DNA from: Lutimonas zeaxanthinifaciens
GTDB lineage: Bacteria; Bacteroidota; Bacteroidia; Flavobacteriales; Flavobacteriaceae
DNA: 64,000 nt
Direction: 5' to 3'
Assembly (NCBI RefSeq): GCF_030503675.1
Contig: NZ_CP129964.1
Span: 1,798,001-1,862,000 of the forward strand
The notes under the pieces are model-generated. The model was not told the DNA's origin and ran no database searches. It worked only from the letters and a program-made list of their open reading frames with translations. The position numbers and the translations under genes were made by a program. This document shows, piece by piece, positions 1 to 64,000 of the stretch (its first letter is position 1; the number at the start of each line of letters is the position of its first letter).

Positions 1-830
1 CCGATTTAATGGGAGCCTTTATAGGGGTTCAAATGGCCGCTTACGCTGTGGGCTGTTTGTTATCGCCATATCTTACAAAGTTGATGGACAAGGCGAAACT
101 ATTAATGGTCCTGATGACTCTCGTGGGAGTCTTTTCAATAGCCTTCGCTTTTATCCCTAAACCGCAGGCAGTAGGGGTAGTTACAGTAGATAACTCAAGT
201 CGGGTAGAATTACAGGCGGAAGACCTGCTCGATCATATCGATAAAAATTCAGATCGTTTTAAATGGGTAGAGCATAAAGCCGGAATATTTTGGTTTCTTA
301 AGGACCTGGTTCCGGTAGGTGACAATTCAAGTTCCTTAATACTAGAGCCTGTAAAAGGTGACAATCCCAATAGGGTGATCAGTGTTTTTCAAATCGATGA
401 AGATGGTGCTGTAATTCAAGACAGTTCTGACCTTCCTAAGGAAATTATATGGATGTTCCTGTTGAACATCATGATCAGCCTTGCCCTTGGGCCAAAATCT
501 CCAATTACCTGGTCGATGTATGCGGATGCCGCGGATTTTAATGAATGGAAAACAGGAAGAAGGGCCACGGCCATGACTTTTTCTGCTGCCACCTTCTCTC
601 AAAAACTGGGAGGAGCCCTGGGTTCTGCTGGCATTCTGTGGGTCCTGGCCTCTTTGGGGTATTCAGCCAACCAGATCCAGGAAGGCGCCTCGCTATCAGG
701 TATCGTTTGGTTGCAGACCGTTGTTCCTGCATTTTTTGCCTTTATTGCCATTTTTGCCCTAAAATTTTATGATTTGAACGAGGGGAAACTAGAGCAGATC
801 CAAAAAGATCTTAGTGAAAGAAATTCCTAA
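1..830 (+). CDS. GPH-family sugar:cation symporter (MFS), C-terminal part
   Basis: The reading frame is open to the window edge, so the N-terminal half lies outside. What remains is about 275 residues with hydrophobic segments near the start, in the middle and at the end. A conserved loop YADAADFNEWKTGRRA, followed by a helix, is the late-loop signature of the GPH (melibiose carrier-like) branch of the major facilitator superfamily. A soluble insert of about 90 residues sits between two membrane segments, a common feature of Bacteroidota GPH transporters. The protein should bring a glycoside or oligosaccharide across the inner membrane with a cation. It ends 16 bases before the start of a GH94-like phosphorylase, suggesting import coupled to phosphorolysis. 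The substrate is not readable from sequence. Confidence 0.85.
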   Translation, partial: DLMGAFIGVQMAAYAVGCLLSPYLTKLMDKAKLLMVLMTLVGVFSIAFAFIPKPQAVGVVTVDNSSRVELQAEDLLDHIDKNSDRFKWVEHKAGIFWFLKDLVPVGDNSSSLILEPVKGDNPNRVISVFQIDEDGAVIQDSSDLPKEIIWMFLLNIMISLALGPKSPITWSMYADAADFNEWKTGRRATAMTFSAATFSQKLGGALGSAGILWVLASLGYSANQIQEGASLSGIVWLQTVVPAFFAFIAIFALKFYDLNEGKLEQIQKDLSERNS

Positions 831-846
831 TTTTTTAATACTAAAT

Positions 847-3222
847 ATGCTTACAGAATCGATAAATAACGGGGAACGTGTTAACTTGTACAGCCCTACA
901 TCCATGCCTAAAGCTTCTTCTTTTCTTTGGAATCGAAAAATGATGATCCATATGAATTGCAGAGGGTATGCCGTAGCCCAGTTCATGCAGCCCGAACCCG
1001 CAAAATACGCTCATGCGCCCAATTTGGAAGCCAAGACCTTTATGCAGCCTGAGCAGCCTTATTATTCGCATCATCCAGGTCGTTTTTGCTATATCAAAGA
1101 TCTTGATTCCAATGAATTGTTTTCTGCTCCGTATGAACCTGTAAGGTATTTACCGGATGAATTTTGTTTTTCAGCGGGAAAACATGATATACAGTGGAGG
1201 ATTGTAAAAAATGAGATCGAAGTAAAAATGACGCTGAATTTAACAAGGGACGATCTTGTTGAAATGTGGCATTTTGAAATTCGAAACCTGAGCAACAAAA
1301 CGAGGCAGCTACAGGTTTTTCCTTTTTTTCCGGTAGGTTATATGTCCTGGATGAATCAATCCTCAGACTATGATGCAAAATTGAACGCCATTGTATGCAG
1401 TAGTATTTCACCCTATCAGAAATACCAGGATTATTATAAAATAAAGAGGTTCAAAGACAAAACGTTTCTTCTTGCTGAAACTAAACCAGATGCATTCGAG
1501 GCAAATCAGGAAGCTTTTGAAGGAGAAGGAGGATTACATTCGCCTTCCTCAATTAGCTCGGGTGGATTAAAAAAAGGCAAGGCCATATATGAAACCCCCA
1601 CTTGTGCCATGCAATACAACCTTAATCTGGACCCGGAAAAAGGAAAGGATCTTAAGTTTATTTTTGGACCAGCCAAAGATCACTCTGAAATTGAGCAGAT
1701 CTATAAAAAGTATATTGAGGAACCCTTTGGATTTGAAAAAGCAAAAAACGATTATAAAGAATATATTGAGGAAGGCGTTAACCTTATTTCAATTGAAACA
1801 CCAAATAAAAAGCTCGATGAGTTTGTCAATCAATGGTTACCCAGACAAATTTATTACCACGGAGAAACCAACAGGCTGTCCACTGACCCCCAAACCAGAA
1901 ATTACCTTCAGGACAATATGGGAATGGGTTATATCAAACCGGGAATAGCTCGTAAAGCCTTTGAGAAGGCCCTGTCTCAACAGCAAGTTTCAGGTGCCAT
2001 GCCGGATGGTGTCATTATCATAGAAGGAGCAGAACTCAAATACATTAACCAGGTTCCACACACCGATCATTGTGTCTGGCTTCCGGTTTGTTTAAAAAGC
2101 TATCTGGATGAAACCAATGATTATGAATTCCTGTCTTCTTTCCAGCCATTTGCGGATAGTGAAGAAAAAGTTTCAGCCGCTGAACATATAAACCGGGCTA
2201 TGATCTGGTTATTGGAAAATCGAGATGAAAGAGGCTTGAATTACATCAATCAGGGCGATTGGTGCGATCCGATGAATATGGTTGGATACAAAGGAAAAGG
2301 AGTTTCCGGCTGGCTCTCAATGGCTACCTCTTATGCACTTAAAACTTGGATTGAAATTATTGAATCCTATGGACTCGATGTTGACAATTCTGTTTTTAAA
2401 GCAGGTATCAAAGAATTAAATGATTCCGTAAACGAGCATATCTGGTCTAAAAACTGGTATGGAAGGGGCATCACTGATGATAATGTGCTATTTGGAATCC
2501 AATCTGATCCTGAGGGTAAGATCTTTCTAAATCCGCAAGCCTGGGCCTTATTGTGCGATGCTGCAAATTCAGTAAAAGAAGCCAAGGTAATCAAAGCCGT
2601 AGAGGATGAACTGGAGTCACCCTATGGCATAGAAATGCTTAATCCTTCCTTTACTTCGATGCGCGAGGATGTAGGGCGTGTTACTCAAAAACATCCGGGA
2701 TCGGCTGAAAACGGATCAGTCTATAATCATGCTGAAGCCTTTTATATTTATGCCCTGTACACAAAAGGACAAGCCAACAAGGCTTACCGTTTGATCGATA
2801 AAATGATTCCCGGAACCGACGAACCGGATCTATTGCAAAGAGGGCAACTTCCTGTGTTTATCCCAAATTATTACAGGGGTGCATTCAGGCAATATCCCAG
2901 AACCGCCGGAAGGTCGAGCCAGTTATTTAATACGGGTACGGTACACTGGATCTACAGATGTCTGATCGAGGGATTATTTGGCCTAAAGGGAGAACCCCAA
3001 GGATTAAGAATTTCTCCTCAACTACCTGACAACTGGGATCATATAAAAGTAACAAGGCGTTTCAGAGGAGCTACTTTTCATATTGAAATGAGCACCGATT
3101 ACAAAGTTTCATCGATTCAAGTCACGCAAAACAAAAAACTGTTAGAGGATAATCTTATCGAAAATTTTGAAAAGGGAAAGGAGTACCGGATAAGTGTGAT
3201 CCTTCCGGGCTCAACTTCCTGA
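847..3222 (+). CDS. GH94-like glycoside phosphorylase
   Basis: A 791-residue cytoplasmic protein with no signal peptide. It shows the GH94 (cellobiose/chitobiose phosphorylase) pattern: an N-terminal beta-sandwich region, then an alpha/alpha barrel with GDWCD at residues 470-474, where GH94 enzymes carry the catalytic acid in a W-N-D context. It also has TDHCVWLP and ENGSVYNHAEAF, and near the end TGTVHWIYR and the FRGAT tail strand. Such enzymes cleave a disaccharide with phosphate to give a sugar 1-phosphate. A GTG at 814 would overlap the transporter gene. I chose the ATG at 847, preceded by an A/T-rich stretch typical of Bacteroidota starts. It is close behind the GPH transporter, so they are probably co-transcribed. 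Linkage specificity is unknown; a related phosphorylase family is possible. Confidence 0.8.
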   Translation: MLTESINNGERVNLYSPTSMPKASSFLWNRKMMIHMNCRGYAVAQFMQPEPAKYAHAPNLEAKTFMQPEQPYYSHHPGRFCYIKDLDSNELFSAPYEPVRYLPDEFCFSAGKHDIQWRIVKNEIEVKMTLNLTRDDLVEMWHFEIRNLSNKTRQLQVFPFFPVGYMSWMNQSSDYDAKLNAIVCSSISPYQKYQDYYKIKRFKDKTFLLAETKPDAFEANQEAFEGEGGLHSPSSISSGGLKKGKAIYETPTCAMQYNLNLDPEKGKDLKFIFGPAKDHSEIEQIYKKYIEEPFGFEKAKNDYKEYIEEGVNLISIETPNKKLDEFVNQWLPRQIYYHGETNRLSTDPQTRNYLQDNMGMGYIKPGIARKAFEKALSQQQVSGAMPDGVIIIEGAELKYINQVPHTDHCVWLPVCLKSYLDETNDYEFLSSFQPFADSEEKVSAAEHINRAMIWLLENRDERGLNYINQGDWCDPMNMVGYKGKGVSGWLSMATSYALKTWIEIIESYGLDVDNSVFKAGIKELNDSVNEHIWSKNWYGRGITDDNVLFGIQSDPEGKIFLNPQAWALLCDAANSVKEAKVIKAVEDELESPYGIEMLNPSFTSMREDVGRVTQKHPGSAENGSVYNHAEAFYIYALYTKGQANKAYRLIDKMIPGTDEPDLLQRGQLPVFIPNYYRGAFRQYPRTAGRSSQLFNTGTVHWIYRCLIEGLFGLKGEPQGLRISPQLPDNWDHIKVTRRFRGATFHIEMSTDYKVSSIQVTQNKKLLEDNLIENFEKGKEYRISVILPGSTS

Positions 3223-3329
3223 TCCTGCAAAAAAATTCCGTTGGTAAGACAAAGGCCTGCATTTATAAGGAGATATAGGTTGTAGGGCGAATAATGTTTC
3301 TCATTATCTTCTAAATATGTAATTTTAAA

Positions 3330-3361
3330 CCATTGACGAATCTTCGGTTCGCTTGCAATGG
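3330..3361 (+). other. Hairpin between phosphorylase and DUF1080 genes
   Basis: CCATTG (3330-3335) pairs with CAATGG (3356-3361), and inside it CGAA (3337-3340) pairs with TTCG (3348-3351) around a 7-base loop. No clean U-tract follows, so it is a poor terminator. It could be a processing or attenuation structure in the leader of the next gene. Nothing else was seen in this gap. Confidence 0.35.
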
Positions 3362-3396
3362 ATTAGATTTTTAAATAACATAAATACAAGAAAGAG

Positions 3397-3993
3397 ATGA
3401 AAAAATCGAGTTTAATACTATTTCTTTTCTGCCTGAGTATATCGGCAGGATTATCGGCGCAAAAGAGTTTGTTTAACGGAAAGGACCTTTCAGGCTGGAA
3501 AGCATATGGTACTGAAAAGTGGTACGTAGAGGACGGCCTTTTGGTATGCGAAAGCGGGCCTGACGAACAATACGGTTATCTGGCGACGGAAAAACATTAT
3601 AAAAATTTCGAGTTAAATCTTGAATTTAAGCAAGAGGCGGATGGAAACAGTGGGGTGTTCATCAGATCAACTATTGAAGGAACCAAAGTAAGCGGATGGC
3701 AGGTTGAGGTAGCTCCAAAAGGTAAGCATACCGGGGGAGTTTACGAATCCTATGGCCGAGGTTGGTTGATCAAACCAGAACCAGAAAAGGAAAAGGTGCT
3801 GAAAGAAGGTGAATGGAATCAAATGAAAATTGTAGTTAATGGGGATATTTTGACTTCTTATTTGAATGGAGTTGAAATGATCAAGATTTCTGATGCAAAA
3901 ATAGGCGCAGGTGAAGGCTCAGTTGCACTTCAAATTCACGATGGTGGTGGCATCAAAGTGAAATGGAGAAATATCGTGATCAAAGAATTGTAA
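3397..3993 (+). CDS. Secreted DUF1080 (3-keto-disaccharide hydrolase fold) protein
   Basis: 198 residues: a type I signal peptide (cleavage near LSAQ, residue 22) and then one DUF1080/LamG-like beta-jelly-roll domain filling the rest. Visible family marks are SLFNGKDLSGW at the mature N-terminus, DGNSGVFIRS in the middle, GEWNQMKIVVNG and the final KWRNIVIKEL strand. The family (PF06439) is named for 3-keto-disaccharide hydrolase activity and is common in Bacteroidota sugar-use loci, acting in the periplasm or at the surface. It follows the GH94-like gene by about 170 bases and is closed by a strong terminator. The family call is firm; activity here is inferred. Confidence 0.85.
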   Translation: MKKSSLILFLFCLSISAGLSAQKSLFNGKDLSGWKAYGTEKWYVEDGLLVCESGPDEQYGYLATEKHYKNFELNLEFKQEADGNSGVFIRSTIEGTKVSGWQVEVAPKGKHTGGVYESYGRGWLIKPEPEKEKVLKEGEWNQMKIVVNGDILTSYLNGVEMIKISDAKIGAGEGSVALQIHDGGGIKVKWRNIVIKEL

Positions 3994-4020
3994 TTGTAAT
4001 ATTTTTGAATTATTTCATTC

Positions 4021-4052
4021 AAGCCTGTTTGCTTCGTCAGACAGGCTTTCTT
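4021..4052 (+). terminator. Intrinsic terminator after DUF1080 gene
   Basis: AAGCCTGT (4021-4028) pairs with ACAGGCTT (4041-4048). Pairing continues inward with TG/CA and one G-U, leaving a loop around CTTCG. TCTT follows. The genes on either side converge, so it may serve both strands. Confidence 0.75.
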
Positions 4053-4053
4053 A

Positions 4054-4653
4054 TTAGAATAAACTCTGTTGCTGGTAAAGTCCCGGATTGGTGGTAAAAT
4101 CGTATCGTGGTTTTACATCTTTTCCTGTCAGCCAAGCCTGCATTTCATCCTGATCATATAAAGCAAAAGGCATCCTTAATTTGGTATTGTGAATTTCTCT
4201 CATAACACCTTGTGCTTCAGTGGTTACCACCGTATAGGTTTTGGTATCGGCCCAATGATCGTATAACCCGGCAAGAGCAAACAATTCATTATTGAAACCT
4301 ATATCATATTTGATTTTGCTTCCATTGATATGCTGCCATTCGTAAAAGCCGTTTACGATGATCAAACATCTGTTATTCATGATATTCTTAAAGGAAGGTT
4401 TTTCTTCCAGTGTTTCGATTCTTGCATTTAAAGTATATTGTCTGTTCCAGGATTTATCTGCCCAGTAGGGGATAAGCCCCCATTGATATAGCTGGATCAA
4501 TTTTGGATCTTCATCCGTTATAACAGGAGTCTTCGGAAAGTCAAAGGCCTTGATCACCTCACTGGGATCAAATTCATCCAATCCGCTTATTCGGGCATCA
4601 AACTGCCTTTGGATTTCTTCTTTTTTCTTTGTTAACTTGGTTTGATAGCACAT
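4054..4653 (-). CDS. SRAP-domain protein (HMCES/YedK-like abasic-site DNA-crosslinking protein)
   Basis: 199 residues forming one SRAP domain. Cys2 directly after the initiator Met is the residue that forms a thiazolidine crosslink with abasic sites in single-stranded DNA in the HMCES/YedK family. Also visible are NARIET (family Asn/Arg), CLIIVNGFYEWQH (family Glu) and the HNTKLRMP segment with the active-site His. The protein shields abasic sites in ssDNA from strand breakage. It lies 32 bases downstream of the exonuclease/GIY-YIG gene on the same strand, so the two probably form a DNA-repair operon. Length matches the family. Confidence 0.92.
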   Translation of the reverse strand: MCYQTKLTKKKEEIQRQFDARISGLDEFDPSEVIKAFDFPKTPVITDEDPKLIQLYQWGLIPYWADKSWNRQYTLNARIETLEEKPSFKNIMNNRCLIIVNGFYEWQHINGSKIKYDIGFNNELFALAGLYDHWADTKTYTVVTTEAQGVMREIHNTKLRMPFALYDQDEMQAWLTGKDVKPRYDFTTNPGLYQQQSLF

Positions 4654-4685
4654 GTTTCAACTCTTTTTGCCATTTGATTCTTAAA

Positions 4686-6089
4686 CTAGAGGATAAATCC
4701 TGATCCAGTTTCAAGCAAGATGAACTTATCTTCATTTTTATTTCTAAATCCTCTCAAAATTTTCTGGATATCTCTATTATCTTTCTTTAGAACCAGGAAT
4801 TCTTTTAATTGATCCAGGGAAGCTATCTGTTGATCCGAATCAATAAATCCATATCCCTGATAAACTCCATTTTCAATTAAAACAAATGACATTTCTTCAC
4901 GACTCCTTCCACGTTGTTTAATCAGGTAACTTTTACTGTCATTACTCATATATTCAATGGCTTCCTTTACTCTTTTATTGTAACTGCTAACCGATTCTTC
5001 ACCCCGGCATACCCCTTTGCATTTTTTAATTTGATAATGAAAGCAAGAGTTCACACTAGACTGTAAATGACAATACTTTGGACAAAGGTCAAACTGTTCA
5101 CAGATTTTTTCCAAAAAAATTCGGCTTTCAGTAGAATTATAGAATTTGCAAATAGGGTTCGGGGCACTTTTCAGGTTATTCCATGCTAAATGGATCAATC
5201 CGGACCTGTCTTCATAACTGAACACGGCAAACCCTTCGTTATTTCTTCGCTGCGCCCTGTTATAAACCGGGTAAAACTTCTTTATTTCCTCTGATTCCAA
5301 TAGAAGGGCCACCAACTCACTACCTGTTATTTCAAAGGTTATATTTGTGGTTTGCTGACACAAAGAGACTTCCCTGTTTTTTTTATCATAAAAGTGGCTC
5401 AACACTCGTTTTTTGATATTCAGGGCTTTACCTACATATATAATTTCATCTTTTTCATTTCGAAAATAATAGACTCCCGTTTTTTCGGGTAAGCGATCAA
5501 AAACATCTTTTGATAATCCGGGAGGAAGCGTGGCATGCCTTGATCCAGGCTTTAAAAAGGATGTAAAAACTTTCTTCTCGTTATCAAGATCTAACAGTTT
5601 GTCGAAAAGAAGAGCGGTAGCTCTCGTGTCACCCATAGCCCTGTGCCTGTCATGAAGTGGAATGCCCACATTGGCACATAATTTACCTAAACTGTAGGAG
5701 GGAAGCCCGGGAATGAGTTTACGCGACAGTCTTACCGTGCAAAGTTTTTTCCTTTTAAATGGAAAGCCCAGATCCGCAAATTCTTTGTGAATGACGTTGT
5801 AATCAAAATTGACGTTGTGCGCAACAAAAACACAATCCGAAGTAAATTCTATAATTTCTTTTGCGATTTCGTAGAATTTAGGGGCATCCGCAACCATATG
5901 ATTGTCTATGCCTGTAAGTCTTGTAATGGCATAGGGAATGCTGCTCTCAGGATTGACAAGGCTGTGAAATTCATCGACAATCTGTTTTCCGTTATGAACC
6001 AGGATCGCTATTTCAGTGATTTTATTTCCCTGAATCCCCATACCTGTGGTCTCAACATCTATTATTGCATATTTTATACCATCAATCAT
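4686..6089 (-). CDS. DEDDh exonuclease / GIY-YIG nuclease fusion (DnaQ-like plus UvrC/Cho-like)
   Basis: 467 residues with two nuclease domains. Residues 1-165 form a DEDDh exonuclease like DNA polymerase III epsilon: DVETTG (ExoI), AHNVNFDYNV (ExoII) and HRAMGDTRAT with the catalytic His and Asp (ExoIII). Residues 195-290 form a GIY-YIG domain like the UvrC N-terminus: GVYYFRNEKDEIIYVGKA, a following Arg helix and a Glu further on. The C-terminal part has clustered cysteines (about 325-365), as seen in Cho/UvrC-like proteins. Fusions of this kind occur in Bacteroidota and actinobacteria and are thought to act in excision repair. The ATG at 6089 is used; the codon before it is TTG. It precedes the SRAP gene. 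Confidence 0.9.
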   Translation of the reverse strand: MIDGIKYAIIDVETTGMGIQGNKITEIAILVHNGKQIVDEFHSLVNPESSIPYAITRLTGIDNHMVADAPKFYEIAKEIIEFTSDCVFVAHNVNFDYNVIHKEFADLGFPFKRKKLCTVRLSRKLIPGLPSYSLGKLCANVGIPLHDRHRAMGDTRATALLFDKLLDLDNEKKVFTSFLKPGSRHATLPPGLSKDVFDRLPEKTGVYYFRNEKDEIIYVGKALNIKKRVLSHFYDKKNREVSLCQQTTNITFEITGSELVALLLESEEIKKFYPVYNRAQRRNNEGFAVFSYEDRSGLIHLAWNNLKSAPNPICKFYNSTESRIFLEKICEQFDLCPKYCHLQSSVNSCFHYQIKKCKGVCRGEESVSSYNKRVKEAIEYMSNDSKSYLIKQRGRSREEMSFVLIENGVYQGYGFIDSDQQIASLDQLKEFLVLKKDNRDIQKILRGFRNKNEDKFILLETGSGFIL

Positions 6090-6185
6090 CAAAAAATCTG
6101 AATTTACCCTTAGATCATCTCTTGCTTAAAAATAAGAAAGAAATTTATACTTATTTTTATCTTGACAATTTAATTTCGTCTTTTT

Positions 6186-6368
6186 ATGGAAGAGCATTTT
6201 TTTCAGTGCCCTTATTGCTGGGAGGAGATTTCCATGCTGACTGATCCTTCTGTTGCAGAACAAATTCTTGTTGAAGATTGCGAGGTTTGCTGCAATCCAA
6301 TAGAAATAAACATTGCCTTTGATCAAGGTGTTATGGTCCGTTTTGAGTCTAAAGATCTAGGACAATAA
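6186..6368 (+). CDS. CPXCG-motif cysteine-rich small protein
   Basis: A 60-residue protein with CPYC near residue 8 and CEVCC near residue 36. These form a four-cysteine zinc-ribbon-like pattern characteristic of the CPXCG cysteine-rich family (PF14255). Function is unknown; metal binding is inferred from the cysteine pairs. It is transcribed divergently from the exonuclease/GIY-YIG gene (gap 96 bases) and converges on the drug-efflux gene 10 bases later. The family call rests on motif and length. Confidence 0.85.
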   Translation: MEEHFFQCPYCWEEISMLTDPSVAEQILVEDCEVCCNPIEINIAFDQGVMVRFESKDLGQ

Positions 6369-6377
6369 AAATCCAAA

Positions 6378-7604
6378 TCAACCCAAATTATCTAACACTT
6401 TTCGTTCTTGCCGCTTCGTATCGAGTCTTAAATAAATAATGATCAAAATCGATAAAAAACTACAAATCAAGAACCCGATAAACAGAGGCAATGCTCTTTG
6501 ATCGATAAATCGGCCGATATAAATACTTATGGGAACTGCCATTATTGTCGAGATAAATCCTGTTATCGCGGCACCTATTCCCGCAATGTGTCCAATGGGC
6601 TGCATGGCCATCGCTCTCAAGTTTCCAAACAAAAATCCAATTGAAAAGAACTGCATTCCAAAAAACAATAGAAGTAAGGTAACATCAGGATTCTCTGTAT
6701 TATAAAACATTATCAAATAAAGCAGTGATATGCCAAAAAACGACAATATCGCTGTGTTAATAATTCGTTCCATTCCAAAACGAACCACCAGGGTTCCATT
6801 TAAAAATGTTGCAGATCCAATGGAAATAGCCAGTCCTGCGAAAATAAAAGGAAACTCTTCTTTTAAGCCATACTGCGTATGGAATATTTGCTGGGAAGAA
6901 CTCAGGTAAACCATAAAGGATCCTGTTATAAAACCAGATATAACGGTATATCCAATTGTCTTTTTGTATTTGAACAGTTCCTTTAAGCCATCTGTAAAAA
7001 TGTGTCCGGAAAACCTGATTCGCTGAGCTTCAGGTAAGGTTTCAGGTTGCCTTTTCCAGAACCACCATGAAACTAGAATACTGAATATCAACTGAATATA
7101 AAATATTGCCTGCCAGTTATAGTGATCAAGTACAAATTTTCCCATAGCAGGAGCAATGATAGGTACCAAAATAAAGACTACTGTTATAAACGACATTATT
7201 CTCGCCATGTAATCCCCGTCAAAAGTATCCCGAACCATGGCAATACTTATCGTTCTTGGTGCTGATAATCCAACCCCTTGTAAAATTCGACCTATAACCA
7301 TCCAGAAAAGGCTTTCCGAATAAATACAAATCAAACTCGCTATGATAAAAATGGCAAACCCCATGTACACAATGGGCTTTCTTCCTAAACTATCTGATAT
7401 TGGGCCAAAAAGAAGGGGTCCGATACCTAATCCAAGAAAGATCATGGTAATCAGCAGTTGGGTGTCACTTGACTTGGTGGTCCCAATCGAAAAACCGATA
7501 TAATCAAGTGCTGGCAGCAGAGCATCAATAGCAAGTGCCACAATTGACATAAGTGACGCCATTAGCGCTACGAATTCAAATTGGGAAGGTTTGCGATTTT
7601 GCAT
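6378..7604 (-). CDS. Bcr/CflA-type multidrug efflux MFS transporter
   Basis: 408 residues with about 12 hydrophobic segments. Loop 2-3 carries GPISDSLGRKP, the MFS motif A variant of the DHA1 Bcr/CflA subfamily. Segment 4 has GRILQGVGLSAPRTISIAMVRD, typical of this subfamily. A position-matched LVPIIAPAMG lies in TM5. The role is proton-driven export of drugs or metabolites across the inner membrane. The frame reaches a TTG at 7622, but the ATG at 7604 (MQNRKPS) gives the usual short N-terminal tail. No neighbouring regulator is visible. The substrate cannot be told. Confidence 0.88.
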   Translation of the reverse strand: MQNRKPSQFEFVALMASLMSIVALAIDALLPALDYIGFSIGTTKSSDTQLLITMIFLGLGIGPLLFGPISDSLGRKPIVYMGFAIFIIASLICIYSESLFWMVIGRILQGVGLSAPRTISIAMVRDTFDGDYMARIMSFITVVFILVPIIAPAMGKFVLDHYNWQAIFYIQLIFSILVSWWFWKRQPETLPEAQRIRFSGHIFTDGLKELFKYKKTIGYTVISGFITGSFMVYLSSSQQIFHTQYGLKEEFPFIFAGLAISIGSATFLNGTLVVRFGMERIINTAILSFFGISLLYLIMFYNTENPDVTLLLLFFGMQFFSIGFLFGNLRAMAMQPIGHIAGIGAAITGFISTIMAVPISIYIGRFIDQRALPLFIGFLICSFLSILIIIYLRLDTKRQERKVLDNLG

Positions 7605-7671
7605 CCGGCAAAAATACGGCAAATTTATTAGCCATTACAGATTTAACCTATGTATTCGCTTGAAAGGAAAA

Positions 7672-8955
7672 TTAAAACTGACTGGTCCACTGAAGCACAG
7701 TTTTAAAATAATCAGGATGCAGTGAGGACCAAAAAGAGAAATCCGAATTTTCTCTTAACATCATGGAATGATCAGCACCTTCAATTCTGAGGTATTTATT
7801 CTTTTTATTCGCCTTCTTTCCTATACTTTTTTCGATCTTTTCCAGACTTGAATCCGGAATGACCTGATCCTGTCCACCTTCAATAACCAAAAGAGGTGAA
7901 TTCAGGTTCTTAAAATAGGGAAGTGGGGTATAATTCAATTTTTTATCTATAATGACTTCATCAAGGTTTGGGATCCATATTTGATGAATCCAGCTTTTTG
8001 ATTCGTTCTGTGAAATTTTAGCTTCAAGTGATTGTTTATCTAAATTAGAGGCTATATACTGAAAAACAGCATCTTGCATCAAGGCAGCATCTTCGATATT
8101 TTCGGTTCCGATTACAGATTTATTCCTGTTTTTCCAATAGTTGAGGTCACTTTCAAGAAGAGTCGAGGCAGGACAACTCACAATGACTCCATAAGCTAAT
8201 TTAGGCTGTTTCTGTAAAATGTATGGAACCTTGGCGCCTCCTTGACTGCTTCCAATAATCCCGATTTGCTCAAAACTTATTTTTTCAGATTCATGTAGAA
8301 ATTCCAGGGCATGCAGGTCATCACCGCAAAGTTCAGGAATATCTGCTAAATGCCAGTTACCATCCGATAATCCCGTGCCACGCTTGTCAATATGAAAACT
8401 TATAAACCCCGCTTTTGCGAATAAAAGTGCTTCGGCCCGGGAACCGCTTCGATCCTGATTTCCTGAAGAGGTAACGAGGTATATCGCTTTACCATTAGGA
8501 TGTTCAGGATAGTATATGGTTCCATAGAGCAGGTTTGAACCTGATCTTAATCGTATATCTTTGGATCTTATGGATTCAGATACATTAGTTTGCTTATTTA
8601 ACTCAAAATCATAGGTATGTCCATCCACTGTTAATTGACAAGGTAAATCGTTGCCGTTTATACTTGAACATTCGAATTCATAGCGATAAAAATCACTTTG
8701 AAGCGCGAAGGACAAAGAAGTATCCCTGACTGAGACGTCTCCCGCAGGTATTCCAAATGCATTCTGTCCAAGACTATTGAATTTTATGAAATATTGATCA
8801 TTTATTTTTGAAATATCAAATTCGAGATCAGTTTCAAAGGATTCAAACTGAAATGGCCCTGAATAAATTCCAGGTTCGGGAATTTTCTGTGCATGTGCAT
8901 GTTGTGCAAAACCTAACAAAAGAATCAGTAGAAAGAAATAAATTTTTAACCTCAT
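7672..8955 (-). CDS. Secreted alpha/beta hydrolase
   Basis: 427 residues with a signal peptide (cleaved near AHAQ, residue 23). An N-terminal beta-rich region of about 115 residues is followed by an alpha/beta-hydrolase domain. The nucleophile elbow is G-S-S-Q-G with Ser237. Candidate acid and base are Asp in GGQDQVIPDS and His in GADHSMM near the C-terminus. The layout resembles Bacteroidota dienelactone-hydrolase/prolyl-oligopeptidase-type periplasmic esterases or peptidases. It is a monocistronic minus-strand gene by spacing. Substrate unknown. Confidence 0.82.
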   Translation of the reverse strand: MRLKIYFFLLILLLGFAQHAHAQKIPEPGIYSGPFQFESFETDLEFDISKINDQYFIKFNSLGQNAFGIPAGDVSVRDTSLSFALQSDFYRYEFECSSINGNDLPCQLTVDGHTYDFELNKQTNVSESIRSKDIRLRSGSNLLYGTIYYPEHPNGKAIYLVTSSGNQDRSGSRAEALLFAKAGFISFHIDKRGTGLSDGNWHLADIPELCGDDLHALEFLHESEKISFEQIGIIGSSQGGAKVPYILQKQPKLAYGVIVSCPASTLLESDLNYWKNRNKSVIGTENIEDAALMQDAVFQYIASNLDKQSLEAKISQNESKSWIHQIWIPNLDEVIIDKKLNYTPLPYFKNLNSPLLVIEGGQDQVIPDSSLEKIEKSIGKKANKKNKYLRIEGADHSMMLRENSDFSFWSSLHPDYFKTVLQWTSQF

Positions 8956-9166
8956 ACAATGTAAGACGTGAGAAACTAATTTTTGTAACAGATAATCTTA
9001 AAATTCCAAATAGAACCAATAGGAGATAGATATTTGGAAATTCTTTATTTAGTGTAGTTTATATTGTTTATTCGCAAAAAGGGGAGATTCCAATATTTTC
9101 TATTTAACATAATATTAATTATAGAACAAACTGAGTATTTCTTGTATAGCCACTGAAGGAACCTAA

Positions 9167-9544
9167 TTAATTATTTTTTTTCGCAAATTTTCTCACCCCC
9201 ATAAATAACAAAAACCCTACTGGTCCCATCATAAACGTTCCCAGCAAGCATGGAGCCATAATTGCCTGATGAATCTTTAATGTTTTATTCTTATCCAACA
9301 TCCACATGCCGACAAGCATATCGAATACCAAATAATGCAACCATCCTGCCAGAACAGCTTCTTCGATTGTAAACAAATGCATCACAGCTTTTAAACTTCC
9401 AAAATCCATTGCCGGCCCATTGAGTATAGACTGAACGATGTAAAATGCATATAAAATAGCCAGGAAAATGGGGATAACTTTAAAATCTATTAAAAAACGT
9501 GTTACTTTCCATTTTGGCAAAACGATCATTGGAATCCACATCAA
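9167..9544 (-). CDS. ABA4-like (DUF4281) membrane protein, 5' end uncertain
   Basis: At least 125 residues with four hydrophobic segments. Charged/aromatic signatures of the ABA4-like family are visible (HLFTIEEAVLAGWLHYLVFDMLVG, then HQAIMAPCLLGTFMMGPVGFL). Plant ABA4 acts in neoxanthin formation; bacterial members are uncharacterised inner-membrane proteins. The only standard start in frame is TTG at 9544, but family-like sequence (VFSLANITAFLMW) continues upstream without a start codon. An ATG at 9591 lies in another frame and would join this frame if the four-A run at 9568-9571 had one more base. Either the start is non-canonical or there is a one-base frameshift. Confidence 0.75.
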   Translation of the reverse strand: MMWIPMIVLPKWKVTRFLIDFKVIPIFLAILYAFYIVQSILNGPAMDFGSLKAVMHLFTIEEAVLAGWLHYLVFDMLVGMWMLDKNKTLKIHQAIMAPCLLGTFMMGPVGFLLFMGVRKFAKKNN

Positions 9545-9682
9545 AAAAGCTGTGATATTGGCTAAAGAAAATACTTCAGAGTGTGTGTCATAGGAATTTG
9601 AAATTAAAGTTGGTTTCTCCAGTTACACGAGTAACGATGCAATTACCAAATATAAGCTATATAGCCAATTCCTGTGCATCTT

Positions 9683-12600
9683 CTATAAATCAAAAAGATT
9701 ATTGGTCAAATTTTCATCAGATCTCGTCCCGTATGGATCTATTGAGATATACTTCGGTAACTCATTTACAACAATCTTAACAACAGTATCTTGTTTGTGA
9801 ATGTTACTCGACTCATAATAAAGGATTGAACTCTCATCTTTTACAGATGCCGGATGTGTTGAAAATAAGCCTATTTTAATCGGTTCATTAATGGCGATTT
9901 GTTCAATTTCTCCTGAGGATTTGGTTTCAAATCGTTTTGCTTTGATATTCACGGAAATTTCATAGGTTCCATCATCGATTTTTTTATACGAACTATCATC
10001 AATTGCCAAATCATAAATGATCACTTTTTTAAACCAGTCATCTATTAAAGAGTGATATTTGATTGGTGTTACCTTATATATTTCATCCAGAAACTCAACA
10101 GTAGTTAACTCGAACTGATTGATATTTCTATATTTATCCGTCATGATTTTTAGAACTTGGTTAACCTGATCTTCCCCGATAAGATCTCTTAAGGCCAACA
10201 TTGCAGTAAGTGCTTTTCCATAAGAGATAAAAGATTGGCCATCTACTTTATAAACTGGAGGTTCTACCTCGCTGGCCATAGATCTTCCTGAAAAATACTT
10301 TCTCCTTGCATCCTCACTAAGCTCATATAAAGCCCTTTTTCCATACATTTTCTCCATAACAACGGCCTCCGTATATTTTGCCAATCCTTCAACAAAAAGT
10401 GAACCTCCTGCAACGGGCTTGGCAAATAAAGTATGTCCCCACCATTGATGAGCAACTTCATGAATTGTTCTTTTGGCTACTAAATTGAAGGTTTCTTCAT
10501 CCCTTACATCATTCAAATATAATTTTTGTTCGTTCATGGATATCATACCAGGATGTGCAAATCCACCAAAAGACCAATGGGAAGGAACCTCTGCAATTCT
10601 TACATGATCAAAATTATAGGCTCCGAAGTTCTCCTGACAATAGTCTAAGGTTTGTTTTACACTGTTTTCAATTTCCATAATATTAAAATCATGGTTTTCA
10701 TCATAATACTGCTCAATGGATATTCCTTTATAATTAACTTTTTTCGTGACGTATTTAGCGGAAAAATAACCGACTTCCGGCAAAATCTTTTTACCGGATT
10801 TATAGTGAAAAAAGTTTCTGTTATTATCTGACCATTGTTTTATTAAACGACCGGAACTAATTGCCGTTTGGTCACCGGCTGTAGAGATAATTGTTTCGAA
10901 TCTTACTCTTTCATGTTTTACATCTTCCAATACAATATGTTTATCCGAATTATCTTCTTCCTGCCTTTCTGGTAAATTCCTCTTTTTTCGTTCGGATTTA
11001 GTTGAAATCTCTAAACCCTCAGTATAACCAAAAATAGGCTCAAAATTCACAAAACGATTGAGATAAGTACCATTGTTTATTATTGAATGATCTTGAACAT
11101 AGCCCTTTATTTCTTTCTTTAATTTATATGTAAAACCCACGGAATCATTAGGTTGCAAAGGTTTGTCATACTGAAATAGATAAGTGCCGAATACGGTGTC
11201 ATGGGTAACTAAATTCGCATTTTCCAGGGTAATAGACTCTAATGGAACTCTTTCCGTTATAAACAGTTCTGACATTGGTTGTTCACTTTTATTTTTTAGC
11301 ATATAATCAGCAGTAACTGTAAACATTCTCTCTTTTGGATAGATATCAACTTTTGTCTTTTTTGAGGTTGGATATAATCTTTCAATGCTGTTATATTTCC
11401 TGAATTTTCGCTCATAGTTTTCTTTAAAATCCAATCGATCATTCATGGTTTCATACTCTGAAGCAATATTTAAATTGTAGAAAACCAAACTCCCTGCACT
11501 AAAAAACAGTGCTGTCAGCATCATAATTGCCAACTTTTGTTTTCTTGTATGATTTAGAGCCAGCTGTTTTAATTTGATGGAAAAACCAGCCCCTACTCCT
11601 CTATTCCAAATTTTAAAAGATAAAACAGTTAATAACAAGCCTAAGGTGAACCAATAGATAGCTAAATGATCAAATAGTTTTGGTCCATCATAAAAACCAT
11701 TCATGTTCGTATACGATACTCTTGGCAGAAAGCCCAGGCTAGTCAAAGGATGTTCCAGGTTTAACATATTCGCTTTCATGCTTAAGATTACAATTAAACC
11801 GAAAATTCCCATTCCCATATATTTGTATTTTACCAAACTATGAACAAACAAGGCAATCATACAAAATATAGCCAGTTGTAAACCATAATGATAATATACA
11901 GATGCATAAAGACTAAATTCATAATTTGAATATCCCAATGCCATTTGAAAAATAATGCACATTAAAATTCCTGTAGAAATCAAAATTATAGGCAGTAATA
12001 ATAAGGCTGCAAACTTCGACAAAAAGAATACCCAGTTTGTTGTCGGAGTCGCATCTATTATCAAATTGAAATTCAGGTTGCGCTCTTTCCAAACGATTTC
12101 TGCACTGTAAAATACGATTAAGATCAGGCTAAAAACGCTGAGTGGATCAACTATTAATTCAATCAAATGATTCGTAAAGGGATATAAACTCACCCCGTAT
12201 TCCCCTCCGCTTATAACCGTAGAATATAACTCTGAAAATACAATAAACAACCACATGATCAACACCGCTATAAATGGTAAACTCTTAAAAACACTTTTCA
12301 ACTCCAATTTTAGCAAGGAGAAAAATGCAGTTTGCTGGGCCATAAAACCATGAATTGTATCTAATGGCTGATAGGGTAATAATGGTGTTTTATCCGTTTT
12401 TACTTTTCTTTTTTTATTTGATTTTTTAGAAATTTTTCGAAAAGAAAACACGCTGTAGGTCCCTAATAAAATTCCTGCCGAAACTAAGATCCATAAAAGT
12501 CTGTTCCATAAGAATAATCCCGAAAAAGACAATAACTGGTTGTTTTTTTGATAAGTAGTCCAGTATTGAGTCTGCTCAAAAAATGCTGCAATTCCAAATG

Positions 12601-13243
12601 GGTCCGCAACGGCTGCTATTGCCATACTCTCAGGTGAAGCCGGAACGGCTTGTGCCATTAACGGTGAGTTCAAAAAGATTGAGCTTACAAAATACAGCAT
12701 GTAAACAAATACAGCACTGACATAAGTTGCTGTGCTATTCCTGGTTAAGGTACTAACAGAAAATACAATGGTAGAACATATAAAAATATTAGGGAGAACA
12801 AAATATAGCCAGGGTTGCAGATAGGCGAGCAATTGAAATTTTCCTATTCGATCCTGATCTAAATTTGAAAAATGAATGCCCAGAATATAACCCAACAGAA
12901 AAGGTGTAAATGCCAATACACTAAAAATAAATGTACCACTAAAACGACTCCAAAAATAATCTGACTTTTTCAATGAGGAGCTGAAAATTAGCCCTTCCAT
13001 CTGGTGTTGTCCGTCTCTTAGCATAGCACTAATGGCAAAAAACATAATAATAAAAACGCTTCCCAGGGTAAACAGGCTAGTATGAAAATATACCTGATAA
13101 ACTGCGTTAAAGTTGATCCCTTCAGGTGCAAATCCCTGTCTTCCAACAAACACACCCAGGGCCAAAAACAAAATTGCAAATAAAGGAAATGCACGTTGCT
13201 TAAACTGATAGAAAACTTCAAATTGTAGTAAATTTTTAAACAT
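9683..13243 (-). CDS. ABC transporter permease fused to M1-family aminopeptidase
   Basis: 1186 residues. The N-terminal half (about 1-560) has two ABC-2-type membrane blocks of about six helices each. After one more helix near 595-615 comes an extracytoplasmic M1 (gluzincin) peptidase region. It contains HEVAH at 928-932 and the third zinc-ligand Glu about 19 residues later in SLFVEGLAKY. The permease part would pair with the ATPase encoded 3 bases upstream. The peptidase would sit on the periplasmic face and could trim transported or neighbouring peptides. The expected GAMEN exopeptidase motif is altered to GGFAHPGM. This architecture recurs in Bacteroidota; no substrate is established to my knowledge. 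The operon begins with a 28-codon basic ORF. Confidence 0.9.
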   Translation of the reverse strand: MFKNLLQFEVFYQFKQRAFPLFAILFLALGVFVGRQGFAPEGINFNAVYQVYFHTSLFTLGSVFIIMFFAISAMLRDGQHQMEGLIFSSSLKKSDYFWSRFSGTFIFSVLAFTPFLLGYILGIHFSNLDQDRIGKFQLLAYLQPWLYFVLPNIFICSTIVFSVSTLTRNSTATYVSAVFVYMLYFVSSIFLNSPLMAQAVPASPESMAIAAVADPFGIAAFFEQTQYWTTYQKNNQLLSFSGLFLWNRLLWILVSAGILLGTYSVFSFRKISKKSNKKRKVKTDKTPLLPYQPLDTIHGFMAQQTAFFSLLKLELKSVFKSLPFIAVLIMWLFIVFSELYSTVISGGEYGVSLYPFTNHLIELIVDPLSVFSLILIVFYSAEIVWKERNLNFNLIIDATPTTNWVFFLSKFAALLLLPIILISTGILMCIIFQMALGYSNYEFSLYASVYYHYGLQLAIFCMIALFVHSLVKYKYMGMGIFGLIVILSMKANMLNLEHPLTSLGFLPRVSYTNMNGFYDGPKLFDHLAIYWFTLGLLLTVLSFKIWNRGVGAGFSIKLKQLALNHTRKQKLAIMMLTALFFSAGSLVFYNLNIASEYETMNDRLDFKENYERKFRKYNSIERLYPTSKKTKVDIYPKERMFTVTADYMLKNKSEQPMSELFITERVPLESITLENANLVTHDTVFGTYLFQYDKPLQPNDSVGFTYKLKKEIKGYVQDHSIINNGTYLNRFVNFEPIFGYTEGLEISTKSERKKRNLPERQEEDNSDKHIVLEDVKHERVRFETIISTAGDQTAISSGRLIKQWSDNNRNFFHYKSGKKILPEVGYFSAKYVTKKVNYKGISIEQYYDENHDFNIMEIENSVKQTLDYCQENFGAYNFDHVRIAEVPSHWSFGGFAHPGMISMNEQKLYLNDVRDEETFNLVAKRTIHEVAHQWWGHTLFAKPVAGGSLFVEGLAKYTEAVVMEKMYGKRALYELSEDARRKYFSGRSMASEVEPPVYKVDGQSFISYGKALTAMLALRDLIGEDQVNQVLKIMTDKYRNINQFELTTVEFLDEIYKVTPIKYHSLIDDWFKKVIIYDLAIDDSSYKKIDDGTYEISVNIKAKRFETKSSGEIEQIAINEPIKIGLFSTHPASVKDESSILYYESSNIHKQDTVVKIVVNELPKYISIDPYGTRSDENLTNNLFDL

Positions 13244-13246
13244 GAC

Positions 13247-14137
13247 TTATGAGGCTTTTTTATAGGATTGGTTGAACAAGGCGGTAAAATAATAGTCTTC
13301 CAGATTTGGAATGATGGCATCAAATCCGGCTTCCGGTTTGCTTTCTGAAAAAACTCTGATTTGAGTTTCTCCGGAAACCAGTTTTGTAGAAATTACATTA
13401 AAAGCTTTTTTATAAACATTAATGTCAGTTTTTGGAATAATTTTGGTCCAGATTTTCCCTTCAATACCTGCCACAAGATTTTTGGGATTTCCCTGAGAAA
13501 TAATTTCCCCCTCTGAAAGTATGGCCATTTTAGGACACAAATTACGAACATCTTCCACGATATGTGTGGACAGAATGACGATGACATTCTCTCCTATTTC
13601 GCTCAGTAAGTTCAAAAATCGATTACTTTCTTCAGGGTCCAATCCTGCTGTGGGTTCGTCCACAATTATAATCTTTGGATTAGCTAATAAGGCCTGAGCA
13701 ATTCCAAAACGTTGACGCATTCCACCAGAAAAAGTAGCTACAGATTTTTTTCTGTGCTGATAGAGATTTACCTGTTGTAATAAAGCTGTTACCTGTTCTT
13801 TACGCTCTTTCTTGTTTATTATTCCTTTCAAAACCGCAAGATGATTCAATAATTTTTCAGCAGAAATTTTTGGATACACACCAAACTCCTGAGGGAGGTA
13901 TCCCAGGGTTTTTCGTATTTCATAAGGTTTTTGAACTACATCTGAATTGTTGAATGAAATGGTTCCTGTCGTTGGTTCCTGTAAGGATGCAATTGTTCTC
14001 ATTAAGGATGATTTCCCTGCCCCATTGGCCCCTAATAATCCAAACATTCCGTTCGTGATTTCCAGATTGATTCCGTTTAAGGCTTTTACGCCATTGGGGT
14101 ATGTTTTTGTCAGGTTTTTTATAGATAAGGTATTCAT
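13247..14137 (-). CDS. ABC transporter ATP-binding protein
   Basis: 296 residues with a complete nucleotide-binding domain: Walker A GANGAGKS (36-43), Q-loop in GYLPQEFGVYP, signature FSGGMRQR (about residues 133-140), Walker B IIIVDEP followed by TAGLDPEE, and switch His in LSTHIVED. A C-terminal extension of about 80 residues follows. It belongs to the class that pairs with ABC-2 permeases. It starts 33 bases after the 28-codon ORF and ends 3 bases before the permease/peptidase gene, so the three are almost certainly one transcript. Proposed role: energising the permease fused to the M1 domain. Confidence 0.93.
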   Translation of the reverse strand: MNTLSIKNLTKTYPNGVKALNGINLEITNGMFGLLGANGAGKSSLMRTIASLQEPTTGTISFNNSDVVQKPYEIRKTLGYLPQEFGVYPKISAEKLLNHLAVLKGIINKKERKEQVTALLQQVNLYQHRKKSVATFSGGMRQRFGIAQALLANPKIIIVDEPTAGLDPEESNRFLNLLSEIGENVIVILSTHIVEDVRNLCPKMAILSEGEIISQGNPKNLVAGIEGKIWTKIIPKTDINVYKKAFNVISTKLVSGETQIRVFSESKPEAGFDAIIPNLEDYYFTALFNQSYKKAS

Positions 14138-14170
14138 GTCTCTTTGTTTATATTAGATTTAGAATAAAAT

Positions 14171-14257
14171 TTATTTGAAACGTCTTTTGGCGTTCCATCT
14201 AATGCCATTTGTTTTGATTAATCTGTTCTTGTACTGATTATTAATTAAGGTTCTCAT
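14171..14257 (-). CDS. 28-residue basic micro-ORF, first gene of the ABC/aminopeptidase operon (RW-motif peptide, divergent)
   Basis: A 28-codon ORF starting MRTLINN and ending G-I-R-W-N-A-K-R-R-F-K. Eleven of 28 residues are Lys or Arg, and there is no acidic residue, signal peptide or double-glycine leader. The tail matches the [IV]-[KR]-W-[SN]-x-x-R-x-[FY] motif of the three micro-ORFs at 36305, 59354 and 59508, although K-R before the motif and G after it are missing. The ATG follows AAATCAAAATT, typical of Bacteroidota starts, about 25 bases below a TTTG-N17-TAAGTTTG promoter. No terminator separates it from the ATPase gene. It could be a transported or processed peptide, a leader peptide or a small regulator. 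The longer frame extending back to 14368 would begin before the promoter and is unlikely. Confidence 0.6.
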   Translation of the reverse strand: MRTLINNQYKNRLIKTNGIRWNAKRRFK

Positions 14258-14281
14258 AATTTTGATTTTTTTAATTTGAGA

Positions 14282-14310
14282 CAAACTTAAAGCGATCTGA
14301 AAGCGCCAAA
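14282..14310 (-). promoter_or_regulatory. Bacteroidota housekeeping promoter for micro-ORF/ABC operon
   Basis: On the minus strand TTTG (14310-14307) is followed after 17 bases by TAAGTTTG (14289-14282). This matches the flavobacterial TTG / TAnnTTTG consensus. Transcription would start near 14275, giving a leader of about 20 bases before the 28-codon ORF. Confidence 0.7.
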
Positions 14311-14428
14311 TAATTAATTTGATATAAAGGGTTATTCTAAGGCCATACTTTTTGAATATGAGCACCAATCGTATTCATCCTAAAAACTGATGTGTTCATG
14401 CCAATTATCATAGTGTGTGTCAACTTGC

Positions 14429-14459
14429 TTGTCAAGACAATCAAACTTGATTACTTTTG
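14429..14459 (+). promoter_or_regulatory. Possible promoter for the two-component operon
   Basis: TTG (14429-14431), 20 bases, then TACTTTTG (14452-14459), which fits TAnnTTTG. The predicted start point falls at or just before the chosen ATG at 14464, which would make the kinase mRNA leaderless or nearly so. A start further upstream cannot be excluded. Confidence 0.4.
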
Positions 14460-14463
14460 GCTC

Positions 14464-15594
14464 ATGATTAAATTTCTAAACAAATACAAAGCTTTTATTA
14501 TTGGGCCTTCAATTGTGTTGCCCTTGTTCTATTTCTTAGATTATATTGGTTTTATAATTCTCCCTGAAGACAAGACCTATGAAATTGTTATTTATACACT
14601 GATTTGGGGGCTTATAATTGCTTTACCTATATATTACTACCAGTATTTAAAAACAAAAAAGAAGACGGTGATCCGAGTTATCAGTCTGATCATTTTGTTT
14701 GTCATGACTTTAGTCATTGATTCCATGATGAATTTCCCGGATAATCCAATTACTTTCATCCTTCTAATGGTATTTTGGTTGGGTATCGCTTATTTACTGG
14801 TTCCCGGGTTTATGAAAAAATACTGGAAATTAATTGCAGTCTTTTATATTCCTTTATTGGCTTATTTTATTTATCTGCGGCTATTTTCAGGCGATTTGGA
14901 AGCCTATTTGATCATCAAAGAAGACTTTCCCTTTATTGTTTTCTTTCTGCCCATTCCGATTTTGTTTTTGGTCTGGATCTTTGAGCAATGGAAATGGATT
15001 CAAAATCTCAAAGCTGAAAAATCAAAGACGGAATTATCATTGTTACGAACGCAGATCAATCCTCATTTCTTTTTCAATACCCTAAATAATTTATACGCTT
15101 TAACCGTTAAAAACTCCGATCAGGCGCCCGAGGTAATCTTAAAATTATCTGATATGATGCGCTATACCATTTATGAAGGAGAAAAAGATCTGGTAAAGCT
15201 TCAGGATGAGATCGACTATTTAAAAAACTATATTGAATTGCATAAAATTCGATACAGGAAGTCTGTAGATATTAAATTCGATCATGACATTGATAATAGC
15301 ATAACTGTTGCTCCTTTGTTGTATATTATACTTTTGGAGAATGCCTTTAAACACGGAGTGGAAACCCTGGCCGAAAATGCTTTTATCCATATAGATTTGT
15401 TTGAAAAGGATAACTTTATCTATTTTGTAATAGAGAATAATTTTGATCCGAATGAAGTGAAAGCGTCAAACGGAATTGGACTCAAAAACCTGAAAAGAAG
15501 ACTCTCATTACTTTACGAGAACAAACATGAACTACGCATTGAATCAGCGGGCAATAACCATAAAACCATTTTAAAGATTTCAAAGCATGCTTAA
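14464..15594 (+). CDS. LytS/YehU-type sensor histidine kinase
   Basis: 376 residues. About six hydrophobic segments fill residues 10-175. A short coiled linker then leads to a His_kinase (PF06580) domain with LRTQINPHFFFNTLNN, phospho-acceptor His201. A HATPase region follows with ENAFKHG (N box) and NGIGLKNLKRRL (G box). The membrane part has no recognised sensor domain, as in kinases that sense peptides or membrane state. The frame is open upstream to 14392, but the ATG at 14464 (MIKFLNKYKAF) gives a sensible N-terminus. Its last 8 bases overlap the response-regulator gene. It is divergent from the micro-ORF/ABC operon, a frequent arrangement for a regulator and its target. Confidence 0.9.
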   Translation: MIKFLNKYKAFIIGPSIVLPLFYFLDYIGFIILPEDKTYEIVIYTLIWGLIIALPIYYYQYLKTKKKTVIRVISLIILFVMTLVIDSMMNFPDNPITFILLMVFWLGIAYLLVPGFMKKYWKLIAVFYIPLLAYFIYLRLFSGDLEAYLIIKEDFPFIVFFLPIPILFLVWIFEQWKWIQNLKAEKSKTELSLLRTQINPHFFFNTLNNLYALTVKNSDQAPEVILKLSDMMRYTIYEGEKDLVKLQDEIDYLKNYIELHKIRYRKSVDIKFDHDIDNSITVAPLLYIILLENAFKHGVETLAENAFIHIDLFEKDNFIYFVIENNFDPNEVKASNGIGLKNLKRRLSLLYENKHELRIESAGNNHKTILKISKHA

Positions 15595-16291
15595 GTATAT
15601 AATCATTGATGATGAGCCTTTGGCACATGAAATTATAGAAGAATTCTGTAGTATGTTACCACATATTCAATTGGAAAAGAATTGTTATAATGCCATGGAG
15701 GCTATGCAGTATTTAAATGAAAATACGGTGGACTTTATGTTTTTGGACATAAATATGCCCAAATTACGCGGGCTTGATTTTTTAAAAACATTGAGCTATC
15801 CTCCGAAAACCATTGTTACAACGGCCTACAAAGAGCATGCCCTGGAAGGATTTGAACTAAATGTAGTAGACTATATTTTAAAACCTTTTAGTTTTGACAG
15901 ACTGGTTAAGGCAGTCAATAAAATATCCGACAAGCAACCAACAAAAACAATAATCAAGGAGGTATCAGGCTCAAAGGATCATTCCACACGTATTTTTGTG
16001 AAAGGAGATAAAAAGCATCATCAGATCGACTTAAATGATTTGATGTTTATTGAGGCATTCGGAAACTACACCAAACTATTTTTAAAAGATGAAATGATTG
16101 TGGTTCATGAAAAAATTTCTCATTATGAAGAGATGCTGAACCCTACTCAATTTTTAAGAGTCCATAAATCTTTTATTGTTGCCATCAACAAAATTAAATT
16201 AATTGAGGGCAACAGGATTCGCATTGATGATCACAAAATCCCTATTGGACAAACTTATAAAAGTAAAATCAATAAGCTTTATAATTCTTAA
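15587..16291 (+). CDS. LytTR-family response regulator
   Basis: 234 residues. The receiver domain (1-115) has acidic pocket DDE at 8-10, phospho-acceptor Asp54 in FLDINMP, the TTA switch Thr and Lys in LKPF. A linker follows, then a LytTR DNA-binding domain (about 130-230) with DLMFIEAFGNYTKL and FLRVHKSFIVAINKI. It starts inside the kinase gene (8-base overlap), so translation is coupled. Such regulators bind direct repeats upstream of target promoters. The obvious candidate target is the divergent peptide/ABC/aminopeptidase operon, but no repeat could be assigned with confidence. Confidence 0.94.
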   Translation: MLKYIIIDDEPLAHEIIEEFCSMLPHIQLEKNCYNAMEAMQYLNENTVDFMFLDINMPKLRGLDFLKTLSYPPKTIVTTAYKEHALEGFELNVVDYILKPFSFDRLVKAVNKISDKQPTKTIIKEVSGSKDHSTRIFVKGDKKHHQIDLNDLMFIEAFGNYTKLFLKDEMIVVHEKISHYEEMLNPTQFLRVHKSFIVAINKIKLIEGNRIRIDDHKIPIGQTYKSKINKLYNS

Positions 16292-16348
16292 TGCTCATAG
16301 TTCTTCAAGGCCACAGATTCCGTTCAGCTCTAAATTGATTATACACCT

Positions 16349-19300
16349 CTATTTCTTAATAATCTTTATGGTATTATAACTTTTCTCGTTGTAAACCTTT
16401 AGAAAGTAAATTCCATTGATCAGGCTTTCAACATTCACCATGCTCAGATCTGATTTTTGCTCCAAAACCTTCTCTCCCAGCACCGAATATATTTCAATTT
16501 TGGTAAATTCAGTTATGCCTGAAGATTTCAAATAAAGAATATTTGTCACCGGATTCGGATAAATCCTTATGGAATCATAGTTCCAATCTCTGGCACTAAG
16601 TGTTGCGACTTGATCAACATCATCAAAATAGAATGTAGAGTTTGGGGAACCATCTCCTGTATTTCCAAAATCAAACATAAAAACGATCCTGTCATACAAC
16701 GTTGCCCCTAAACGGGAAAAATCCCAGCTTAATGTCTCCCAGGTTCCTGATTCTTTGGTAAGCACATCCAATTCCGCAAAAGCTCCCGGATTCGATTGTT
16801 GTTCAAGTTTCATCCTTACTGTTGTGCCAACCGGGGCTTCTGTCCATAATTTTAAGGTCAAATACTTTGCTGATGAGAAATCTAATCCTCCTTGTAAATT
16901 TAGATAGGCACCGGCCCAGACATCTCCTCCATCCCTTATGATTTTTGCCAGGTTCTCACTGGAATTATTGAGGTCCTGGGGCGAAGTAACCGGCTCTACC
17001 GTTGCAGTTCCTCCATTAAAACTGATAAAATCAGAGCTAACCGGAGAGGCTTCAAAATCAAAGGGTAATCCTATTTCTACGGGGATGCAAACATCAGAAT
17101 TATACGTGAATGTCATTTTGCCCAAATTAAACTCTCCATTATCCACTGCCAATCTTAAAACATGTTCGCCTTTTGTAAGATTAATGCTGCTGGCCTTACT
17201 ATTCCAGTTAGCCCAACCTCCTGTAGTTGACATAACAATATCAGGACTTACTTTTTCTCCTTCTATCTCAAAGTAGAAAGGCCCTCCTCCTCCGTTGTTA
17301 CCCGAAGCATATCTTAAATTAAGATCATAACATCCTGTTTTTTCAACATCTATGGTATACTCCAACCACTCTCCTGCCGTAATCCAACCAAGGTTTGCTC
17401 CTTCGTTTATGTCCGAGACTGCATCGACATATTCTTCCGGCCTGAAACCTCCCTGATTGTCTGCAGTAGAATCAAAATAAGTGATGTTCTGACCAATTCC
17501 TCCTTCAAAAGTATCATAGTGCCCTGCCTGTATTGTCCCCGGAATGGCGTGTGGAGTTCCCGGATAAGGAACCTGGTTACCCACCTGAACAGTGATCACA
17601 TTAGTAACATTAAAGTCTGAGCCAGCATAAACCTTGGCATAAACAGAATAGATTCCTAATTCTAAATTAGAAATGCTCAATTCATAAGGAGCGCCGCTGT
17701 CTTCCCCGAGCAATTTATCATCATTATAAAATGCAACTTTGGTGATGCCACTGCCTTCAGTTGTTGCTGTGAGGTTCACACTTTCATTTTGATCTACATG
17801 ATAGAAATCTGCAGAAAGCACGCCGGATACATTTAGGTCCCGGTTGGTAGCCATTGAATTGGCAGGTACCTGAAGGCTAAAACCATCAGAAAAATCAACT
17901 GTGATGCCGCTGTCGGAATAATTATGAGCCACATAAGTTGTTTGCCCGTTATCTTTAAAAGATACGGCAATCGGATAATTGGCCGTTACGGAAGCATCAA
18001 CCGTCCCCATAGCCTTCATTCCATGCAACCAGTGATACGTTTGCGCATCCGAAATACCAAATTTTAAATTTCGATCAGGATAAGAATCATAGAGGTCTAA
18101 GGCAGACTGAGGATCGATCAAAGAAAGAAATTTCCAATAGGTATCATGCCATAAATTTGGGTTTTCTTCATTATTCAAAATTCCGGTATTCGCCGTGATC
18201 TCTGTCCATAGGCTGCTTGCATATTCCTGGTTATGGCCTAGATACAGTGAACCTCCGTGAATCGGATACATCTCTATACCGTAGGAAGCGGCAATATCAG
18301 CCGTCCAGAAGGTACCGTTATCATATGAATTCCCCCAAACCCTGGAAACCAGGCTATACTGTTGTGTGGGTTGAAAATTTCGTTGATACATATCAAACCA
18401 ATACTCATCAATAGCTGTTTGTTCGGTTGTATAGATATAGATTCCCAAATCTCTGATTGCATCATCTTCAGTAATGGTTCCCCAATGAATTAAAGAGGAA
18501 GCAAACTGCATACTTTCTGAGGTGGATTCCTGATCGTTCCCCTGTGGGAAAGTAGCAAATCCATTTGCCCAGCTATGTCCTGCATAAGGACTGAAATTTC
18601 TTAAAAAAGGAAACTGATCGTCATTTCTGTTGTCAGATGCCGCATCTCGAATTAACAAACGGATCATGTCTCCCCATTTATCGGCCCAACCAGGCTCATA
18701 TTGCTCCATAAAAGCGGCTGCATGAATAAAATAACCCCAGTGAAAATGGTGATCATTAATATTATTATCCTGTCCGTGACCAGCCGGATAACCCAGCATG
18801 GACGACCAGGTATCATTGTAATAAAATAAGAATGCAACCTCACCCGATTGATAGCTTAACCAATCTTCCAATCGTTCTTTAATGGTCGCGATCATTTTAT
18901 CTCTTGCTTCTGTATTACCGATTTGATCCGCTATTCTTGCCGTCTGGATCAATCGATTCATAACCTGGCCCTCATTATAGGAATCCGTCCATGTTGCAAG
19001 CGCGTCGTTTTCAATTTGTGAAATTTTCGAATTCAGGTCAGCAGGACTGTATTCCGGGCTAAAATGAACTAAATTTGGCAAGGTAGGCAGGATTCCCTTA
19101 AACGTATTTTCTACTGTAAAACTGTTTCCGTTCAAGGTTTTCAATTCTCCTCTGACCGACTCATAGCTATATTCATCAGGTGTTGCCGAGCCTGTTGCCA
19201 GATTGTTCCATTGATGTGGCAATAGTCCAAGCAGAACATTTGTTTCTGATCCTTCCTTTACTTCTGTAATTACGTTAAACGTTGTTGTGAGCTTTGAACT

Positions 19301-20074
19301 CGACTCATCGTAATTCCATTCGGTATTTGTATTTACAGGAAAAACATAGGCATACTTTTTATATTCCAGGGCAACTGCCTTTATGTTGGTAGTACCTTGA
19401 GGAAGCATGGCCATCGACCAGTAATTTCTCCCGTTTAAAGTTGATGTATATGTTGATCCTGAAGCAGACCATGTACTTCCTGCAGGGCCATAAAACACAA
19501 AATCTGCCCCATGTGATGCATCCTTTATGATAAGTAATTCCCCATCAACCGATACAGTTCCGGAATTAACTTTGATTTCAACAACATCATCATTTTCTTT
19601 TTCAAAGTAGATAAAAGGCATTCCAATACCAGAAGTTGCTTTTAGTTCATGCCCACTGTTTTTCCAGTTCATTGTGACCGTCCAGTCAGAGAAATTAGAT
19701 GCAGTTGCTTTTGAGGTATTTAATCCTGAAAGCCTCACTTCTATAGGTGAAGAATCTCCAATGGGCCCCCAGGGAATATAGGTTACAATTAAACCTTGAT
19801 TCGTTGTTTTTAAGGTCATTGGGTAATTGAATAGATTATCGGCATGGTTTTCTTTGATCAGCGTTGACCACCAATCATTTGTTGGAACCGGTTTTCCTGC
19901 CGCATTTCCACTTAATTGAGGGGAACCTGAAGGAAATCCGTTTCTTCCCGCAGCATCCGTGCCGGGAAAGGTTGTTGCATAGCTTCCATTTCCCACAGTA
20001 ACCTGTGCGGAAATAATTAAAGAATTAAGAAGAAAAAGAAAGGTGACTATTTTTAAAGGTAAATATTGTTGCAT
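16349..20074 (-). CDS. Secreted GH81 endo-beta-1,3-glucanase with CBM6, second CBM-like domain and T9SS tail
   Basis: 1241 residues. A signal peptide (to about 23) is followed by a GH81 catalytic region (about 30-740) with PTNDWWSTL at its start and the catalytic Glu pair E516/E520 in GNDQESTSES. Next come an Ig-like domain (about 750-830), a CBM6-like domain (about 845-990, ending in the RLAVDNGEFNLGKM strand), another carbohydrate-binding-like beta-sandwich (about 1005-1150) and a T9SS type A sorting tail (about 1165-1241: IYPNPV, GIYFLKVYN, final IKK). GH81 enzymes cut beta-1,3-glucans such as laminarin or callose. The protein should be exported and released or surface-bound. It stands alone, without SusC/SusD genes, so it is not in a classical glucan locus here. 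Confidence 0.93.
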   Translation of the reverse strand: MQQYLPLKIVTFLFLLNSLIISAQVTVGNGSYATTFPGTDAAGRNGFPSGSPQLSGNAAGKPVPTNDWWSTLIKENHADNLFNYPMTLKTTNQGLIVTYIPWGPIGDSSPIEVRLSGLNTSKATASNFSDWTVTMNWKNSGHELKATSGIGMPFIYFEKENDDVVEIKVNSGTVSVDGELLIIKDASHGADFVFYGPAGSTWSASGSTYTSTLNGRNYWSMAMLPQGTTNIKAVALEYKKYAYVFPVNTNTEWNYDESSSKLTTTFNVITEVKEGSETNVLLGLLPHQWNNLATGSATPDEYSYESVRGELKTLNGNSFTVENTFKGILPTLPNLVHFSPEYSPADLNSKISQIENDALATWTDSYNEGQVMNRLIQTARIADQIGNTEARDKMIATIKERLEDWLSYQSGEVAFLFYYNDTWSSMLGYPAGHGQDNNINDHHFHWGYFIHAAAFMEQYEPGWADKWGDMIRLLIRDAASDNRNDDQFPFLRNFSPYAGHSWANGFATFPQGNDQESTSESMQFASSLIHWGTITEDDAIRDLGIYIYTTEQTAIDEYWFDMYQRNFQPTQQYSLVSRVWGNSYDNGTFWTADIAASYGIEMYPIHGGSLYLGHNQEYASSLWTEITANTGILNNEENPNLWHDTYWKFLSLIDPQSALDLYDSYPDRNLKFGISDAQTYHWLHGMKAMGTVDASVTANYPIAVSFKDNGQTTYVAHNYSDSGITVDFSDGFSLQVPANSMATNRDLNVSGVLSADFYHVDQNESVNLTATTEGSGITKVAFYNDDKLLGEDSGAPYELSISNLELGIYSVYAKVYAGSDFNVTNVITVQVGNQVPYPGTPHAIPGTIQAGHYDTFEGGIGQNITYFDSTADNQGGFRPEEYVDAVSDINEGANLGWITAGEWLEYTIDVEKTGCYDLNLRYASGNNGGGGPFYFEIEGEKVSPDIVMSTTGGWANWNSKASSINLTKGEHVLRLAVDNGEFNLGKMTFTYNSDVCIPVEIGLPFDFEASPVSSDFISFNGGTATVEPVTSPQDLNNSSENLAKIIRDGGDVWAGAYLNLQGGLDFSSAKYLTLKLWTEAPVGTTVRMKLEQQSNPGAFAELDVLTKESGTWETLSWDFSRLGATLYDRIVFMFDFGNTGDGSPNSTFYFDDVDQVATLSARDWNYDSIRIYPNPVTNILYLKSSGITEFTKIEIYSVLGEKVLEQKSDLSMVNVESLINGIYFLKVYNEKSYNTIKIIKK

Positions 20075-20215
20075 TCAATCGGGTTTAGAATACCGCCGAA
20101 TGTAGTCCTTGTTTGGAGATTCAGCAAAAATATCACCTATACAAAAACTATACACAATTGATTTTTTTTATTCCAATTATTTGAGAATCTGATCATAACC
20201 AGTAGTTTAGCGATT

Positions 20216-21034
20216 ATGAATTCAAAACCAGAAAATTCAAGTGCACTTTTTCACGGCTATGTCAATACTTCATTGCTGTGGAATCATGATATAGTCTTTG
20301 GCCTTAAACAGTTTGATCCTCAAACCAATCCCAATTTAACTTATTCTGAAACTCTTGCCAACAACATACGATTGGGAAAACATGTAGAACAGTTTGTTAG
20401 TTATGCTTTAAGACAAAACAAAAACATAAAAGTGTACAGAGAGAATATTCAGGTAAAGGACGGAAAGATAACCATTGGTGAGCTGGATTGCCTTTTGATG
20501 CATAATGGCTCGCCCATTCATCTCGAAGTTATTTACAAGTTTTATTTATACGATCCTGATCATGGAGCATCAGAGCTTGACCATTGGATTGGGCCTAACA
20601 GAAATGACTCGCTTATTCAAAAATTGAATAAACTTAAAAACAAACAATTACCCTTGCTTTTTAATAAACATACCCGACCGCTGTTAACAGAATTAGGTTT
20701 AGACAGAAACAAAATTGAGCAGCGTGTACATTTTAAGGCCCAGTTATTTCTTCCCCTTAATTCGACTTCAGTGCAATTTGAGCTTTTAAACAGGTCATGT
20801 CTATCGGGCTACTATATTCATTTGCAAGATACTGATCAAATTAAGAACTGTATGTTTTACATTCCTACCAAGCTCAACTGGCTCATGGATATTCAAAAAA
20901 ATGTTGACTGGAAAAACTTTACTATCTTTCAGCAAGAGCTAGGTCAATTTTTAAATCAAAAACGATCTCCTCTTTGCTGGATTAAATATCCGGATGGAAA
21001 AATGCAAAAGCTATTTGTTGTTTGGTGGAAATGA
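20216..21034 (+). CDS. DUF1853 family protein (PD-(D/E)XK-like)
   Basis: 272 residues, cytoplasmic. The central segment GELDCLLMHNGSPIHLEV followed by IYKFYL resembles the E-D-(h)E-x-K core of PD-(D/E)XK nuclease-fold proteins and is the hallmark of DUF1853. Further marks are RLGKHVEQF near the N-terminus and GYYIHLQD and KLNWLMD towards the end. Function is unknown; a nucleic-acid enzyme is only a fold-based inference. The start follows an A/T-rich stretch and the gene seems monocistronic. It converges on the next gene with a 3-base gap and no visible terminator. Confidence 0.8.
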   Translation: MNSKPENSSALFHGYVNTSLLWNHDIVFGLKQFDPQTNPNLTYSETLANNIRLGKHVEQFVSYALRQNKNIKVYRENIQVKDGKITIGELDCLLMHNGSPIHLEVIYKFYLYDPDHGASELDHWIGPNRNDSLIQKLNKLKNKQLPLLFNKHTRPLLTELGLDRNKIEQRVHFKAQLFLPLNSTSVQFELLNRSCLSGYYIHLQDTDQIKNCMFYIPTKLNWLMDIQKNVDWKNFTIFQQELGQFLNQKRSPLCWIKYPDGKMQKLFVVWWK

Positions 21035-21037
21035 GAT

Positions 21038-22006
21038 TTAGACTTTTAAAACAGCGCTGGCGACTTTATGGCCTCCGTCAACATATTTATAAGCCTCAAT
21101 AATATCCGAGAATTCAAAGGTTCTTCCAATTACAGGTTTGATCTGGTCTTGTTCGATGAGTTCACTGATAATTATTAAGTCTTCTTTTTTGAAAATTGCC
21201 ACCCCGGCAACTACTTTTTTAGATCCTGAAATTGAGGTTGTCATCACCTGCCCATATTCTTTTAATCCTGCTGCCGCCAAAAGAAATATTCCATTTTTAT
21301 TCAAGGAATTCTTACATTTTGAAAAATCAAGTTTACCTACGGTATCATAAATAATATCATAGGTTTCAGGATTTTTCGTAAAATCATTTACTTTATAATC
21401 AATAACCTGGTCAGCACCAAGAGACTTGACCAATTCAAGATTCGAAGTACTACAAACTCCGGTTACTTCAGCTCCAAAATATTTTGCCAATTGCACGCCA
21501 TATACCCCTAGCGCGCCTGAAGCTCCATTGATCAGAATTTTTTGTCTCTTCTTGATTTTTCCAAAATCCCTCAGGTATTTTAAAGAGGTTAAAGCACCAA
21601 AGGGTATCGATGCCGCTTCCTCATGAGATACTTTTTCAGGTTTATGAACTATGGCTCCACTTTCCTTGATTACCAGGTACTCAGCATGGCAACCCAAACC
21701 TTCTTTAGATCCAAATACCGCATCCCCTTGGCTAAAATCTTTAACCTTTTCTCCTACATCTTCGACTATTCCCGAAAATACCACACCCAAAACAGGGTTT
21801 TTAGGCCCTTTCATTCCGAACATTAATCTTGTTAAAAATTTAAATCCAAAGGGAACATTTAATCCTCTGATTCTTGCGTCTCCTGAGGTTACGGGAGTAT
21901 TGAGAACCTTTACAAGAATTTCATTTTCTTTTGGAATGGGTTTCTCGATCTCCATAATTCGGGCTACCTCGGGAAGGCCATATTTCTTTGTAATCGCTGC
22001 TTTCAT
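21038..22006 (-). CDS. NAD(P)-dependent MDR oxidoreductase (quinone-reductase-like)
   Basis: 322 residues of the zinc-independent medium-chain dehydrogenase type. A GroES-like N-terminal domain carries VLGVVFSGIVEDVGEKV. The Rossmann domain has INGASGALGVYGVQLAKYFGAEVTG (the glycine-rich nucleotide loop) and GADQVIDY. The zinc-binding cysteines of classical alcohol dehydrogenases are absent. Expected activity is NAD(P)H-dependent reduction of quinones, enones or aldehydes in the cytoplasm. Substrate unknown. Confidence 0.9.
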   Translation of the reverse strand: MKAAITKKYGLPEVARIMEIEKPIPKENEILVKVLNTPVTSGDARIRGLNVPFGFKFLTRLMFGMKGPKNPVLGVVFSGIVEDVGEKVKDFSQGDAVFGSKEGLGCHAEYLVIKESGAIVHKPEKVSHEEAASIPFGALTSLKYLRDFGKIKKRQKILINGASGALGVYGVQLAKYFGAEVTGVCSTSNLELVKSLGADQVIDYKVNDFTKNPETYDIIYDTVGKLDFSKCKNSLNKNGIFLLAAAGLKEYGQVMTTSISGSKKVVAGVAIFKKEDLIIISELIEQDQIKPVIGRTFEFSDIIEAYKYVDGGHKVASAVLKV

Positions 22007-22107
22007 AAAGGTTATGACGTCAGGCTGGTGTTTTTGTTACATCCAAATACCCAAATATTTTCATTTAAATTAGTAAATTACTCGTCGAAACTGATCCTCT
22101 CCTTTCT

Positions 22108-24300
22108 ATGAACAACGAACCTAAAACCATTAAAAAATTCGGAACCTTTGGAGGTGTTTTTACGCCTACCCTGCTCACAATACTCGGAGTGATCATGTAT
22201 CTGCGTCTGGGCTGGGTTGTAGGTAATGCCGGGCTTCTGGGAGCGTGGCTGATCATCATTATTTCCTTTTTGATCACATTATGTACCGCTTTATCCATGT
22301 CTGCCATTACGACAAATATCCGTATCGGAGCAGGAGGCGCTTATGCCATCGTTTCACAGGCACTGGGCCTTGAAGTTGGGGGCAGCCTCGGGATTCCACG
22401 TTATATTTCCCAGGGTTTAGCCGTTACCATGTATATTTTTGGTTTCAGGGAAGGTTGGCTAGGTATATTTCCGGAGCACAATGCTTTTTTGGTTGATATC
22501 ATTGTCTTTGTCATTTTATACACCATTGCTTATATCAGTGCAAATCTGGCTATAAAGACCCAATTTATTATCATGGCCATTATTGTTTTATCACTGGTTT
22601 CAATTGCGGTGGCAGCTTATGAAGGTTCTATGAGCATTCCAACCAGCGATGCCTTAAGCTGGGGCTCGTTTAAGGGTTCCGTTGAAAATGATTTCAGTGG
22701 CAGTAATTTCTGGATCGTTTTTGCGGTTTTCTTCCCGGCAGCAACAGGTATTATGGCCGGGGCGAATATGTCCGGAGAGCTGGAAAAGCCCAAAAGGAGT
22801 ATTCCTCGTGGTACCTTATGGGCCATAGGTGTTAGCTTTATGATCTATATGCTTCTTGCCTTTTGGATCTCAAGAAGTGCTACTGAAGAAGAATTGCTGA
22901 CCGATTATTATATTATGGTTGACAAGGCCTTTTTTGGACCCTTGGTGATTGCCGGAATTCTCGGTGCCACTTTTTCTTCCGCACTGGCATCCATTGTGGG
23001 TTCCTCAAGGATATTATATGCCATGGGGGAACATCGGGTACTGCCCTACTCTGGATTTTTAAGTGGCCAGAGTAAAAACGGACAACCCAGAAATGCAATG
23101 ATCGTAACCGGCCTGCTTATTTTCCTGACACTGTTGTTAAGGAATATCAATGCTGTGGCCCCATTGGTAACACTTTTCTTTCTTATCACCTATGCCATGA
23201 TCAATATTGTGGTCATTATTGAACAGAATCTGGGGTTAATCAGTTACAGGCCCATTTTTAAAATACATAACTGGGTACCCTGGTTTGGATTGTTTTCATC
23301 GGTCTTTGCCATGTTCATAATAAATCCCTCCATTAGTCTTATCTCCATCATTATTGTGCTGATGGTATACTGGTATCTGTCCCGTCAAAATTTAGAAACC
23401 CCTTTTGAGGATGTCCGTTCAGGTCTTTTCGTTTCTTTTGCAGAATGGGCGGCCAAACATACCTGGGGAATGAAGAAAATGCAACAACGCGCCTGGAAAG
23501 CTAATTTGATCGTTCCGGTGAGAGACGTAATTGGTTTAAAAGGAAATTTTGAATTCCTGCGAAATATTGCAAAACCCCGTGGCTCAATCAAACTTTTGGG
23601 AATCGAGCCATTTTCAGATTCAAGTACACTGGCCTCGGAACTCGAATCAATTTCAGCGGCGTTCCGAGAAAAGGAAGTATTTTCGTCTTCTTCAGTGATC
23701 CATACCAAAGAGTTCGCTATAGGGATCAATAATAGTAATCAAGCGCTTCAAGGAGCTTTCTTCAGGCCTAATATTGTATTTCTAAACCTTCAGGATCACG
23801 ATAATTATGAAACGGAGTTGAGGCCGGTAATGAAAGAATCCATTCGATTAGAAATTGGTGTACTGCTTTATTTAGCGCATCCTACAGCTCTTTTAGGGCA
23901 GCGCAATATAATTAATGTATGGGTGAGTGACAGGAGGGGGCAATGGAATCTGGGCTGGGACATTGGAAACCTTGATCTTTCTATACTGGTAGCTTACAAA
24001 CTCAAAATGAACTGGGGTGCACGCATCAGGCTCATTACTGTGGTTAATAATCCAGATGAGGAACAAAATGCCAAAGATTTCTTAAAGACCTTAACGAGTT
24101 TGGCACGATTGCCTCAAACCATGACTGAGGTTTTTCTGGGAGATTTCTATACGGTTGTCAATAATGCCCCAAATGCTGATCTCAACATATTTGGTATGGA
24201 TGAGGACCTCAAGTTTGAGTTTGTTAAAGAAATGTCTCATAAAACCAAAAGCTCCTGTCTTTTTGTAAGAGATTCAGGCCATGAAAGTATTCTGGCATAG
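22108..24300 (+). CDS. SLC12-like amino acid/cation-chloride permease (APC superfamily), paralogue 1
   Basis: 730 residues. The N-terminal 430 hold about 12 membrane segments with KFGTFGGVFTPTLLTILGVIMY, IRIGAGGAYAIVS and FFPAATGIMAGANMSGEL. These are characteristic of the cation-chloride cotransporter (SLC12) branch of the APC superfamily. The C-terminal 270 residues form a soluble domain with Rossmann-like strands, as in eukaryotic members. Bacterial members are not assigned a substrate. A close paralogue starts at 30374. The start lies 101 bases from a divergent oxidoreductase gene. Confidence 0.87.
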   Translation: MNNEPKTIKKFGTFGGVFTPTLLTILGVIMYLRLGWVVGNAGLLGAWLIIIISFLITLCTALSMSAITTNIRIGAGGAYAIVSQALGLEVGGSLGIPRYISQGLAVTMYIFGFREGWLGIFPEHNAFLVDIIVFVILYTIAYISANLAIKTQFIIMAIIVLSLVSIAVAAYEGSMSIPTSDALSWGSFKGSVENDFSGSNFWIVFAVFFPAATGIMAGANMSGELEKPKRSIPRGTLWAIGVSFMIYMLLAFWISRSATEEELLTDYYIMVDKAFFGPLVIAGILGATFSSALASIVGSSRILYAMGEHRVLPYSGFLSGQSKNGQPRNAMIVTGLLIFLTLLLRNINAVAPLVTLFFLITYAMINIVVIIEQNLGLISYRPIFKIHNWVPWFGLFSSVFAMFIINPSISLISIIIVLMVYWYLSRQNLETPFEDVRSGLFVSFAEWAAKHTWGMKKMQQRAWKANLIVPVRDVIGLKGNFEFLRNIAKPRGSIKLLGIEPFSDSSTLASELESISAAFREKEVFSSSSVIHTKEFAIGINNSNQALQGAFFRPNIVFLNLQDHDNYETELRPVMKESIRLEIGVLLYLAHPTALLGQRNIINVWVSDRRGQWNLGWDIGNLDLSILVAYKLKMNWGARIRLITVVNNPDEEQNAKDFLKTLTSLARLPQTMTEVFLGDFYTVVNNAPNADLNIFGMDEDLKFEFVKEMSHKTKSSCLFVRDSGHESILA

Positions 24301-24319
24301 CTTTAAAATCCTTAGGCCA

Positions 24320-26530
24320 CTATTTATTGAACCAATAAACGAGTTTTAAGGTGATGGAGTGGGTTGATTCAGAATACGGAGGCATCAGGTCATTATAAGT
24401 ATAAACAATAAACAGATCGGAGGCCGGCTGATAGCGCCATTGGAAACGGGAATTTAAATTGAAATTTTTAGATTGTTCGTTGTACTGAAAAAGTGTGGCA
24501 AAAAACAGTTTATTCGTAAACGTAACATCTGCCTTTGCCCCGATGAGCCAAAAATCAGTAGTGTTCCAGGGAGCCGGCATTTGAATATTGTTATAACTTA
24601 TTACGGAACTTAAACTCACATAGGGCTGAAATCTGTATCCTAATTCGTTATTTACGCTTAACCAGGAACCATCTTCATAATAACCACCTACCCTGCCCCC
24701 GATGGTGTAGGTGAACATGCTTTGAGGTTTTGAAGAATAATTTAGCCTCAAGGCGTTCCAATGATGTTCTGAACCAGCCGGAAGTTCCGGTTTTCCCGTC
24801 CCTGTTGGATCAAAAGGTTCAAGTAATTTTACATATTCATCAATAAAGGTAGCTCTGAATGAACTTCTGTTTCTGAAATTTAGATAGTATTGAAGAAGAT
24901 TGAGGTAATCCGTATTATTCATGCTTTCATCAAAGTAATAAATACTGGTCCATTTTGGCCCGTGACTGAGAATTGGGGTATTCTTTTTCGGATAAAATAA
25001 GTAGCCTAAAAAAGGGGTGAACTTGAAGTAGCCATTTCTCGGAACAAATCCAACTTCAGCCCGGTAATCATCGGCTACATATTCTTCTTTAAAACCAAAA
25101 TTCCAGTTTTGGCTTTTGTATTCAATATTGGCTGCCTGGGTAAAACCGTTACCATCGTTATCCGGTGAAAAAGACTTGAAAACAAAGGCCTTACCTGTCC
25201 ATAAATTATTATAGGAAGCCAGGTTATATTCAAATCCTAAATTTCTGTTGTACTTAGGATATAATTCGTAATACTCCTCGGATTCATCGGGATAATTAAA
25301 GGATTCCTTGTTCACAAAAATGAATCCTATGCTGGATTGGCTAAAGACTTTTCGCTGAAGCGAAACAGTTGCAAAATTCTGACTAGGCAAACCAATAGAT
25401 TCATCGTTGGCTGTCTGCATATCCATGGCTCCGATTCGCCAGTTTTCATCCAAATTTCCACTTAATCGTGCCCCTGCAATAATGGGAACATCCAAACCAA
25501 TTCTTCTTGAAAAAAACGGTCTGATATTAGCATATCCAAAATTGGCGAACAAATCAGCATTTTCTAAGAAGAACTGTCTTTTTTCAGGGTAAAACAACTC
25601 AAAACGATCCAGATTTACGATTTGCTGATCTACTTCCACCTGTGAAAAATCAGGATTTAGGGTCAGGTCCAGATTTAAAGATGAGGTGACGGCAAATTTA
25701 ACGTCCCCTCCTATTTTGGTCTCATATTCCGTGTTGTTTTCGTTCAGGCTGCTTACATTGGCGCTCCCTAATACATAAGGAATTAAAGAAAAATTGATTT
25801 TTGGTGCCGGTGGGGGTTCATCCCATACCAGAACTCCTGAATAGGCAAGAGATGCCGTTGGGAACTGTCGGGGAATTGGAGTCCAGCTTGATTTCTCACT
25901 CGATTTCAGATCGAGCCTGCTAAAATTTATACCCCATTCCGTTACGCCTTTTTTATACCGAATTGATTTAAATGGAACGGCCATCTCAAAGACCCATTGG
26001 CGTTCATTGCGCGTTACTTTTGAAATCCATTTGCTGTCCCAGTTCAGGTCTACTCTACCCCCATTATTCATGGTTCCGTCCCATTGTGCCCCTGCCGCAT
26101 TGGCCCCAAAGGAAAATCCCGTGGTCTGATTGTTGAAGGGATCCATAAAGATCAGGAAATTATCATTTTTCCCGAATTGAAAATCACGTCTGAGCGATTC
26201 TACATAATAAGGCCCCGGGGGGTTATTGTAAAATACGGCTATTAAGTACAGGTTTTTCTCGTCATAGGCCATTCGCACTTCAGACTGTTGTTCTGCTCTA
26301 CCTGTATCCGCGGGCAAAACCATGAAAAAATCTTTAGCAACATCGGTTTCTTTCCAGGCTTCCTCATCCATAACACCATCTATGGTAATCGCTGAACTAG
26401 CCTTTTTAATATGCAAACGATAGTTGGCATTCTTTTTTTGCGCCTGCACCGAAATTGAAATCAGGCATGACCAGAGCAAGACAATTCTTGTCGATGAAAA
26501 GAAATGCAAAAATTGAGAAAAAAAATGCAT
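24320..26530 (-). CDS. DUF5916 outer-membrane protein with CBM9-like N-terminal domain
   Basis: 736 residues with an N-terminal signal region (hydrophobic core about 14-28, cleavage near VQAQ). Residues 45-225 resemble the carbohydrate-binding family 9-like domain (ITIDGVMDEEAW, YDEKNLYLIAVFY, WVFEMAVPFKSIRY). The rest is the DUF5916 region, rich in alternating aromatic beta strands and ending in WFNK, as expected for an outer-membrane barrel. SQVEVDQQIVNLDRFELFYPEKRQ is a recurrent family block. Function unknown; many Bacteroidota carry several copies. It converges with the SLC12-like gene (gap 19). Confidence 0.85.
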   Translation of the reverse strand: MHFFSQFLHFFSSTRIVLLWSCLISISVQAQKKNANYRLHIKKASSAITIDGVMDEEAWKETDVAKDFFMVLPADTGRAEQQSEVRMAYDEKNLYLIAVFYNNPPGPYYVESLRRDFQFGKNDNFLIFMDPFNNQTTGFSFGANAAGAQWDGTMNNGGRVDLNWDSKWISKVTRNERQWVFEMAVPFKSIRYKKGVTEWGINFSRLDLKSSEKSSWTPIPRQFPTASLAYSGVLVWDEPPPAPKINFSLIPYVLGSANVSSLNENNTEYETKIGGDVKFAVTSSLNLDLTLNPDFSQVEVDQQIVNLDRFELFYPEKRQFFLENADLFANFGYANIRPFFSRRIGLDVPIIAGARLSGNLDENWRIGAMDMQTANDESIGLPSQNFATVSLQRKVFSQSSIGFIFVNKESFNYPDESEEYYELYPKYNRNLGFEYNLASYNNLWTGKAFVFKSFSPDNDGNGFTQAANIEYKSQNWNFGFKEEYVADDYRAEVGFVPRNGYFKFTPFLGYLFYPKKNTPILSHGPKWTSIYYFDESMNNTDYLNLLQYYLNFRNRSSFRATFIDEYVKLLEPFDPTGTGKPELPAGSEHHWNALRLNYSSKPQSMFTYTIGGRVGGYYEDGSWLSVNNELGYRFQPYVSLSSVISYNNIQMPAPWNTTDFWLIGAKADVTFTNKLFFATLFQYNEQSKNFNLNSRFQWRYQPASDLFIVYTYNDLMPPYSESTHSITLKLVYWFNK

Positions 26531-26608
26531 GAATCATTTATTGATTTCGGTCTAAATATAAAGATGTTCTCAATAGATAATTATGACATATGTAAGCTTT
26601 TAAAAGAA

Positions 26609-27871
26609 TTATTCCAGGTATACCGGATCCAGGTCTTTCGTTACCTTTTTAACAAGTTTTCCTACTGTTAGTCCCTGCACCAATATGGAGAAAACAACAA
26701 CAATATAGGTCATTACTAAAAAGAGATCACGATTCATGTCTTGGGTTAATCCAAGAGCCAGAGCTATTGAAATTCCCCCTCTGAGCCCTCCCCAGGTCAT
26801 GATCAAATTGGTTCTTGGAACAAAGTTCAATTTCTTTTCAAAAAATTTAACCGGCAGGATGAGCGAAAGATATCTGCAAACCAATACAACCGGAACAGCA
26901 ATTAATCCTGCTACAAAATAATTGGTTTCGAAGGAAAGCACCAGCATTTCCATACCGATCAACACAAATAATATGGTATTCAATAAGATATCGATCAACT
27001 CCCAGAACTTATCCACGTAATTCTCAGTTATTTTAGACATTGCCGAGTTTCTGACCGTATCATTGCCCACAATCAAGCCCGCGGTAACCATTGCCAGAGG
27101 CGCTGAAAAATGCAATTTATGTGCGATTAAGGTTCCAGCCATAACCGTTGCCAGGGTTATGATCACTTCAATATCATAATCGTCAATGGACTTCATTAAT
27201 TTAAAGGTGATCCATCCCAGCAAAAATCCTAAGAGAACGCCACCTACCACCTCTTGACTGAAAAGCTTTATTACATCCATGGCTTCAACATGATCGCCTC
27301 CAAGCTGGGCAATTTTAAAAATGGTTAAAAACACAACAACACCTACTCCATCATTGAATAAGGATTCTCCAACGATTTTCGTTTCCAGTTTTTTGGGTGC
27401 CCCTGCCTGTTTTAATATGCTTAATACCGCTATGGGATCGGTTGGTGAAATCAGGGCCCCGAAAAGCAGGCAATAAACAAGTTTTACCTCCATCCCAAGA
27501 ACCGGTAATAAATAGTAAATGGCAAAACCAACTAAAAATGTTGAAAACAATACACCCAATGTGGAGAACACCAATACGGGCCATTTCTGTACCCTGAGCT
27601 GATTGAAGTTTGTATGCAGGGCGCCAGCAAAAAGAAGAAAACTTAACATAATATCAAGTAATACTTCTTTAAAATCAATATGTGTAATAATGTATTTCTC
27701 AGCATCGAGTAAGGTAGAATTGAAATAACTGATTCCAAAAACCCCTATGGTAAAAAGAATGGTGATCAGCATTAATCCAATGGCGTTGGGCAATTTTAAG
27801 AATCTTACGTTTAGGTATCCAAAAATAGCAGAGATCGTTACCAGTACAGAGATGATGAAAAAATAATCCAT
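26609..27871 (-). CDS. Na+/H+ antiporter (CPA1/NhaP type)
   Basis: 420 residues, 12-13 membrane segments. Diagnostic blocks are LLFAGALHTN, LLFGALISPTDPIAVLSILK (segment 5 with the ion-site Thr-Asp-Pro) and ESLFNDGVGVVVFL (the Glu/Asn-Asp pair of CPA1 antiporters), then TWGGLRGGISIALAL in segment 11. The role is sodium or cation extrusion in exchange for protons, fitting a marine habitat. It is monocistronic by spacing. Confidence 0.93.
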   Translation of the reverse strand: MDYFFIISVLVTISAIFGYLNVRFLKLPNAIGLMLITILFTIGVFGISYFNSTLLDAEKYIITHIDFKEVLLDIMLSFLLFAGALHTNFNQLRVQKWPVLVFSTLGVLFSTFLVGFAIYYLLPVLGMEVKLVYCLLFGALISPTDPIAVLSILKQAGAPKKLETKIVGESLFNDGVGVVVFLTIFKIAQLGGDHVEAMDVIKLFSQEVVGGVLLGFLLGWITFKLMKSIDDYDIEVIITLATVMAGTLIAHKLHFSAPLAMVTAGLIVGNDTVRNSAMSKITENYVDKFWELIDILLNTILFVLIGMEMLVLSFETNYFVAGLIAVPVVLVCRYLSLILPVKFFEKKLNFVPRTNLIMTWGGLRGGISIALALGLTQDMNRDLFLVMTYIVVVFSILVQGLTVGKLVKKVTKDLDPVYLE

Positions 27872-27973
27872 AAATAATTGTTTGAATACGAAGATATATA
27901 AAACGATTCATTAAAAATGTTTCTTATTTTAGACAACTGTAACAAAATCAATAAAAACCTTAAACTTTATAAG

Positions 27974-28837
27974 ATGAATCAGAATCAATTCAAGTTAATT
28001 TTACTTTCCGTTTTTGCTCTTTTTACAATCAGCTCTTTTGCCCAGGATAAATATGGCGGACTGGCATTATATACAGTTAGAAACGATATGAGAACCAATG
28101 CGAAAGAAACACTTAAAAAAGTAGCAGATATAGGATATAAAAATATAGAGGCGGCTGGATACAGAGATGGGAAATACTATGATATGTCTCCGGCAGATTT
28201 TAAAGCATATGTCGAAAAACTGGGGCTTGTTCCTGTGAGTACACATCAGTCCGCTGTAACACTCGAAAATGCGGAAACCATGTTTGCCGATGCAAAAGAA
28301 GCAGGGTTCGAATATTTTGTTGTACCCATTCCTCCTATGGGCTTGTTTCAAAGGGATCCTGCAACTAATACAATGGGAATGAAAGGAGGGGTAGAAAATT
28401 TATCAAAAATCCTGGCTGAACTCGGAGAGAAATGTCATAAAGCAGGACTTAAATTATTGTATCACAATCATGATTTTGAATTTATGAAAGATAAAGATGG
28501 GGTCGTTACAATTGATTATTTGCTTGAACACAGTGATCCAAAATATGTAAATTTCCAGATGGACCTTTACTGGGTAACCAAAGCCGGAGCTGATCCTTTG
28601 GCTTATTTTGAAAAGTATCCCGGCAGATTTAAATTATGGCATGTAAAGGACATGGATGAGCAAGGTCGATTTGCTCCAGTAGGAAACGGAACTATAGATT
28701 TCGCAAAAATTCTAAAAGAAAAAAAGCTTTCAGGGATGGAGCATTATTTTGTAGAACAAGACAGGACCTTTAATATGAAACCTCTGGAAGCGATTCAAGT
28801 AAGCCATGATGCCTTAAATAAAATTGGTTTTAAGTAA
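27974..28837 (+). CDS. Secreted sugar phosphate isomerase/epimerase-like TIM-barrel protein
   Basis: 287 residues. The ATG at 27974 gives a clear signal peptide (MNQNQFKLILL to SSFAQ); the frame runs back to 27917 but that start would bury it. The mature part is an AP-endonuclease-2/xylose-isomerase-like TIM barrel: GYKNIEAAGY, LLYHNHDFEF with metal-binding His and Glu, QMDLYWVTKAG, KLWHVKDMD, HYFVEQD. These carry the family's Glu/Asp/His metal ligands. Secreted members often sit in keto-sugar pathways with DUF1080 proteins. One DUF1080 gene is 24 kb away, so a functional link is only suggestive. Confidence 0.88.
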   Translation: MNQNQFKLILLSVFALFTISSFAQDKYGGLALYTVRNDMRTNAKETLKKVADIGYKNIEAAGYRDGKYYDMSPADFKAYVEKLGLVPVSTHQSAVTLENAETMFADAKEAGFEYFVVPIPPMGLFQRDPATNTMGMKGGVENLSKILAELGEKCHKAGLKLLYHNHDFEFMKDKDGVVTIDYLLEHSDPKYVNFQMDLYWVTKAGADPLAYFEKYPGRFKLWHVKDMDEQGRFAPVGNGTIDFAKILKEKKLSGMEHYFVEQDRTFNMKPLEAIQVSHDALNKIGFK

Positions 28838-28851
28838 ATCAATCAAGATCG

Positions 28852-28885
28852 ATTTCCTCATCAATTGCCTATTTCCTCATCAATT
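28852..28885 (-). repeat. 19-bp imperfect tandem duplication at the 3' end of the DUF6090 gene
   Basis: The 15 bases ATTTCCTCATCAATT occur at 28852-28866 and again at 28871-28885, a 19-base period. The stop codon of the DUF6090 gene (28861-28863) lies inside the first unit. With a single unit the frame would end L-I-D-E-E-I-D-L-D instead of L-I-D-E-E-I-G-N. Confidence 0.8.
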
Positions 28886-29565
28886 AAGGTTTTTAGATTT
28901 TCAATCTGGTTTAAAATTTTTTGATAAACCTCGTCCTTCTCCTCCATGATGTGGAGAAGCATGAAAAACAGATTTTGAAACTCATAGTTGAAAACGGCCT
29001 CAGGCTTCATTAATTCTCCGGTTGAAAATTTTAGTACCGGATTAATGGTTTTGACAACATGATTTATCATGGCATCATAATGGATCGATTCTATTCTATT
29101 GAGATATATATAATATTCTTCCAATTCTCTAACACCATTAACAATATCATGATTTCTTAGAATCTTAATTTCTCCACTGTTGACCATTGTTTCATAAATA
29201 TTTCCTTGCCTGTCAAAATCTGAATACTGGGTCGTATTGCGAATAATCATTCCCAGGGTATCCAATTTACTTTTATCGTTGGAATCAATGATGTCAAAGG
29301 CATAGCGATATTCCCTCATAAAACCCTTGTTGAATTCCATCTGTTCCTGAATTAATTCCTGATCATCGTCAATCCGATCCCTGATATTATCGTAATATTG
29401 AACTGCGATGTTTCTATTGATCATATCCTCGTTCCAGTTGTCTAATTGAAAGGCCAGGCTGATCCCAATGACGACCAGTAGGATTTCGCCTATGGCATAG
29501 GTAAAATATTTTTTCATTTCTCCTTTCTTTAGCAGATTTTGTCTTAATTTCTTGAAAAAATTCAT
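28861..29565 (-). CDS. DUF6090 family membrane-anchored protein
   Basis: 234 residues. The N-terminal signature MNFFKKLRQNLL followed by KKYFTYAIGEILLVVIGISLAFQLDNWNED is the hallmark of the Bacteroidota DUF6090 family: a basic start, one membrane helix (about 20-40) and Q-x-x-N-W-N-E. The rest is a predicted helical periplasmic domain with many charged residues. Function unknown. The frame extends to a TTG at 29580, but the ATG at 29565 matches the family N-terminus. The last two codons differ from what an undisrupted end would give, because a 19-base tandem duplication supplies the stop. Confidence 0.85.
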   Translation of the reverse strand: MNFFKKLRQNLLKKGEMKKYFTYAIGEILLVVIGISLAFQLDNWNEDMINRNIAVQYYDNIRDRIDDDQELIQEQMEFNKGFMREYRYAFDIIDSNDKSKLDTLGMIIRNTTQYSDFDRQGNIYETMVNSGEIKILRNHDIVNGVRELEEYYIYLNRIESIHYDAMINHVVKTINPVLKFSTGELMKPEAVFNYEFQNLFFMLLHIMEEKDEVYQKILNQIENLKTLIDEEIGN

Positions 29566-29735
29566 TCCATTATGTATCAATATTAAAGCTCAAAAAATCA
29601 TCGAATCAGAACTTGTTCTAAGGGTACCTTGAAGATATTAATTAAATCCAAGTTTTAAAAATATCTTTAGAATTTTAAAATGGCTCCTGAATTGCAAATT
29701 CCCTTTGATTAGCTTATTTTTCAAAAAAAAATAGT

Positions 29736-30257
29736 ATGACCATTTTTGTTGATATGGATGATGTGATTGCCGACACCTATTGCAAGCATATTGAAATGTA
29801 TAATGATGAATTTAATGAATTTCTTTCACTTTCAAATATTCAGAGTGGTGAGGTTTGGCAGAATGTACCTGAAATGCGTCAGGATAGTATAAAAAGGCAT
29901 GCCCTTACCGATGGCTTTTTCAGAAATCTTGAGCCCATTAAAGACAGTATTGAAATTCTTAAAGAATTGAGCCAGAAACACGAGGTATATATCGCTTCGG
30001 CAGCCATGCAATTTCCCAATTCACTCCGTGAAAAAAGTGACTGGCTTGATCAATATTTTCCTTTTATAACCTGGCAATATCGAATTTTATGCGGACATAA
30101 ATACATGCTTCGCGGGGATCTCTTGATCGATGATCGGTCTTTGAACCTTGATAAGTTCAAAGGTGATACCCTTTTGTTTACTTCTCCTCACAATATTCTT
30201 GAGAATAGCCATGAACGGGTAGACAGTTGGAAAGAGGTTGCCGACAAACTGCTGTAA
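29736..30257 (+). CDS. 5'(3')-deoxyribonucleotidase (NT5C type, HAD superfamily)
   Basis: 173 residues forming a single HAD domain. Motif I is VDMDDVIADT (nucleophile and acid Asp), motif II lies at YIASAAM, and motif III/IV at GDLLIDDRSLNL. The size and the M-D-D-V form fit the cytosolic 5'(3')-deoxyribonucleotidase family, which dephosphorylates deoxynucleoside monophosphates and helps balance dNTP pools. It is single-gene by spacing. Confidence 0.9.
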   Translation: MTIFVDMDDVIADTYCKHIEMYNDEFNEFLSLSNIQSGEVWQNVPEMRQDSIKRHALTDGFFRNLEPIKDSIEILKELSQKHEVYIASAAMQFPNSLREKSDWLDQYFPFITWQYRILCGHKYMLRGDLLIDDRSLNLDKFKGDTLLFTSPHNILENSHERVDSWKEVADKLL

Positions 30258-30373
30258 GAATAAATCGGAATTCTTAGAATTTATAAGGATTAAAAAGCAA
30301 ATCATTTAAACATTCTTTTTAAAAAAGAATAGCTAAATTGGCCCCTTAGAAGAATGCTTCAGTATCATTGCTT

Positions 30374-32575
30374 ATGGCAGAGAAAAAGAAATTCGGAACG
30401 TTCGCCGGCGTCTTTACACCTTCAATATTGACTATTCTTGGAGTCATCATGTATATGAGACTCGGATGGGTGGTTGGTAATTCGGGTCTTTTTGGAACAT
30501 TAGCGATCATTTTTATAGCGCATATTATTGCGGTAACCACCGGATTAAGTGTATCCTCAGTGGCAACTGATAAAAAGATCGGGGCAGGAGGAATTTATTA
30601 TGTGCTGTCAAGGAGTATGGGAATTCCCATTGGCGGATCCATCGGAATTGCCATTTTTGTGGGTACTGCTTTTTCTATTTCCTTATATCTCATCGGGTTT
30701 TCAGAGAGTTTTAATGAGTATCTCGGGCTGGGAATGACCATCAATGATTTTAGGATAACGGCGAGTTTTGCTTTGTTGTGTCTTACTATTTTGGCCCTGA
30801 TCAGTACCACAGTAGCATTGAGAACTCAGTTTTTTATTTTATCGGCAATCATTGCTTCCATCATTTCAATTTTATTTGGCAGTACCGATTTTGCTCCGGA
30901 AACTGTAAATCTGTTACCCGCTGAAGATTCGGTTCCTCTGGAGGTTGTTTTTGCCATCTTTTTCCCTGCAGTAACGGGTTTTACAGCAGGTATCGCTATG
31001 AGCGGTGATCTAAAAGATCCCAAAAGATCTATTCCTGCAGGTACCTTGATGGCGATTGGAGTAGGATTAATTGTCTATCTGATTTTAGCCGTATTTCTTG
31101 CTTTCGCGGTAAGCCCTGAATTATTAAAGAATGACTATAACATTCTTATGAAAATTGCCCTTTTCGCTCCTGCTGTAATTGCTGGTATATGGGGAGCAAC
31201 CTTGTCATCCGCCATTGGTGGAATTCTAGGTGGCCCAAGAATTTTGCAGGCGATGTCTCAGGATCTGGTTACACCAAAGATCTTTGGAAAAGGAAAAGGA
31301 GCGAATGATGAACCTGTTAATGCCCTTTTACTTGTTTTTGTCATTGCTGAAATAGGAATATTGATCGGTGAACTGGATGTAATTGCCCGCCTGGTATCGA
31401 TGTTTTACTTGACGGCATATGGGTTTATCAATATCTGCTATTTTCTCGAAAGTTGGGCCAATCCCGATTTTCAACCCACGTTTAAAATCAAAAGATGGAT
31501 CGGTCTGGTTGGATTTTTGGCCTGTTTTGCCGTTATGTTCAAACTCGATATGCTGGCCATGATGGTGGCTTTGGCGGTTATCGGTGGGTTATATTTTGGT
31601 TTACAGCGTAAAGAGGTAAAATTGCAGTCTAATGATGTGTGGAGAAGTGTGTGGGAAAATATAGTCAACAAAGGGCTGAAGATGATCGATGCTCAAAATG
31701 ATGAAAACTCCAACTGGAATCCTAATATCATTTTGTTCAGCGGACAGAGTGACCATCAGAAATACCTTCTGGAGCTGGGGAAAACAGTTTCGGGCCGAAC
31801 AGGTATTGTGACCAATTTCAAACTTATTGTTGATAATAGTGATGACAAACCTTTAAAAAGAGCGGAACAAGTGGTGTCGGATGAGAATTTTCAGGAACTG
31901 GGTATTTTTGCCCGCCAGTTGAAAGTGAACAATATATACGATGGAATCACAAATATAGCTTCAACATTTGGATTCTCTGGAGTGGAGCCTAATACAATTA
32001 TGATGGGTTGGCCAAAGGGACTGGAAAATTCCAAAGAATATTCAAAAATGACCCAAACGCTGCTACACCTAGATTACAACCTTCTTTATCTCGATTTTGA
32101 TCAGGAAACGAAATTTGGAAATTATAATTCAGTAGACTTATGGTGGAGGGAAACAGACAGCAAGAATGCCGAAATGATGTTAAATATTGCACGATTTATC
32201 ATTGCCTCTCCTCGCTGGAACAATCCTAAAATACGGGTGCTTTTCGTGAACAACAACAATGTGGATAATATAGTGATCGAAGAAAAAATATCAGCTTTAG
32301 TAGAAGACCTTAGAGTTAAAGTTGTCATTAAAATCATTAACAACGCTGTAGAACAACGTGCCTTTTATGATATTATCGAAGACGAGTCCTCCTCAACAGA
32401 TCTTACATTAGTGGGAATCCCGAATTTCAGAATTGAAAAACAGGCCGAGTTCGTATTAAAAACCAATCACCTTTTTGAATCAATTGGATCCACACTATTG
32501 GTCAAAGCTGCCAATAACTTCAATGTTCTGGAGCTTGATTTTATACAGTCAATGGGAGAAGACGAACCCATTTAG
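30374..32575 (+). CDS. SLC12-like permease (APC superfamily), paralogue 2
   Basis: 733 residues, built like the gene at 22108: KFGTFAGVFTPSILTILGVIMYMRLGWVVGN at the N-terminus, IGAGGIYYVLS, and FFPAVTGFTAGIAMSGDL in the membrane half (1-420), with a soluble C-terminal half. The two proteins share long blocks in the first 220 residues. The ATG at 30374 is preferred over the TTG at 30368. The stop is 1 base before the ATG of a pseudouridine synthase gene (TAGGATG), so the two are translationally coupled. Transport substrate unknown. Confidence 0.87.
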   Translation: MAEKKKFGTFAGVFTPSILTILGVIMYMRLGWVVGNSGLFGTLAIIFIAHIIAVTTGLSVSSVATDKKIGAGGIYYVLSRSMGIPIGGSIGIAIFVGTAFSISLYLIGFSESFNEYLGLGMTINDFRITASFALLCLTILALISTTVALRTQFFILSAIIASIISILFGSTDFAPETVNLLPAEDSVPLEVVFAIFFPAVTGFTAGIAMSGDLKDPKRSIPAGTLMAIGVGLIVYLILAVFLAFAVSPELLKNDYNILMKIALFAPAVIAGIWGATLSSAIGGILGGPRILQAMSQDLVTPKIFGKGKGANDEPVNALLLVFVIAEIGILIGELDVIARLVSMFYLTAYGFINICYFLESWANPDFQPTFKIKRWIGLVGFLACFAVMFKLDMLAMMVALAVIGGLYFGLQRKEVKLQSNDVWRSVWENIVNKGLKMIDAQNDENSNWNPNIILFSGQSDHQKYLLELGKTVSGRTGIVTNFKLIVDNSDDKPLKRAEQVVSDENFQELGIFARQLKVNNIYDGITNIASTFGFSGVEPNTIMMGWPKGLENSKEYSKMTQTLLHLDYNLLYLDFDQETKFGNYNSVDLWWRETDSKNAEMMLNIARFIIASPRWNNPKIRVLFVNNNNVDNIVIEEKISALVEDLRVKVVIKIINNAVEQRAFYDIIEDESSSTDLTLVGIPNFRIEKQAEFVLKTNHLFESIGSTLLVKAANNFNVLELDFIQSMGEDEPI

Positions 32576-32576
32576 G

Positions 32577-33164
32577 ATGGAAACGAATCATATTCATTTT
32601 AAAATTTATAAACCTTATGGAATGCTGAGCCAGCTACATTCCAATGATCCAAAAGAAGTCAGGAATAAAACTTTTTTAACTGAATTGTACGATTTCCCTG
32701 AAGGAATCATGCCTGTAGGCCGGCTGGATGAAAAATCTGAGGGTTTGCTGCTACTTACAACAGATGGTAAATTATCGGACACGATTAATCGCTCCGGAAT
32801 TGAAAAAGAATACTGGGTTCAATTAGACGGAATCATCCATGACGATGCAATTCTTTTATTGACAAAAGGGGTAGAAATTGGCATTAATGGAAAACGATAC
32901 CTTACCAAACCTTGCTCAGTAGCAAGAATGGCCCTTCCTGCTGAAATACCCAAACCAGACTCCAGATTAAGGATTGAAAGGCACAGACCCTCGTCATGGA
33001 TAAAGATAATCCTAACTGAAGGTAAATTCAGGCAAATTAGAAAAATGACGGCTGCCGTTGGATTTCCAACCCAAAGATTGATACGAGTCAGAATTGGCAA
33101 TATCAAACAGGAGTCACCTATAAGTCATATCGTAGAAAGAATCAACCTTTCAGACTATTTATAA
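32577..33164 (+). CDS. RsuA/RluE-family rRNA pseudouridine synthase
   Basis: 195 residues without an S4 domain, as in RluE. YKPYGMLSQ at the start and GRLDEKSEGLLLLTTDG (catalytic Asp in the RLD motif) identify the family. KEYWVQLDG and TEGKFRQIRKMTAAVGFPTQRLIRVRIG follow in their usual places. RluE modifies 23S rRNA near position 2457 in E. coli; the exact target here is inferred. The frame runs back to 32475 inside the permease gene, but the ATG directly after the permease stop gives the correct N-terminus. Confidence 0.9.
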   Translation: METNHIHFKIYKPYGMLSQLHSNDPKEVRNKTFLTELYDFPEGIMPVGRLDEKSEGLLLLTTDGKLSDTINRSGIEKEYWVQLDGIIHDDAILLLTKGVEIGINGKRYLTKPCSVARMALPAEIPKPDSRLRIERHRPSSWIKIILTEGKFRQIRKMTAAVGFPTQRLIRVRIGNIKQESPISHIVERINLSDYL

Positions 33165-33167
33165 GGA

Positions 33168-34409
33168 CTATTCTGTGCTTAATTTATCTACTCTTTTTTT
33201 GTGATAATCCGATCCACTTAAAGCATAAGCCTTTTTTACATTTTGAAGCGCATTCTCTTTATCTCCCTGAGCCTCATAATAATCTGCTAAAGAATCATAA
33301 GAGTTGGCATCATCCGGATAGTATTCAGTATTCAGTTTAAAATAGAATAAAGCTTTTTCCGGCTGGCCCATATCCATACTCATATATCCCAGTGTATTCA
33401 ATAAATAATCCGGATAAGGAGCTTCAGGATATCCAAAATGATTTTCCAGTTTTTGTTCACGGTTTTTGATGATTGCAGACAATTCATCTACTGGTGTTTC
33501 AGGATCATTAAATCGGTTTATATTTTCCATCTGATACCAGGAAAACAAATCGATTAATCCGTCTCTCATAGATGGAAGCGGAATTGTTCCATGCAAATCA
33601 TTCGGGTAAAACTTCCAGTAAAGCTGCAAGCCATCATTTTTACTCTTTTTTATATGTTCAGTAAATTCAATATTTGATCTGGCAAACAGCGTCAATACGG
33701 TAGTATCTTTCATAACATTGTCGATTGTGATATCCTTATTTGCCATATGAAGTTGTCCTCCCAGGGAAACAAATAATGATTTATCCTTAAAACTTTTAGT
33801 CTTTATAATTTCTTTAGCTTCCTTTACCAGTTGTTGATTATCCCAGTCCATACTTGGGTCTATGGCTAAATAATTGGCAAATAACTCAGAATGTTTGAGC
33901 AAGGTATTTACGGTAAACAAACCGGCATACGAATGACCTATCAGGGTCCTGTAGTTACTAACCGGGTATTTCTCTTCTATAAAAGGAATCAATTCTTTTT
34001 CGATAAATTGGGTAAATGTTTCTGCTCCACCCGTATCCTGTAAATATGGAGGAGCGGTTTCTTCATCCAGCTTAGAGGTGGTAAGGTCTCGGTTTCTGTT
34101 ATTTAAATTGGAAATTCCTACCAGAACCATTTCCGGCATGAATCCTCCGGAGTAATATCCATGAACCAACTGCAAGGCGTTGAATTGAAATTCACCGTCG
34201 AGAATAAAGGCAACAGGATATTTATAATTGCTTTCAGGATCATAATCTTTAGGAATCTCAACAAAGATTTTTCTAGATTCATTTAAAACCGTTGAATAAA
34301 TGCTGTCTATAGCTCCTTTTTTAACTATATAGTCTGATTGAGAAAAGGCTGTTTGAAAAACTCCGAAACAAATAAGAAACAGCAATACAGTTTTGATTTT
34401 TTTTATCAT
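33168..34409 (-). CDS. Secreted esterase (PF00756 esterase-D type) with C-terminal TPR
   Basis: 413 residues: signal peptide to about residue 23, then an esterase-D/IroE-like alpha/beta hydrolase (about 30-290). It has YPVAFILDGEFQF, G-H-S-Y-A-G at the nucleophile elbow, and an HGTIP segment with the likely catalytic His. Residues 330-413 hold two TPR-like helices pairs (ALFYFKLNTEYYPDDANSYDSLADYYEAQG pattern). The combination is frequent in Flavobacteriia. It likely hydrolyses an ester in the periplasm; substrate unknown. It converges on the pseudouridine synthase gene (3-base gap). Confidence 0.87.
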   Translation of the reverse strand: MIKKIKTVLLFLICFGVFQTAFSQSDYIVKKGAIDSIYSTVLNESRKIFVEIPKDYDPESNYKYPVAFILDGEFQFNALQLVHGYYSGGFMPEMVLVGISNLNNRNRDLTTSKLDEETAPPYLQDTGGAETFTQFIEKELIPFIEEKYPVSNYRTLIGHSYAGLFTVNTLLKHSELFANYLAIDPSMDWDNQQLVKEAKEIIKTKSFKDKSLFVSLGGQLHMANKDITIDNVMKDTTVLTLFARSNIEFTEHIKKSKNDGLQLYWKFYPNDLHGTIPLPSMRDGLIDLFSWYQMENINRFNDPETPVDELSAIIKNREQKLENHFGYPEAPYPDYLLNTLGYMSMDMGQPEKALFYFKLNTEYYPDDANSYDSLADYYEAQGDKENALQNVKKAYALSGSDYHKKRVDKLSTE

Positions 34410-34475
34410 ACGTAGAATTGATATTTTAAGCAGTTAAATTTTGGAAAAGATATAGATTTTTCCGGGTATAGATTA

Positions 34476-34916
34476 TTATTCTTCTGTTAATTCATACCAC
34501 TCGATATTTTGAAGCCTCTCACGCCTTCCTTTGCTCGAAACCGGATAGTTTTTTACTAAATAATTAACAATAACCTCCTGATTATCTCCCAGTTCCCATA
34601 AATTTTGTGTTTCCTGCATCCAACGGATCGTTGCATTCCATCGTTCCTTGTTCATTCTGTTTTGTATAACAAGTTGAGCCGAGTGGCAAGCCGTGCAATG
34701 AGTCACAACGGTCATTAAGCCTTCGTCATCCTTTAGTCCTGTGGGTTGATGGATTCCTTCCACAATGTCAGGGTTTAGAGTTTTCGACTCTCTGACTGAC
34801 TCTTCAGAATCATTTTTTAGCTTTACAACGATAAGCACTGCAAATAACAGTACCGCAATAAAAATCAGTATTCGGGTAAAAATATTTTTTTTATGTTGGC
34901 CTTTGTGAAGGTTCAT
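34476..34916 (-). CDS. SorB-like c-type cytochrome subunit
   Basis: 146 residues: an N-terminal membrane anchor (about 13-30), then one haem-binding C-T-A-C-H motif and a downstream Met (in the NKERWNATIRWMQETQ region) as possible distal ligand. The short cytochrome follows a molybdopterin oxidoreductase gene by 29 bases, as in SorAB-type sulfite dehydrogenases where SorB accepts electrons from the molybdenum centre. The pairing supports that role. Confidence 0.82.
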   Translation of the reverse strand: MNLHKGQHKKNIFTRILIFIAVLLFAVLIVVKLKNDSEESVRESKTLNPDIVEGIHQPTGLKDDEGLMTVVTHCTACHSAQLVIQNRMNKERWNATIRWMQETQNLWELGDNQEVIVNYLVKNYPVSSKGRRERLQNIEWYELTEE

Positions 34917-34945
34917 TCAATCGGTCATTAATTTAATTCATTTCA

Positions 34946-36166
34946 TCAAACCACCTTGACCGCAATGCGATGGCAGGCGTTGTTCAAGTAGCCTTTCGGG
35001 TTCCAGCCGGGAACAAGCATGGGTTGAGCGTTTCCATCCGTATCGGTTGCTCTCGCCCAGATTTCATAATAGCCGATTTGAGGGAATAATATATCCGCTT
35101 TAAAATGCTGCCAAGCCAGCCTGTTCACAGGTCCTTCAAGATCACATCGTACCCAGGTAGCTCCAAAATCAATTGAATATTCCATTCTGGAAACCTCAAG
35201 TTCTCCGGCCCAGGCATGTCCTCTGATATGTAGATGCTGTGATTTTTTGAATGTTGCGCCCGTTTTTGGATAAGTAATTATTGATTTAACGGGCATTGAC
35301 TCAATGATCTTCATATCCTTTTCCTCAACTTTCTCACCGGGAGATACAGGAAATCGAGGCACTCGATATGACATTCCTTTCATTTTCGAACCATCGTGTT
35401 CCCTATTTCGAACACTGATCTTATGTATCCATTTACCTGAAGCAGATGCGGGCCACCCCCCTGCAACCAACCGAAGCGGAAATCCGTGAACCAGTGGAAT
35501 CGGAGCCCCGTTCATTTCATAAGCCAATAAGGTCTCATTCTGATATGCTTTCCTTATAGGGACCCCTCTTGAAATAGGTTCTTTACTGCTGTCCCCGCTT
35601 AAATGAACATCCTTTGCGTGATATCCAATATAAACTGCATCTTCTTTGACCCCGGAATCTTCAAGGACATCCTTTAACCGAACCCCCGTCCATTGAGCGC
35701 AGTGAACAGCACCTACGGTCCATTGATTTCCTTTCGCAGGAGGATCAAATTCGCTCCTTCCGTTTCCTCCACACTCTAATGTCAACTGATAGGTGTACGA
35801 CTTGAATTTGGTTTTAAGGTCATTGAGCGTATAGGATTTAATCTCTTTTACAGATTCTCCCTCAATTTGCAGTGTCCATTGATCTTCATCAATTGATTTA
35901 GGAATTAGTCCATTATTTCGAATAAACATTTTACTGTTCGGAGTAACTTTGTCATCCAGAAGATGGGCTTGAGCTTCGATATTAAACGGCTTTTTATTTA
36001 ATACGACCATCTCACTGTCTAGCCCGAACATTTTAAAGGGGTCAGGCTCCTGTAAACCAAGTATTCTATATCCTTTGGGCATTTTCGCCCCAAAGACGAT
36101 GTTCAAACCCGATAAGGTGGCGATACCACTAAATCCAGCATTCAGTATAAATTTGCGTCTTTTCAT
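34946..36166 (-). CDS. SorA-like sulfite dehydrogenase, molybdopterin subunit
   Basis: 406 residues starting MKRRKFILNAG, a twin-arginine-type signal with a hydrophobic stretch to about residue 26. The molybdopterin-binding domain (about 60-260) has the Mo-coordinating Cys132 in LTLECGGNGR, then HCAQWTGVRL and GFPLRLVAGGWPA. A C-terminal Mo-cofactor dimerisation domain (about 285-400) contains SKMEYS-like IDFGATW strands. This is the sulfite oxidase family. It would oxidise sulfite, or a related substrate, in the periplasm and pass electrons to the cytochrome encoded next. Confidence 0.88.
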   Translation of the reverse strand: MKRRKFILNAGFSGIATLSGLNIVFGAKMPKGYRILGLQEPDPFKMFGLDSEMVVLNKKPFNIEAQAHLLDDKVTPNSKMFIRNNGLIPKSIDEDQWTLQIEGESVKEIKSYTLNDLKTKFKSYTYQLTLECGGNGRSEFDPPAKGNQWTVGAVHCAQWTGVRLKDVLEDSGVKEDAVYIGYHAKDVHLSGDSSKEPISRGVPIRKAYQNETLLAYEMNGAPIPLVHGFPLRLVAGGWPASASGKWIHKISVRNREHDGSKMKGMSYRVPRFPVSPGEKVEEKDMKIIESMPVKSIITYPKTGATFKKSQHLHIRGHAWAGELEVSRMEYSIDFGATWVRCDLEGPVNRLAWQHFKADILFPQIGYYEIWARATDTDGNAQPMLVPGWNPKGYLNNACHRIAVKVV

Positions 36167-36189
36167 AATACAAGAAATAAATATACAAA

Positions 36190-36219
36190 TAAAAAAGCCT
36201 CGACATTGCTGTTGAGGCT
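36190..36219 (-). terminator. Intrinsic terminator after micro-ORF at 36305
   Basis: On the minus strand a 10-bp stem (36219-36210 with 36205-36196, one G-U pair) and a 4-base loop are followed by six U (36195-36190). It closes the short transcript carrying the 37-residue ORF before the sulfite dehydrogenase gene. Confidence 0.8.
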
Positions 36220-36304
36220 CTTTACGGTGGAATTCGGTTTCGTTCCATATTAAAAGTTTTTAGTTGGTCATGTTCTTATAACTTTTAAACTTACTTCATA
36301 TTTA

Positions 36305-36418
36305 TTATAATCCGTAGTTTCTGTAATTTGACCATCTAATCCTTTTACTGTCTTTGAACGTTGAATAATGATTGAAACGAATTTCGTTTGTTGCGTTACT
36401 GATTATTGTAGTTTTCAT
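36305..36418 (-). CDS. 37-residue RW-motif micro-protein (orphan unit)
   Basis: A 37-codon ORF beginning MKTTIISN and ending K-R-I-R-W-S-N-Y-R-N-Y-G-L, too short for standard gene callers. It aligns end to end with the ORF at 59508: same length, Trp29 in both, same final Y-G-L-stop. It also aligns with the ORF at 59354. Shared marks are [FY]-S-x-[FY]-[KR]-x-[TS], K-R-[IV]-[KR]-W-S and R-x-[YF]-G. Codons for conserved residues differ synonymously (AAAAGG versus AAAAGA, ATT versus ATC). The start follows AACCAATATT. It lies alone between the Hsp20 terminator and its own terminator. A weak palindrome TACAC-N8-GTGTA at 36475-36492 lies upstream. Basic, no signal peptide; function unknown. Confidence 0.8.
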   Translation of the reverse strand: MKTTIISNATNEIRFNHYSTFKDSKRIRWSNYRNYGL

Positions 36419-36532
36419 AATATTGGTTTTAAATTATACATCAAATATCATCTGATTCAGTCTTATTTAAAATTTACACTGACCGAGGTGTAGAAAAATC
36501 CTGATGAATTGTAAAAAATCCCTTATCGATGT

Positions 36533-36563
36533 AAAAAAAAGCCGTCAAAACTCGGTTTTGACG
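36533..36563 (-). terminator. Intrinsic terminator of hsp20 gene
   Basis: A 9-bp perfect stem, CGTCAAAAC (36543-36551) with GTTTTGACG (36555-36563), and a 3-base loop. On the minus strand it is followed by eight U (36540-36533). It lies 27 bases after the Hsp20 stop. Confidence 0.9.
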
Positions 36564-36589
36564 ACTTTAAGATCAAATGTCTAATCTAA

Positions 36590-37066
36590 TTATCCAACCA
36601 CGATCTTTCTGGCTGGTTTTGGCTTTGCTTCTTCTTTTTTCGGGATACTTACACTTAATATACCGTCCTTATAAGTAGCTTCAATTTTTTCTTGTTCTAC
36701 TGTCTCCGGCAGACTAAAGCTTCTTTTAAACGAGGCGTATCCGTATTCTTTACGTGAGTAATTTTCTTCTGTTTTTTCATCTTCTTTTGTTACTTCCATC
36801 GAAATAGACAAAGTCTCATCTTCAATATCAATAACAAAATCTGATTTATTAAATCCCGGAACCGCCATATCGAGCGTATACGCTTCTTCGCTCTCCTTAA
36901 TATTTACCTTAGGAGTGCTAATACCTTTGTTGAAGTTGCTCGTTTTTACATTCGCAAATTCTTCTCCAAACAGTTCATCGATAAAAGAAGTCCATGCCGG
37001 AAATCCGGTCATCGCATTATGTTTTCTTAAGACATTTCCGTTTTTATTTACTATAAGATTGTTCAT
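36590..37066 (-). CDS. Hsp20/alpha-crystallin small heat-shock protein
   Basis: 158 residues. The alpha-crystallin domain spans about 48-145, with VNIKESEEAYTLDMAVPGFNKSDF, the SRKEYGYASFKRSFSLPETV beta strand region and the closing motif GILSVSIPKKE (G-x-L form). A Lys/Pro-rich tail follows. The protein is an ATP-independent holdase for unfolded proteins in the cytoplasm. It is monocistronic, with its own terminator directly downstream. Confidence 0.95.
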   Translation of the reverse strand: MNNLIVNKNGNVLRKHNAMTGFPAWTSFIDELFGEEFANVKTSNFNKGISTPKVNIKESEEAYTLDMAVPGFNKSDFVIDIEDETLSISMEVTKEDEKTEENYSRKEYGYASFKRSFSLPETVEQEKIEATYKDGILSVSIPKKEEAKPKPARKIVVG

Positions 37067-37177
37067 TATTTTTTGATTTAAATAGATTAAACTTCAATTT
37101 TTATTGCTAACAATCCTATAGCAAACACATAACCAAACTCATTTTTTACCACATTTGGCCATAATTCATGATAAAAT

Positions 37178-37200
37178 AAAGACAAAATGTCTCTTTTTTA
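37178..37200 (-). terminator. Weak terminator-like hairpin after the vWA/AAA/MBL operon
   Basis: On the minus strand AAAGAGACA-TTT-TGTCTTT folds with one bulge and is followed by ATTTTAT. It lies about 40-60 bases beyond the last stop of the operon. It could equally be an operator for the Hsp20 gene, whose start is about 110 bases further on. Confidence 0.4.
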
Positions 37201-37240
37201 AAAATATTAATGTCATTATGGCATTTTTTTAGGCTCGGTT

Positions 37241-38344
37241 CTAATCCAAGGCTTCCCACCAGGGCTCGTAAGTAGTTTCATTGCCATTTACAATGGCACC
37301 GATCTGAGGGGTATAAAATTCTATTTTATTTTGACTTGCAGCTTTTACAAATCTTTCTATTGGATCTTTCCAATGGTGCAAAGCTAAACTAAACCCGCCC
37401 CAATGCACCGGAATCGCCTTCTGAACCCTTGAATCCAGGGCTGCCTGAACAGCTTCTTCAGGATACATATGGATCTGATGCCATCTGTGGTTGTACTGCC
37501 CACATTCCATAAAGCCCCAATCAAAAGGGCCCAGCTTTTCTCCTATTTCTTTAAAATGATCACCATATCCCCCATCTCCACTCCAATAAACGGCAAATTC
37601 TTGGTTTTTAATGACCCATCCTCCCCAAAGGGATTTCGCACGGTCGGCAAGACCTCTTCCCGAAAAATGTCGTGAGGGTGTAAATGTGAGTTCTAAATCA
37701 AATATTCCTGCATTGTCCCACCAATCAAACTCTTGAATCGAATTTTTGTCTATCCCCCAGTTTTCCAAATGCCTGCTAACACCCAATGGAACCAGAAACC
37801 GACCAACTTTTTGCTTCAGCTTCCGAATACTCTGAAAATCAAGATGATCATAATGATCATGGGTCAATAAAATGGCATCCAAATCCGGAAGCATATCAAT
37901 TATTTCCAGGCTGGATCTTGAAAATCTTTTTGTCCTGATGGGGCCAACCGGAGAAGCATCCGGCCCAAACATTGGATCGATAAGTAAATTTCTGTTATGA
38001 ATCTGCAAAAGCAGTACCGAGTGCCCGTACCAGACAAACTTCGGTACACCATCCTTTTGAAAATCCTTTTTAATAAATGGAAGTATCTTTAAATTTGACT
38101 TTGGGTTTTGAGTCTTCTTAGCCCTGCTACTCTCTTTGATCAGACCAGGAATACCGCTGATTTTCAGTTCCATGGTCGTCTTCTGAAGATTTAAAAACTT
38201 ACCACCTTTCCAGTTTTTTGAAGCCCTTAAACGTCTCTTTTCGCTTGAGGTAATTTTACCTCCAAACTGAGGATTCTTTTTAAAATAAAAATATCCAAAG
38301 GGTAATCCAAAACCCAGTATCAGGATCAATACCGATGATATCAT
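37241..38344 (-). CDS. Metallo-beta-lactamase-fold hydrolase (NAPE-PLD/UlaG-like)
   Basis: 367 residues with an N-terminal hydrophobic anchor (about 3-20). The MBL domain has WYGHSVLLLQ, LLTHDHYDHLD (the HxHxDH zinc motif), TPSRHFSGRG, YWSGDGGYG with a metal Asp, and IPVHWGGFSLALH with the final His. The form is that of the NAPE-phospholipase D/L-ascorbate-6-phosphate lactonase branch. Its ATG overlaps the AAA ATPase stop (ATGA), making it the third gene of a coupled operon. It would act at the membrane; substrate unknown. Confidence 0.87.
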   Translation of the reverse strand: MISSVLILILGFGLPFGYFYFKKNPQFGGKITSSEKRRLRASKNWKGGKFLNLQKTTMELKISGIPGLIKESSRAKKTQNPKSNLKILPFIKKDFQKDGVPKFVWYGHSVLLLQIHNRNLLIDPMFGPDASPVGPIRTKRFSRSSLEIIDMLPDLDAILLTHDHYDHLDFQSIRKLKQKVGRFLVPLGVSRHLENWGIDKNSIQEFDWWDNAGIFDLELTFTPSRHFSGRGLADRAKSLWGGWVIKNQEFAVYWSGDGGYGDHFKEIGEKLGPFDWGFMECGQYNHRWHQIHMYPEEAVQAALDSRVQKAIPVHWGGFSLALHHWKDPIERFVKAASQNKIEFYTPQIGAIVNGNETTYEPWWEALD

Positions 38345-39801
38345 AAGTTTGATAAATAAGCTCCATACGAATCCTTGAACTCGAATCCTTTCTGTATTCT
38401 TTTCTTATTCAGTTTCTTGTACTCTACCAGGGCCCAGAGAATAAATTCCTTGATAAACAATTTGTCCTCATCTTCTGCTTTTGGCATATAGGTTTCTATT
38501 AGCGTATCCAAGGGAGTTATACCATTTAATGCGTTACTGTATTCCTCTTCCGATCCGTCATCCATAAGCTCAAAAGAACTTTGTTCAAAAAACCACTGAA
38601 GAACAGCCTCGTAAGGATCCTTCTCATCTTCACGCTTTAATTTTTTGATGGCTGGAAAATAATTGTCAAAAATACTCTTTGCAGCACTACCGATAAGCCT
38701 TTCTGCAACAAAGGCCGCTCCTTCCTGCTCTCCTTCATATACCAGCTCTACTTTCCCTATAATAGATGGAATCATACCCATCACATCCACAAATCGAATA
38801 CTCGTTTCATCAGAACTTGAGGCGATACATCTATGTTCAGCTGTACTTAAGAGATTTTCATAAGCAGTAATACTCATTCGCGCACTAACACCACTCTTAC
38901 TATCTACATATTCACTTTTTCGCGCTTCAAATCCGATTTGTTCAACAAGGTCCCTGGCCAAGTCTGGAATATGGATCTTGCATATCCTATTGTCCTGAAG
39001 CCTCGCTTCCTGAGAGGTAATTTCTTTGGCAATGGCTATTGAATCAGGATAATGTGTTAGAATCTGAGAACCTATTCTGTCTTTTAAAGGAGTAACTATA
39101 CTTCCTCGGTTTGTATAATCCTCCGGGTTTGCAGTAAAGACAAATTGCAGGTCCAACGGCAATCTGACCTGAAAACCTCTGATCTGTATATCTCCTTCTT
39201 CCAATATGTTAAATAAAGCTACTTGTATTCTTGATTGAAGGTCCGGGAGTTCGTTAATCACAAAGATGCTTCGATTAGCACGAGGAATCATTCCAAAATG
39301 AATTACGCGTTCATCTGCATAACTCAGCCTTAAATTCGCAGCCTTTATGGGGTCGATATCCCCGATCAGATCTGAGATAGTTACATCGGGAGTTGCCAGT
39401 TTTTCATAAAATCTTTGATCTCTGTGTATCCAATCTATCGGGGTCTCATCTCCCATTTCTGCAATGAGTTGATCTCCAAAACGACTGATGGGCTTTAGAG
39501 GATCATCATTAATTTCAGAACCTTTGATTACAGGTATATACTCATCCAGCAACTGGACCATTAGCCTGGCAAGTCTTGTCTTGGCCTGACCTCGAAGCCC
39601 AAGCAGATTTATATTATGTTGAGAAAGAATGGCTCTTTCCAACTGAGGGATTACGGTTTCATCATAACCATGGATACCTGTAAAAGAAGGTTTTCCCTGT
39701 TTTATATTATCAATAAGATTCTCCCGAAGTTCCTCTTTAATGCCCCTGGTTTTATAGCCTTGCTTTTTCAGCTCACCTAAAGTTTTAACTGATCTGTACA
39801 T
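38341..39801 (-). CDS. MoxR/magnesium-chelatase-I-like AAA+ ATPase
   Basis: 486 residues. Walker A-like GLRGQAKTRL (G-x-x-x-x-[AG]-K-[ST]), FVINELPDLQ (Walker B with E instead of the usual second acid) and FTANPEDYTNRGSIVTPLKDRI (sensor region) place it with MoxR/ChlI AAA+ proteins. It is paired with a vWA-domain gene whose stop codon overlaps its start (TAATG). Such pairs act as chaperones that insert metals or remodel complexes. The frame runs back to 40002 inside the vWA gene, but the ATG at 39801 is the coupled start. Confidence 0.88.
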   Translation of the reverse strand: MYRSVKTLGELKKQGYKTRGIKEELRENLIDNIKQGKPSFTGIHGYDETVIPQLERAILSQHNINLLGLRGQAKTRLARLMVQLLDEYIPVIKGSEINDDPLKPISRFGDQLIAEMGDETPIDWIHRDQRFYEKLATPDVTISDLIGDIDPIKAANLRLSYADERVIHFGMIPRANRSIFVINELPDLQSRIQVALFNILEEGDIQIRGFQVRLPLDLQFVFTANPEDYTNRGSIVTPLKDRIGSQILTHYPDSIAIAKEITSQEARLQDNRICKIHIPDLARDLVEQIGFEARKSEYVDSKSGVSARMSITAYENLLSTAEHRCIASSSDETSIRFVDVMGMIPSIIGKVELVYEGEQEGAAFVAERLIGSAAKSIFDNYFPAIKKLKREDEKDPYEAVLQWFFEQSSFELMDDGSEEEYSNALNGITPLDTLIETYMPKAEDEDKLFIKEFILWALVEYKKLNKKRIQKGFEFKDSYGAYLSNL

Positions 39802-40922
39802 TATCTGATTCTTTTTTTTCTGTTGTTCTCGTAATCGTGAAATATCATCTCTCCCAGTCCGTCGAGCCCTGTGTAAAAGGCCTTTCCTTTGTTTGATTCT
39901 GTAAATGAATCCACAAAAGTTTGCAAATAAGGGTCCTTTGCGATCATAAAAGTTGTTATCGGAATATGGAGCTTTCTGGCCTGCGCTGCCATCTGATAAC
40001 ATTTGTCAACTATAAATCCATCAAGCCCGTTGCTGTTCTTGTAATATCGTCCATCCGGAAGGCGCACGCAACTTGGTTTGCCATCCGTGATCATAAAAAT
40101 CTGTTTGTTTGTGTTTCTTTTCCTTCTGAGCATATCCATAGCAAGTTGCAGGCCGGCAACCGTATTGGTATGATAAGGCCCGACCTCCAGATAAGGTAAA
40201 TCCTTTAATCGAATGGGCCAGGCATCATTGCCAAAAACAAGAATATCCAATGTATCCTTGGCATACCTTGTTGTTATCAATTCAGCGAGTGCCATGGCCA
40301 CTTTTTTTGCAGGCGTGATCCTGTCTTCGCCATATAAGATCATGCTATGGCTTATGTCGATCATCAATACGGTGCTCATCTGAGCCTTATGATGAGTATC
40401 CTCAACAATCAAATCATTTTCATGGAGTGTAAACTCACCAAAGCCATGATTGATCTGTGCATTTTTAAGACTTTCCGTAATATTGATATTTTCAAGTGCA
40501 TCTCCAAACCTGAATTCCCTGAGGTCCCCTGTGTGTTCATCCCCAACTCCGCTGCTCTTTGTTTTGTGGTTTCCGGAACCTTTTTTTCTGATTTGACCGA
40601 AGATCTGGTTTAAAGCATTCTTCCGTATGGCTCTTTCGGTTTTTGCCGTTATTTTTTTATCATAAGACCCATCCGGTTTCAATTCTTCCCTGATGTACCC
40701 TTTTTCTTTTAATTCCTCCACAAAATCATCAAGCGTATAATTTTCATCTGTAAGCTGATACTCCCGATCCAGTTGTTCAAGCCAATCCAGCGCCTCATCA
40801 AAATCGCCGGAGGTATGGGTGATCAATTCTTTGAAAATATCAAACAATTTTTCAAAAGGACTTTTCTTCTCCTCGGAATACAATTGAAACTGATAACCTA
40901 ATTGACGTTTTTCTTTTTTCAT
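39801..40922 (-). CDS. vWA-domain protein, partner of MoxR-like ATPase
   Basis: 373 residues. The N-terminal 165 residues are charged and helical; the C-terminal half is a von Willebrand A domain. Its MIDAS is visible as D-I-S-H-S, the Thr in the AGLQLAMDMLRR helix region and ITDGKPS. The protein is first of an overlapping vWA/AAA/MBL operon. It should bind the ATPase and a metal or client protein in the cytoplasm. Substrate of the complex unknown. Confidence 0.87.
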   Translation of the reverse strand: MKKEKRQLGYQFQLYSEEKKSPFEKLFDIFKELITHTSGDFDEALDWLEQLDREYQLTDENYTLDDFVEELKEKGYIREELKPDGSYDKKITAKTERAIRKNALNQIFGQIRKKGSGNHKTKSSGVGDEHTGDLREFRFGDALENINITESLKNAQINHGFGEFTLHENDLIVEDTHHKAQMSTVLMIDISHSMILYGEDRITPAKKVAMALAELITTRYAKDTLDILVFGNDAWPIRLKDLPYLEVGPYHTNTVAGLQLAMDMLRRKRNTNKQIFMITDGKPSCVRLPDGRYYKNSNGLDGFIVDKCYQMAAQARKLHIPITTFMIAKDPYLQTFVDSFTESNKGKAFYTGLDGLGEMIFHDYENNRKKRIR

Positions 40923-41097
40923 AATCGATTTAATCGCTTAAACGAGTCCGTAAAAACTCTTAAAATGAAATTTACATTTCTGATCGAATAAACCAGAAAA
41001 AATTCAAGATTTGATAGATTTTGGACATCACAAAAAAGATATTTCAGGAAATAATCTCCTTTGTTCAAAAAAATTGATAGAAACACAAAGATAAGGA

Positions 41098-42672
41098 TTA
41101 TTGCTCACTTTCCTTTAAGGGAGAATTTACCCAGAATTTATCAATTCCCTCTTTAATATAAATCTCAGATTGTGCTAAAGGCGAAGTTTTTTTTACAAAT
41201 TTAAGTTCTTTATTCAATCCACTTTCCGTTTCGACTTCCTGTACAAATAGCTCTCTGTATTGCTTGACTTTTATGGTCGGGCCCTGATTTATGGTATTTC
41301 CGAGTACATCCTGCAGGTTCTTTATGTCATAAGCAATATCATCCGGAAACTCCTTTCTTTCGACTTCATCATCAAAAGGAAATACGGCTACCCTTATGGT
41401 TTTCTGGTTTACAATATTGATCCTGACTATCTCAATTCTTTTTTTCTTATAATAAAAATTGAATTGTCTGCGAGGATCTCTAATTGAGTCTGCATTAAGA
41501 CCGTGATTAAAAACAATAGTAAAAGTATCACTTTCATAATGGTAGTTTACTTTTTCAACCTTAAAGATATCGCCGTGTTTTACGTCAAAATAATTATTAA
41601 ACATCAAGTAGTTCAAATAAAACTGATCTCCATGGTTTTTATAGGCAACGTTTACCTCATACAAAGGAGCTTTTGACCGGGCATCCCGATTTACATATTG
41701 TAATTGATGAATGGCAAAGTTATGCTTATCGATATAGATAGATCCAGAGGCCTTAAAGTACTTATCCATGCCTAAGACAGAAGAAGTGAAATCTATCTTG
41801 TAAATGGCTTCTTCGTCCTGATACATCAACTTGTCTATTTTAAAGTGATGATTTCTGACAAAATCATTTTCAAGCACATCCACAAATGAAAATGATTTGA
41901 CATCATGGTTTCTTACCGCATCTCCGATATGCAATAAATACAACTCATTGCCTCCTAAAGGGGAAACCGTAACATTTTTAAGATACTTTTCATTATAATT
42001 GTCATAGGGTCGCGAAAGGACACTATCTGTATAAAACGATTTATTCAGTCCATAAGAAAAAAGGACGGCCTGATTAAGGTCGCTTGAATATTTATTTGTA
42101 CCAAAACCCTCATCAAAAACCTTAACGATCCCTTCATTTAAATTTACATATTCCTGAAATTTCAATGGATGATCGGGTTCAAGTTCCTCGGCATCAATAA
42201 TTTTTTGATAATCCCTGTAGTAAGCTGTAAATGCAAAAGGGGTTCTGGAATAATTGTCTTGAATCTTTTTGATGGCTTCAATTACTATACGCCTGGCCGA
42301 TAGATTCTTTTGTTTCTTATTGAAATTTAAAACAACTTCATTCAAAGCCTCTATCTGTCGCTTGATTCTGAACTGTTGAATATTTCCTTTGTTTGAGGAA
42401 ATGATATTAAATTTTGTGGTTCTGTAACCTATACTTGAAATCCTTAGCGTGTCATTCGCCTGAATGAATCTGTTAGGAATTCTAAAATTTCCTTTTTCAT
42501 CTGAGATCACGCCGATCCCCGTTCGGGTCATAATAACTGTTGCATAAACCAAAGGTTGAGAATTCGAATCATCGACAATTTCAAAAAAGGAATATTCTGT
42601 TTCTTGTGCTCTCAAAAACAAAGGGAAGGAAAGCATCGCGGTACATAGCAAAATTGAAAAAAACCCTTTCAT
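41098..42672 (-). CDS. Carboxypeptidase-like regulatory domain protein, secreted
   Basis: 524 residues: signal peptide to about 22, then a CarboxypepD_reg-like beta-sandwich (about 25-110: VYATVIMTRTGIGVISDEKGNFRIP, LRISSIGYRT). This is the motif found in front of SusC proteins but here without a TonB barrel. The remainder is a beta-rich region found in Bacteroidota outer-membrane proteins of this class. Likely outer-membrane or periplasmic; function unknown. It follows the QEGLA gene by 22 bases on the same strand and may be the last gene of that operon. Confidence 0.82.
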   Translation of the reverse strand: MKGFFSILLCTAMLSFPLFLRAQETEYSFFEIVDDSNSQPLVYATVIMTRTGIGVISDEKGNFRIPNRFIQANDTLRISSIGYRTTKFNIISSNKGNIQQFRIKRQIEALNEVVLNFNKKQKNLSARRIVIEAIKKIQDNYSRTPFAFTAYYRDYQKIIDAEELEPDHPLKFQEYVNLNEGIVKVFDEGFGTNKYSSDLNQAVLFSYGLNKSFYTDSVLSRPYDNYNEKYLKNVTVSPLGGNELYLLHIGDAVRNHDVKSFSFVDVLENDFVRNHHFKIDKLMYQDEEAIYKIDFTSSVLGMDKYFKASGSIYIDKHNFAIHQLQYVNRDARSKAPLYEVNVAYKNHGDQFYLNYLMFNNYFDVKHGDIFKVEKVNYHYESDTFTIVFNHGLNADSIRDPRRQFNFYYKKKRIEIVRINIVNQKTIRVAVFPFDDEVERKEFPDDIAYDIKNLQDVLGNTINQGPTIKVKQYRELFVQEVETESGLNKELKFVKKTSPLAQSEIYIKEGIDKFWVNSPLKESEQ

Positions 42673-42694
42673 AAACCTGAAGATTTGCTTCAGG

Positions 42695-43855
42695 CTAATT
42701 TAGATTATTAAGAATAAAATCTACAGTCTTGTTGGTATTTTTATTTTCAGAATAGGCTTCTGTTCTATAAACAGGGTCTACCGCCAACCCTCTGTCGATC
42801 AGCAACTTGATTTCAGGCAAATACTCCAACGTAACTTTACCGGTGAGTAAAAGAGACAAGTCCTGTCCAGATTTATAATAATCATAGACTTTTTTCAGTC
42901 CAGTCAGGTAGAGGTAATCTTTTGTAAAACCTCCTCCCCGATGCACCCGAAGCGTAATATTGAAGGCACTGTCCCGATCCAGGTCAAACTGATTATGCAA
43001 GAGCCTGAACGTTTTAGAAAAATCATATCCTTTTGCAAGGCTATCCACAGCAATAACCCTATATGCTAATTCTTTTAACCTTTTGACAGTTAGATTATTA
43101 CTCATATATTCAGCAAAAACGGCCAGTCCTTCCTGGGTTTCCTCATAATCCGGAAATCCATGTGAAAATATTTTTAGAGGATGCAACAGTCCATTCATGG
43201 TAGTTACCATGTGGACGCCAATTTCATGATTACCCAGAACCTGTAATTCATGCTCTGAAAACATATGATTATCATTGATTACAAGGGTCTTTATATTATT
43301 CAAAACCATTGCTGCTGCAGAGATTTTCCCTGAATGATCAATATGATATTCAAAATCATAGGGTTTAGAGAATTCTCTAAAAAAAGCCTCTGTTTCTTTG
43401 GCATTGAACTTTTGCTCAAATCGTTCTTCTTTCGGGTCCTCTTCTTCAAAATGAAGGATAAACTTGGCGTTTTCCACATCCTTTTCTGTGGGTGTTCCAA
43501 AGCAGTGCAGACAATTATAATAAAACTTCTTTCCGGAACCAATGGTCTCAATACACTGAATTAATCCTGAATAAGTGTAAATAATATCCTCATAGAGCTT
43601 CCTGATCTTTAAATCTTCTATCCGCTCAATTGGTTGTGTAAAAAGCTCTCTGTGCAGTTTGAATTTGTCAAAATTTATTTCCGGGTATTCAAAAACCGGA
43701 TCCGTAAGGTATTTTGAAGCAAAAAACTTTTCTTTCTGTTCTTCAATATTGATTGGATTAACATAACTGAGCAATTCTATTTGCCTTACCAATTCATCAA
43801 TCCTCTTATCAATACCCATTAAATCGCTTAATTCGACTCCTGTTTTATAACCCAT
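42695..43855 (-). CDS. QEGLA-motif (DUF1704, MATCAP-like) metallopeptidase
   Basis: 386 residues. The zinc motif HEIGVH (HExxxH) lies near residue 210, and TQEGLAVFAEYMS, the Q-E-G-L-A hallmark with the third ligand Glu, about 30 residues later. The family is annotated as flavohemoglobin expression-modulating QEGLA-motif protein. Eukaryotic relatives (MATCAP) remove a C-terminal Tyr from tubulin. Substrate in bacteria is unknown. It is 11 bases downstream of the amidohydrolase gene and is the third gene of a peptide-like cassette. Confidence 0.9.
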   Translation of the reverse strand: MGYKTGVELSDLMGIDKRIDELVRQIELLSYVNPINIEEQKEKFFASKYLTDPVFEYPEINFDKFKLHRELFTQPIERIEDLKIRKLYEDIIYTYSGLIQCIETIGSGKKFYYNCLHCFGTPTEKDVENAKFILHFEEEDPKEERFEQKFNAKETEAFFREFSKPYDFEYHIDHSGKISAAAMVLNNIKTLVINDNHMFSEHELQVLGNHEIGVHMVTTMNGLLHPLKIFSHGFPDYEETQEGLAVFAEYMSNNLTVKRLKELAYRVIAVDSLAKGYDFSKTFRLLHNQFDLDRDSAFNITLRVHRGGGFTKDYLYLTGLKKVYDYYKSGQDLSLLLTGKVTLEYLPEIKLLIDRGLAVDPVYRTEAYSENKNTNKTVDFILNNLN

Positions 43856-43866
43856 TATTATCTCTC

Positions 43867-44694
43867 TTATCTGTGGTCTTCCAAAAATGAAGCTGCGTGC
43901 TTAGGAATCCGAACTTCAAGTTCTTTAGCGATAGTTTTAACTACTTCCGGAAAAACAATCTGTTCGTATTCGTCGCAATAGATCTTGGCAACTTCGGTTG
44001 CCAAAACTAAGGTATTTTTAAAGTTTGAAGTAATGAATTTTAAAAAATATCCGTTACCGTAAAAAGTATCGTTAATTGACGCAGTTGATGAAAGTCCGTT
44101 AGGTAATCGTATTTCTGACAAGCTTTGTCTCCAGGACTCCACGCTATTCCCAAATCTTTGGTTGTCTATGTTTTGGGTTCCAAGATTCCAGGTTGGAATT
44201 TCTCTTGGCCATCGCTTCCAGTTATAACTGTGCATATCATATACAATGCAAATCCTATGCATGGATTCCAGCTTTTTGATCAATGCCCTGGAAACATCGT
44301 AAAAAGCCTTGTGTTTTGCCAAACTTTTCGACTTCATTTCTTCTGAAAGCGGGGTTTTCCAAAGCGGTTTTCCCCAGGCATCTTCATAAATAGCATTTTC
44401 CGGTGCCCGATTCAGATCATATTCAAACCTGGAGTCCAATCCTGCGATAACAATGGGATGGTTTTCAACCATTTCTTTTGTCGCCGGATCATCTTCATAC
44501 CATCTTTCATAAGAAGAATGAAGGCAATTATCCCAAAGTTCTTTTCTCAATTTATGCCCATCATGTACAGCAGCACATACATAGGGGGCGTAATCTTCTA
44601 TTTTTAGAGTAAAAGAATAGTCATCGATTACGGCTTCAAACAATTGACCCGCCTCAATTTTATCTATTATCTGGGTTAGGCTTAATTTTTCCAT
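43867..44694 (-). CDS. N-formylglutamate amidohydrolase-family protein
   Basis: 275 residues of the FGase family (PF05013). YVCAAVHDGHKLRKELWD near the start carries the first metal-ligand His; SRFEYDLNRAPE has the Asp/Arg signature; VYDMHSYNWKR is the central D-x-H motif. The family cleaves N-formyl-Glu or related N-acyl amides. In this setting, between an ATP-grasp ligase (20 bases upstream) and a QEGLA peptidase, a role in amide-bond turnover of a small molecule is more likely than histidine degradation, as no hut gene is present. Confidence 0.88.
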   Translation of the reverse strand: MEKLSLTQIIDKIEAGQLFEAVIDDYSFTLKIEDYAPYVCAAVHDGHKLRKELWDNCLHSSYERWYEDDPATKEMVENHPIVIAGLDSRFEYDLNRAPENAIYEDAWGKPLWKTPLSEEMKSKSLAKHKAFYDVSRALIKKLESMHRICIVYDMHSYNWKRWPREIPTWNLGTQNIDNQRFGNSVESWRQSLSEIRLPNGLSSTASINDTFYGNGYFLKFITSNFKNTLVLATEVAKIYCDEYEQIVFPEVVKTIAKELEVRIPKHAASFLEDHR

Positions 44695-44714
44695 TTATTC
44701 AACCTAAAGAATTA

Positions 44715-45749
44715 TTAAGCATCCTGTACTGTTTTCCTCAGTCTTGAACGTCTGTCAAATGCCTGCAATTTATCCAGGACCTTACTTTCAAGAAAATCAA
44801 CAACTTTTTCCTCCACCTTTGTCTTTGTCTTGTAAACCTTATTGATGTAGGTAATTCCGCCTGGCGACATCACATTGACCTCGACCAGCTTTCCTCCGAT
44901 CACATCAATTCCTACAAAATATAACCCGTCTTTAACCAGTTTTGGGCCTATCTGCTTACACAAGGCCTTTTCAACCTTTGTCATCGAATGTTTTTGAACG
45001 GAACCTCCGGCTGAAACATTGGACCTGTGATCACCCTGACCCGGTACACGCTTCATAGCTCCTACCGGATTTCCATTCAGCATCAAAATTCTCACATCGC
45101 CCTGATCAGCGCCTTCGATATAATCCTGAAGTATCACATAATTTGAAGAGCCTCCACTGTGGATGTAGAAATCGAGCAGAGAGTTAATATTGTTCATTGC
45201 TGATTTCTCAATCAATATGACTCCAGATCCTCCAAACCCATTCAAAGGCTTCAGTATCATCTTATCCGATTTTGACTCTTTAATCCGATCGATAAGATAT
45301 TGTTTGTTCTTCGATACATGTGTATTTGGAATGATATTACTGTGCGCATCACCAAAGGCCGCCGTATATAATTTATTATTTGCCTCTCGCATTCCTTCAA
45401 GTGAATTCATAATAAAAACATCATCTTTTACTGAATCCAGAAAATTCAGCATAATAGAGTCCAACGGAGGGTTGGCCCTGAAAAATATGACATCAAAACC
45501 CGCCAGCGGAAGCATCTCAACACGCAACTTGGCCTTCGCATAAAAAGATTTCGCACTACTGGGAATCTTTTCCATTCTTCCAATAACCGTGCAGAAAGCA
45601 TTGGTAACACTATCCCGAATTGTTAAGTTAGAAGGACTGCAAATTGCCACACCATGACCCCTTTTCACACATTCCTTGATCAAAGCCAGTGAAGAATCAT
45701 GCTCAGGCACTATTTCTTCCCAAGGATACATTAAAAAACAAACATTCAT
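44715..45749 (-). CDS. Glutathione-synthetase-like ATP-grasp ligase
   Basis: 344 residues. The ATP-grasp domain has MILKPLNGFGGSGVILI (ATP-binding loop), DVRILMLNGNPVGAMKR (catalytic strand), a flexible glycine region RSNVSAGGSV, and FVGIDVIGGKLVEVNVMSPGG with the metal-binding Glu/Asn. It is close to GshB in pattern, but no gshA lies nearby. It would form an amide bond between a carboxylate and an amine using ATP. It heads the cassette with the amidohydrolase and QEGLA peptidase. A promoter-like TATATTTG lies just upstream. Confidence 0.87.
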   Translation of the reverse strand: MNVCFLMYPWEEIVPEHDSSLALIKECVKRGHGVAICSPSNLTIRDSVTNAFCTVIGRMEKIPSSAKSFYAKAKLRVEMLPLAGFDVIFFRANPPLDSIMLNFLDSVKDDVFIMNSLEGMREANNKLYTAAFGDAHSNIIPNTHVSKNKQYLIDRIKESKSDKMILKPLNGFGGSGVILIEKSAMNNINSLLDFYIHSGGSSNYVILQDYIEGADQGDVRILMLNGNPVGAMKRVPGQGDHRSNVSAGGSVQKHSMTKVEKALCKQIGPKLVKDGLYFVGIDVIGGKLVEVNVMSPGGITYINKVYKTKTKVEEKVVDFLESKVLDKLQAFDRRSRLRKTVQDA

Positions 45750-45771
45750 CTGATATTATTTTTAGTTATCT

Positions 45772-45779
45772 CAAATATA
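45772..45779 (-). promoter_or_regulatory. -7 element upstream of the ATP-grasp cassette
   Basis: The minus strand reads TATATTTG (45779-45772), a match to TAnnTTTG, 22 bases before the ATG at 45749. No convincing TTG lies at the expected spacing upstream. Confidence 0.4.
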
Positions 45780-45897
45780 GAAAATAATTCAACGTCGAAA
45801 TTATTATCTGTTGAGATTACAGAATAAGCAATACCCAAAGATCTTTTTGAGTTTACCTATTCATTAAAAATAGTATATTGCTGTAAATTTTTTCAGA

Positions 45898-46830
45898 ATG
45901 AATATTGTCAGAACCGCACTGCTCCTTATCATTACATTGGTAATTGTACCTGTCTTTTCTTACTTTTTCGGAACAGCTTTAAACGATGTTTCCGTAGAGG
46001 CTCTTAAAATGGTTTCCAAAATCCTTTTTGTTGCTATTATTTACAGTTTCGTTGTTGGTGAACTTACAGGCAACAACAGTCAGGTTGATAAACTTTGGAG
46101 TTTGCTCCCTATTGTTTATGTTTGGGTTATTACCTATTATGGAGGGTTCTCACCAAGACTCATCCTGATGTCAGTTCTTGTATCCTTCTGGGGGCTAAGG
46201 CTTACCTATAATTTTTCCCGACACGGGGCCTTTACTATTCGATTCTGGGAAGGCCATGAGGATTATCGCTGGGCCATACTCAGAAAAAAACCTGAATTTC
46301 AGCCGAAGTGGAAATGGACTCTCTTTAATTTGTTCTTTATTTGTGGCTATCAGTTAACCTTGATTTTGTTGTTTACCTTGCCTGCCCTGATGGCCCTGCA
46401 ATTCAATGAGACTCCAATAAATTTTTGGGATGTGATTATCGCAATAGCCATGTTGTTTTTTATTATTTATGAAATGGTGGCAGATAATCAGCACTGGAAA
46501 TTTCAAAGTGAGAAATGGAAAAGGATCAATAATAATGAACCTCTTGAAAATGAATACAAAAAAGGATTTTTAGACAAAGGTCTCTGGGCGTATTCACGAC
46601 ACCCAAATTATTTTGCGGAACAGGCTATATGGGTCAGCTTCTATCTGTTCAGCATTGTTGCGTCGGGTCAATGGCTTAACTGGTCCATCGCAGGGTCCTT
46701 GCTTTTGATTGTATTATTTCAGGGAAGCTCAAATTTTAGTGAAGAGATAAGCGCAGAGAAATATCCGCTGTACAAAGAATATCAACAAAGAGTCCCAAGG
46801 TTCTTAGGATTGGTAAAACAGAAGAAATAA
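45898..46830 (+). CDS. DUF1295 membrane protein (steroid-reductase/isoprenylcysteine methyltransferase-like)
   Basis: 310 residues with about seven or eight hydrophobic segments. The C-terminal block GLWAYSRHPNYFAEQAIWVSF is the conserved cofactor-binding signature of DUF1295 and steroid 5-alpha-reductase-like enzymes; NFSRHGAFTIRFWEGHEDYRW is also family-typical. A membrane-embedded reductase or methyltransferase is likely; substrate unknown. It converges with the aldo/keto reductase gene (1-base gap). Confidence 0.87.
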   Translation: MNIVRTALLLIITLVIVPVFSYFFGTALNDVSVEALKMVSKILFVAIIYSFVVGELTGNNSQVDKLWSLLPIVYVWVITYYGGFSPRLILMSVLVSFWGLRLTYNFSRHGAFTIRFWEGHEDYRWAILRKKPEFQPKWKWTLFNLFFICGYQLTLILLFTLPALMALQFNETPINFWDVIIAIAMLFFIIYEMVADNQHWKFQSEKWKRINNNEPLENEYKKGFLDKGLWAYSRHPNYFAEQAIWVSFYLFSIVASGQWLNWSIAGSLLLIVLFQGSSNFSEEISAEKYPLYKEYQQRVPRFLGLVKQKK

Positions 46831-46831
46831 C

Positions 46832-47824
46832 TTATTCCCTAAGGATTTTCTCAATTCGTTCGAGGTGATCTTCCTTAAAGTCCAAATGATCAACAATACC
46901 AACGGCATCATCAATCTGAGAAACTTTACTGGCACCAATTATGACGCTGGTAACTCTTTTATCTCTTAAAACCCAGGAAAGCGCTAACTGAGACATTTTT
47001 TGACCTCGTTCTTTAGCTATTTCATCAAGGGCTTTTACCTTCGCTATTTTCTCCGAAGTAATCTGGTCGGTTTGCAAAAATCCATGAGATTTTGCCGCCC
47101 GTGAATTCTCAGGAATTCCTTTAAGGTATTTGTCTGTAAGCAGACCCTGGAACAAGGGACTGAAAACCACAGATCCAACGCCATTTTTCTCCAGCACATT
47201 GAGTAACCCGTCTTCGACCCATCTGTTAAACATACTGTAGGATGGTTGATGAACAAGACAAGGAGTTCCCAAAGATTTCAAAATATCAATGGCTTTCTGT
47301 GACTGCTCAGGGTTATAATTGGAAATTCCCGCATAGAGTGCCTTACCGGATCGGACGATTTGATCCAGGGCCATCATGGTTTCTTCAAGAGGAGTATCAG
47401 GATCAGGCCTGTGACTGTAAAAAATATCGACATATTCAAGCCCCATTCGCTTTAAACTTTGATCACAACTTGAAATCAAATACTTTCTGGACCCCCATTC
47501 CCCATATGGACCGGGCCACATCAGATAACCTGCTTTAGAAGTAATGACCATTTGATCCCTGTACGAAGACAAGTCCTCGCGCAGAATTTTACCAAAAGTT
47601 TCTTCAGCAGATCCGGGAGGCGGGCCGTAATTGTTGGCCAGATCAAAATGAGTTATTCCATGATCAAAGGCACGAAGAACCATTTCTTTCGAATTTTCAT
47701 AAACGTCTACTCCGGCAAAATTATGCCATAATCCCAATGAAACTATAGGAAGAAGCAATCCGCTTTGACCGCAGCGGTTGTACTTCATATTTTGATATCT
47801 CGATTGATCTTTTTCCATAATCAT
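46832..47824 (-). CDS. Aldo/keto reductase (L-glyceraldehyde-3-phosphate reductase-like)
   Basis: 330 residues. The aldo/keto reductase barrel shows FDLANNYGPPPGSAEETFG with the catalytic Asp and Tyr, a Lys in VITSKAGY, YVDIFYSHRPDPDTPLEETM with the catalytic His, and a C-terminal TSVIIGASKVSQI NADP-binding region. The YGPPPGSAEE form matches the YghZ/GPR group, which reduces L-glyceraldehyde-3-phosphate and methylglyoxal. The ATG at 47824 or the one two codons later are both possible. Confidence 0.9.
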   Translation of the reverse strand: MIMEKDQSRYQNMKYNRCGQSGLLLPIVSLGLWHNFAGVDVYENSKEMVLRAFDHGITHFDLANNYGPPPGSAEETFGKILREDLSSYRDQMVITSKAGYLMWPGPYGEWGSRKYLISSCDQSLKRMGLEYVDIFYSHRPDPDTPLEETMMALDQIVRSGKALYAGISNYNPEQSQKAIDILKSLGTPCLVHQPSYSMFNRWVEDGLLNVLEKNGVGSVVFSPLFQGLLTDKYLKGIPENSRAAKSHGFLQTDQITSEKIAKVKALDEIAKERGQKMSQLALSWVLRDKRVTSVIIGASKVSQIDDAVGIVDHLDFKEDHLERIEKILRE

Positions 47825-47875
47825 AATTAAATGAGGTATTAAATTATTACCTGATTAGTTGTAAAAATAAGCATA

Positions 47876-47923
47876 AAAAACTATTCTAAAATATCTGTTC
47901 AAGGGTACTTTAGAATAGTTTTT
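47876..47923 (-). terminator. Intrinsic terminator of the VKAI-repeat gene
   Basis: A perfect 15-bp stem, 47876-47890 with 47909-47923 (core ACTATTCTAAA / TTTAGAATAGT), and an 18-base loop. A and T runs at both ends allow termination on either strand. It separates the VKAI-repeat gene from the aldo/keto reductase gene. Confidence 0.85.
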
Positions 47924-47964
47924 ATTTCTATTAATTATTTAGTAATCAATATTTTTAATATTTT

Positions 47965-49059
47965 TTATTGAGGCAAAGCCTTAACGTGAGCATAAACCTT
48001 GGCGCCATTAATTTCCATCTCGACATCCTCCCTGAGCATTTTTACACCTTTGACATCATTTAATTCTCCTTCGGGTGAAATCGCTTTTACCCCATACAAT
48101 TTACCATCCTTTTGCGCCACTTTAATATGAATTAGATTTCCGGATCTTTCTCCGGCTACTACATTAAGTAAACTGCCATCCAGGTCCATAGCTTTTATTT
48201 CATATAGTGAACCGTCATTGGCAATGGCAAAAATTCCGGGTCTGGCATCAGAACCTTTAATAATCTTTACAGGAAGCTGGAGGTTATCCCCTATAAAAGC
48301 CTTGATATCAAGTAAACTTCTCTGACTGGAATTTTTTATGGCCTTTACATCAAATACATTTCCCTCGGGATCGATGGCTTTAATATCGAGTGTCTTTCCT
48401 TCAGGATGAATTCCCTTGATGTGCCAGATAAAACTATCAGAGGCACAGCCCGTTTGAGAGATCGCTTTTACATGGGCGTGAATTAAAACCCCGTAAACAC
48501 TACCTTCAATAGGATCCGCATTAACCTTTACTCCTTTTACGTCATTGAGCAAGCCTTCAGGAGAAATGGCTTTGACTCCAAAGAATTCTTTGTTTTTAGT
48601 AATTGCCTTGATGTGAATAATATTCCCAGAATGTCCTATACCTTTAACATCCATTTTTTCACCTTTGGCATTGATCGCCTTTATGTCAAGGATCACCCCA
48701 TCTTTAGTTATCCCTTTTACAGGCATAAAGCGCCCGTCACTTTTAAGAATCTTAACGGGGATCTTTTGTCCATTCATCATTACCTTAATATCCATCAATG
48801 TGGTTTGATCAGCGTCCTGAATCGCTTTTACATCGTACTTATTTCCATCCTGATCAAAAGCCTTGATGTCCAGAAAATCCCCTTCCGGATGAATGGCTTT
48901 AACATGCCATATGAGCTCCCCTCCAACCACATCACTCTTTTCATGTTGAACCTTATCCTTGTGGTTTGAAATTGAATTAAGTCCAAAACTTAAAAATACA
49001 AAGCCGGCGATGACTAAAGCTGCGATAAGCTTTACATCCATTTTATTGAGAATAAGCAT
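47965..49059 (-). CDS. VKAI-repeat protein (unknown function)
   Basis: 364 residues after the chosen ATG at 49059; the frame runs to 49170, but those extra codons look untranslated. A hydrophobic N-terminal segment (about 8-28) is a signal anchor. The rest is two homologous halves (about 40-205 and 206-364), each starting with WH-[VI]-K-[AG]-I-HPEG and ending VKAISPEG then NDVKGVK, then AHVKA. Each half contains about nine copies of a [HDV]-[IV]-K-[AG]-[IF] strand spaced roughly 15-20 residues. The Gly-turn-beta pattern suggests a repeated beta fold in the periplasm. I do not recognise a characterised family. Confidence 0.75.
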   Translation of the reverse strand: MLILNKMDVKLIAALVIAGFVFLSFGLNSISNHKDKVQHEKSDVVGGELIWHVKAIHPEGDFLDIKAFDQDGNKYDVKAIQDADQTTLMDIKVMMNGQKIPVKILKSDGRFMPVKGITKDGVILDIKAINAKGEKMDVKGIGHSGNIIHIKAITKNKEFFGVKAISPEGLLNDVKGVKVNADPIEGSVYGVLIHAHVKAISQTGCASDSFIWHIKGIHPEGKTLDIKAIDPEGNVFDVKAIKNSSQRSLLDIKAFIGDNLQLPVKIIKGSDARPGIFAIANDGSLYEIKAMDLDGSLLNVVAGERSGNLIHIKVAQKDGKLYGVKAISPEGELNDVKGVKMLREDVEMEINGAKVYAHVKALPQ

Positions 49060-49214
49060 ATTATGATGATTTAAGAATATTTGCTGTAAGCTAAAAGCCA
49101 ATAAATTGTTGATTTCAAATTGGCCCTTCTGTATAAATTTATGACCTATACTATTGGAAATACATGACATTTATCAGGGTTTCAACAATCTGCCTGAAGA
49201 AATATTCAATCTGA

Positions 49215-50177
49215 TCAATAAAGAGAATTTAGGTTTGGACAACCTGTAGCTCTGGGCTTTTTACAGAACACATTAAAGCCCAATGTTAGTTGATGATGCC
49301 CGCTATTTTCAAGTACGATGTCTCCTATTTGTGAGGAATAGGTGTATGAAAACATAAATCGCTTGTAATTTAAACCAATAATTGGTGTTATCATCTTAAA
49401 ACTTTCGATATTGGAATCGAAATTCTGACGATAGGATAATGCCGCCCATAACTGGGTTTTATCTCCTACGTTACGATAAACCTTTAAATTAAGATCTGCA
49501 AAAGTTTCTCCTGTATATTCAATGAACTGGAACATGATAGATGGTTCAAGTTGAAACTTGTAGCCCCTTCCTAAATAATACCCCAGGGTAAGCAAATATC
49601 TTCTTAAATTATCTGACTCAAATCTGTTATTGGCCAGGTCACGTGGGGTCATTAAAAGATTCTTAACCGTAAAATAACCAAAAGCATCAAGAAAGTGATA
49701 ACCCAATCCAAAATCTGCATTATAGTAACTCGAAGATTCGACACCTGGCGCTAAGATGGGATCCGGGATTATAAAATCATTCTGATTTACCGAATTCTGG
49801 CTAAACATAAACGATAATCCAAATGATAATTGATTCAGCGCAGCCTCATGGCCAAAATTTATGTGATAGGCATATGTTGCCAAAAAACCTTGCTGTGAAT
49901 GGTAACCGTTCTCATCATTAAAAACGATTCCTCCTACAGCCATTTTATCAGTAATTCTTGTGTGAAAACTCAATGTCTGCAAGGATGGTGCATCTTCAAC
50001 CCCCATCCATTGTTGCCGGTAGGTGAATCGAATCTTTCCACAGTTTCCTATTCCGGCAGCAGCAGGATGGACCAGATAAACATTATCCGACAGATAATCA
50101 GAGTAGATAGGAAATGTCTCCTGTGCACTTAAATTAAGTGCAAAAAGTATTAGGGTTAATGCCAAAAGGTTTTTCAT
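49215..50177 (-). CDS. PorP/SprF-family T9SS outer-membrane protein
   Basis: 320 residues with a signal peptide (to about 19, ending NLSAQ). The mature start YSDYLSDNVYLVHPAAAG, then FTYRQQW, FHTRITDKMAVGGIVFNDENG and alternating aromatic strands are the PorP/SprF family pattern. Members are outer-membrane beta barrels that help a neighbouring T9SS substrate reach the surface. It lies 12 bases downstream of the lectin-containing protein with a type B tail, the usual gene pairing. Confidence 0.92.
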   Translation of the reverse strand: MKNLLALTLILFALNLSAQETFPIYSDYLSDNVYLVHPAAAGIGNCGKIRFTYRQQWMGVEDAPSLQTLSFHTRITDKMAVGGIVFNDENGYHSQQGFLATYAYHINFGHEAALNQLSFGLSFMFSQNSVNQNDFIIPDPILAPGVESSSYYNADFGLGYHFLDAFGYFTVKNLLMTPRDLANNRFESDNLRRYLLTLGYYLGRGYKFQLEPSIMFQFIEYTGETFADLNLKVYRNVGDKTQLWAALSYRQNFDSNIESFKMITPIIGLNYKRFMFSYTYSSQIGDIVLENSGHHQLTLGFNVFCKKPRATGCPNLNSLY

Positions 50178-50189
50178 GTGTGACTTATA

Positions 50190-52691
50190 CTATCTTCTAA
50201 TTAAACTAAAATGGCCCGTATGAATCCTTCCGTCTTCAAGTTGAACCCTGTACCAATAATCTGCCGATGGGAGTTGCTTTCCGTTGAAAATACCATCCCA
50301 TCCTTCACCTGAGGCATCTAATTCGGCCAGCAATTTACCGAATTTATTGAATATATAAATATCCGACATCGGTTGAAAGGAAACTCCCAGTACCTGCCAG
50401 GTATCATTATATCCGTCTCCATTGGGAGTAAAGAACTTAGGGTAACCAATTACCGAAACTTCAATAGACGCGATCCCGCAACCATTTTTATCCCTCACAA
50501 AAACCGTATGAATACCTGGCAAGACCCCATCAAAAAAGGGTTCGTCCTGATAAGGACCGAATTGATTATCCAAGGCATATTCATAGTCACCTATTCCAAG
50601 ATTTGAAGGGTCTATGCGAATGGAATTGTTTTCACCCCCGTCAATTACTTCAATATCGTCTTGAGTTATTGAGGCGATTGAAGATTCCTCAACTACAAGG
50701 GTCCTTTCTTTTGAAACGCAGCCTTCTGCTGACATTCCAACAACTTTATAAACTCCTGGCGACTGAATTAAAGCCACTCCCTCATTACTGATCAACTCAT
50801 CTGAATCATTTCTCCATTCATATGAATAATCTCCATCAGGATTGCTAATTGAAATCTCAAAGGGCCCTACGTTTTGACAATAAACCGTTTCAGACAGCAG
50901 GTCAAACTCTGGTAAAGGAAAAACATAGAGCTCGACAAATTCGCCCAGACTAATACATTCGCCATTGTTAACACTTTCCACTCTTACAAAAAGTGTTTGA
51001 AAATATGGATCTTCATTAACATAATCATCCTGAGGTATAATTTCATTTTGTTCCAACGTCGCATCATCAAGTGTTCTATAATACTGAACCCTTAGATCCT
51101 GAGGTGGCAGCTGAATCAAAATCTGATTTGTGGCCTCAGTGAGATCAAAACGAACCAGGCCGTCATTGACATCATCCGTGTCACAGGATTCCAAATTGAC
51201 TATTTCAACCGGCTGGGTAGCCGACACCTCAAGAAAAACAGAGGCAATATCAAAACATCCTTCTTCACTTTCAGCCCGGCCAAAAACCAAGCTCGAAGTC
51301 CTGCTGTTGAAAGGAAAAGGATCCAAGGCATTGATTCCCTGATTTGCCTCGTCTTCAGTCAGGTAATACGAAAAAGTTAAAGGTTGGTCCTCCGCATTGT
51401 CCAAAGGGATAAGCTCATTGGCTTCTTCAAGGTTGAAATCGGTAAAACCATCAGTGGGGTCTTCATCCTGATCACAGTTTTTTAAGGTAACTTCCTTATT
51501 GATTTCAGGAATTTCAAAAATCCGGGCACTTACCACTTTTCGAGCACCTTTAGCACATCCATTCTGCGAGGCCAACACATAAAAATCCTTACTTTCTGAA
51601 AGGTCCACTTCAAAAGTATCTCCAATAAAAACCGGATTTTCACCTTCTTCAGAATCAAACCAATATACCTCTGTTTTGTCTGTCTGATCTTCATATTCAA
51701 TAACTGTTGCCCTGAGCTCAACCTTGCCTGGACCGCAATTACTCCCTGAAAACACACTGTCAATAACATTGGTATACGCACGGGTAAAGGCCGAAAAAAT
51801 AGGTGCATCATCCGGATCATTATACCCGTATTCTACAATGTATCCCTTAGGCTGATAATCTCCGGATGGTTCACCAGTAACTGAAAGGTCATTCCAGGAA
51901 CCTGTGATTCCAACATTGGGAGCTGTTATATGGGCATAATCTTCATCTCCCAGATTATTAGGTTCTCCGTTGTTCCAAAATGCAAATTCTCCATTTGGCG
52001 CAGATCCATTCATATCTCCAATCCAGAATACCGTCCCCGCCTCAGGACCTGTTACCCATTTCCATGTTCCTTCCAGTTCTTCATCACTTCCTCCAATCCA
52101 TCCGGCCCCGTCAGCTTGTTCTCCAGATAATTGTGCTTCTTCTGCCGAAGTAATTGTCGCCAGATAACCTGGAATTCCGTAATAAGTTCTGGCCTCGGCA
52201 GCTGCTCTGGCAAGAGTCCATGTGATTCCAATGTCTGGAACATATTCATAATAATGACCCGTCGATGGTAAGAAATTGGCATCGCCAAGGGTAAAAGAAA
52301 AAAATCGTTCACCTTGAATATTTTCATTCGTACTGTAAAATACGACACTCTTGACGGCTTCGATAATGACTTCGAGATCTAAAGGGTTATTATCAATGGA
52401 TGAAAGGGTTAATTTTGCCGTATTCTGATTGAAACTCCAGGTTATATTGTCATGAGAACCCGTCAATTCCAAAAAATCAGAACCAAACTGATATCCCGAT
52501 GAAACCTGAATAAAAAATTCAGTGATTGCTCCTTCCTCAGTGCTCAGGTCAAAATCCGTAACCACAGGTAACTTATCACCGGGACAATAATACTGATCTC
52601 CTGTTGCCGAAATTTCGGGCGGATCAACACCGATTTGGGCGAAAGATATACTTCCACAAAGGAAAAGATAAAAAGAAATTATTCTCAACAT
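50190..52691 (-). CDS. T9SS type B surface protein with C-type lectin domain
   Basis: 833 residues: signal peptide to about 18, an N-terminal beta region, a C-type lectin-like domain (about 140-275: HYYEYVPDIGITWTLARAAAEA, AGWIGGSDEELEGTWKW, WNNGEPNNLGDEDYAHI). Then come several disordered or Ig-like repeats with paired Cys. The C-terminal gliding-motility/CHU_C-like domain begins at PKFFTPNGDGYNDTW and ends near HTGHFSLIRR. The last block is a T9SS type B sorting domain. The lectin domain has the E-P-N calcium/sugar motif, so surface carbohydrate binding is likely. It is transported with help of the SprF-like protein encoded next. Confidence 0.9.
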   Translation of the reverse strand: MLRIISFYLFLCGSISFAQIGVDPPEISATGDQYYCPGDKLPVVTDFDLSTEEGAITEFFIQVSSGYQFGSDFLELTGSHDNITWSFNQNTAKLTLSSIDNNPLDLEVIIEAVKSVVFYSTNENIQGERFFSFTLGDANFLPSTGHYYEYVPDIGITWTLARAAAEARTYYGIPGYLATITSAEEAQLSGEQADGAGWIGGSDEELEGTWKWVTGPEAGTVFWIGDMNGSAPNGEFAFWNNGEPNNLGDEDYAHITAPNVGITGSWNDLSVTGEPSGDYQPKGYIVEYGYNDPDDAPIFSAFTRAYTNVIDSVFSGSNCGPGKVELRATVIEYEDQTDKTEVYWFDSEEGENPVFIGDTFEVDLSESKDFYVLASQNGCAKGARKVVSARIFEIPEINKEVTLKNCDQDEDPTDGFTDFNLEEANELIPLDNAEDQPLTFSYYLTEDEANQGINALDPFPFNSRTSSLVFGRAESEEGCFDIASVFLEVSATQPVEIVNLESCDTDDVNDGLVRFDLTEATNQILIQLPPQDLRVQYYRTLDDATLEQNEIIPQDDYVNEDPYFQTLFVRVESVNNGECISLGEFVELYVFPLPEFDLLSETVYCQNVGPFEISISNPDGDYSYEWRNDSDELISNEGVALIQSPGVYKVVGMSAEGCVSKERTLVVEESSIASITQDDIEVIDGGENNSIRIDPSNLGIGDYEYALDNQFGPYQDEPFFDGVLPGIHTVFVRDKNGCGIASIEVSVIGYPKFFTPNGDGYNDTWQVLGVSFQPMSDIYIFNKFGKLLAELDASGEGWDGIFNGKQLPSADYWYRVQLEDGRIHTGHFSLIRR

Positions 52692-52801
52692 GAGGGGAGG
52701 TATTCTTCACAGCATTTCAAGCTTTAAAAGTATGAAAATGAGATTAAATAAACAATATTTTAAGGCTTGAGTGAATCAGGTTAACCTGTGTCGAATATTG
52801 A

Positions 52802-53566
52802 TCAACGAATATGGCTGCCGGCGTTGAGGTCAATCGTGGATCCTGTGGCGTGATCCAAGGCTCCGCTGCAGATCAATCCAATCAAAGGACTAATATCTGC
52901 GGGAACAGTTAAGCGATTTAAAGACAATTCGCCTAAAACCTTCTCCTCTCCATAATCATTAATAAATTGTTCCGCCATTTTGGTTTTTACAAAACCGGGA
53001 GCAATTGTAAATGACTTAATATTGAATTTGCCAAAGGAACGTGCAATACTTCTTGCAAGAGACGTCAGGCCCCCTTTAGATGCGGCATAGGCCAAATACT
53101 CTTCTGTTTCTCCCCTAAAGGCAGCTCTGCTTCCAATAAAGACCATCCTTCCACCTTTGACTTTTTTAAAATGATTAACAGCCATCCTGGAAATCAAACC
53201 TGGTGAATCCAAATTAATACGAATGGTTTTATTCCAAATATCGAACCATTCATCGTTTTTTTCATGGGTAGAATGCTTTAAAAAAACTGCAGCATTAAAT
53301 ATTACGGAATCAATTGTTTTATAATGTTCCACAACCTTGTTCCACAGTAATTCAGCTTGTTTGGGAGATTCAAGATCCGCCTGAAATATTCTTGAATTTG
53401 TTGAAGGATATAATTCTGCCAATTCTTTTGCCGAATTCTCATTGCTAAAAAAATGCAGCGCAACATTGGCGTTCATTTCCATAAGGAACCGGGCAATTTC
53501 TTTACCAATTCCATCGGAAGCTCCGGTCACAAGTATGTTTTTGTTACTGAGGTCTAGCTGAATCAT
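52802..53566 (-). CDS. SDR-family oxidoreductase
   Basis: 254 residues, classical short-chain dehydrogenase. The N-terminal T-G-A-S-D-G-I-G nucleotide-binding loop is followed by NAAVF (NNAG-like) and the catalytic set: Ser in VFIGSRAAF, then Y-A-A-S-K. Cofactor preference cannot be read with certainty. It lies 76 bases after the CIA30 gene and may be co-transcribed with that cluster. Confidence 0.92.
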   Translation of the reverse strand: MIQLDLSNKNILVTGASDGIGKEIARFLMEMNANVALHFFSNENSAKELAELYPSTNSRIFQADLESPKQAELLWNKVVEHYKTIDSVIFNAAVFLKHSTHEKNDEWFDIWNKTIRINLDSPGLISRMAVNHFKKVKGGRMVFIGSRAAFRGETEEYLAYAASKGGLTSLARSIARSFGKFNIKSFTIAPGFVKTKMAEQFINDYGEEKVLGELSLNRLTVPADISPLIGLICSGALDHATGSTIDLNAGSHIR

Positions 53567-53642
53567 ATGGTTTTAGTTTCTACCCTAAAGATAGATAAAA
53601 AACCATCTATAATCCTTACACATTAAACGACAATACAATGGA

Positions 53643-54176
53643 TCACTCAATGGAAATTTTTGAAATTATCAATTCAAAGGACTCCATTTTCTTATTTCCA
53701 ATTAAAAATGCAACTTCCTGAAGCCGGATACCTTCAAAATTTGGTCTATCCAACAACCTGCCTCTAAATCTGGGTTCCATACTGTTAAATGGTATTAATA
53801 TTTCCTGCCATTCTCCATTTGTTGAAAATTCTGCAACATAAGAGTATTGCTGTCCAGAATCGGATTTAACCCTGAATTGATAATTTTTACCATCTCCTTT
53901 CAGCTTTAACCGAAATTTATTGAACTGATCCACACTTTTGGCTTCAAACCGATTTGCTACCATAGTAAAGCCTCCGTTGTTCTCAGTGGATACATTCCCT
54001 CGGAAAACAGCGCTTTGATCATCAATACTAAAACTACCTTTTGAAAGTCCCCCCATTACCCCATCGTTTATTATGAACCATCCTTTTGATGCATTTTCCT
54101 CGGAAAAGTCAAACAGGTTTTTATGATCTTGCATAGTTATTAATAGTATAAAAATGTACAATAAAAAGTAATTCAT
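53643..54176 (-). CDS. CIA30-family protein
   Basis: 177 residues. The domain shows WFIINDGVMGGLSKGSFSI, FRGNVSTENNGGFTMV, FRLKLKGDGKNYQF and FEGIRLQEVAFLIG. These are the hallmark blocks of the CIA30 (NDUFAF1-like, PF08547) beta-sandwich. Bacterial members are of unknown function. The start has a hydrophobic stretch (about 3-14) that could be a short anchor. It lies 5 bases after the SRPBCC gene in the SDR/CIA30/SRPBCC/GPx cluster. Confidence 0.88.
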   Translation of the reverse strand: MNYFLLYIFILLITMQDHKNLFDFSEENASKGWFIINDGVMGGLSKGSFSIDDQSAVFRGNVSTENNGGFTMVANRFEAKSVDQFNKFRLKLKGDGKNYQFRVKSDSGQQYSYVAEFSTNGEWQEILIPFNSMEPRFRGRLLDRPNFEGIRLQEVAFLIGNKKMESFELIISKISIE

Positions 54177-54181
54177 GATTT

Positions 54182-54664
54182 TTAATATTTCCCAAATCTA
54201 GAAATCAGTGCTGTGGTTCTGAAATCAAATATTTCCTTTAGTTTTGGTTTGACAAGCAGAGAATGGAATCTGTTGGCAAGCAAGGGTAAAGGAAGCCTGT
54301 AATGTACCTCATCAGTCATTTCAACTCCGTTGCTGATTTTTTTGAAGAAATGCTTGTGATGCCATATTTTATAAGGCCCCACTCGTTGTTCGTCCACAAA
54401 AAACTTCTGCCGCTCAACATGAGTTATTTCCGTAACCCAATTCAAATTTATACCTAATAAAGGAGAAACTTTATAACTGATAATTTGACCGGGATACATT
54501 AAAGGGTCGAGCTCAGAGATGATATGAAAACCCATATAATCAGGGGTTATCTCTTTTAAATTTGATGGATCAGAGAAAAAATTCCAAGCTTCATCCAGGT
54601 CAATGGGCAGTTGAAGCTTCGCTTGCAAACTGTATACAGCTCCTTGTTTTTGAAATTCTATCAT
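54182..54664 (-). CDS. SRPBCC (START-like) family protein
   Basis: 160 residues forming one START-like ligand-binding fold: LQLPIDLDEAWNFFSDPSNLKEITPDYMGFHI at the start, then WVTEITHVERQKFFVDEQRVGPYKIWHHKHFF and the long C-terminal helix MKEI/FHSLLVKPKLKEIFDFR. Binds a hydrophobic small molecule or acts as cyclase/dehydrase-like; not resolvable. It lies 32 bases after the peroxidase gene. Confidence 0.87.
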   Translation of the reverse strand: MIEFQKQGAVYSLQAKLQLPIDLDEAWNFFSDPSNLKEITPDYMGFHIISELDPLMYPGQIISYKVSPLLGINLNWVTEITHVERQKFFVDEQRVGPYKIWHHKHFFKKISNGVEMTDEVHYRLPLPLLANRFHSLLVKPKLKEIFDFRTTALISRFGKY

Positions 54665-54696
54665 TGAAATTGATCTGTCAATTCCCCCTCCTTAAG

Positions 54697-55209
54697 TTAA
54701 TTTGAAATTACTTCTATTCTTTTTACTATTTTGCTGCTCATGGGCTTGGTGATCGAGTAATAGTAGTCGATCAATTTACCCTTTTCATCTATTAAGTATT
54801 TCTGAAAGTTCCACTTTACTGAAGAGCTTTTAACTCCATTATATTTCTTTTCGGTTAACCATGTATACAGGGGATGTTGATTGGGACCTTTTACGTCAAC
54901 CTTTTCTGTCAATGGGAACGTTACTCCAAAATTTAGGGAGCAAAATTTCTCAATCTGATCAGAATTGCCAGGTTCCTGTTGACCAAACTGATTGCACGGA
55001 ACTCCAACCACGGTTAGAACATCCGCATATTTTTCAGCAATTTTTTGAAGGCCTTGATATTGTTTGGTAAAACCACATTCAGAAGCAGTATTTACAATGA
55101 GAATTTTTTTTCCTTTGCATAAACTCCAATCAAAAATACTGCCTTGAAGGGTTTTGATTTCAATATCATATAAATACTCGGGAATATCTGTATTATTTTT
55201 CAAATCCAA
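54697..55209 (-). CDS. Glutathione peroxidase-family protein (Cys type)
   Basis: 170 residues, thioredoxin fold. The peroxidatic Cys45 is in NTASECGFTKQ, where vertebrate enzymes carry selenocysteine. The Gln (CNQFGQQEPG) and Trp (KWNFQKYL) of the active site are present. It probably reduces peroxides through thioredoxin, as cysteine-type bacterial GPx proteins usually do. The best start is a TTG at 55209, 4 bases after the stop of the 73-residue gene; no ATG lies before the domain. Coupled translation with the upstream gene is likely. Confidence 0.88.
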   Translation of the reverse strand: MDLKNNTDIPEYLYDIEIKTLQGSIFDWSLCKGKKILIVNTASECGFTKQYQGLQKIAEKYADVLTVVGVPCNQFGQQEPGNSDQIEKFCSLNFGVTFPLTEKVDVKGPNQHPLYTWLTEKKYNGVKSSSVKWNFQKYLIDEKGKLIDYYYSITKPMSSKIVKRIEVISN

Positions 55210-55213
55210 AAAG

Positions 55214-55435
55214 TCAAATCGTAATATTAAATTTTAGTCTTGACTCTACTTTTCTTTTGATCACAGTCAAACGTTTCATCAAATCCATAATACTCTGATC
55301 CTTATTGACCTTATAAATTTCATTCAAACTTAAAATCAATGATTTCACTTCTCTTGAGGCCAAAATCCTGTCATTGGTTGATTTTAATGATAATTTTCTG
55401 TTTTCAAATTCCAGGGCTTGTGCTATAACTTCCAT
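55214..55435 (-). CDS. Small conserved-looking protein, 73 residues
   Basis: 73 residues, helical and basic, starting MEVIAQALEFENRKLSLKS and ending VESRLKFNITI. There are no cysteines or membrane segments, and I recognise no domain. The gene heads the GPx/SRPBCC/CIA30/SDR cluster: its stop is 4 bases before the TTG start of the peroxidase. The A/T-rich start and coupled spacing support that it is real. Confidence 0.6.
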   Translation of the reverse strand: MEVIAQALEFENRKLSLKSTNDRILASREVKSLILSLNEIYKVNKDQSIMDLMKRLTVIKRKVESRLKFNITI

Positions 55436-55888
55436 AATTCGGGGGGATTAAAAATTATACCTTTGTTCTTGTTAATTATTAAAATATTGACTCTGGTTTT
55501 CTTTCAATAACTTACCTTGTCAATTTGAATTTAAAGTTACAAGATTGAATCAATTATTATTCTATTAATTTAATAGGAAAATCTTATAATAAAATAGAAA
55601 TTGTCTATGAATACAGAATGAAATGGTTTAGAAAATAGAAGAACCCTGAGCAAAAGCCCCGGGTTCTTCACCATATTAACAAAAAACTCTCAATGTGATG
55701 ATTCATTTTTAAAGACTTCTAAAATCAGAAAATGTTAATCATTTTTCAAATATTAACATTTATTTAACCTCTTTGCCGGTTGGAAAATTTCTTGATTTAT
55801 TGATTTCAGAATTATCTCAACTGTTCAATCAGTATAAAAGATTATTACTTACTTTTACGACCAATAAAAAAACTAACATCCTATTGAA
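55436..55888. other. Divergent intergenic region with an orphan hairpin
   Basis: About 450 bases between divergent genes (73-residue ORF on minus, HtrA-like gene on plus). Very A/T rich. The only clear structure is a perfect 9-bp hairpin at 55638-55669. A tract rich in A/T at 55740-55880 may hold the promoter of the HtrA-like gene. No ORF of credible size was found. Confidence 0.6.
55638..55669. other. Orphan hairpin GAAGAACCC / GGGTTCTTC
   Basis: GAAGAACCC (55638-55646) pairs perfectly with GGGTTCTTC (55661-55669) around a 14-base loop. No strong U-tract follows on plus; on minus TCTATTTTC follows. It is not downstream of any annotated gene, so it may end a small RNA or be an attenuator. 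A six-codon ORF (M-K-W-F-R-K, 55618-55638) ends exactly at its base. Confidence 0.5.
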
Positions 55889-56926
55889 ATGAGAAAGCCA
55901 AAAGCAATGATTCGAAAAGGAATCCTATTATTAAGTTTGATTTTGTTGAACGCATCTGTAAAAGCTCAGTCACTTTCAGAACTCTATGAAAAAGTGAATC
56001 CGGCTATTGTAGTTATTTTGACCGAACAAAAGGAACTGGTGAGTTCTGGAAAAATGACTCAAACGGTTACCTCGGGTGGGCTTGGATCAGGATTTATGAT
56101 TTCGGACACTCAAATCGTTACAGCTGCCCATGTAGTTCAGGTTGCTGAAAAGGTAAATGTGCAGTTTCTCGATGGTGAAATCATACCGGCAAAAGTGATT
56201 TCCGCTTACGCCACAGCTGATGTCGCCTTACTTGAATTAATCTGGCCTCGTAAAAACGCAGTAACCTTAAAACTTGCTGATTCTGATGCCGTAAAGGTTG
56301 GTGAAAGCGTATTTGTGGTAGGAGCTCCATATGGACTTGGGCATTCACTTTCATCGGGCTATGTTAGTGGTATCATCAGAGATAAAGAAGATAAAAACCC
56401 TTTTACAAATTCTGAATACATACAAACCGATGCTGCCATCAATACTGGAAACTCAGGCGGTCCCATGATGAACATGAAGGGTGAAGTGATTGGAGTTGTG
56501 AGTAATATATTAACACAATCAGGAGGATTTCAGGGAATCGGATTTGCCTCTTCCTCAAATATTACAAAAGAACTTCTCTTTGAAAAGAAAATTATCTGGA
56601 ACGGAACGGATCTTATTCCTCTCACCGGTAAGGTTGCTCAAATTTTTAATCTGCCTCAGGAAAGTGGATTGCTGGTTCAAAGAGTAGTCAAATTGTCGCC
56701 TTTTGGAGTTTTAGGAATCGAAGATGGTGACGTGGAAATGACATTGAACGGGGAAAAATTGATTGTAGGCGGAGATATCATTCTTTCCATTAATGGAGTT
56801 AAGTTCGAAAGCACAGATGAATCTCTGGTGAACATTGCCAAAGTAATGGAACGCAAATCGGAAAATGCTCCTTTGGAGATTGTAGTTTTCAGAGCCGGTA
56901 AAAAGGTTACTCTGGGAAGAAAATAA
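55889..56926 (+). CDS. HtrA/DegP-like trypsin-type serine protease
   Basis: 345 residues with a signal peptide (to about 27, ending VKAQ). The trypsin-like domain has the full triad: His81 in VTAAHVV, Asp111 in ATADVAL, Ser189 in NTGNSGGP. A C-terminal PDZ-like region follows (about 215-340: SGLLVQRV, GGDIILSINGVKF). The protein would be a periplasmic quality-control protease of the S1C group. It is single-gene by spacing. Confidence 0.9.
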   Translation: MRKPKAMIRKGILLLSLILLNASVKAQSLSELYEKVNPAIVVILTEQKELVSSGKMTQTVTSGGLGSGFMISDTQIVTAAHVVQVAEKVNVQFLDGEIIPAKVISAYATADVALLELIWPRKNAVTLKLADSDAVKVGESVFVVGAPYGLGHSLSSGYVSGIIRDKEDKNPFTNSEYIQTDAAINTGNSGGPMMNMKGEVIGVVSNILTQSGGFQGIGFASSSNITKELLFEKKIIWNGTDLIPLTGKVAQIFNLPQESGLLVQRVVKLSPFGVLGIEDGDVEMTLNGEKLIVGGDIILSINGVKFESTDESLVNIAKVMERKSENAPLEIVVFRAGKKVTLGRK

Positions 56927-56936
56927 AAATTCTAAG

Positions 56937-57422
56937 TTATTCCTGACAACCCGCTTTTTTTCTAGTGTCCATAAGGTGGACAATTTTCCAACCTTTGCCT
57001 CCTCTGTTGACAAGATGAAAGGCATCAACGCCACAATGACTGAATTCCGTGCCCACGTAAAAAGCATAATCGGTCCATACCTGCGCGATACCCCCGTCAA
57101 TCATAATTTGCGTATTCCAGATCTTTTCATCCCAGACCTTTTCATGTGGAGTTCCAATTGCTGTCAGAAACTTAGACAAATCACCCTTAGATATTATTTT
57201 TTCTCCCTCCTTATTAGTGTAAGAGGTCAGCATATTGACTTCTTTATCAAAAACTGAAGCAACTTTAGTACTATCTCCTTCCCTCATACCGTCAAAAAGC
57301 TTTACAATAACATCGAGGACTTCTTTCTTATCCGCTTCAGTACCACTATTTGATTGAGCTTTCAAATTAGAGATGGTGAATAATATAAGTAACAGTAGCG
57401 TTGGAATTTTAGAATACTTCAT
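56937..57422 (-). CDS. Secreted SnoaL/NTF2-like (DUF4440-type) protein
   Basis: 161 residues with a signal peptide (to about 22, ending LKAQ). The mature domain has the NTF2-like cone: LDVIVKLFDGMREGDSTKVASVF, IDGGIAQVWTDYAFYVG and GWKIVHLMDTRKK. Family members bind or convert small molecules, or act in polyketide-like chemistry, but periplasmic copies are uncharacterised. It converges with the HtrA-like gene (gap 10). Confidence 0.8.
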   Translation of the reverse strand: MKYSKIPTLLLLILFTISNLKAQSNSGTEADKKEVLDVIVKLFDGMREGDSTKVASVFDKEVNMLTSYTNKEGEKIISKGDLSKFLTAIGTPHEKVWDEKIWNTQIMIDGGIAQVWTDYAFYVGTEFSHCGVDAFHLVNRGGKGWKIVHLMDTRKKAGCQE

Positions 57423-57599
57423 TTTTGATTTATTTTTAGGTAGTAAAAGTCAAATTTAAAAAAATAAACTCAATGCCACTCTCAGCTATTGAAATTCGGA
57501 CAAAACGGGATTACTTCTTATTCCACAGGGATTACGGGCAAGGTGATTATTTCTTATCGATTTAATTGTATTTTTATGACTATTCTAAATTATCTAACT

Positions 57600-59195
57600 A
57601 TGATCCACCTCCGTTTCCTGCTCACTGCTGCCTTATTCATATGCTTTGGGGAATTACTTTCCCAGAAAAATAAAGTTATTCACACAGGCCCTCACAGTCA
57701 ACTAATAATCAGAGGGGTAACCCTGATAAATGGAAATGGAGCTCCCCCGATAAGTCCAGTTGATATTGTGGTAGAAGGAAATATCATCAAAGAAGTCAGG
57801 GTAGTTGGCTATCCTGGAGTAGAAATAAAACAAAGTAACAGGCCCAATCTAAAAGAAGGTGGAAAAGAACTAAACGCTGAAGGAATGTATTTGCTTCCAG
57901 GATTTATAGATATGCATGGCCATATTGGTGGTAAGGCCCAGGGTGCGGATCCTGAATACGTTTTTAAATTGTGGATGGCCCACGGAATAACCACTATTAG
58001 AGAACCGAGTGGCAGAGGGATAGATTTCACCCTTAAACTCAAAGAGCAAAGTGCTAAAAATGAAATCATAGCACCGAGGATCGTATCGTATACTGGATTT
58101 GGCCATAAGAGTAAAACGTTCAATCCTTTGAACGATAAACCTTTAAATACTCCTGAACTGGCACGTGAATGGGTAAGGGCCAATGCCAAAAGAGGAGCAG
58201 ATGGTATAAAGTTCTTTGGAGCCGACCCAAAAATTATGGAAGCGGCTCTCGATGAAAATAAAAAATTGGGGCTTGGATCTGCCTGCCATCACGCCCAGAT
58301 GAGTGTCGCAAGATGGAATGTACTTCATTCTGCAAGAGCTGGCCTTACCACCATGGAGCATTGGTACGGCTTACCTGAAGCATTGTTTGAAGACAGAACC
58401 GTTCAAAATTATCCATTGGATTATAATTACAACAATGAACAGCATCGTTTTGAAGAAGCTGGCAAACTATGGGAACAGGCAGCAGAACCTTATTCCCACC
58501 ACTGGAATGCAGTGATGAACGAATTACTGGAACTTGATTTTACGTTAGATCCGACATTTAATATTTATGAAGCAAGCAGAGACCTGCATCGGGCAAGAAG
58601 AGCTGAATGGCACGAAACCTATACCCTACCCAAGTTATGGGAATTTTATCAGCCAAGTAAAATTTCTCATGGTTCCTACTGGCATTATTGGGGAACAGAG
58701 CAGGAAATTCAATGGAAAAAGAATTATCAACTTTGGATGACCTTTGTTAATGAGTACAAGAACCGAGGCGGACGCGTAACAACAGGTTCCGATTCCGGTT
58801 TTATTTTTCAACTCTATGGGTTCGCCTATATCAGGGAGTTGGAACTCTTGAGAGAGGCAGGTTTTCATCCGCTTGAAATCATTCGTTCGGCTACTTTGAA
58901 CGGAGCTGAAGCCTTAAGCCTCGACCATAAATTGGGAACAGTTGAAACAGGCAAGCTGGCCGATTTTGTGATTTTAGAGGAAAACCCATTAGAGAACTTA
59001 AAGGTTTTATATGGTACCGGAGCGATTAAACTTACAAAAGAAAATAAGGTTGTCCGTGTTGGAGGTGTAAAATATACGGTTAAGGATGGAATAGTCTATG
59101 ATGCCAAGGCTTTATTAAAGGATGTTGAAAAAATGGTTGAAAAAGCGAAATCAGATACATCTTATGAGATAATTCAACCCGGAATTAAACGTTAA
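57600..59195 (+). CDS. Secreted amidohydrolase (imidazolonepropionase/dihydroorotase-like fold)
   Basis: 531 residues from the ATG at 57600, which gives a signal peptide (MIHLRFLLTAALFICFGELLSQ); further ATGs at 57576 and upstream would hide it. The amidohydrolase barrel carries the first metal motif DMHGHIGG (H-x-H). Further ligands are in CHHAQMSVAR, TMEHWYG and TTGSDSGF, and LADFVILEENPLENL closes the composite sandwich. The substrate could be a dipeptide-like or cyclic amide in the periplasm. Confidence 0.87.
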   Translation: MIHLRFLLTAALFICFGELLSQKNKVIHTGPHSQLIIRGVTLINGNGAPPISPVDIVVEGNIIKEVRVVGYPGVEIKQSNRPNLKEGGKELNAEGMYLLPGFIDMHGHIGGKAQGADPEYVFKLWMAHGITTIREPSGRGIDFTLKLKEQSAKNEIIAPRIVSYTGFGHKSKTFNPLNDKPLNTPELAREWVRANAKRGADGIKFFGADPKIMEAALDENKKLGLGSACHHAQMSVARWNVLHSARAGLTTMEHWYGLPEALFEDRTVQNYPLDYNYNNEQHRFEEAGKLWEQAAEPYSHHWNAVMNELLELDFTLDPTFNIYEASRDLHRARRAEWHETYTLPKLWEFYQPSKISHGSYWHYWGTEQEIQWKKNYQLWMTFVNEYKNRGGRVTTGSDSGFIFQLYGFAYIRELELLREAGFHPLEIIRSATLNGAEALSLDHKLGTVETGKLADFVILEENPLENLKVLYGTGAIKLTKENKVVRVGGVKYTVKDGIVYDAKALLKDVEKMVEKAKSDTSYEIIQPGIKR

Positions 59196-59269
59196 TTTTT
59201 ATTTCAAAATATTTTTTCACCTCCTCTACCCTTTGATATTCAAGGGTTTTGTGTTAAATATTTGTTAAT

Positions 59270-59294
59270 ATAGTACTTGGTTTTACATAGTACT
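59270..59294 (+). repeat. Direct repeat ATAGTACT upstream of the micro-ORF pair
   Basis: ATAGTACT occurs at 59270-59277 and 59287-59294, a period of 17 bases. The inner AGTACT is itself palindromic. The second copy abuts the TGTAAC element. It could be a regulator site for the micro-ORF operon, or chance in A/T-rich DNA. Confidence 0.4.
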
Positions 59295-59323
59295 GTAACA
59301 AATTGATCAAATGGTGCGTCTAT
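59294..59323 (+). promoter_or_regulatory. ECF-sigma-type promoter candidate for the micro-ORF pair
   Basis: TGTAAC (59294-59299), 17 bases, then CGTC (59317-59320) followed by TAT. AAC at -35 and CGTC at -10 are the general pattern of extracytoplasmic-function sigma factor promoters. The predicted start leaves a leader of about 25 bases before the ATG at 59354. The assignment is by motif only; no ECF sigma gene is in the window. Confidence 0.45.
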
Positions 59324-59353
59324 ATAGTAGAAACCAATTTAAAATAACACATT

Positions 59354-59470
59354 ATGAAAAATTTATTAAGCACTCCGACAGAATCCGAATCAAGAAAATA
59401 TCTTACATTTTCTAATTTCAGAAACACAAAAAGAATCAAATGGTCAGAATACAGACATTTCGGTCATTAA
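59354..59470 (+). CDS. 38-residue RW-motif micro-protein (tandem copy 1)
   Basis: A 38-codon ORF starting MKNLLSTP and ending K-R-I-K-W-S-E-Y-R-H-F-G-H, with Trp30. It shares with the next ORF and the one at 36305 the blocks [FY]-S-x-[FY]-[KR]-x-[TS], K-R-[IV]-[KR]-W-S and R-x-[YF]-G. Net charge is strongly positive; there is no signal peptide, double-glycine leader or Cys. The ATG follows AATAACACATT. The gap to the next ORF is 37 bases, and the pair is closed by a terminator at 59644. Function unknown. Confidence 0.8.
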   Translation: MKNLLSTPTESESRKYLTFSNFRNTKRIKWSEYRHFGH

Positions 59471-59507
59471 TTAAAAAAATTAAGTCTAATACATCAAACA
59501 AAATATC

Positions 59508-59621
59508 ATGAATACAAGTATTAACCTTTCAAGCACACAGGCCAGGGAACAATTGTACTTTAGTGATTATAAGTATACAAAAAGAGTCAAATGGTCAGAA
59601 CACAGACGTTATGGATTATAA
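59508..59621 (+). CDS. 37-residue RW-motif micro-protein (tandem copy 2)
   Basis: A 37-codon ORF starting MNTSINLS and ending K-R-V-K-W-S-E-H-R-R-Y-G-L, with Trp29. It matches the minus-strand ORF at 36305 in length, Trp position and the final Y-G-L-stop, and the upstream neighbour in K-R-x-K-W-S-E. Codon changes at conserved residues are synonymous (GTC/ATC aside, which is conservative). The start follows AACAAAATATC. It is the second gene of a two-gene transcript. Confidence 0.8.
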   Translation: MNTSINLSSTQAREQLYFSDYKYTKRVKWSEHRRYGL

Positions 59622-59643
59622 TATAGAGAACCCACCTTAGTTA

Positions 59644-59676
59644 AACCTATTCAGTTTCTTGAGTAGGTTTTTTTTT
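59644..59676 (+). terminator. Intrinsic terminator of the micro-ORF pair
   Basis: A 10-bp stem, AACCTATTCA (59644-59653) with TGAGTAGGTT (59660-59669, one G-U), a 6-base loop, then a run of T to 59676. It closes the two-gene micro-ORF transcript. Confidence 0.85.
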
Positions 59677-59764
59677 GGTTTCTAATCTCCCCTTTTTATC
59701 ACTATACTTCTCATTTTAAAATTATTATCTATCTTGTATCTTGATTAACCTTAAATCTTAAATC

Positions 59765-60199
59765 ATGTCTGAAACAAAAAATAAGAATCCAAAAGGGTTC
59801 TGGATTATCGGAATTGTTGCATTATTATGGAATTTAATGGGTGTGGCTGAATACCTCCAACTAGCGTATATGAAAGAAGAAACTCTCGCTGCCATGCCCG
59901 TAGAACAACAGGCACTTTATGAAAATGTTCCTGCCTGGGTAACCGGAGCATTTGCATTGGCCGTATTTGGAGGTCTTCTGGGCTGTATACTATTACTAAT
60001 GAAAAAGAAACTCGCCACGGTAGTATTTATAATTTCTTTGATTAGTGTTCTAGCGCAGATGAGTTACAGTATATTTATGACAAATGCAATGGAAGTTATG
60101 GGGGCAATGGCAATATTCATGCCCATTCTTGTTATCGTTATTAGTATTTTTCTGGTTTGGTATTCAAGAAAAATGGAATCCGAAGGCGTTTTAACCTAA
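59765..60199 (+). CDS. Small four-TM membrane protein
   Basis: 144 residues with four hydrophobic segments (about 12-32, 58-80, 86-106, 112-134) and a short polar N-terminus (MSETKNKNPKG). The loop after TM1 has EYLQLAYMKEETLAAMPVEQQALYENVPAW. No enzyme or transporter motif is visible and I do not recognise the family with certainty. It is the next gene after the micro-ORF terminator, so it is separately transcribed. A terminator follows. Confidence 0.75.
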   Translation: MSETKNKNPKGFWIIGIVALLWNLMGVAEYLQLAYMKEETLAAMPVEQQALYENVPAWVTGAFALAVFGGLLGCILLLMKKKLATVVFIISLISVLAQMSYSIFMTNAMEVMGAMAIFMPILVIVISIFLVWYSRKMESEGVLT

Positions 60200-60223
60200 A
60201 AGAATAGATCAAAACAATTAGCA

Positions 60224-60254
60224 AAAGCTCTTTTTATTAGAAAGGGCTTTTTTT
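60224..60254 (+). terminator. Intrinsic terminator after the four-TM gene
   Basis: AAAGCTCTTT (60224-60233) pairs with AAAGGGCTTT (60241-60250) with one G-U, around a 7-base loop, followed by further T residues. Confidence 0.8.
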
Positions 60255-60349
60255 ATTTACTTTACGGAAATAATTGTTTATTAAATTATGATTGTAAGTT
60301 GACTAAATTCACTTTCGATTTTATATTTTGCAAATCTTAATTGACTGGA

Positions 60350-62644
60350 ATGAAAGTTTGCATAGCGGAAAAACCTAGTGTAGCCAGAGAAATTGCCAAA
60401 GTACTGGGGGCCAACACAAAACATGACGGCTATTATGAAGGAAATGGCTATGCAGTAACCTATACATTTGGTCATTTGTGCACTTTGTTCGAGCCAAATG
60501 ATTACAAACCTTACTGGAAAAGATGGGATCTGAACAATTTACCCATGCTTCCTAAAAAATTTAAGATAAAAGTTAATAGCGATCCCGGAATCCAAAAGCA
60601 GTTTTCCATAATCAAAAGCCTATTTGACAAGGCTGAGGTCGTTATAAATTGCGGGGATGCGGGCCAGGAAGGTGAACTGATTCAGCGCTGGGTCATGATG
60701 GAATCAGCATATTCAGGGAAATCACAAAGGCTTTGGATATCTTCGTTGACCGAGGAGGCCATAAGCGAAGGTTTTAATAATCTGAAAGCAGGGGAAGAAT
60801 ATGACAATTTATTCTTTGCCGGTTATTCCAGAGCAATCGGGGACTGGCTGCTTGGCATGAATGCAACAAGGCTTTTCACTTTAAAATATGGTAAGAACAG
60901 TCAGGTTCTTTCTATTGGTCGTGTTCAGACTCCAACGCTTGCCATGGTGGTTAAACGATTTTCCGACATTAAGAATTTTAAGCCCATTCCCTATTGGGAG
61001 TTAAACACCACATTCAGGGATACCGTTTTCAGATATGAGGATGGCAGGTTTCACTCAAAAGAAGAAGGCCAGATCATTGCCGATAAAATTTCCCAGAAAG
61101 AAATTGAAATTATTGATGTTGAAAAGAAAAAAGGAAAGGAATATGCCCCAAAACTTTTCGATCTTACAGGCCTTCAGGTGTATTGCAATACGAAATTCGG
61201 AATGACTGCTGAACAGACTTTAAGTACAGCACAAAAATTATACGAGTCAAAAGTAATCACCTACCCCAGAGTGGATACCACATTTTTATCAAACGACATC
61301 TATCCGAAAGTACCGGGGATTTTAAAAAAATTAATGAATTACAAGGTCCTTTGTGAACCTCTGTTACAGAAAAAAATAAAAAAATCTTCCAAAGTATTCA
61401 ATGATAAGAAAGTAACCGATCACCATGCCATCATCCCAACAGGTATGGAAATTTACCTTTCTGGCGATCAGCAAAAAGTTTATGATGCTATAACAAGAAG
61501 GTTTATAGCAGTATTTTATCCGGATTGTGAAGTTGCTCATACGCATGTAAAAGCTGATATTCAAGGCTATATTTTTAAGACAAGTGGAAAAGTAATTGTT
61601 GTTCCCGGATGGAAAGAGGTATTTAACAAAACGGATCAAACCGGAGATCCAGAGGCAGCTACCCTACCTCTTTTTGTAAAAGGAGAAAAAGGGAGCCATA
61701 AACTCTCTTTTATTGAAAAAGAGACTAAACCACCAAATCAATTTACGGAGGCTTCTTTACTCAGGTCAATGGAAACCGCGGGCAAAGATATCGAGGATGA
61801 AGAAATGAGAGATCTTATGAAAGAAAATGGTATTGGAAGGCCCTCTACAAGGGCCAGTATCATTGAGACGCTTTTTAGAAGAAAATATATTGTTCGGAAT
61901 AAGAAACAGATTCTTCCCACAAAAATGGGAATGGATCTCATTGCAACCATTCAAAATGAACTCCTCAAATCAGCGGAACTCACAGGAAGCTGGGAAAGAA
62001 AATTAAAAGAAATTGAACGAGGGGAATATCCTGCGGGATCCTTTATAAGACAGATGAAATCCATGGTAGATCAGTTGGTATATGAAGTGAGATCGGATGT
62101 ATCACCCCGATCGATTTCTATGGAAGTGGATCTGCCTGACTATAAAAATAGTTCAAAGAAGCCTAAGGCCTCGACGATTTTAGGAGCAATTTGCCCAAAA
62201 TGTGAAAAAGGAGTTATGGTCAAAGGAACGAAAGCCTATGGCTGCAGCAATTTCAAAAGTGGATGTGACTTTATTCTTCCGTTTCGCTTTAAAAAGAAGA
62301 AAATATCAGAAAAACAATACCTGAGATTACTTGATAAAAATGAAACCGTTCATTTGAAGGGTTTTCAGGAATCTGAGCGAAAGATCAATGGAAAGATCGT
62401 ATTAAACGATGATTTTCAACTAGAACTCCTTGAAAAGAATGGGAATCTGTCCAAAGAAGAAACCAATATAAGAAGTTGTCCCAAATGCGCTCAGGGAAAG
62501 ATAGTTCGAGGTAAATCGGCTTACGGTTGCAGTAATTATAACAAGGGATGTGATTTTGTATTCCCTTTTGAAAAACTGCGAAAACTGGCCAAGGGTCAAA
62601 AATTGAATGAAGAAACAGCCCTCAAAATCATGTCTGAAACTTAG
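60350..62644 (+). CDS. topB: DNA topoisomerase III (type IA)
   Basis: 764 residues from the ATG at 60350; a TTG at 60341 also opens the frame. The Toprim domain has CIAEKPSVAREIA and CGDAGQEGELIQRW (acidic D-x-G-x-E). The active-site Tyr305 is in VITYPRVDT, then the family block ENGIGRPSTRASIIETL. Two C-terminal zinc ribbons each carry C-P-K-C, then YGCSN and GCDF (about 620-650 and 708-740). The enzyme passes and decatenates single strands in recombination and replication. No recQ lies next to it. Confidence 0.93.
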   Translation: MKVCIAEKPSVAREIAKVLGANTKHDGYYEGNGYAVTYTFGHLCTLFEPNDYKPYWKRWDLNNLPMLPKKFKIKVNSDPGIQKQFSIIKSLFDKAEVVINCGDAGQEGELIQRWVMMESAYSGKSQRLWISSLTEEAISEGFNNLKAGEEYDNLFFAGYSRAIGDWLLGMNATRLFTLKYGKNSQVLSIGRVQTPTLAMVVKRFSDIKNFKPIPYWELNTTFRDTVFRYEDGRFHSKEEGQIIADKISQKEIEIIDVEKKKGKEYAPKLFDLTGLQVYCNTKFGMTAEQTLSTAQKLYESKVITYPRVDTTFLSNDIYPKVPGILKKLMNYKVLCEPLLQKKIKKSSKVFNDKKVTDHHAIIPTGMEIYLSGDQQKVYDAITRRFIAVFYPDCEVAHTHVKADIQGYIFKTSGKVIVVPGWKEVFNKTDQTGDPEAATLPLFVKGEKGSHKLSFIEKETKPPNQFTEASLLRSMETAGKDIEDEEMRDLMKENGIGRPSTRASIIETLFRRKYIVRNKKQILPTKMGMDLIATIQNELLKSAELTGSWERKLKEIERGEYPAGSFIRQMKSMVDQLVYEVRSDVSPRSISMEVDLPDYKNSSKKPKASTILGAICPKCEKGVMVKGTKAYGCSNFKSGCDFILPFRFKKKKISEKQYLRLLDKNETVHLKGFQESERKINGKIVLNDDFQLELLEKNGNLSKEETNIRSCPKCAQGKIVRGKSAYGCSNYNKGCDFVFPFEKLRKLAKGQKLNEETALKIMSET

Positions 62645-62667
62645 ATTCAGACCTATTGATCTTTGTT

Positions 62668-63342
62668 TTAATCAATTGTGGAAACACCGTTGAGGTCGGT
62701 TGTCAATACCTCGCTCATATAATCAAAATAGGGCCTCAAAGCTTTGAAAGTTAGTACAACTTCATCCTTAAATTCAGGAGATAGAACTTCCTGATCTGAA
62801 AATTTTCTGACTGCTATAAAAGCCTTCTTTCTTATTAAATCGATTGCGGGATCATCCTTTTGAAAACCTTTGGGTGCTGTTTTTAATTCATCTCCCTCAA
62901 GTTTGCCGTTAAAATATTTTTTAAAATCGGGGGCAGCCAGTATCTCTCTAATCTCTGTATCGCTGATCTCAAACTCTTTCCGAATTCTGTACAGGTCCTC
63001 TTTGTCAGGGCCCCAAAACCCACCTGCCAAAAAGGATTCACCCGGGCTGATTCTCAAATAATACCCCCCTCTAAGACTCTTGCCACTCCGGCTCAAAGAA
63101 CCGGCAAAATGAGATTTATAGGGAGTTTTATCCTTTGAAAATCGAACATCTCTGTAAATACGGTAAAACTTCATTTTTTCAATTTCATCGTCCTCGGAAA
63201 GGCCTTCCTTGATCTCCCGGTAGAATTCTTCCATCGCTGACTTCAGCTCATCAAAATAAGGTTTGTGTTCTTTAAACCAGTCGCGGTTATTGTTTTTCCT
63301 TAATTTTTTTAAGAACTGAATTACTTCTTTGTCTACTTTCAT
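62668..63342 (-). CDS. DUF2461 family protein
   Basis: 224 residues. Family blocks: FLKKLRKNNNRDWFKEHKPYFDELK, KMKFYRIYRDVRFSKDKTPYKSHFAGSL and GGYYLRISPGESFLAGGFWGPDKEDLYRIR. These match the TIGR02453/DUF2461 family, widely present in bacteria and fungi, without established activity. It converges on topB (gap 23). Confidence 0.9.
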   Translation of the reverse strand: MKVDKEVIQFLKKLRKNNNRDWFKEHKPYFDELKSAMEEFYREIKEGLSEDDEIEKMKFYRIYRDVRFSKDKTPYKSHFAGSLSRSGKSLRGGYYLRISPGESFLAGGFWGPDKEDLYRIRKEFEISDTEIREILAAPDFKKYFNGKLEGDELKTAPKGFQKDDPAIDLIRKKAFIAVRKFSDQEVLSPEFKDEVVLTFKALRPYFDYMSEVLTTDLNGVSTID

Positions 63343-63382
63343 GATCGATCCCTGTTTTTTATTTCTTTTCTAATTGTCGTAA

Positions 63383-64000
63383 TTATTGAGCAGCCTTACT
63401 TCCTCTGACGTTTTTGTAGCTGCTAAATACAGCAATGAGCAACAAGAGGCCTGTAACTGCATAAACAAATTTAGGTATTGGAACAGGATCTCCTGTGGCG
63501 TATGAATGAAGACCGGTTAAATAATAGTTTACACCAAATGAAGTCATGATAATGGAGAAAAATGCAAAGGTACTGGCAATATTGATGGCCAGATCATTAT
63601 TTAGTCTGGGTATTAACCGCATATGCAGCACGATAGCGTAAATTATAATACTGATCAAAGCCCATGTCTCTTTAGGATCCCAGGCCCAGTATCTACCCCA
63701 GGATTCGTTTGCCCAGATTCCTCCAAGAAATGTTCCGATGCTCAGAATAAACAACCCAAGAGTCATTGACATTTCATTGATATAAGACAGCTCTTTAATT
63801 TTTCCATTGAGCAAATGTTCATTTTTATCCGTTTTAAAAATGATCATCAACTGTGCCATGACACCTAATAAAGCTGACAATGCCAGAGGTGCGTAACTAC
63901 TTATAATGGTGGCTACATGTATCTTAAGCCAGTATGATTTTAAGACCGGCATCAGGTTGGTTATCTCAGGGCTCAGCCAATCGAGATAGCTCACAAACAA
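63383..64000 (-). CDS. CcsA-type cytochrome c biogenesis protein, C-terminal part
   Basis: 205 residues; the frame continues past the window edge, so the N-terminus is missing. Membrane segments and WGRYWAWDPKETWALI (the haem-handling WWD-like domain of CcsA/CcmF) identify it, with a conserved His before (KIHVATIISSYAP) and after (NYYLTGLHSYATG). It works in attaching haem to periplasmic c-type cytochromes such as the SorB-like protein here. In Bacteroidota it is often fused to ResB; that part would lie outside. Confidence 0.92.
   Translation of the reverse strand: MFVSYLDWLSPEITNLMPVLKSYWLKIHVATIISSYAPLALSALLGVMAQLMIIFKTDKNEHLLNGKIKELSYINEMSMTLGLFILSIGTFLGGIWANESWGRYWAWDPKETWALISIIIYAIVLHMRLIPRLNNDLAINIASTFAFFSIIMTSFGVNYYLTGLHSYATGDPVPIPKFVYAVTGLLLLIAVFSSYKNVRGSKAAQ

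What the first reader, a model, noticed from the sequence alone, without database searches (positions are those of the whole stretch)
9683..16291. Divergent locus: micro-peptide, ABC ATPase and permease/M1-aminopeptidase facing a LytS/LytTR system
A 28-codon basic ORF directly follows a TTTG-N17-TAAGTTTG promoter and precedes, without terminator, an ABC ATPase and a permease carrying its own periplasmic M1 peptidase. Divergent to it is a histidine kinase with six TM segments and an overlapping LytTR regulator. Gene order resembles peptide-signalling or peptide-detoxification modules of Gram-positive bacteria (peptide, transporter, peptidase, LytTR pair), but with unrelated parts. The proposal that the peptide is transported, trimmed or sensed is inference.
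Basis: partly seen in the sequence, partly recalled or inferred. Interest (0 to 1): 0.75.

Follow-up and report, generated by a model that had tools for sequence, protein, structure and literature searches.

The report
Unrecognised micropeptide family heads exporter operon
A 28-amino-acid gene in front of a bacterial export pump belongs to a large family of tiny proteins, not named in the protein-family libraries searched, that flavobacteria often encode in repeated copies under stress-type promoters.

Summary
The 28-codon ORF (14171-14257, -) is a conserved gene: a family member precedes the orthologous ABC ATPase in 13 of 59 fetched operons, both Lutimonas ones included. It is an optional 5'UTR cassette; 37 of 51 operons on a tree lack it. 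It belongs to a family without Pfam or NCBIfam match: basic peptides, mostly 24-38 aa, ending W-x3-R-x-[YF]. Of 153 gathered arrays, 81 are tandem, 102 have a TGTAAC-N16-CGTC ECF-sigma-type promoter (0.3 expected), and 21 head a larger gene. The genome has nine such ORFs at six loci, four of them in this window; one heads a second exporter operon (HlyD/MacB) facing a sigma-54 two-component system, conserved in two relatives. The divergent LytS/LytTR pair is conserved, with 21-bp-spaced repeats in 44 of 51 operons. A dedicated peptide-transporter pair is not supported: presence of the two is unlinked (p=0.39), and the M1 domain lacks the GXMEN glutamate. Most likely: a trans-acting envelope-stress micropeptide, here co-expressed with a LytTR-controlled exporter; target unknown.

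The parts
14171..14257 (-). 28-aa micropeptide MRTLINNQYKNRLIKTNGIRWNAKRRFK (28-aa group), first cistron of the exporter operon
13247..14137 (-). ABC ATPase (ABC_tran); its ATG comes 33 nt after the micro-ORF stop codon
9683..13243 (-). permease (13 predicted TM) fused to a C-terminal M1-type metallopeptidase domain; zinc site intact, GXMEN Glu replaced by Ala
14464..15594 (+). LytS-type histidine kinase, 6 TM + PF06580 (upstream alternative start GTG 14392)
15587..16291 (+). LytTR response regulator
14282..14310 (-). sigma-A-type promoter TTTG-N17-TAAGTTTG (TATGTTTG in 12 of the 13 orthologous leaders within the stretch shown)
14373..14398 (-). probable LytTR operator: TGAAC and TGAAT half-sites 21 bp apart
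36305..36418 (-). related 37-aa micropeptide MKTTIISNATNEIRFNHYSTFKDSKRIRWSNYRNYGL (37-aa group), after the HSP20 gene 36590-37066
59354..59470 (+). related 38-aa micropeptide (37-aa group), array copy 1
59508..59621 (+). related 37-aa micropeptide (37-aa group), array copy 2
59274..59321 (+). near-palindrome TACTTGGTTTTACATAGTA and ECF-sigma-type promoter TGTAAC-N17-CGTCT of the array
59643..59678 (+). terminator-like hairpin with T-run after the array
   Evidence: read

Best explanation
A LytS/LytTR two-component system controls a divergent exporter operon. Its regulator probably binds 21-bp-spaced direct repeats in the shared intergenic region and activates a sigma-A promoter. In this lineage the transcript starts with a micropeptide cassette placed in the 5'UTR. 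The micropeptide belongs to a family of small basic proteins that Flavobacteriaceae often make from tandem arrays under an ECF-sigma promoter of envelope-stress type. It most likely acts in trans inside the cell, through its C-terminal W-x3-R-x-[YF] motif, as a stress peptide co-induced with envelope-stress machinery; it is neither a cis attenuator nor a dedicated substrate of this pump. Shown computationally: coding conservation, the cassette position, the conserved module and repeats, the ECF-type arrays. Inferred: that the promoters and repeats work as named, that the inducing signal is envelope stress, that the peptide accumulates, that it acts in trans, and its target (anionic membrane lipid or RNA are guesses).
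For: Micro-ORF before the ATPase in 13 of 59 operons, lying between promoter and ATPase start. LytS and LytTR homologues on the opposite strand in 52 of 59 (recounted). Repeats 21 bp apart in 44 of 51 loci, shuffles mean 6.7, max 11. Coding: arginine 26 written as CGT, CGC, CGA, AGA or AGG in 47 non-redundant ORFs; the HlyD-linked peptide differs between G000 and G253 by 5 synonymous and 0 non-synonymous codons, the HSP20-linked one by 5 and 1. Arrays: 102 of 153 have the ECF-type promoter, spacer 16 nt in 99 of 102, 0.3 expected; 253 of 259 distinct peptides end W-x3-[RK]-x-[FYH]-x(0-6). A published flavobacterial sigma-ECF motif has a CGT box at -10 (PMC9723704, passages). Trans action: 81 of 153 arrays meet a terminator-like site before any gene of 90 aa or more (10-16 of 153 shuffled stretches hold one).
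Against: No expression or peptide data. Two exporter types carry the cassette, and in one genome it lies inside the operon, which would also suit an exported peptide. The survey was not random (best matches and hand-chosen places), and peptides were picked with profiles, which inflates motif conservation. The two array copies at 59 kb show no purifying pattern against G253 (1 synonymous and 3 non-synonymous, 1 and 2; few changes). Profile comparison of the 28-aa and 37-aa groups is weak (P 2.4e-4 and 0.031), so their kinship rests partly on shared promoter, arrays and motif spacing. 51 of 153 arrays could be classed neither as leader nor as terminated.
Confidence: 0.57

Rival explanations
1. 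The micro-ORF is a cis-acting leader: its translation, perhaps with stalling at the conserved C-terminus, tunes translation or transcription of the ATPase and permease.
For: First ORF of the transcript, gap to the ATPase ATG 26-42 nt in most loci; conservation is strongest at the C-terminus just before the stop; 21 of 153 arrays directly head a larger gene.
Against: Leaders are on the whole no more folded than shuffled sequence (mean z +0.48 over 13; most folded L061, z -1.77). The gap varies from 11 to 131 nt. 81 of 153 arrays meet a terminator-like site before a larger gene. 37 of 51 operons do without it.
Confidence: 0.15
2. The micropeptide is exported by the ABC pump as a leaderless secreted peptide (a signal or an antimicrobial), comparable to phenol-soluble modulins and their ABC exporter, and the LytS/LytTR pair answers to it.
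For: The cassette sits in two unrelated exporter operons, each facing a two-component system; tandem arrays of short peptides without a recognisable signal sequence; predicted helical at modest confidence (mean pLDDT 73).
Against: No link between presence of the 28-aa group and of the ABC/M1 orthologue (p=0.39); other copies follow HSP20 or stand alone; M1 domain lacks the aminopeptidase glutamate.
Confidence: 0.18
3. The cassette is a near-neutral passenger: a mobile or recombining micro-ORF that landed in the 5'UTR and is kept or lost without effect on the operon.
For: At least six changes needed on the operon tree as drawn, five forced by well-supported branches; extended or altered C-termini in L031, L037, L039.
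Against: Codon changes against the same-genus orthologue are mostly synonymous (9 versus 6) and both Lutimonas operons fetched keep it; the HlyD-linked copy is identical in protein between G000 and G253.
Confidence: 0.1

Closest known systems
ABC transporter permease/M1 family aminopeptidase proteins of Bacteroidota (product name recalled, from no call)
   Same: ATPase plus permease with C-terminal M1 domain; zinc-site residues invariant in 51 of 51
   Different: GXMEN glutamate is Ala in 50 and Ser in 1 of 51; about 30%-identical relatives seen without LytS or LytTR in the stretch (L085, L086, L088)
LytS/LytTR two-component systems (PF06580 + PF04397)
   Same: domains, overlapping genes, direct repeats two helical turns apart
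   Different: paired with a divergent ABC/M1 operon; regulator binding not tested
MacAB-type exporter operons with NtrC-type regulators
   Same: a family micropeptide is first cistron of one in this genome
   Different: parts not homologous to the ABC/M1 permease or the LytTR regulator
Phenol-soluble modulins and their ABC exporter (recalled)
   Same: short peptides without signal sequence, encoded in tandem
   Different: no export shown; here a conserved basic C-terminal motif and an ECF-type promoter; sequence match not tested
Leader peptides of attenuators (TnaC, Erm leaders; recalled)
   Same: micro-ORF first in the transcript, conserved C-terminus
   Different: more often in free-standing arrays; no conserved leader structure found

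Membership tests
LytS/LytTR two-component system | PF06580 kinase plus receiver-LytTR regulator, adjacent genes | tested here: met
   6 TM
LytS/LytTR two-component system | direct repeats about two helical turns apart in the target promoter region | tested here: met
   44 of 51 loci, 62 pairs at 21 nt versus at most 12 at any other spacing 15-30; the half-site pattern was drawn from these loci, and a stricter one gave 9 of 59; binding not tested
M1 aminopeptidase | HEXXH and downstream Glu | tested here: met
   51 of 51; match to PF01433
M1 aminopeptidase | GXMEN exopeptidase motif (role recalled) | tested here: not met
   aligned positions read G-G-F-A-H; the Glu position is Ala in 50, Ser in 1 of 51
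Dedicated peptide-signalling or detoxification module | peptide gene travels with its transporter | tested here: not met
   37 of 51 operons without it; no co-occurrence, p=0.39
Dedicated peptide-signalling or detoxification module | peptide exported, trimmed or sensed | not testable with these tools
   needs mutants and mass spectrometry
Leader-peptide attenuator | RNA structure between leader ORF and gene | tested here: not met
   mean z +0.48 over 13 leaders; no Rfam match at E<=1
Leader-peptide attenuator | micro-ORF lies upstream of a regulated gene | tested here: inconclusive
   met for this copy; of 153 arrays of the family 21 head a gene, 81 are terminated first, 51 unresolved
Phenol-soluble-modulin-like secreted peptide | export by ABC transporter | not testable with these tools
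   only operon proximity is known
Type I toxin (Ibs/Ldr-like arrays; recalled) | hydrophobic membrane-spanning peptide | tested here: not met
   pI 9.9 or more in all 259, median 11.5; no long hydrophobic stretch on reading the peptides
Any Pfam or NCBIfam family | profile match of the micropeptides | tested here: not met
   nine typed peptides across four calls; only two matches, both far below the curated cut-off (MobC E 0.11, DUF7706 E 0.079)

The most novel reading that the evidence does not exclude
Flavobacteriaceae carry a so far unnamed class of leaderless micropeptides: made in bulk from tandem arrays by an envelope ECF sigma factor, portable as a 5'UTR cassette into LytTR- and sigma-54-controlled ABC exporter operons, and exported as a Bacteroidota counterpart of phenol-soluble modulins, with the two sequence groups replacing each other across genomes (6 of 299 genomes with both, odds ratio 0.16, p=5e-6, not corrected for kinship).
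Probability: 0.2. Interest if true: 0.88.

Novelty: new variant of a known kind. Interest (0 to 1): 0.7.

Why it matters
Over half of the sampled Flavobacteriaceae genomes (171 of 299 with a match to the 28-aa query at E<=1 or to the 37-aa profile at E<=0.01; sums) seem to hold genes, often repeated and under a stress-type promoter, for peptides that neither Pfam nor NCBIfam names. That makes an unannotated part of a probable envelope-stress response directly testable, and it gives a concrete rule (TGTAAC-N16-CGTC, tandem micro-ORFs, W-x3-R-x-[YF] end) for finding the genes. It also warns that a micro-ORF in front of an exporter need not be that exporter's peptide.

Tried and rejected
Macrolide-type '+X+' stalling at the C-terminal R-[FY]-R: dropped, because the 37-aa group mostly ends R-[NRH]-[YF]-x and many members are free-standing. 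RNA element: no Rfam match at E<=1 in 13900-14700 or 59200-59720. Phage origin: no tblastn match in the phage collection, with one hand-made consensus of the 28-aa group. Wider spread: 7 of 395 genomes across the phylum at E<=0.01, five of them in the own family, the other two partial and weak; the first look scored at most 21 candidates a genome. Degenerate W-N-x-K-R-R-[FY] pattern in the genus: 12 matches against 14 for the reversed control, not informative. Strict LytTR half-site: 9 of 59 loci (shuffles 0.72), so a relaxed one was used. Genome-wide TGTAAC-N16-CGTCT in five genomes: 31 matches against 6 for the reversed control, so some single matches are chance. PDB: no match for the whole permease at E<=0.001, M1 matches only for the domain. 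Literature: listings showed nothing on this family (searched six sequence fragments; its hits were unrelated DNA strings); read further only PMC6847099 (passages) and PMC9723704 (passages and one short section). The library lacks most subscription papers, so absence in print is not shown.

Limits: the 153 arrays come from best matches and from places I chose out of the lists, which were themselves cut. The 299-genome table assumes that handles G000-G298 are the same genomes; one search used one 28-aa query at E<=1, a profile at E<=0.01. Of the 66 loci, seven without an ATPase in the stretch were dropped to give 59; L069 (ATPase start missing), L057 (short) and seven operons under 40% identity were left out of the tree, and the window added, giving 51. 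The 51 loci were chosen by a 45% limit, window included. L052 was left out of the RNA folding (promoter outside the stretch).
Full report
What is there. The finding's gene order is correct. On the minus strand a 28-codon ORF (14171-14257) follows a TTTG-N17-TAAGTTTG promoter (14310-14282) and precedes an ABC ATPase and a permease whose C-terminus is an M1-type metallopeptidase. On the plus strand lie a six-TM LytS-type kinase (probable start ATG 14464) and an overlapping LytTR regulator. A weak terminator-like hairpin falls inside the micro-ORF; the same stretch folds less stably or differently in the 14 other leader ORFs tried.

The micro-ORF is a gene. One 28-aa query found matches in 165 of 397 Flavobacteriaceae genomes at E<=1 (the weakest are doubtful). 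The 29 seed peptides share M1, W21, N22, K24, R25 and R26. Among 47 non-redundant ORFs several of the conserved residues are written with different codons, arginine 26 with five, and mismatches are commonest at the third codon position (0.27, 0.32, 0.43). That set was chosen by protein similarity, which favours protein-level conservation. As a second check, the same-genus orthologue at the same place (L033) differs in 9 synonymous and 6 non-synonymous codons.

It is optional in this operon. Of 66 operon loci, 59 hold the ATPase; 13 of these have a family micro-ORF within 400 nt upstream. The upstream regions show the micro-ORF lying between a TATGTTTG promoter and the ATPase start, where related operons such as L035 or L042 have a 5'UTR of about 46 nt (read from sequence). 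On a tree of 51 operons (14 with, 37 without) at least six changes are needed (quick method, some long branches). Both Lutimonas operons fetched (L033, L037) keep it, though L037's is divergent.

The two-component system is a steady partner. LytS and LytTR homologues lie on the opposite strand in 52 of the 59 loci. In the upstream 260 nt, half-sites [TC][GCA]AA[CT] occur 21 bp apart in 44 of 51 loci (shuffles: mean 6.7, maximum 11), with 62 pairs at spacing 21 and at most 12 at any other spacing from 15 to 30. The half-site was drawn from these loci, but the spacing peak is an internal control. In the window the pair is at 14394-14398 and 14373-14377. This fits a LytTR operator. Repeats occur with and without the micro-ORF.

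The peptide is not tied to this pump. In 299 genomes, the 28-aa group occurs in 13 of 24 with an ABC/M1 orthologue and in 120 of 275 without (p=0.39). The M1 zinc-site residues (H928, E929, H932, E952) are invariant in 51 of 51, but the glutamate of GXMEN is Ala in 50 and Ser in 1; that this glutamate anchors the free N-terminus is recalled knowledge. Trimming by an aminopeptidase is thus unproven.

A larger family. Reading the promoters of other members led to tandem arrays under a conserved element, TACT..G.....CA[AT]AGTACTGTAAC followed by CGTCT. The same element stands in this window at 59274-59321, before two further micro-ORFs and a terminator-like hairpin, and a version with a changed -10 region at G000:492610 before three 24-aa copies. 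A profile of these matched 44 of 299 family genomes at E<=0.01 and eight ORFs in the own genome, including one in the window after HSP20 (36305-36418). With the finding's ORF the genome has nine at six loci.

Survey. From fetched loci I made 153 distinct arrays with 268 ORFs: 72 single, 53 double, 23 triple, 4 quadruple, 1 quintuple. 102 have [TG]GTAAC-N-CGTC within 330 nt (0.3 in shuffles, 0 for the reversed pattern), with spacer 16 in 99. 81 meet a terminator-like site before a gene of 90 aa or more (10-16 of 153 shuffled stretches hold such a site), 21 head a larger gene, 51 are unresolved. Of the 21, six are ABC/M1 operons, none of them with the ECF-type promoter, and three are HlyD/MacB operons. 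253 of 259 distinct peptides end W-x3-[RK]-x-[FYH]-x(0-6). A published flavobacterial sigma-ECF motif has a CGT box at -10 (PMC9723704, passages). In five genomes TGTAAC-N16-CGTCT gave 31 matches against 6 for the reversed control; besides arrays, genes after it include a TolC-like protein, an ABC operon, secreted proteins and, in one, a sigma factor (labels from reading sequence, not from profiles; some matches lie inside genes). This suggests, but does not show, an envelope-type regulon.

A second exporter operon. At G000:105066 a 37-aa member lies 17 nt before an HlyD protein, an ABC ATPase and a MacB/FtsX permease, divergent from a sigma-54 response regulator and a kinase; the layout is conserved in G253 and G025, and the G000 and G253 peptides are identical (5 synonymous changes). 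In G108 a member lies between ATPase and permease of a similar operon. So the cassette recurs in exporter operons facing two-component systems, but these are a minority of its places.

Kinship of the two groups. Profile comparison aligns their C-termini but is weak. Shared promoter, tandem habit, motif spacing, and mutual exclusion across genomes (6 of 299 with both, not corrected for kinship) support one functional class. AlphaFold2 gives two helices for the 37-aa form at mean pLDDT 73 and pTM 0.32, which says little.

Reading. I take the micropeptide as a trans-acting, stress-induced small protein whose gene has been placed as first cistron under several envelope-response regulators, here LytTR. 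Cis-leader action is disfavoured by unstructured leaders (mean z +0.48 over 13), by variable gaps and by the arrays. Export by ABC pumps remains open. The target is unknown. Listings of eight literature searches gave no description of the family, within an open-access library only.

Noticed in passing
window 59354-59621: Two further micropeptides (38 and 37 aa) in tandem under an ECF-type promoter with a terminator-like hairpin; followed by a 144-aa membrane-protein-like gene also seen in G253 and G025.
   Followed up: yes
window 36305-36418: Single 37-aa family micropeptide between an HSP20 gene and a molybdopterin oxidoreductase gene; it also follows a similar 158-aa gene in G253 and G025 (L220, L221), and 28-aa members lie next to HSP20 in L012 and L024.
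   Followed up: partly
L005, L115 and similar loci, downstream of 28-aa arrays: A different 43-44-aa micro-ORF follows many of the 28-aa arrays read, often with a similar end (W-x3-[KR]-[RH]-[FY]-x-H); the one tested has no Pfam or NCBIfam match.
   Followed up: partly
L181, L183-L185, L200, L203 upstream of 37-aa arrays: A third micro-ORF type (...YF..GFGW[NS]T[DN]R[LF]Y... and variants) seems to share the transcripts.
   Followed up: no
L005:1868-2557 and homologues: A secreted-looking ~229-aa protein without Pfam match lies beside many 28-aa arrays, divergent where checked (15 loci in the clustering).
   Followed up: no
L010, L011, L286, L307: Secreted-looking proteins of 107-113 aa follow arrays or the ECF-type promoter directly; possible regulon partners.
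   Followed up: no
L158 and L162-L164: Looser copies of the palindrome TACT[AT]TG-N5-CA[AT]AGTA precede a CreD-like gene (label recalled) and a two-gene operon beginning with a 152-154-aa protein, so the operator may serve a wider repressor regulon.
   Followed up: no
window 16349-20074 (-): GH81 glycosidase with CBM6 and a type IX secretion tail next to the LytTR gene.
   Followed up: no
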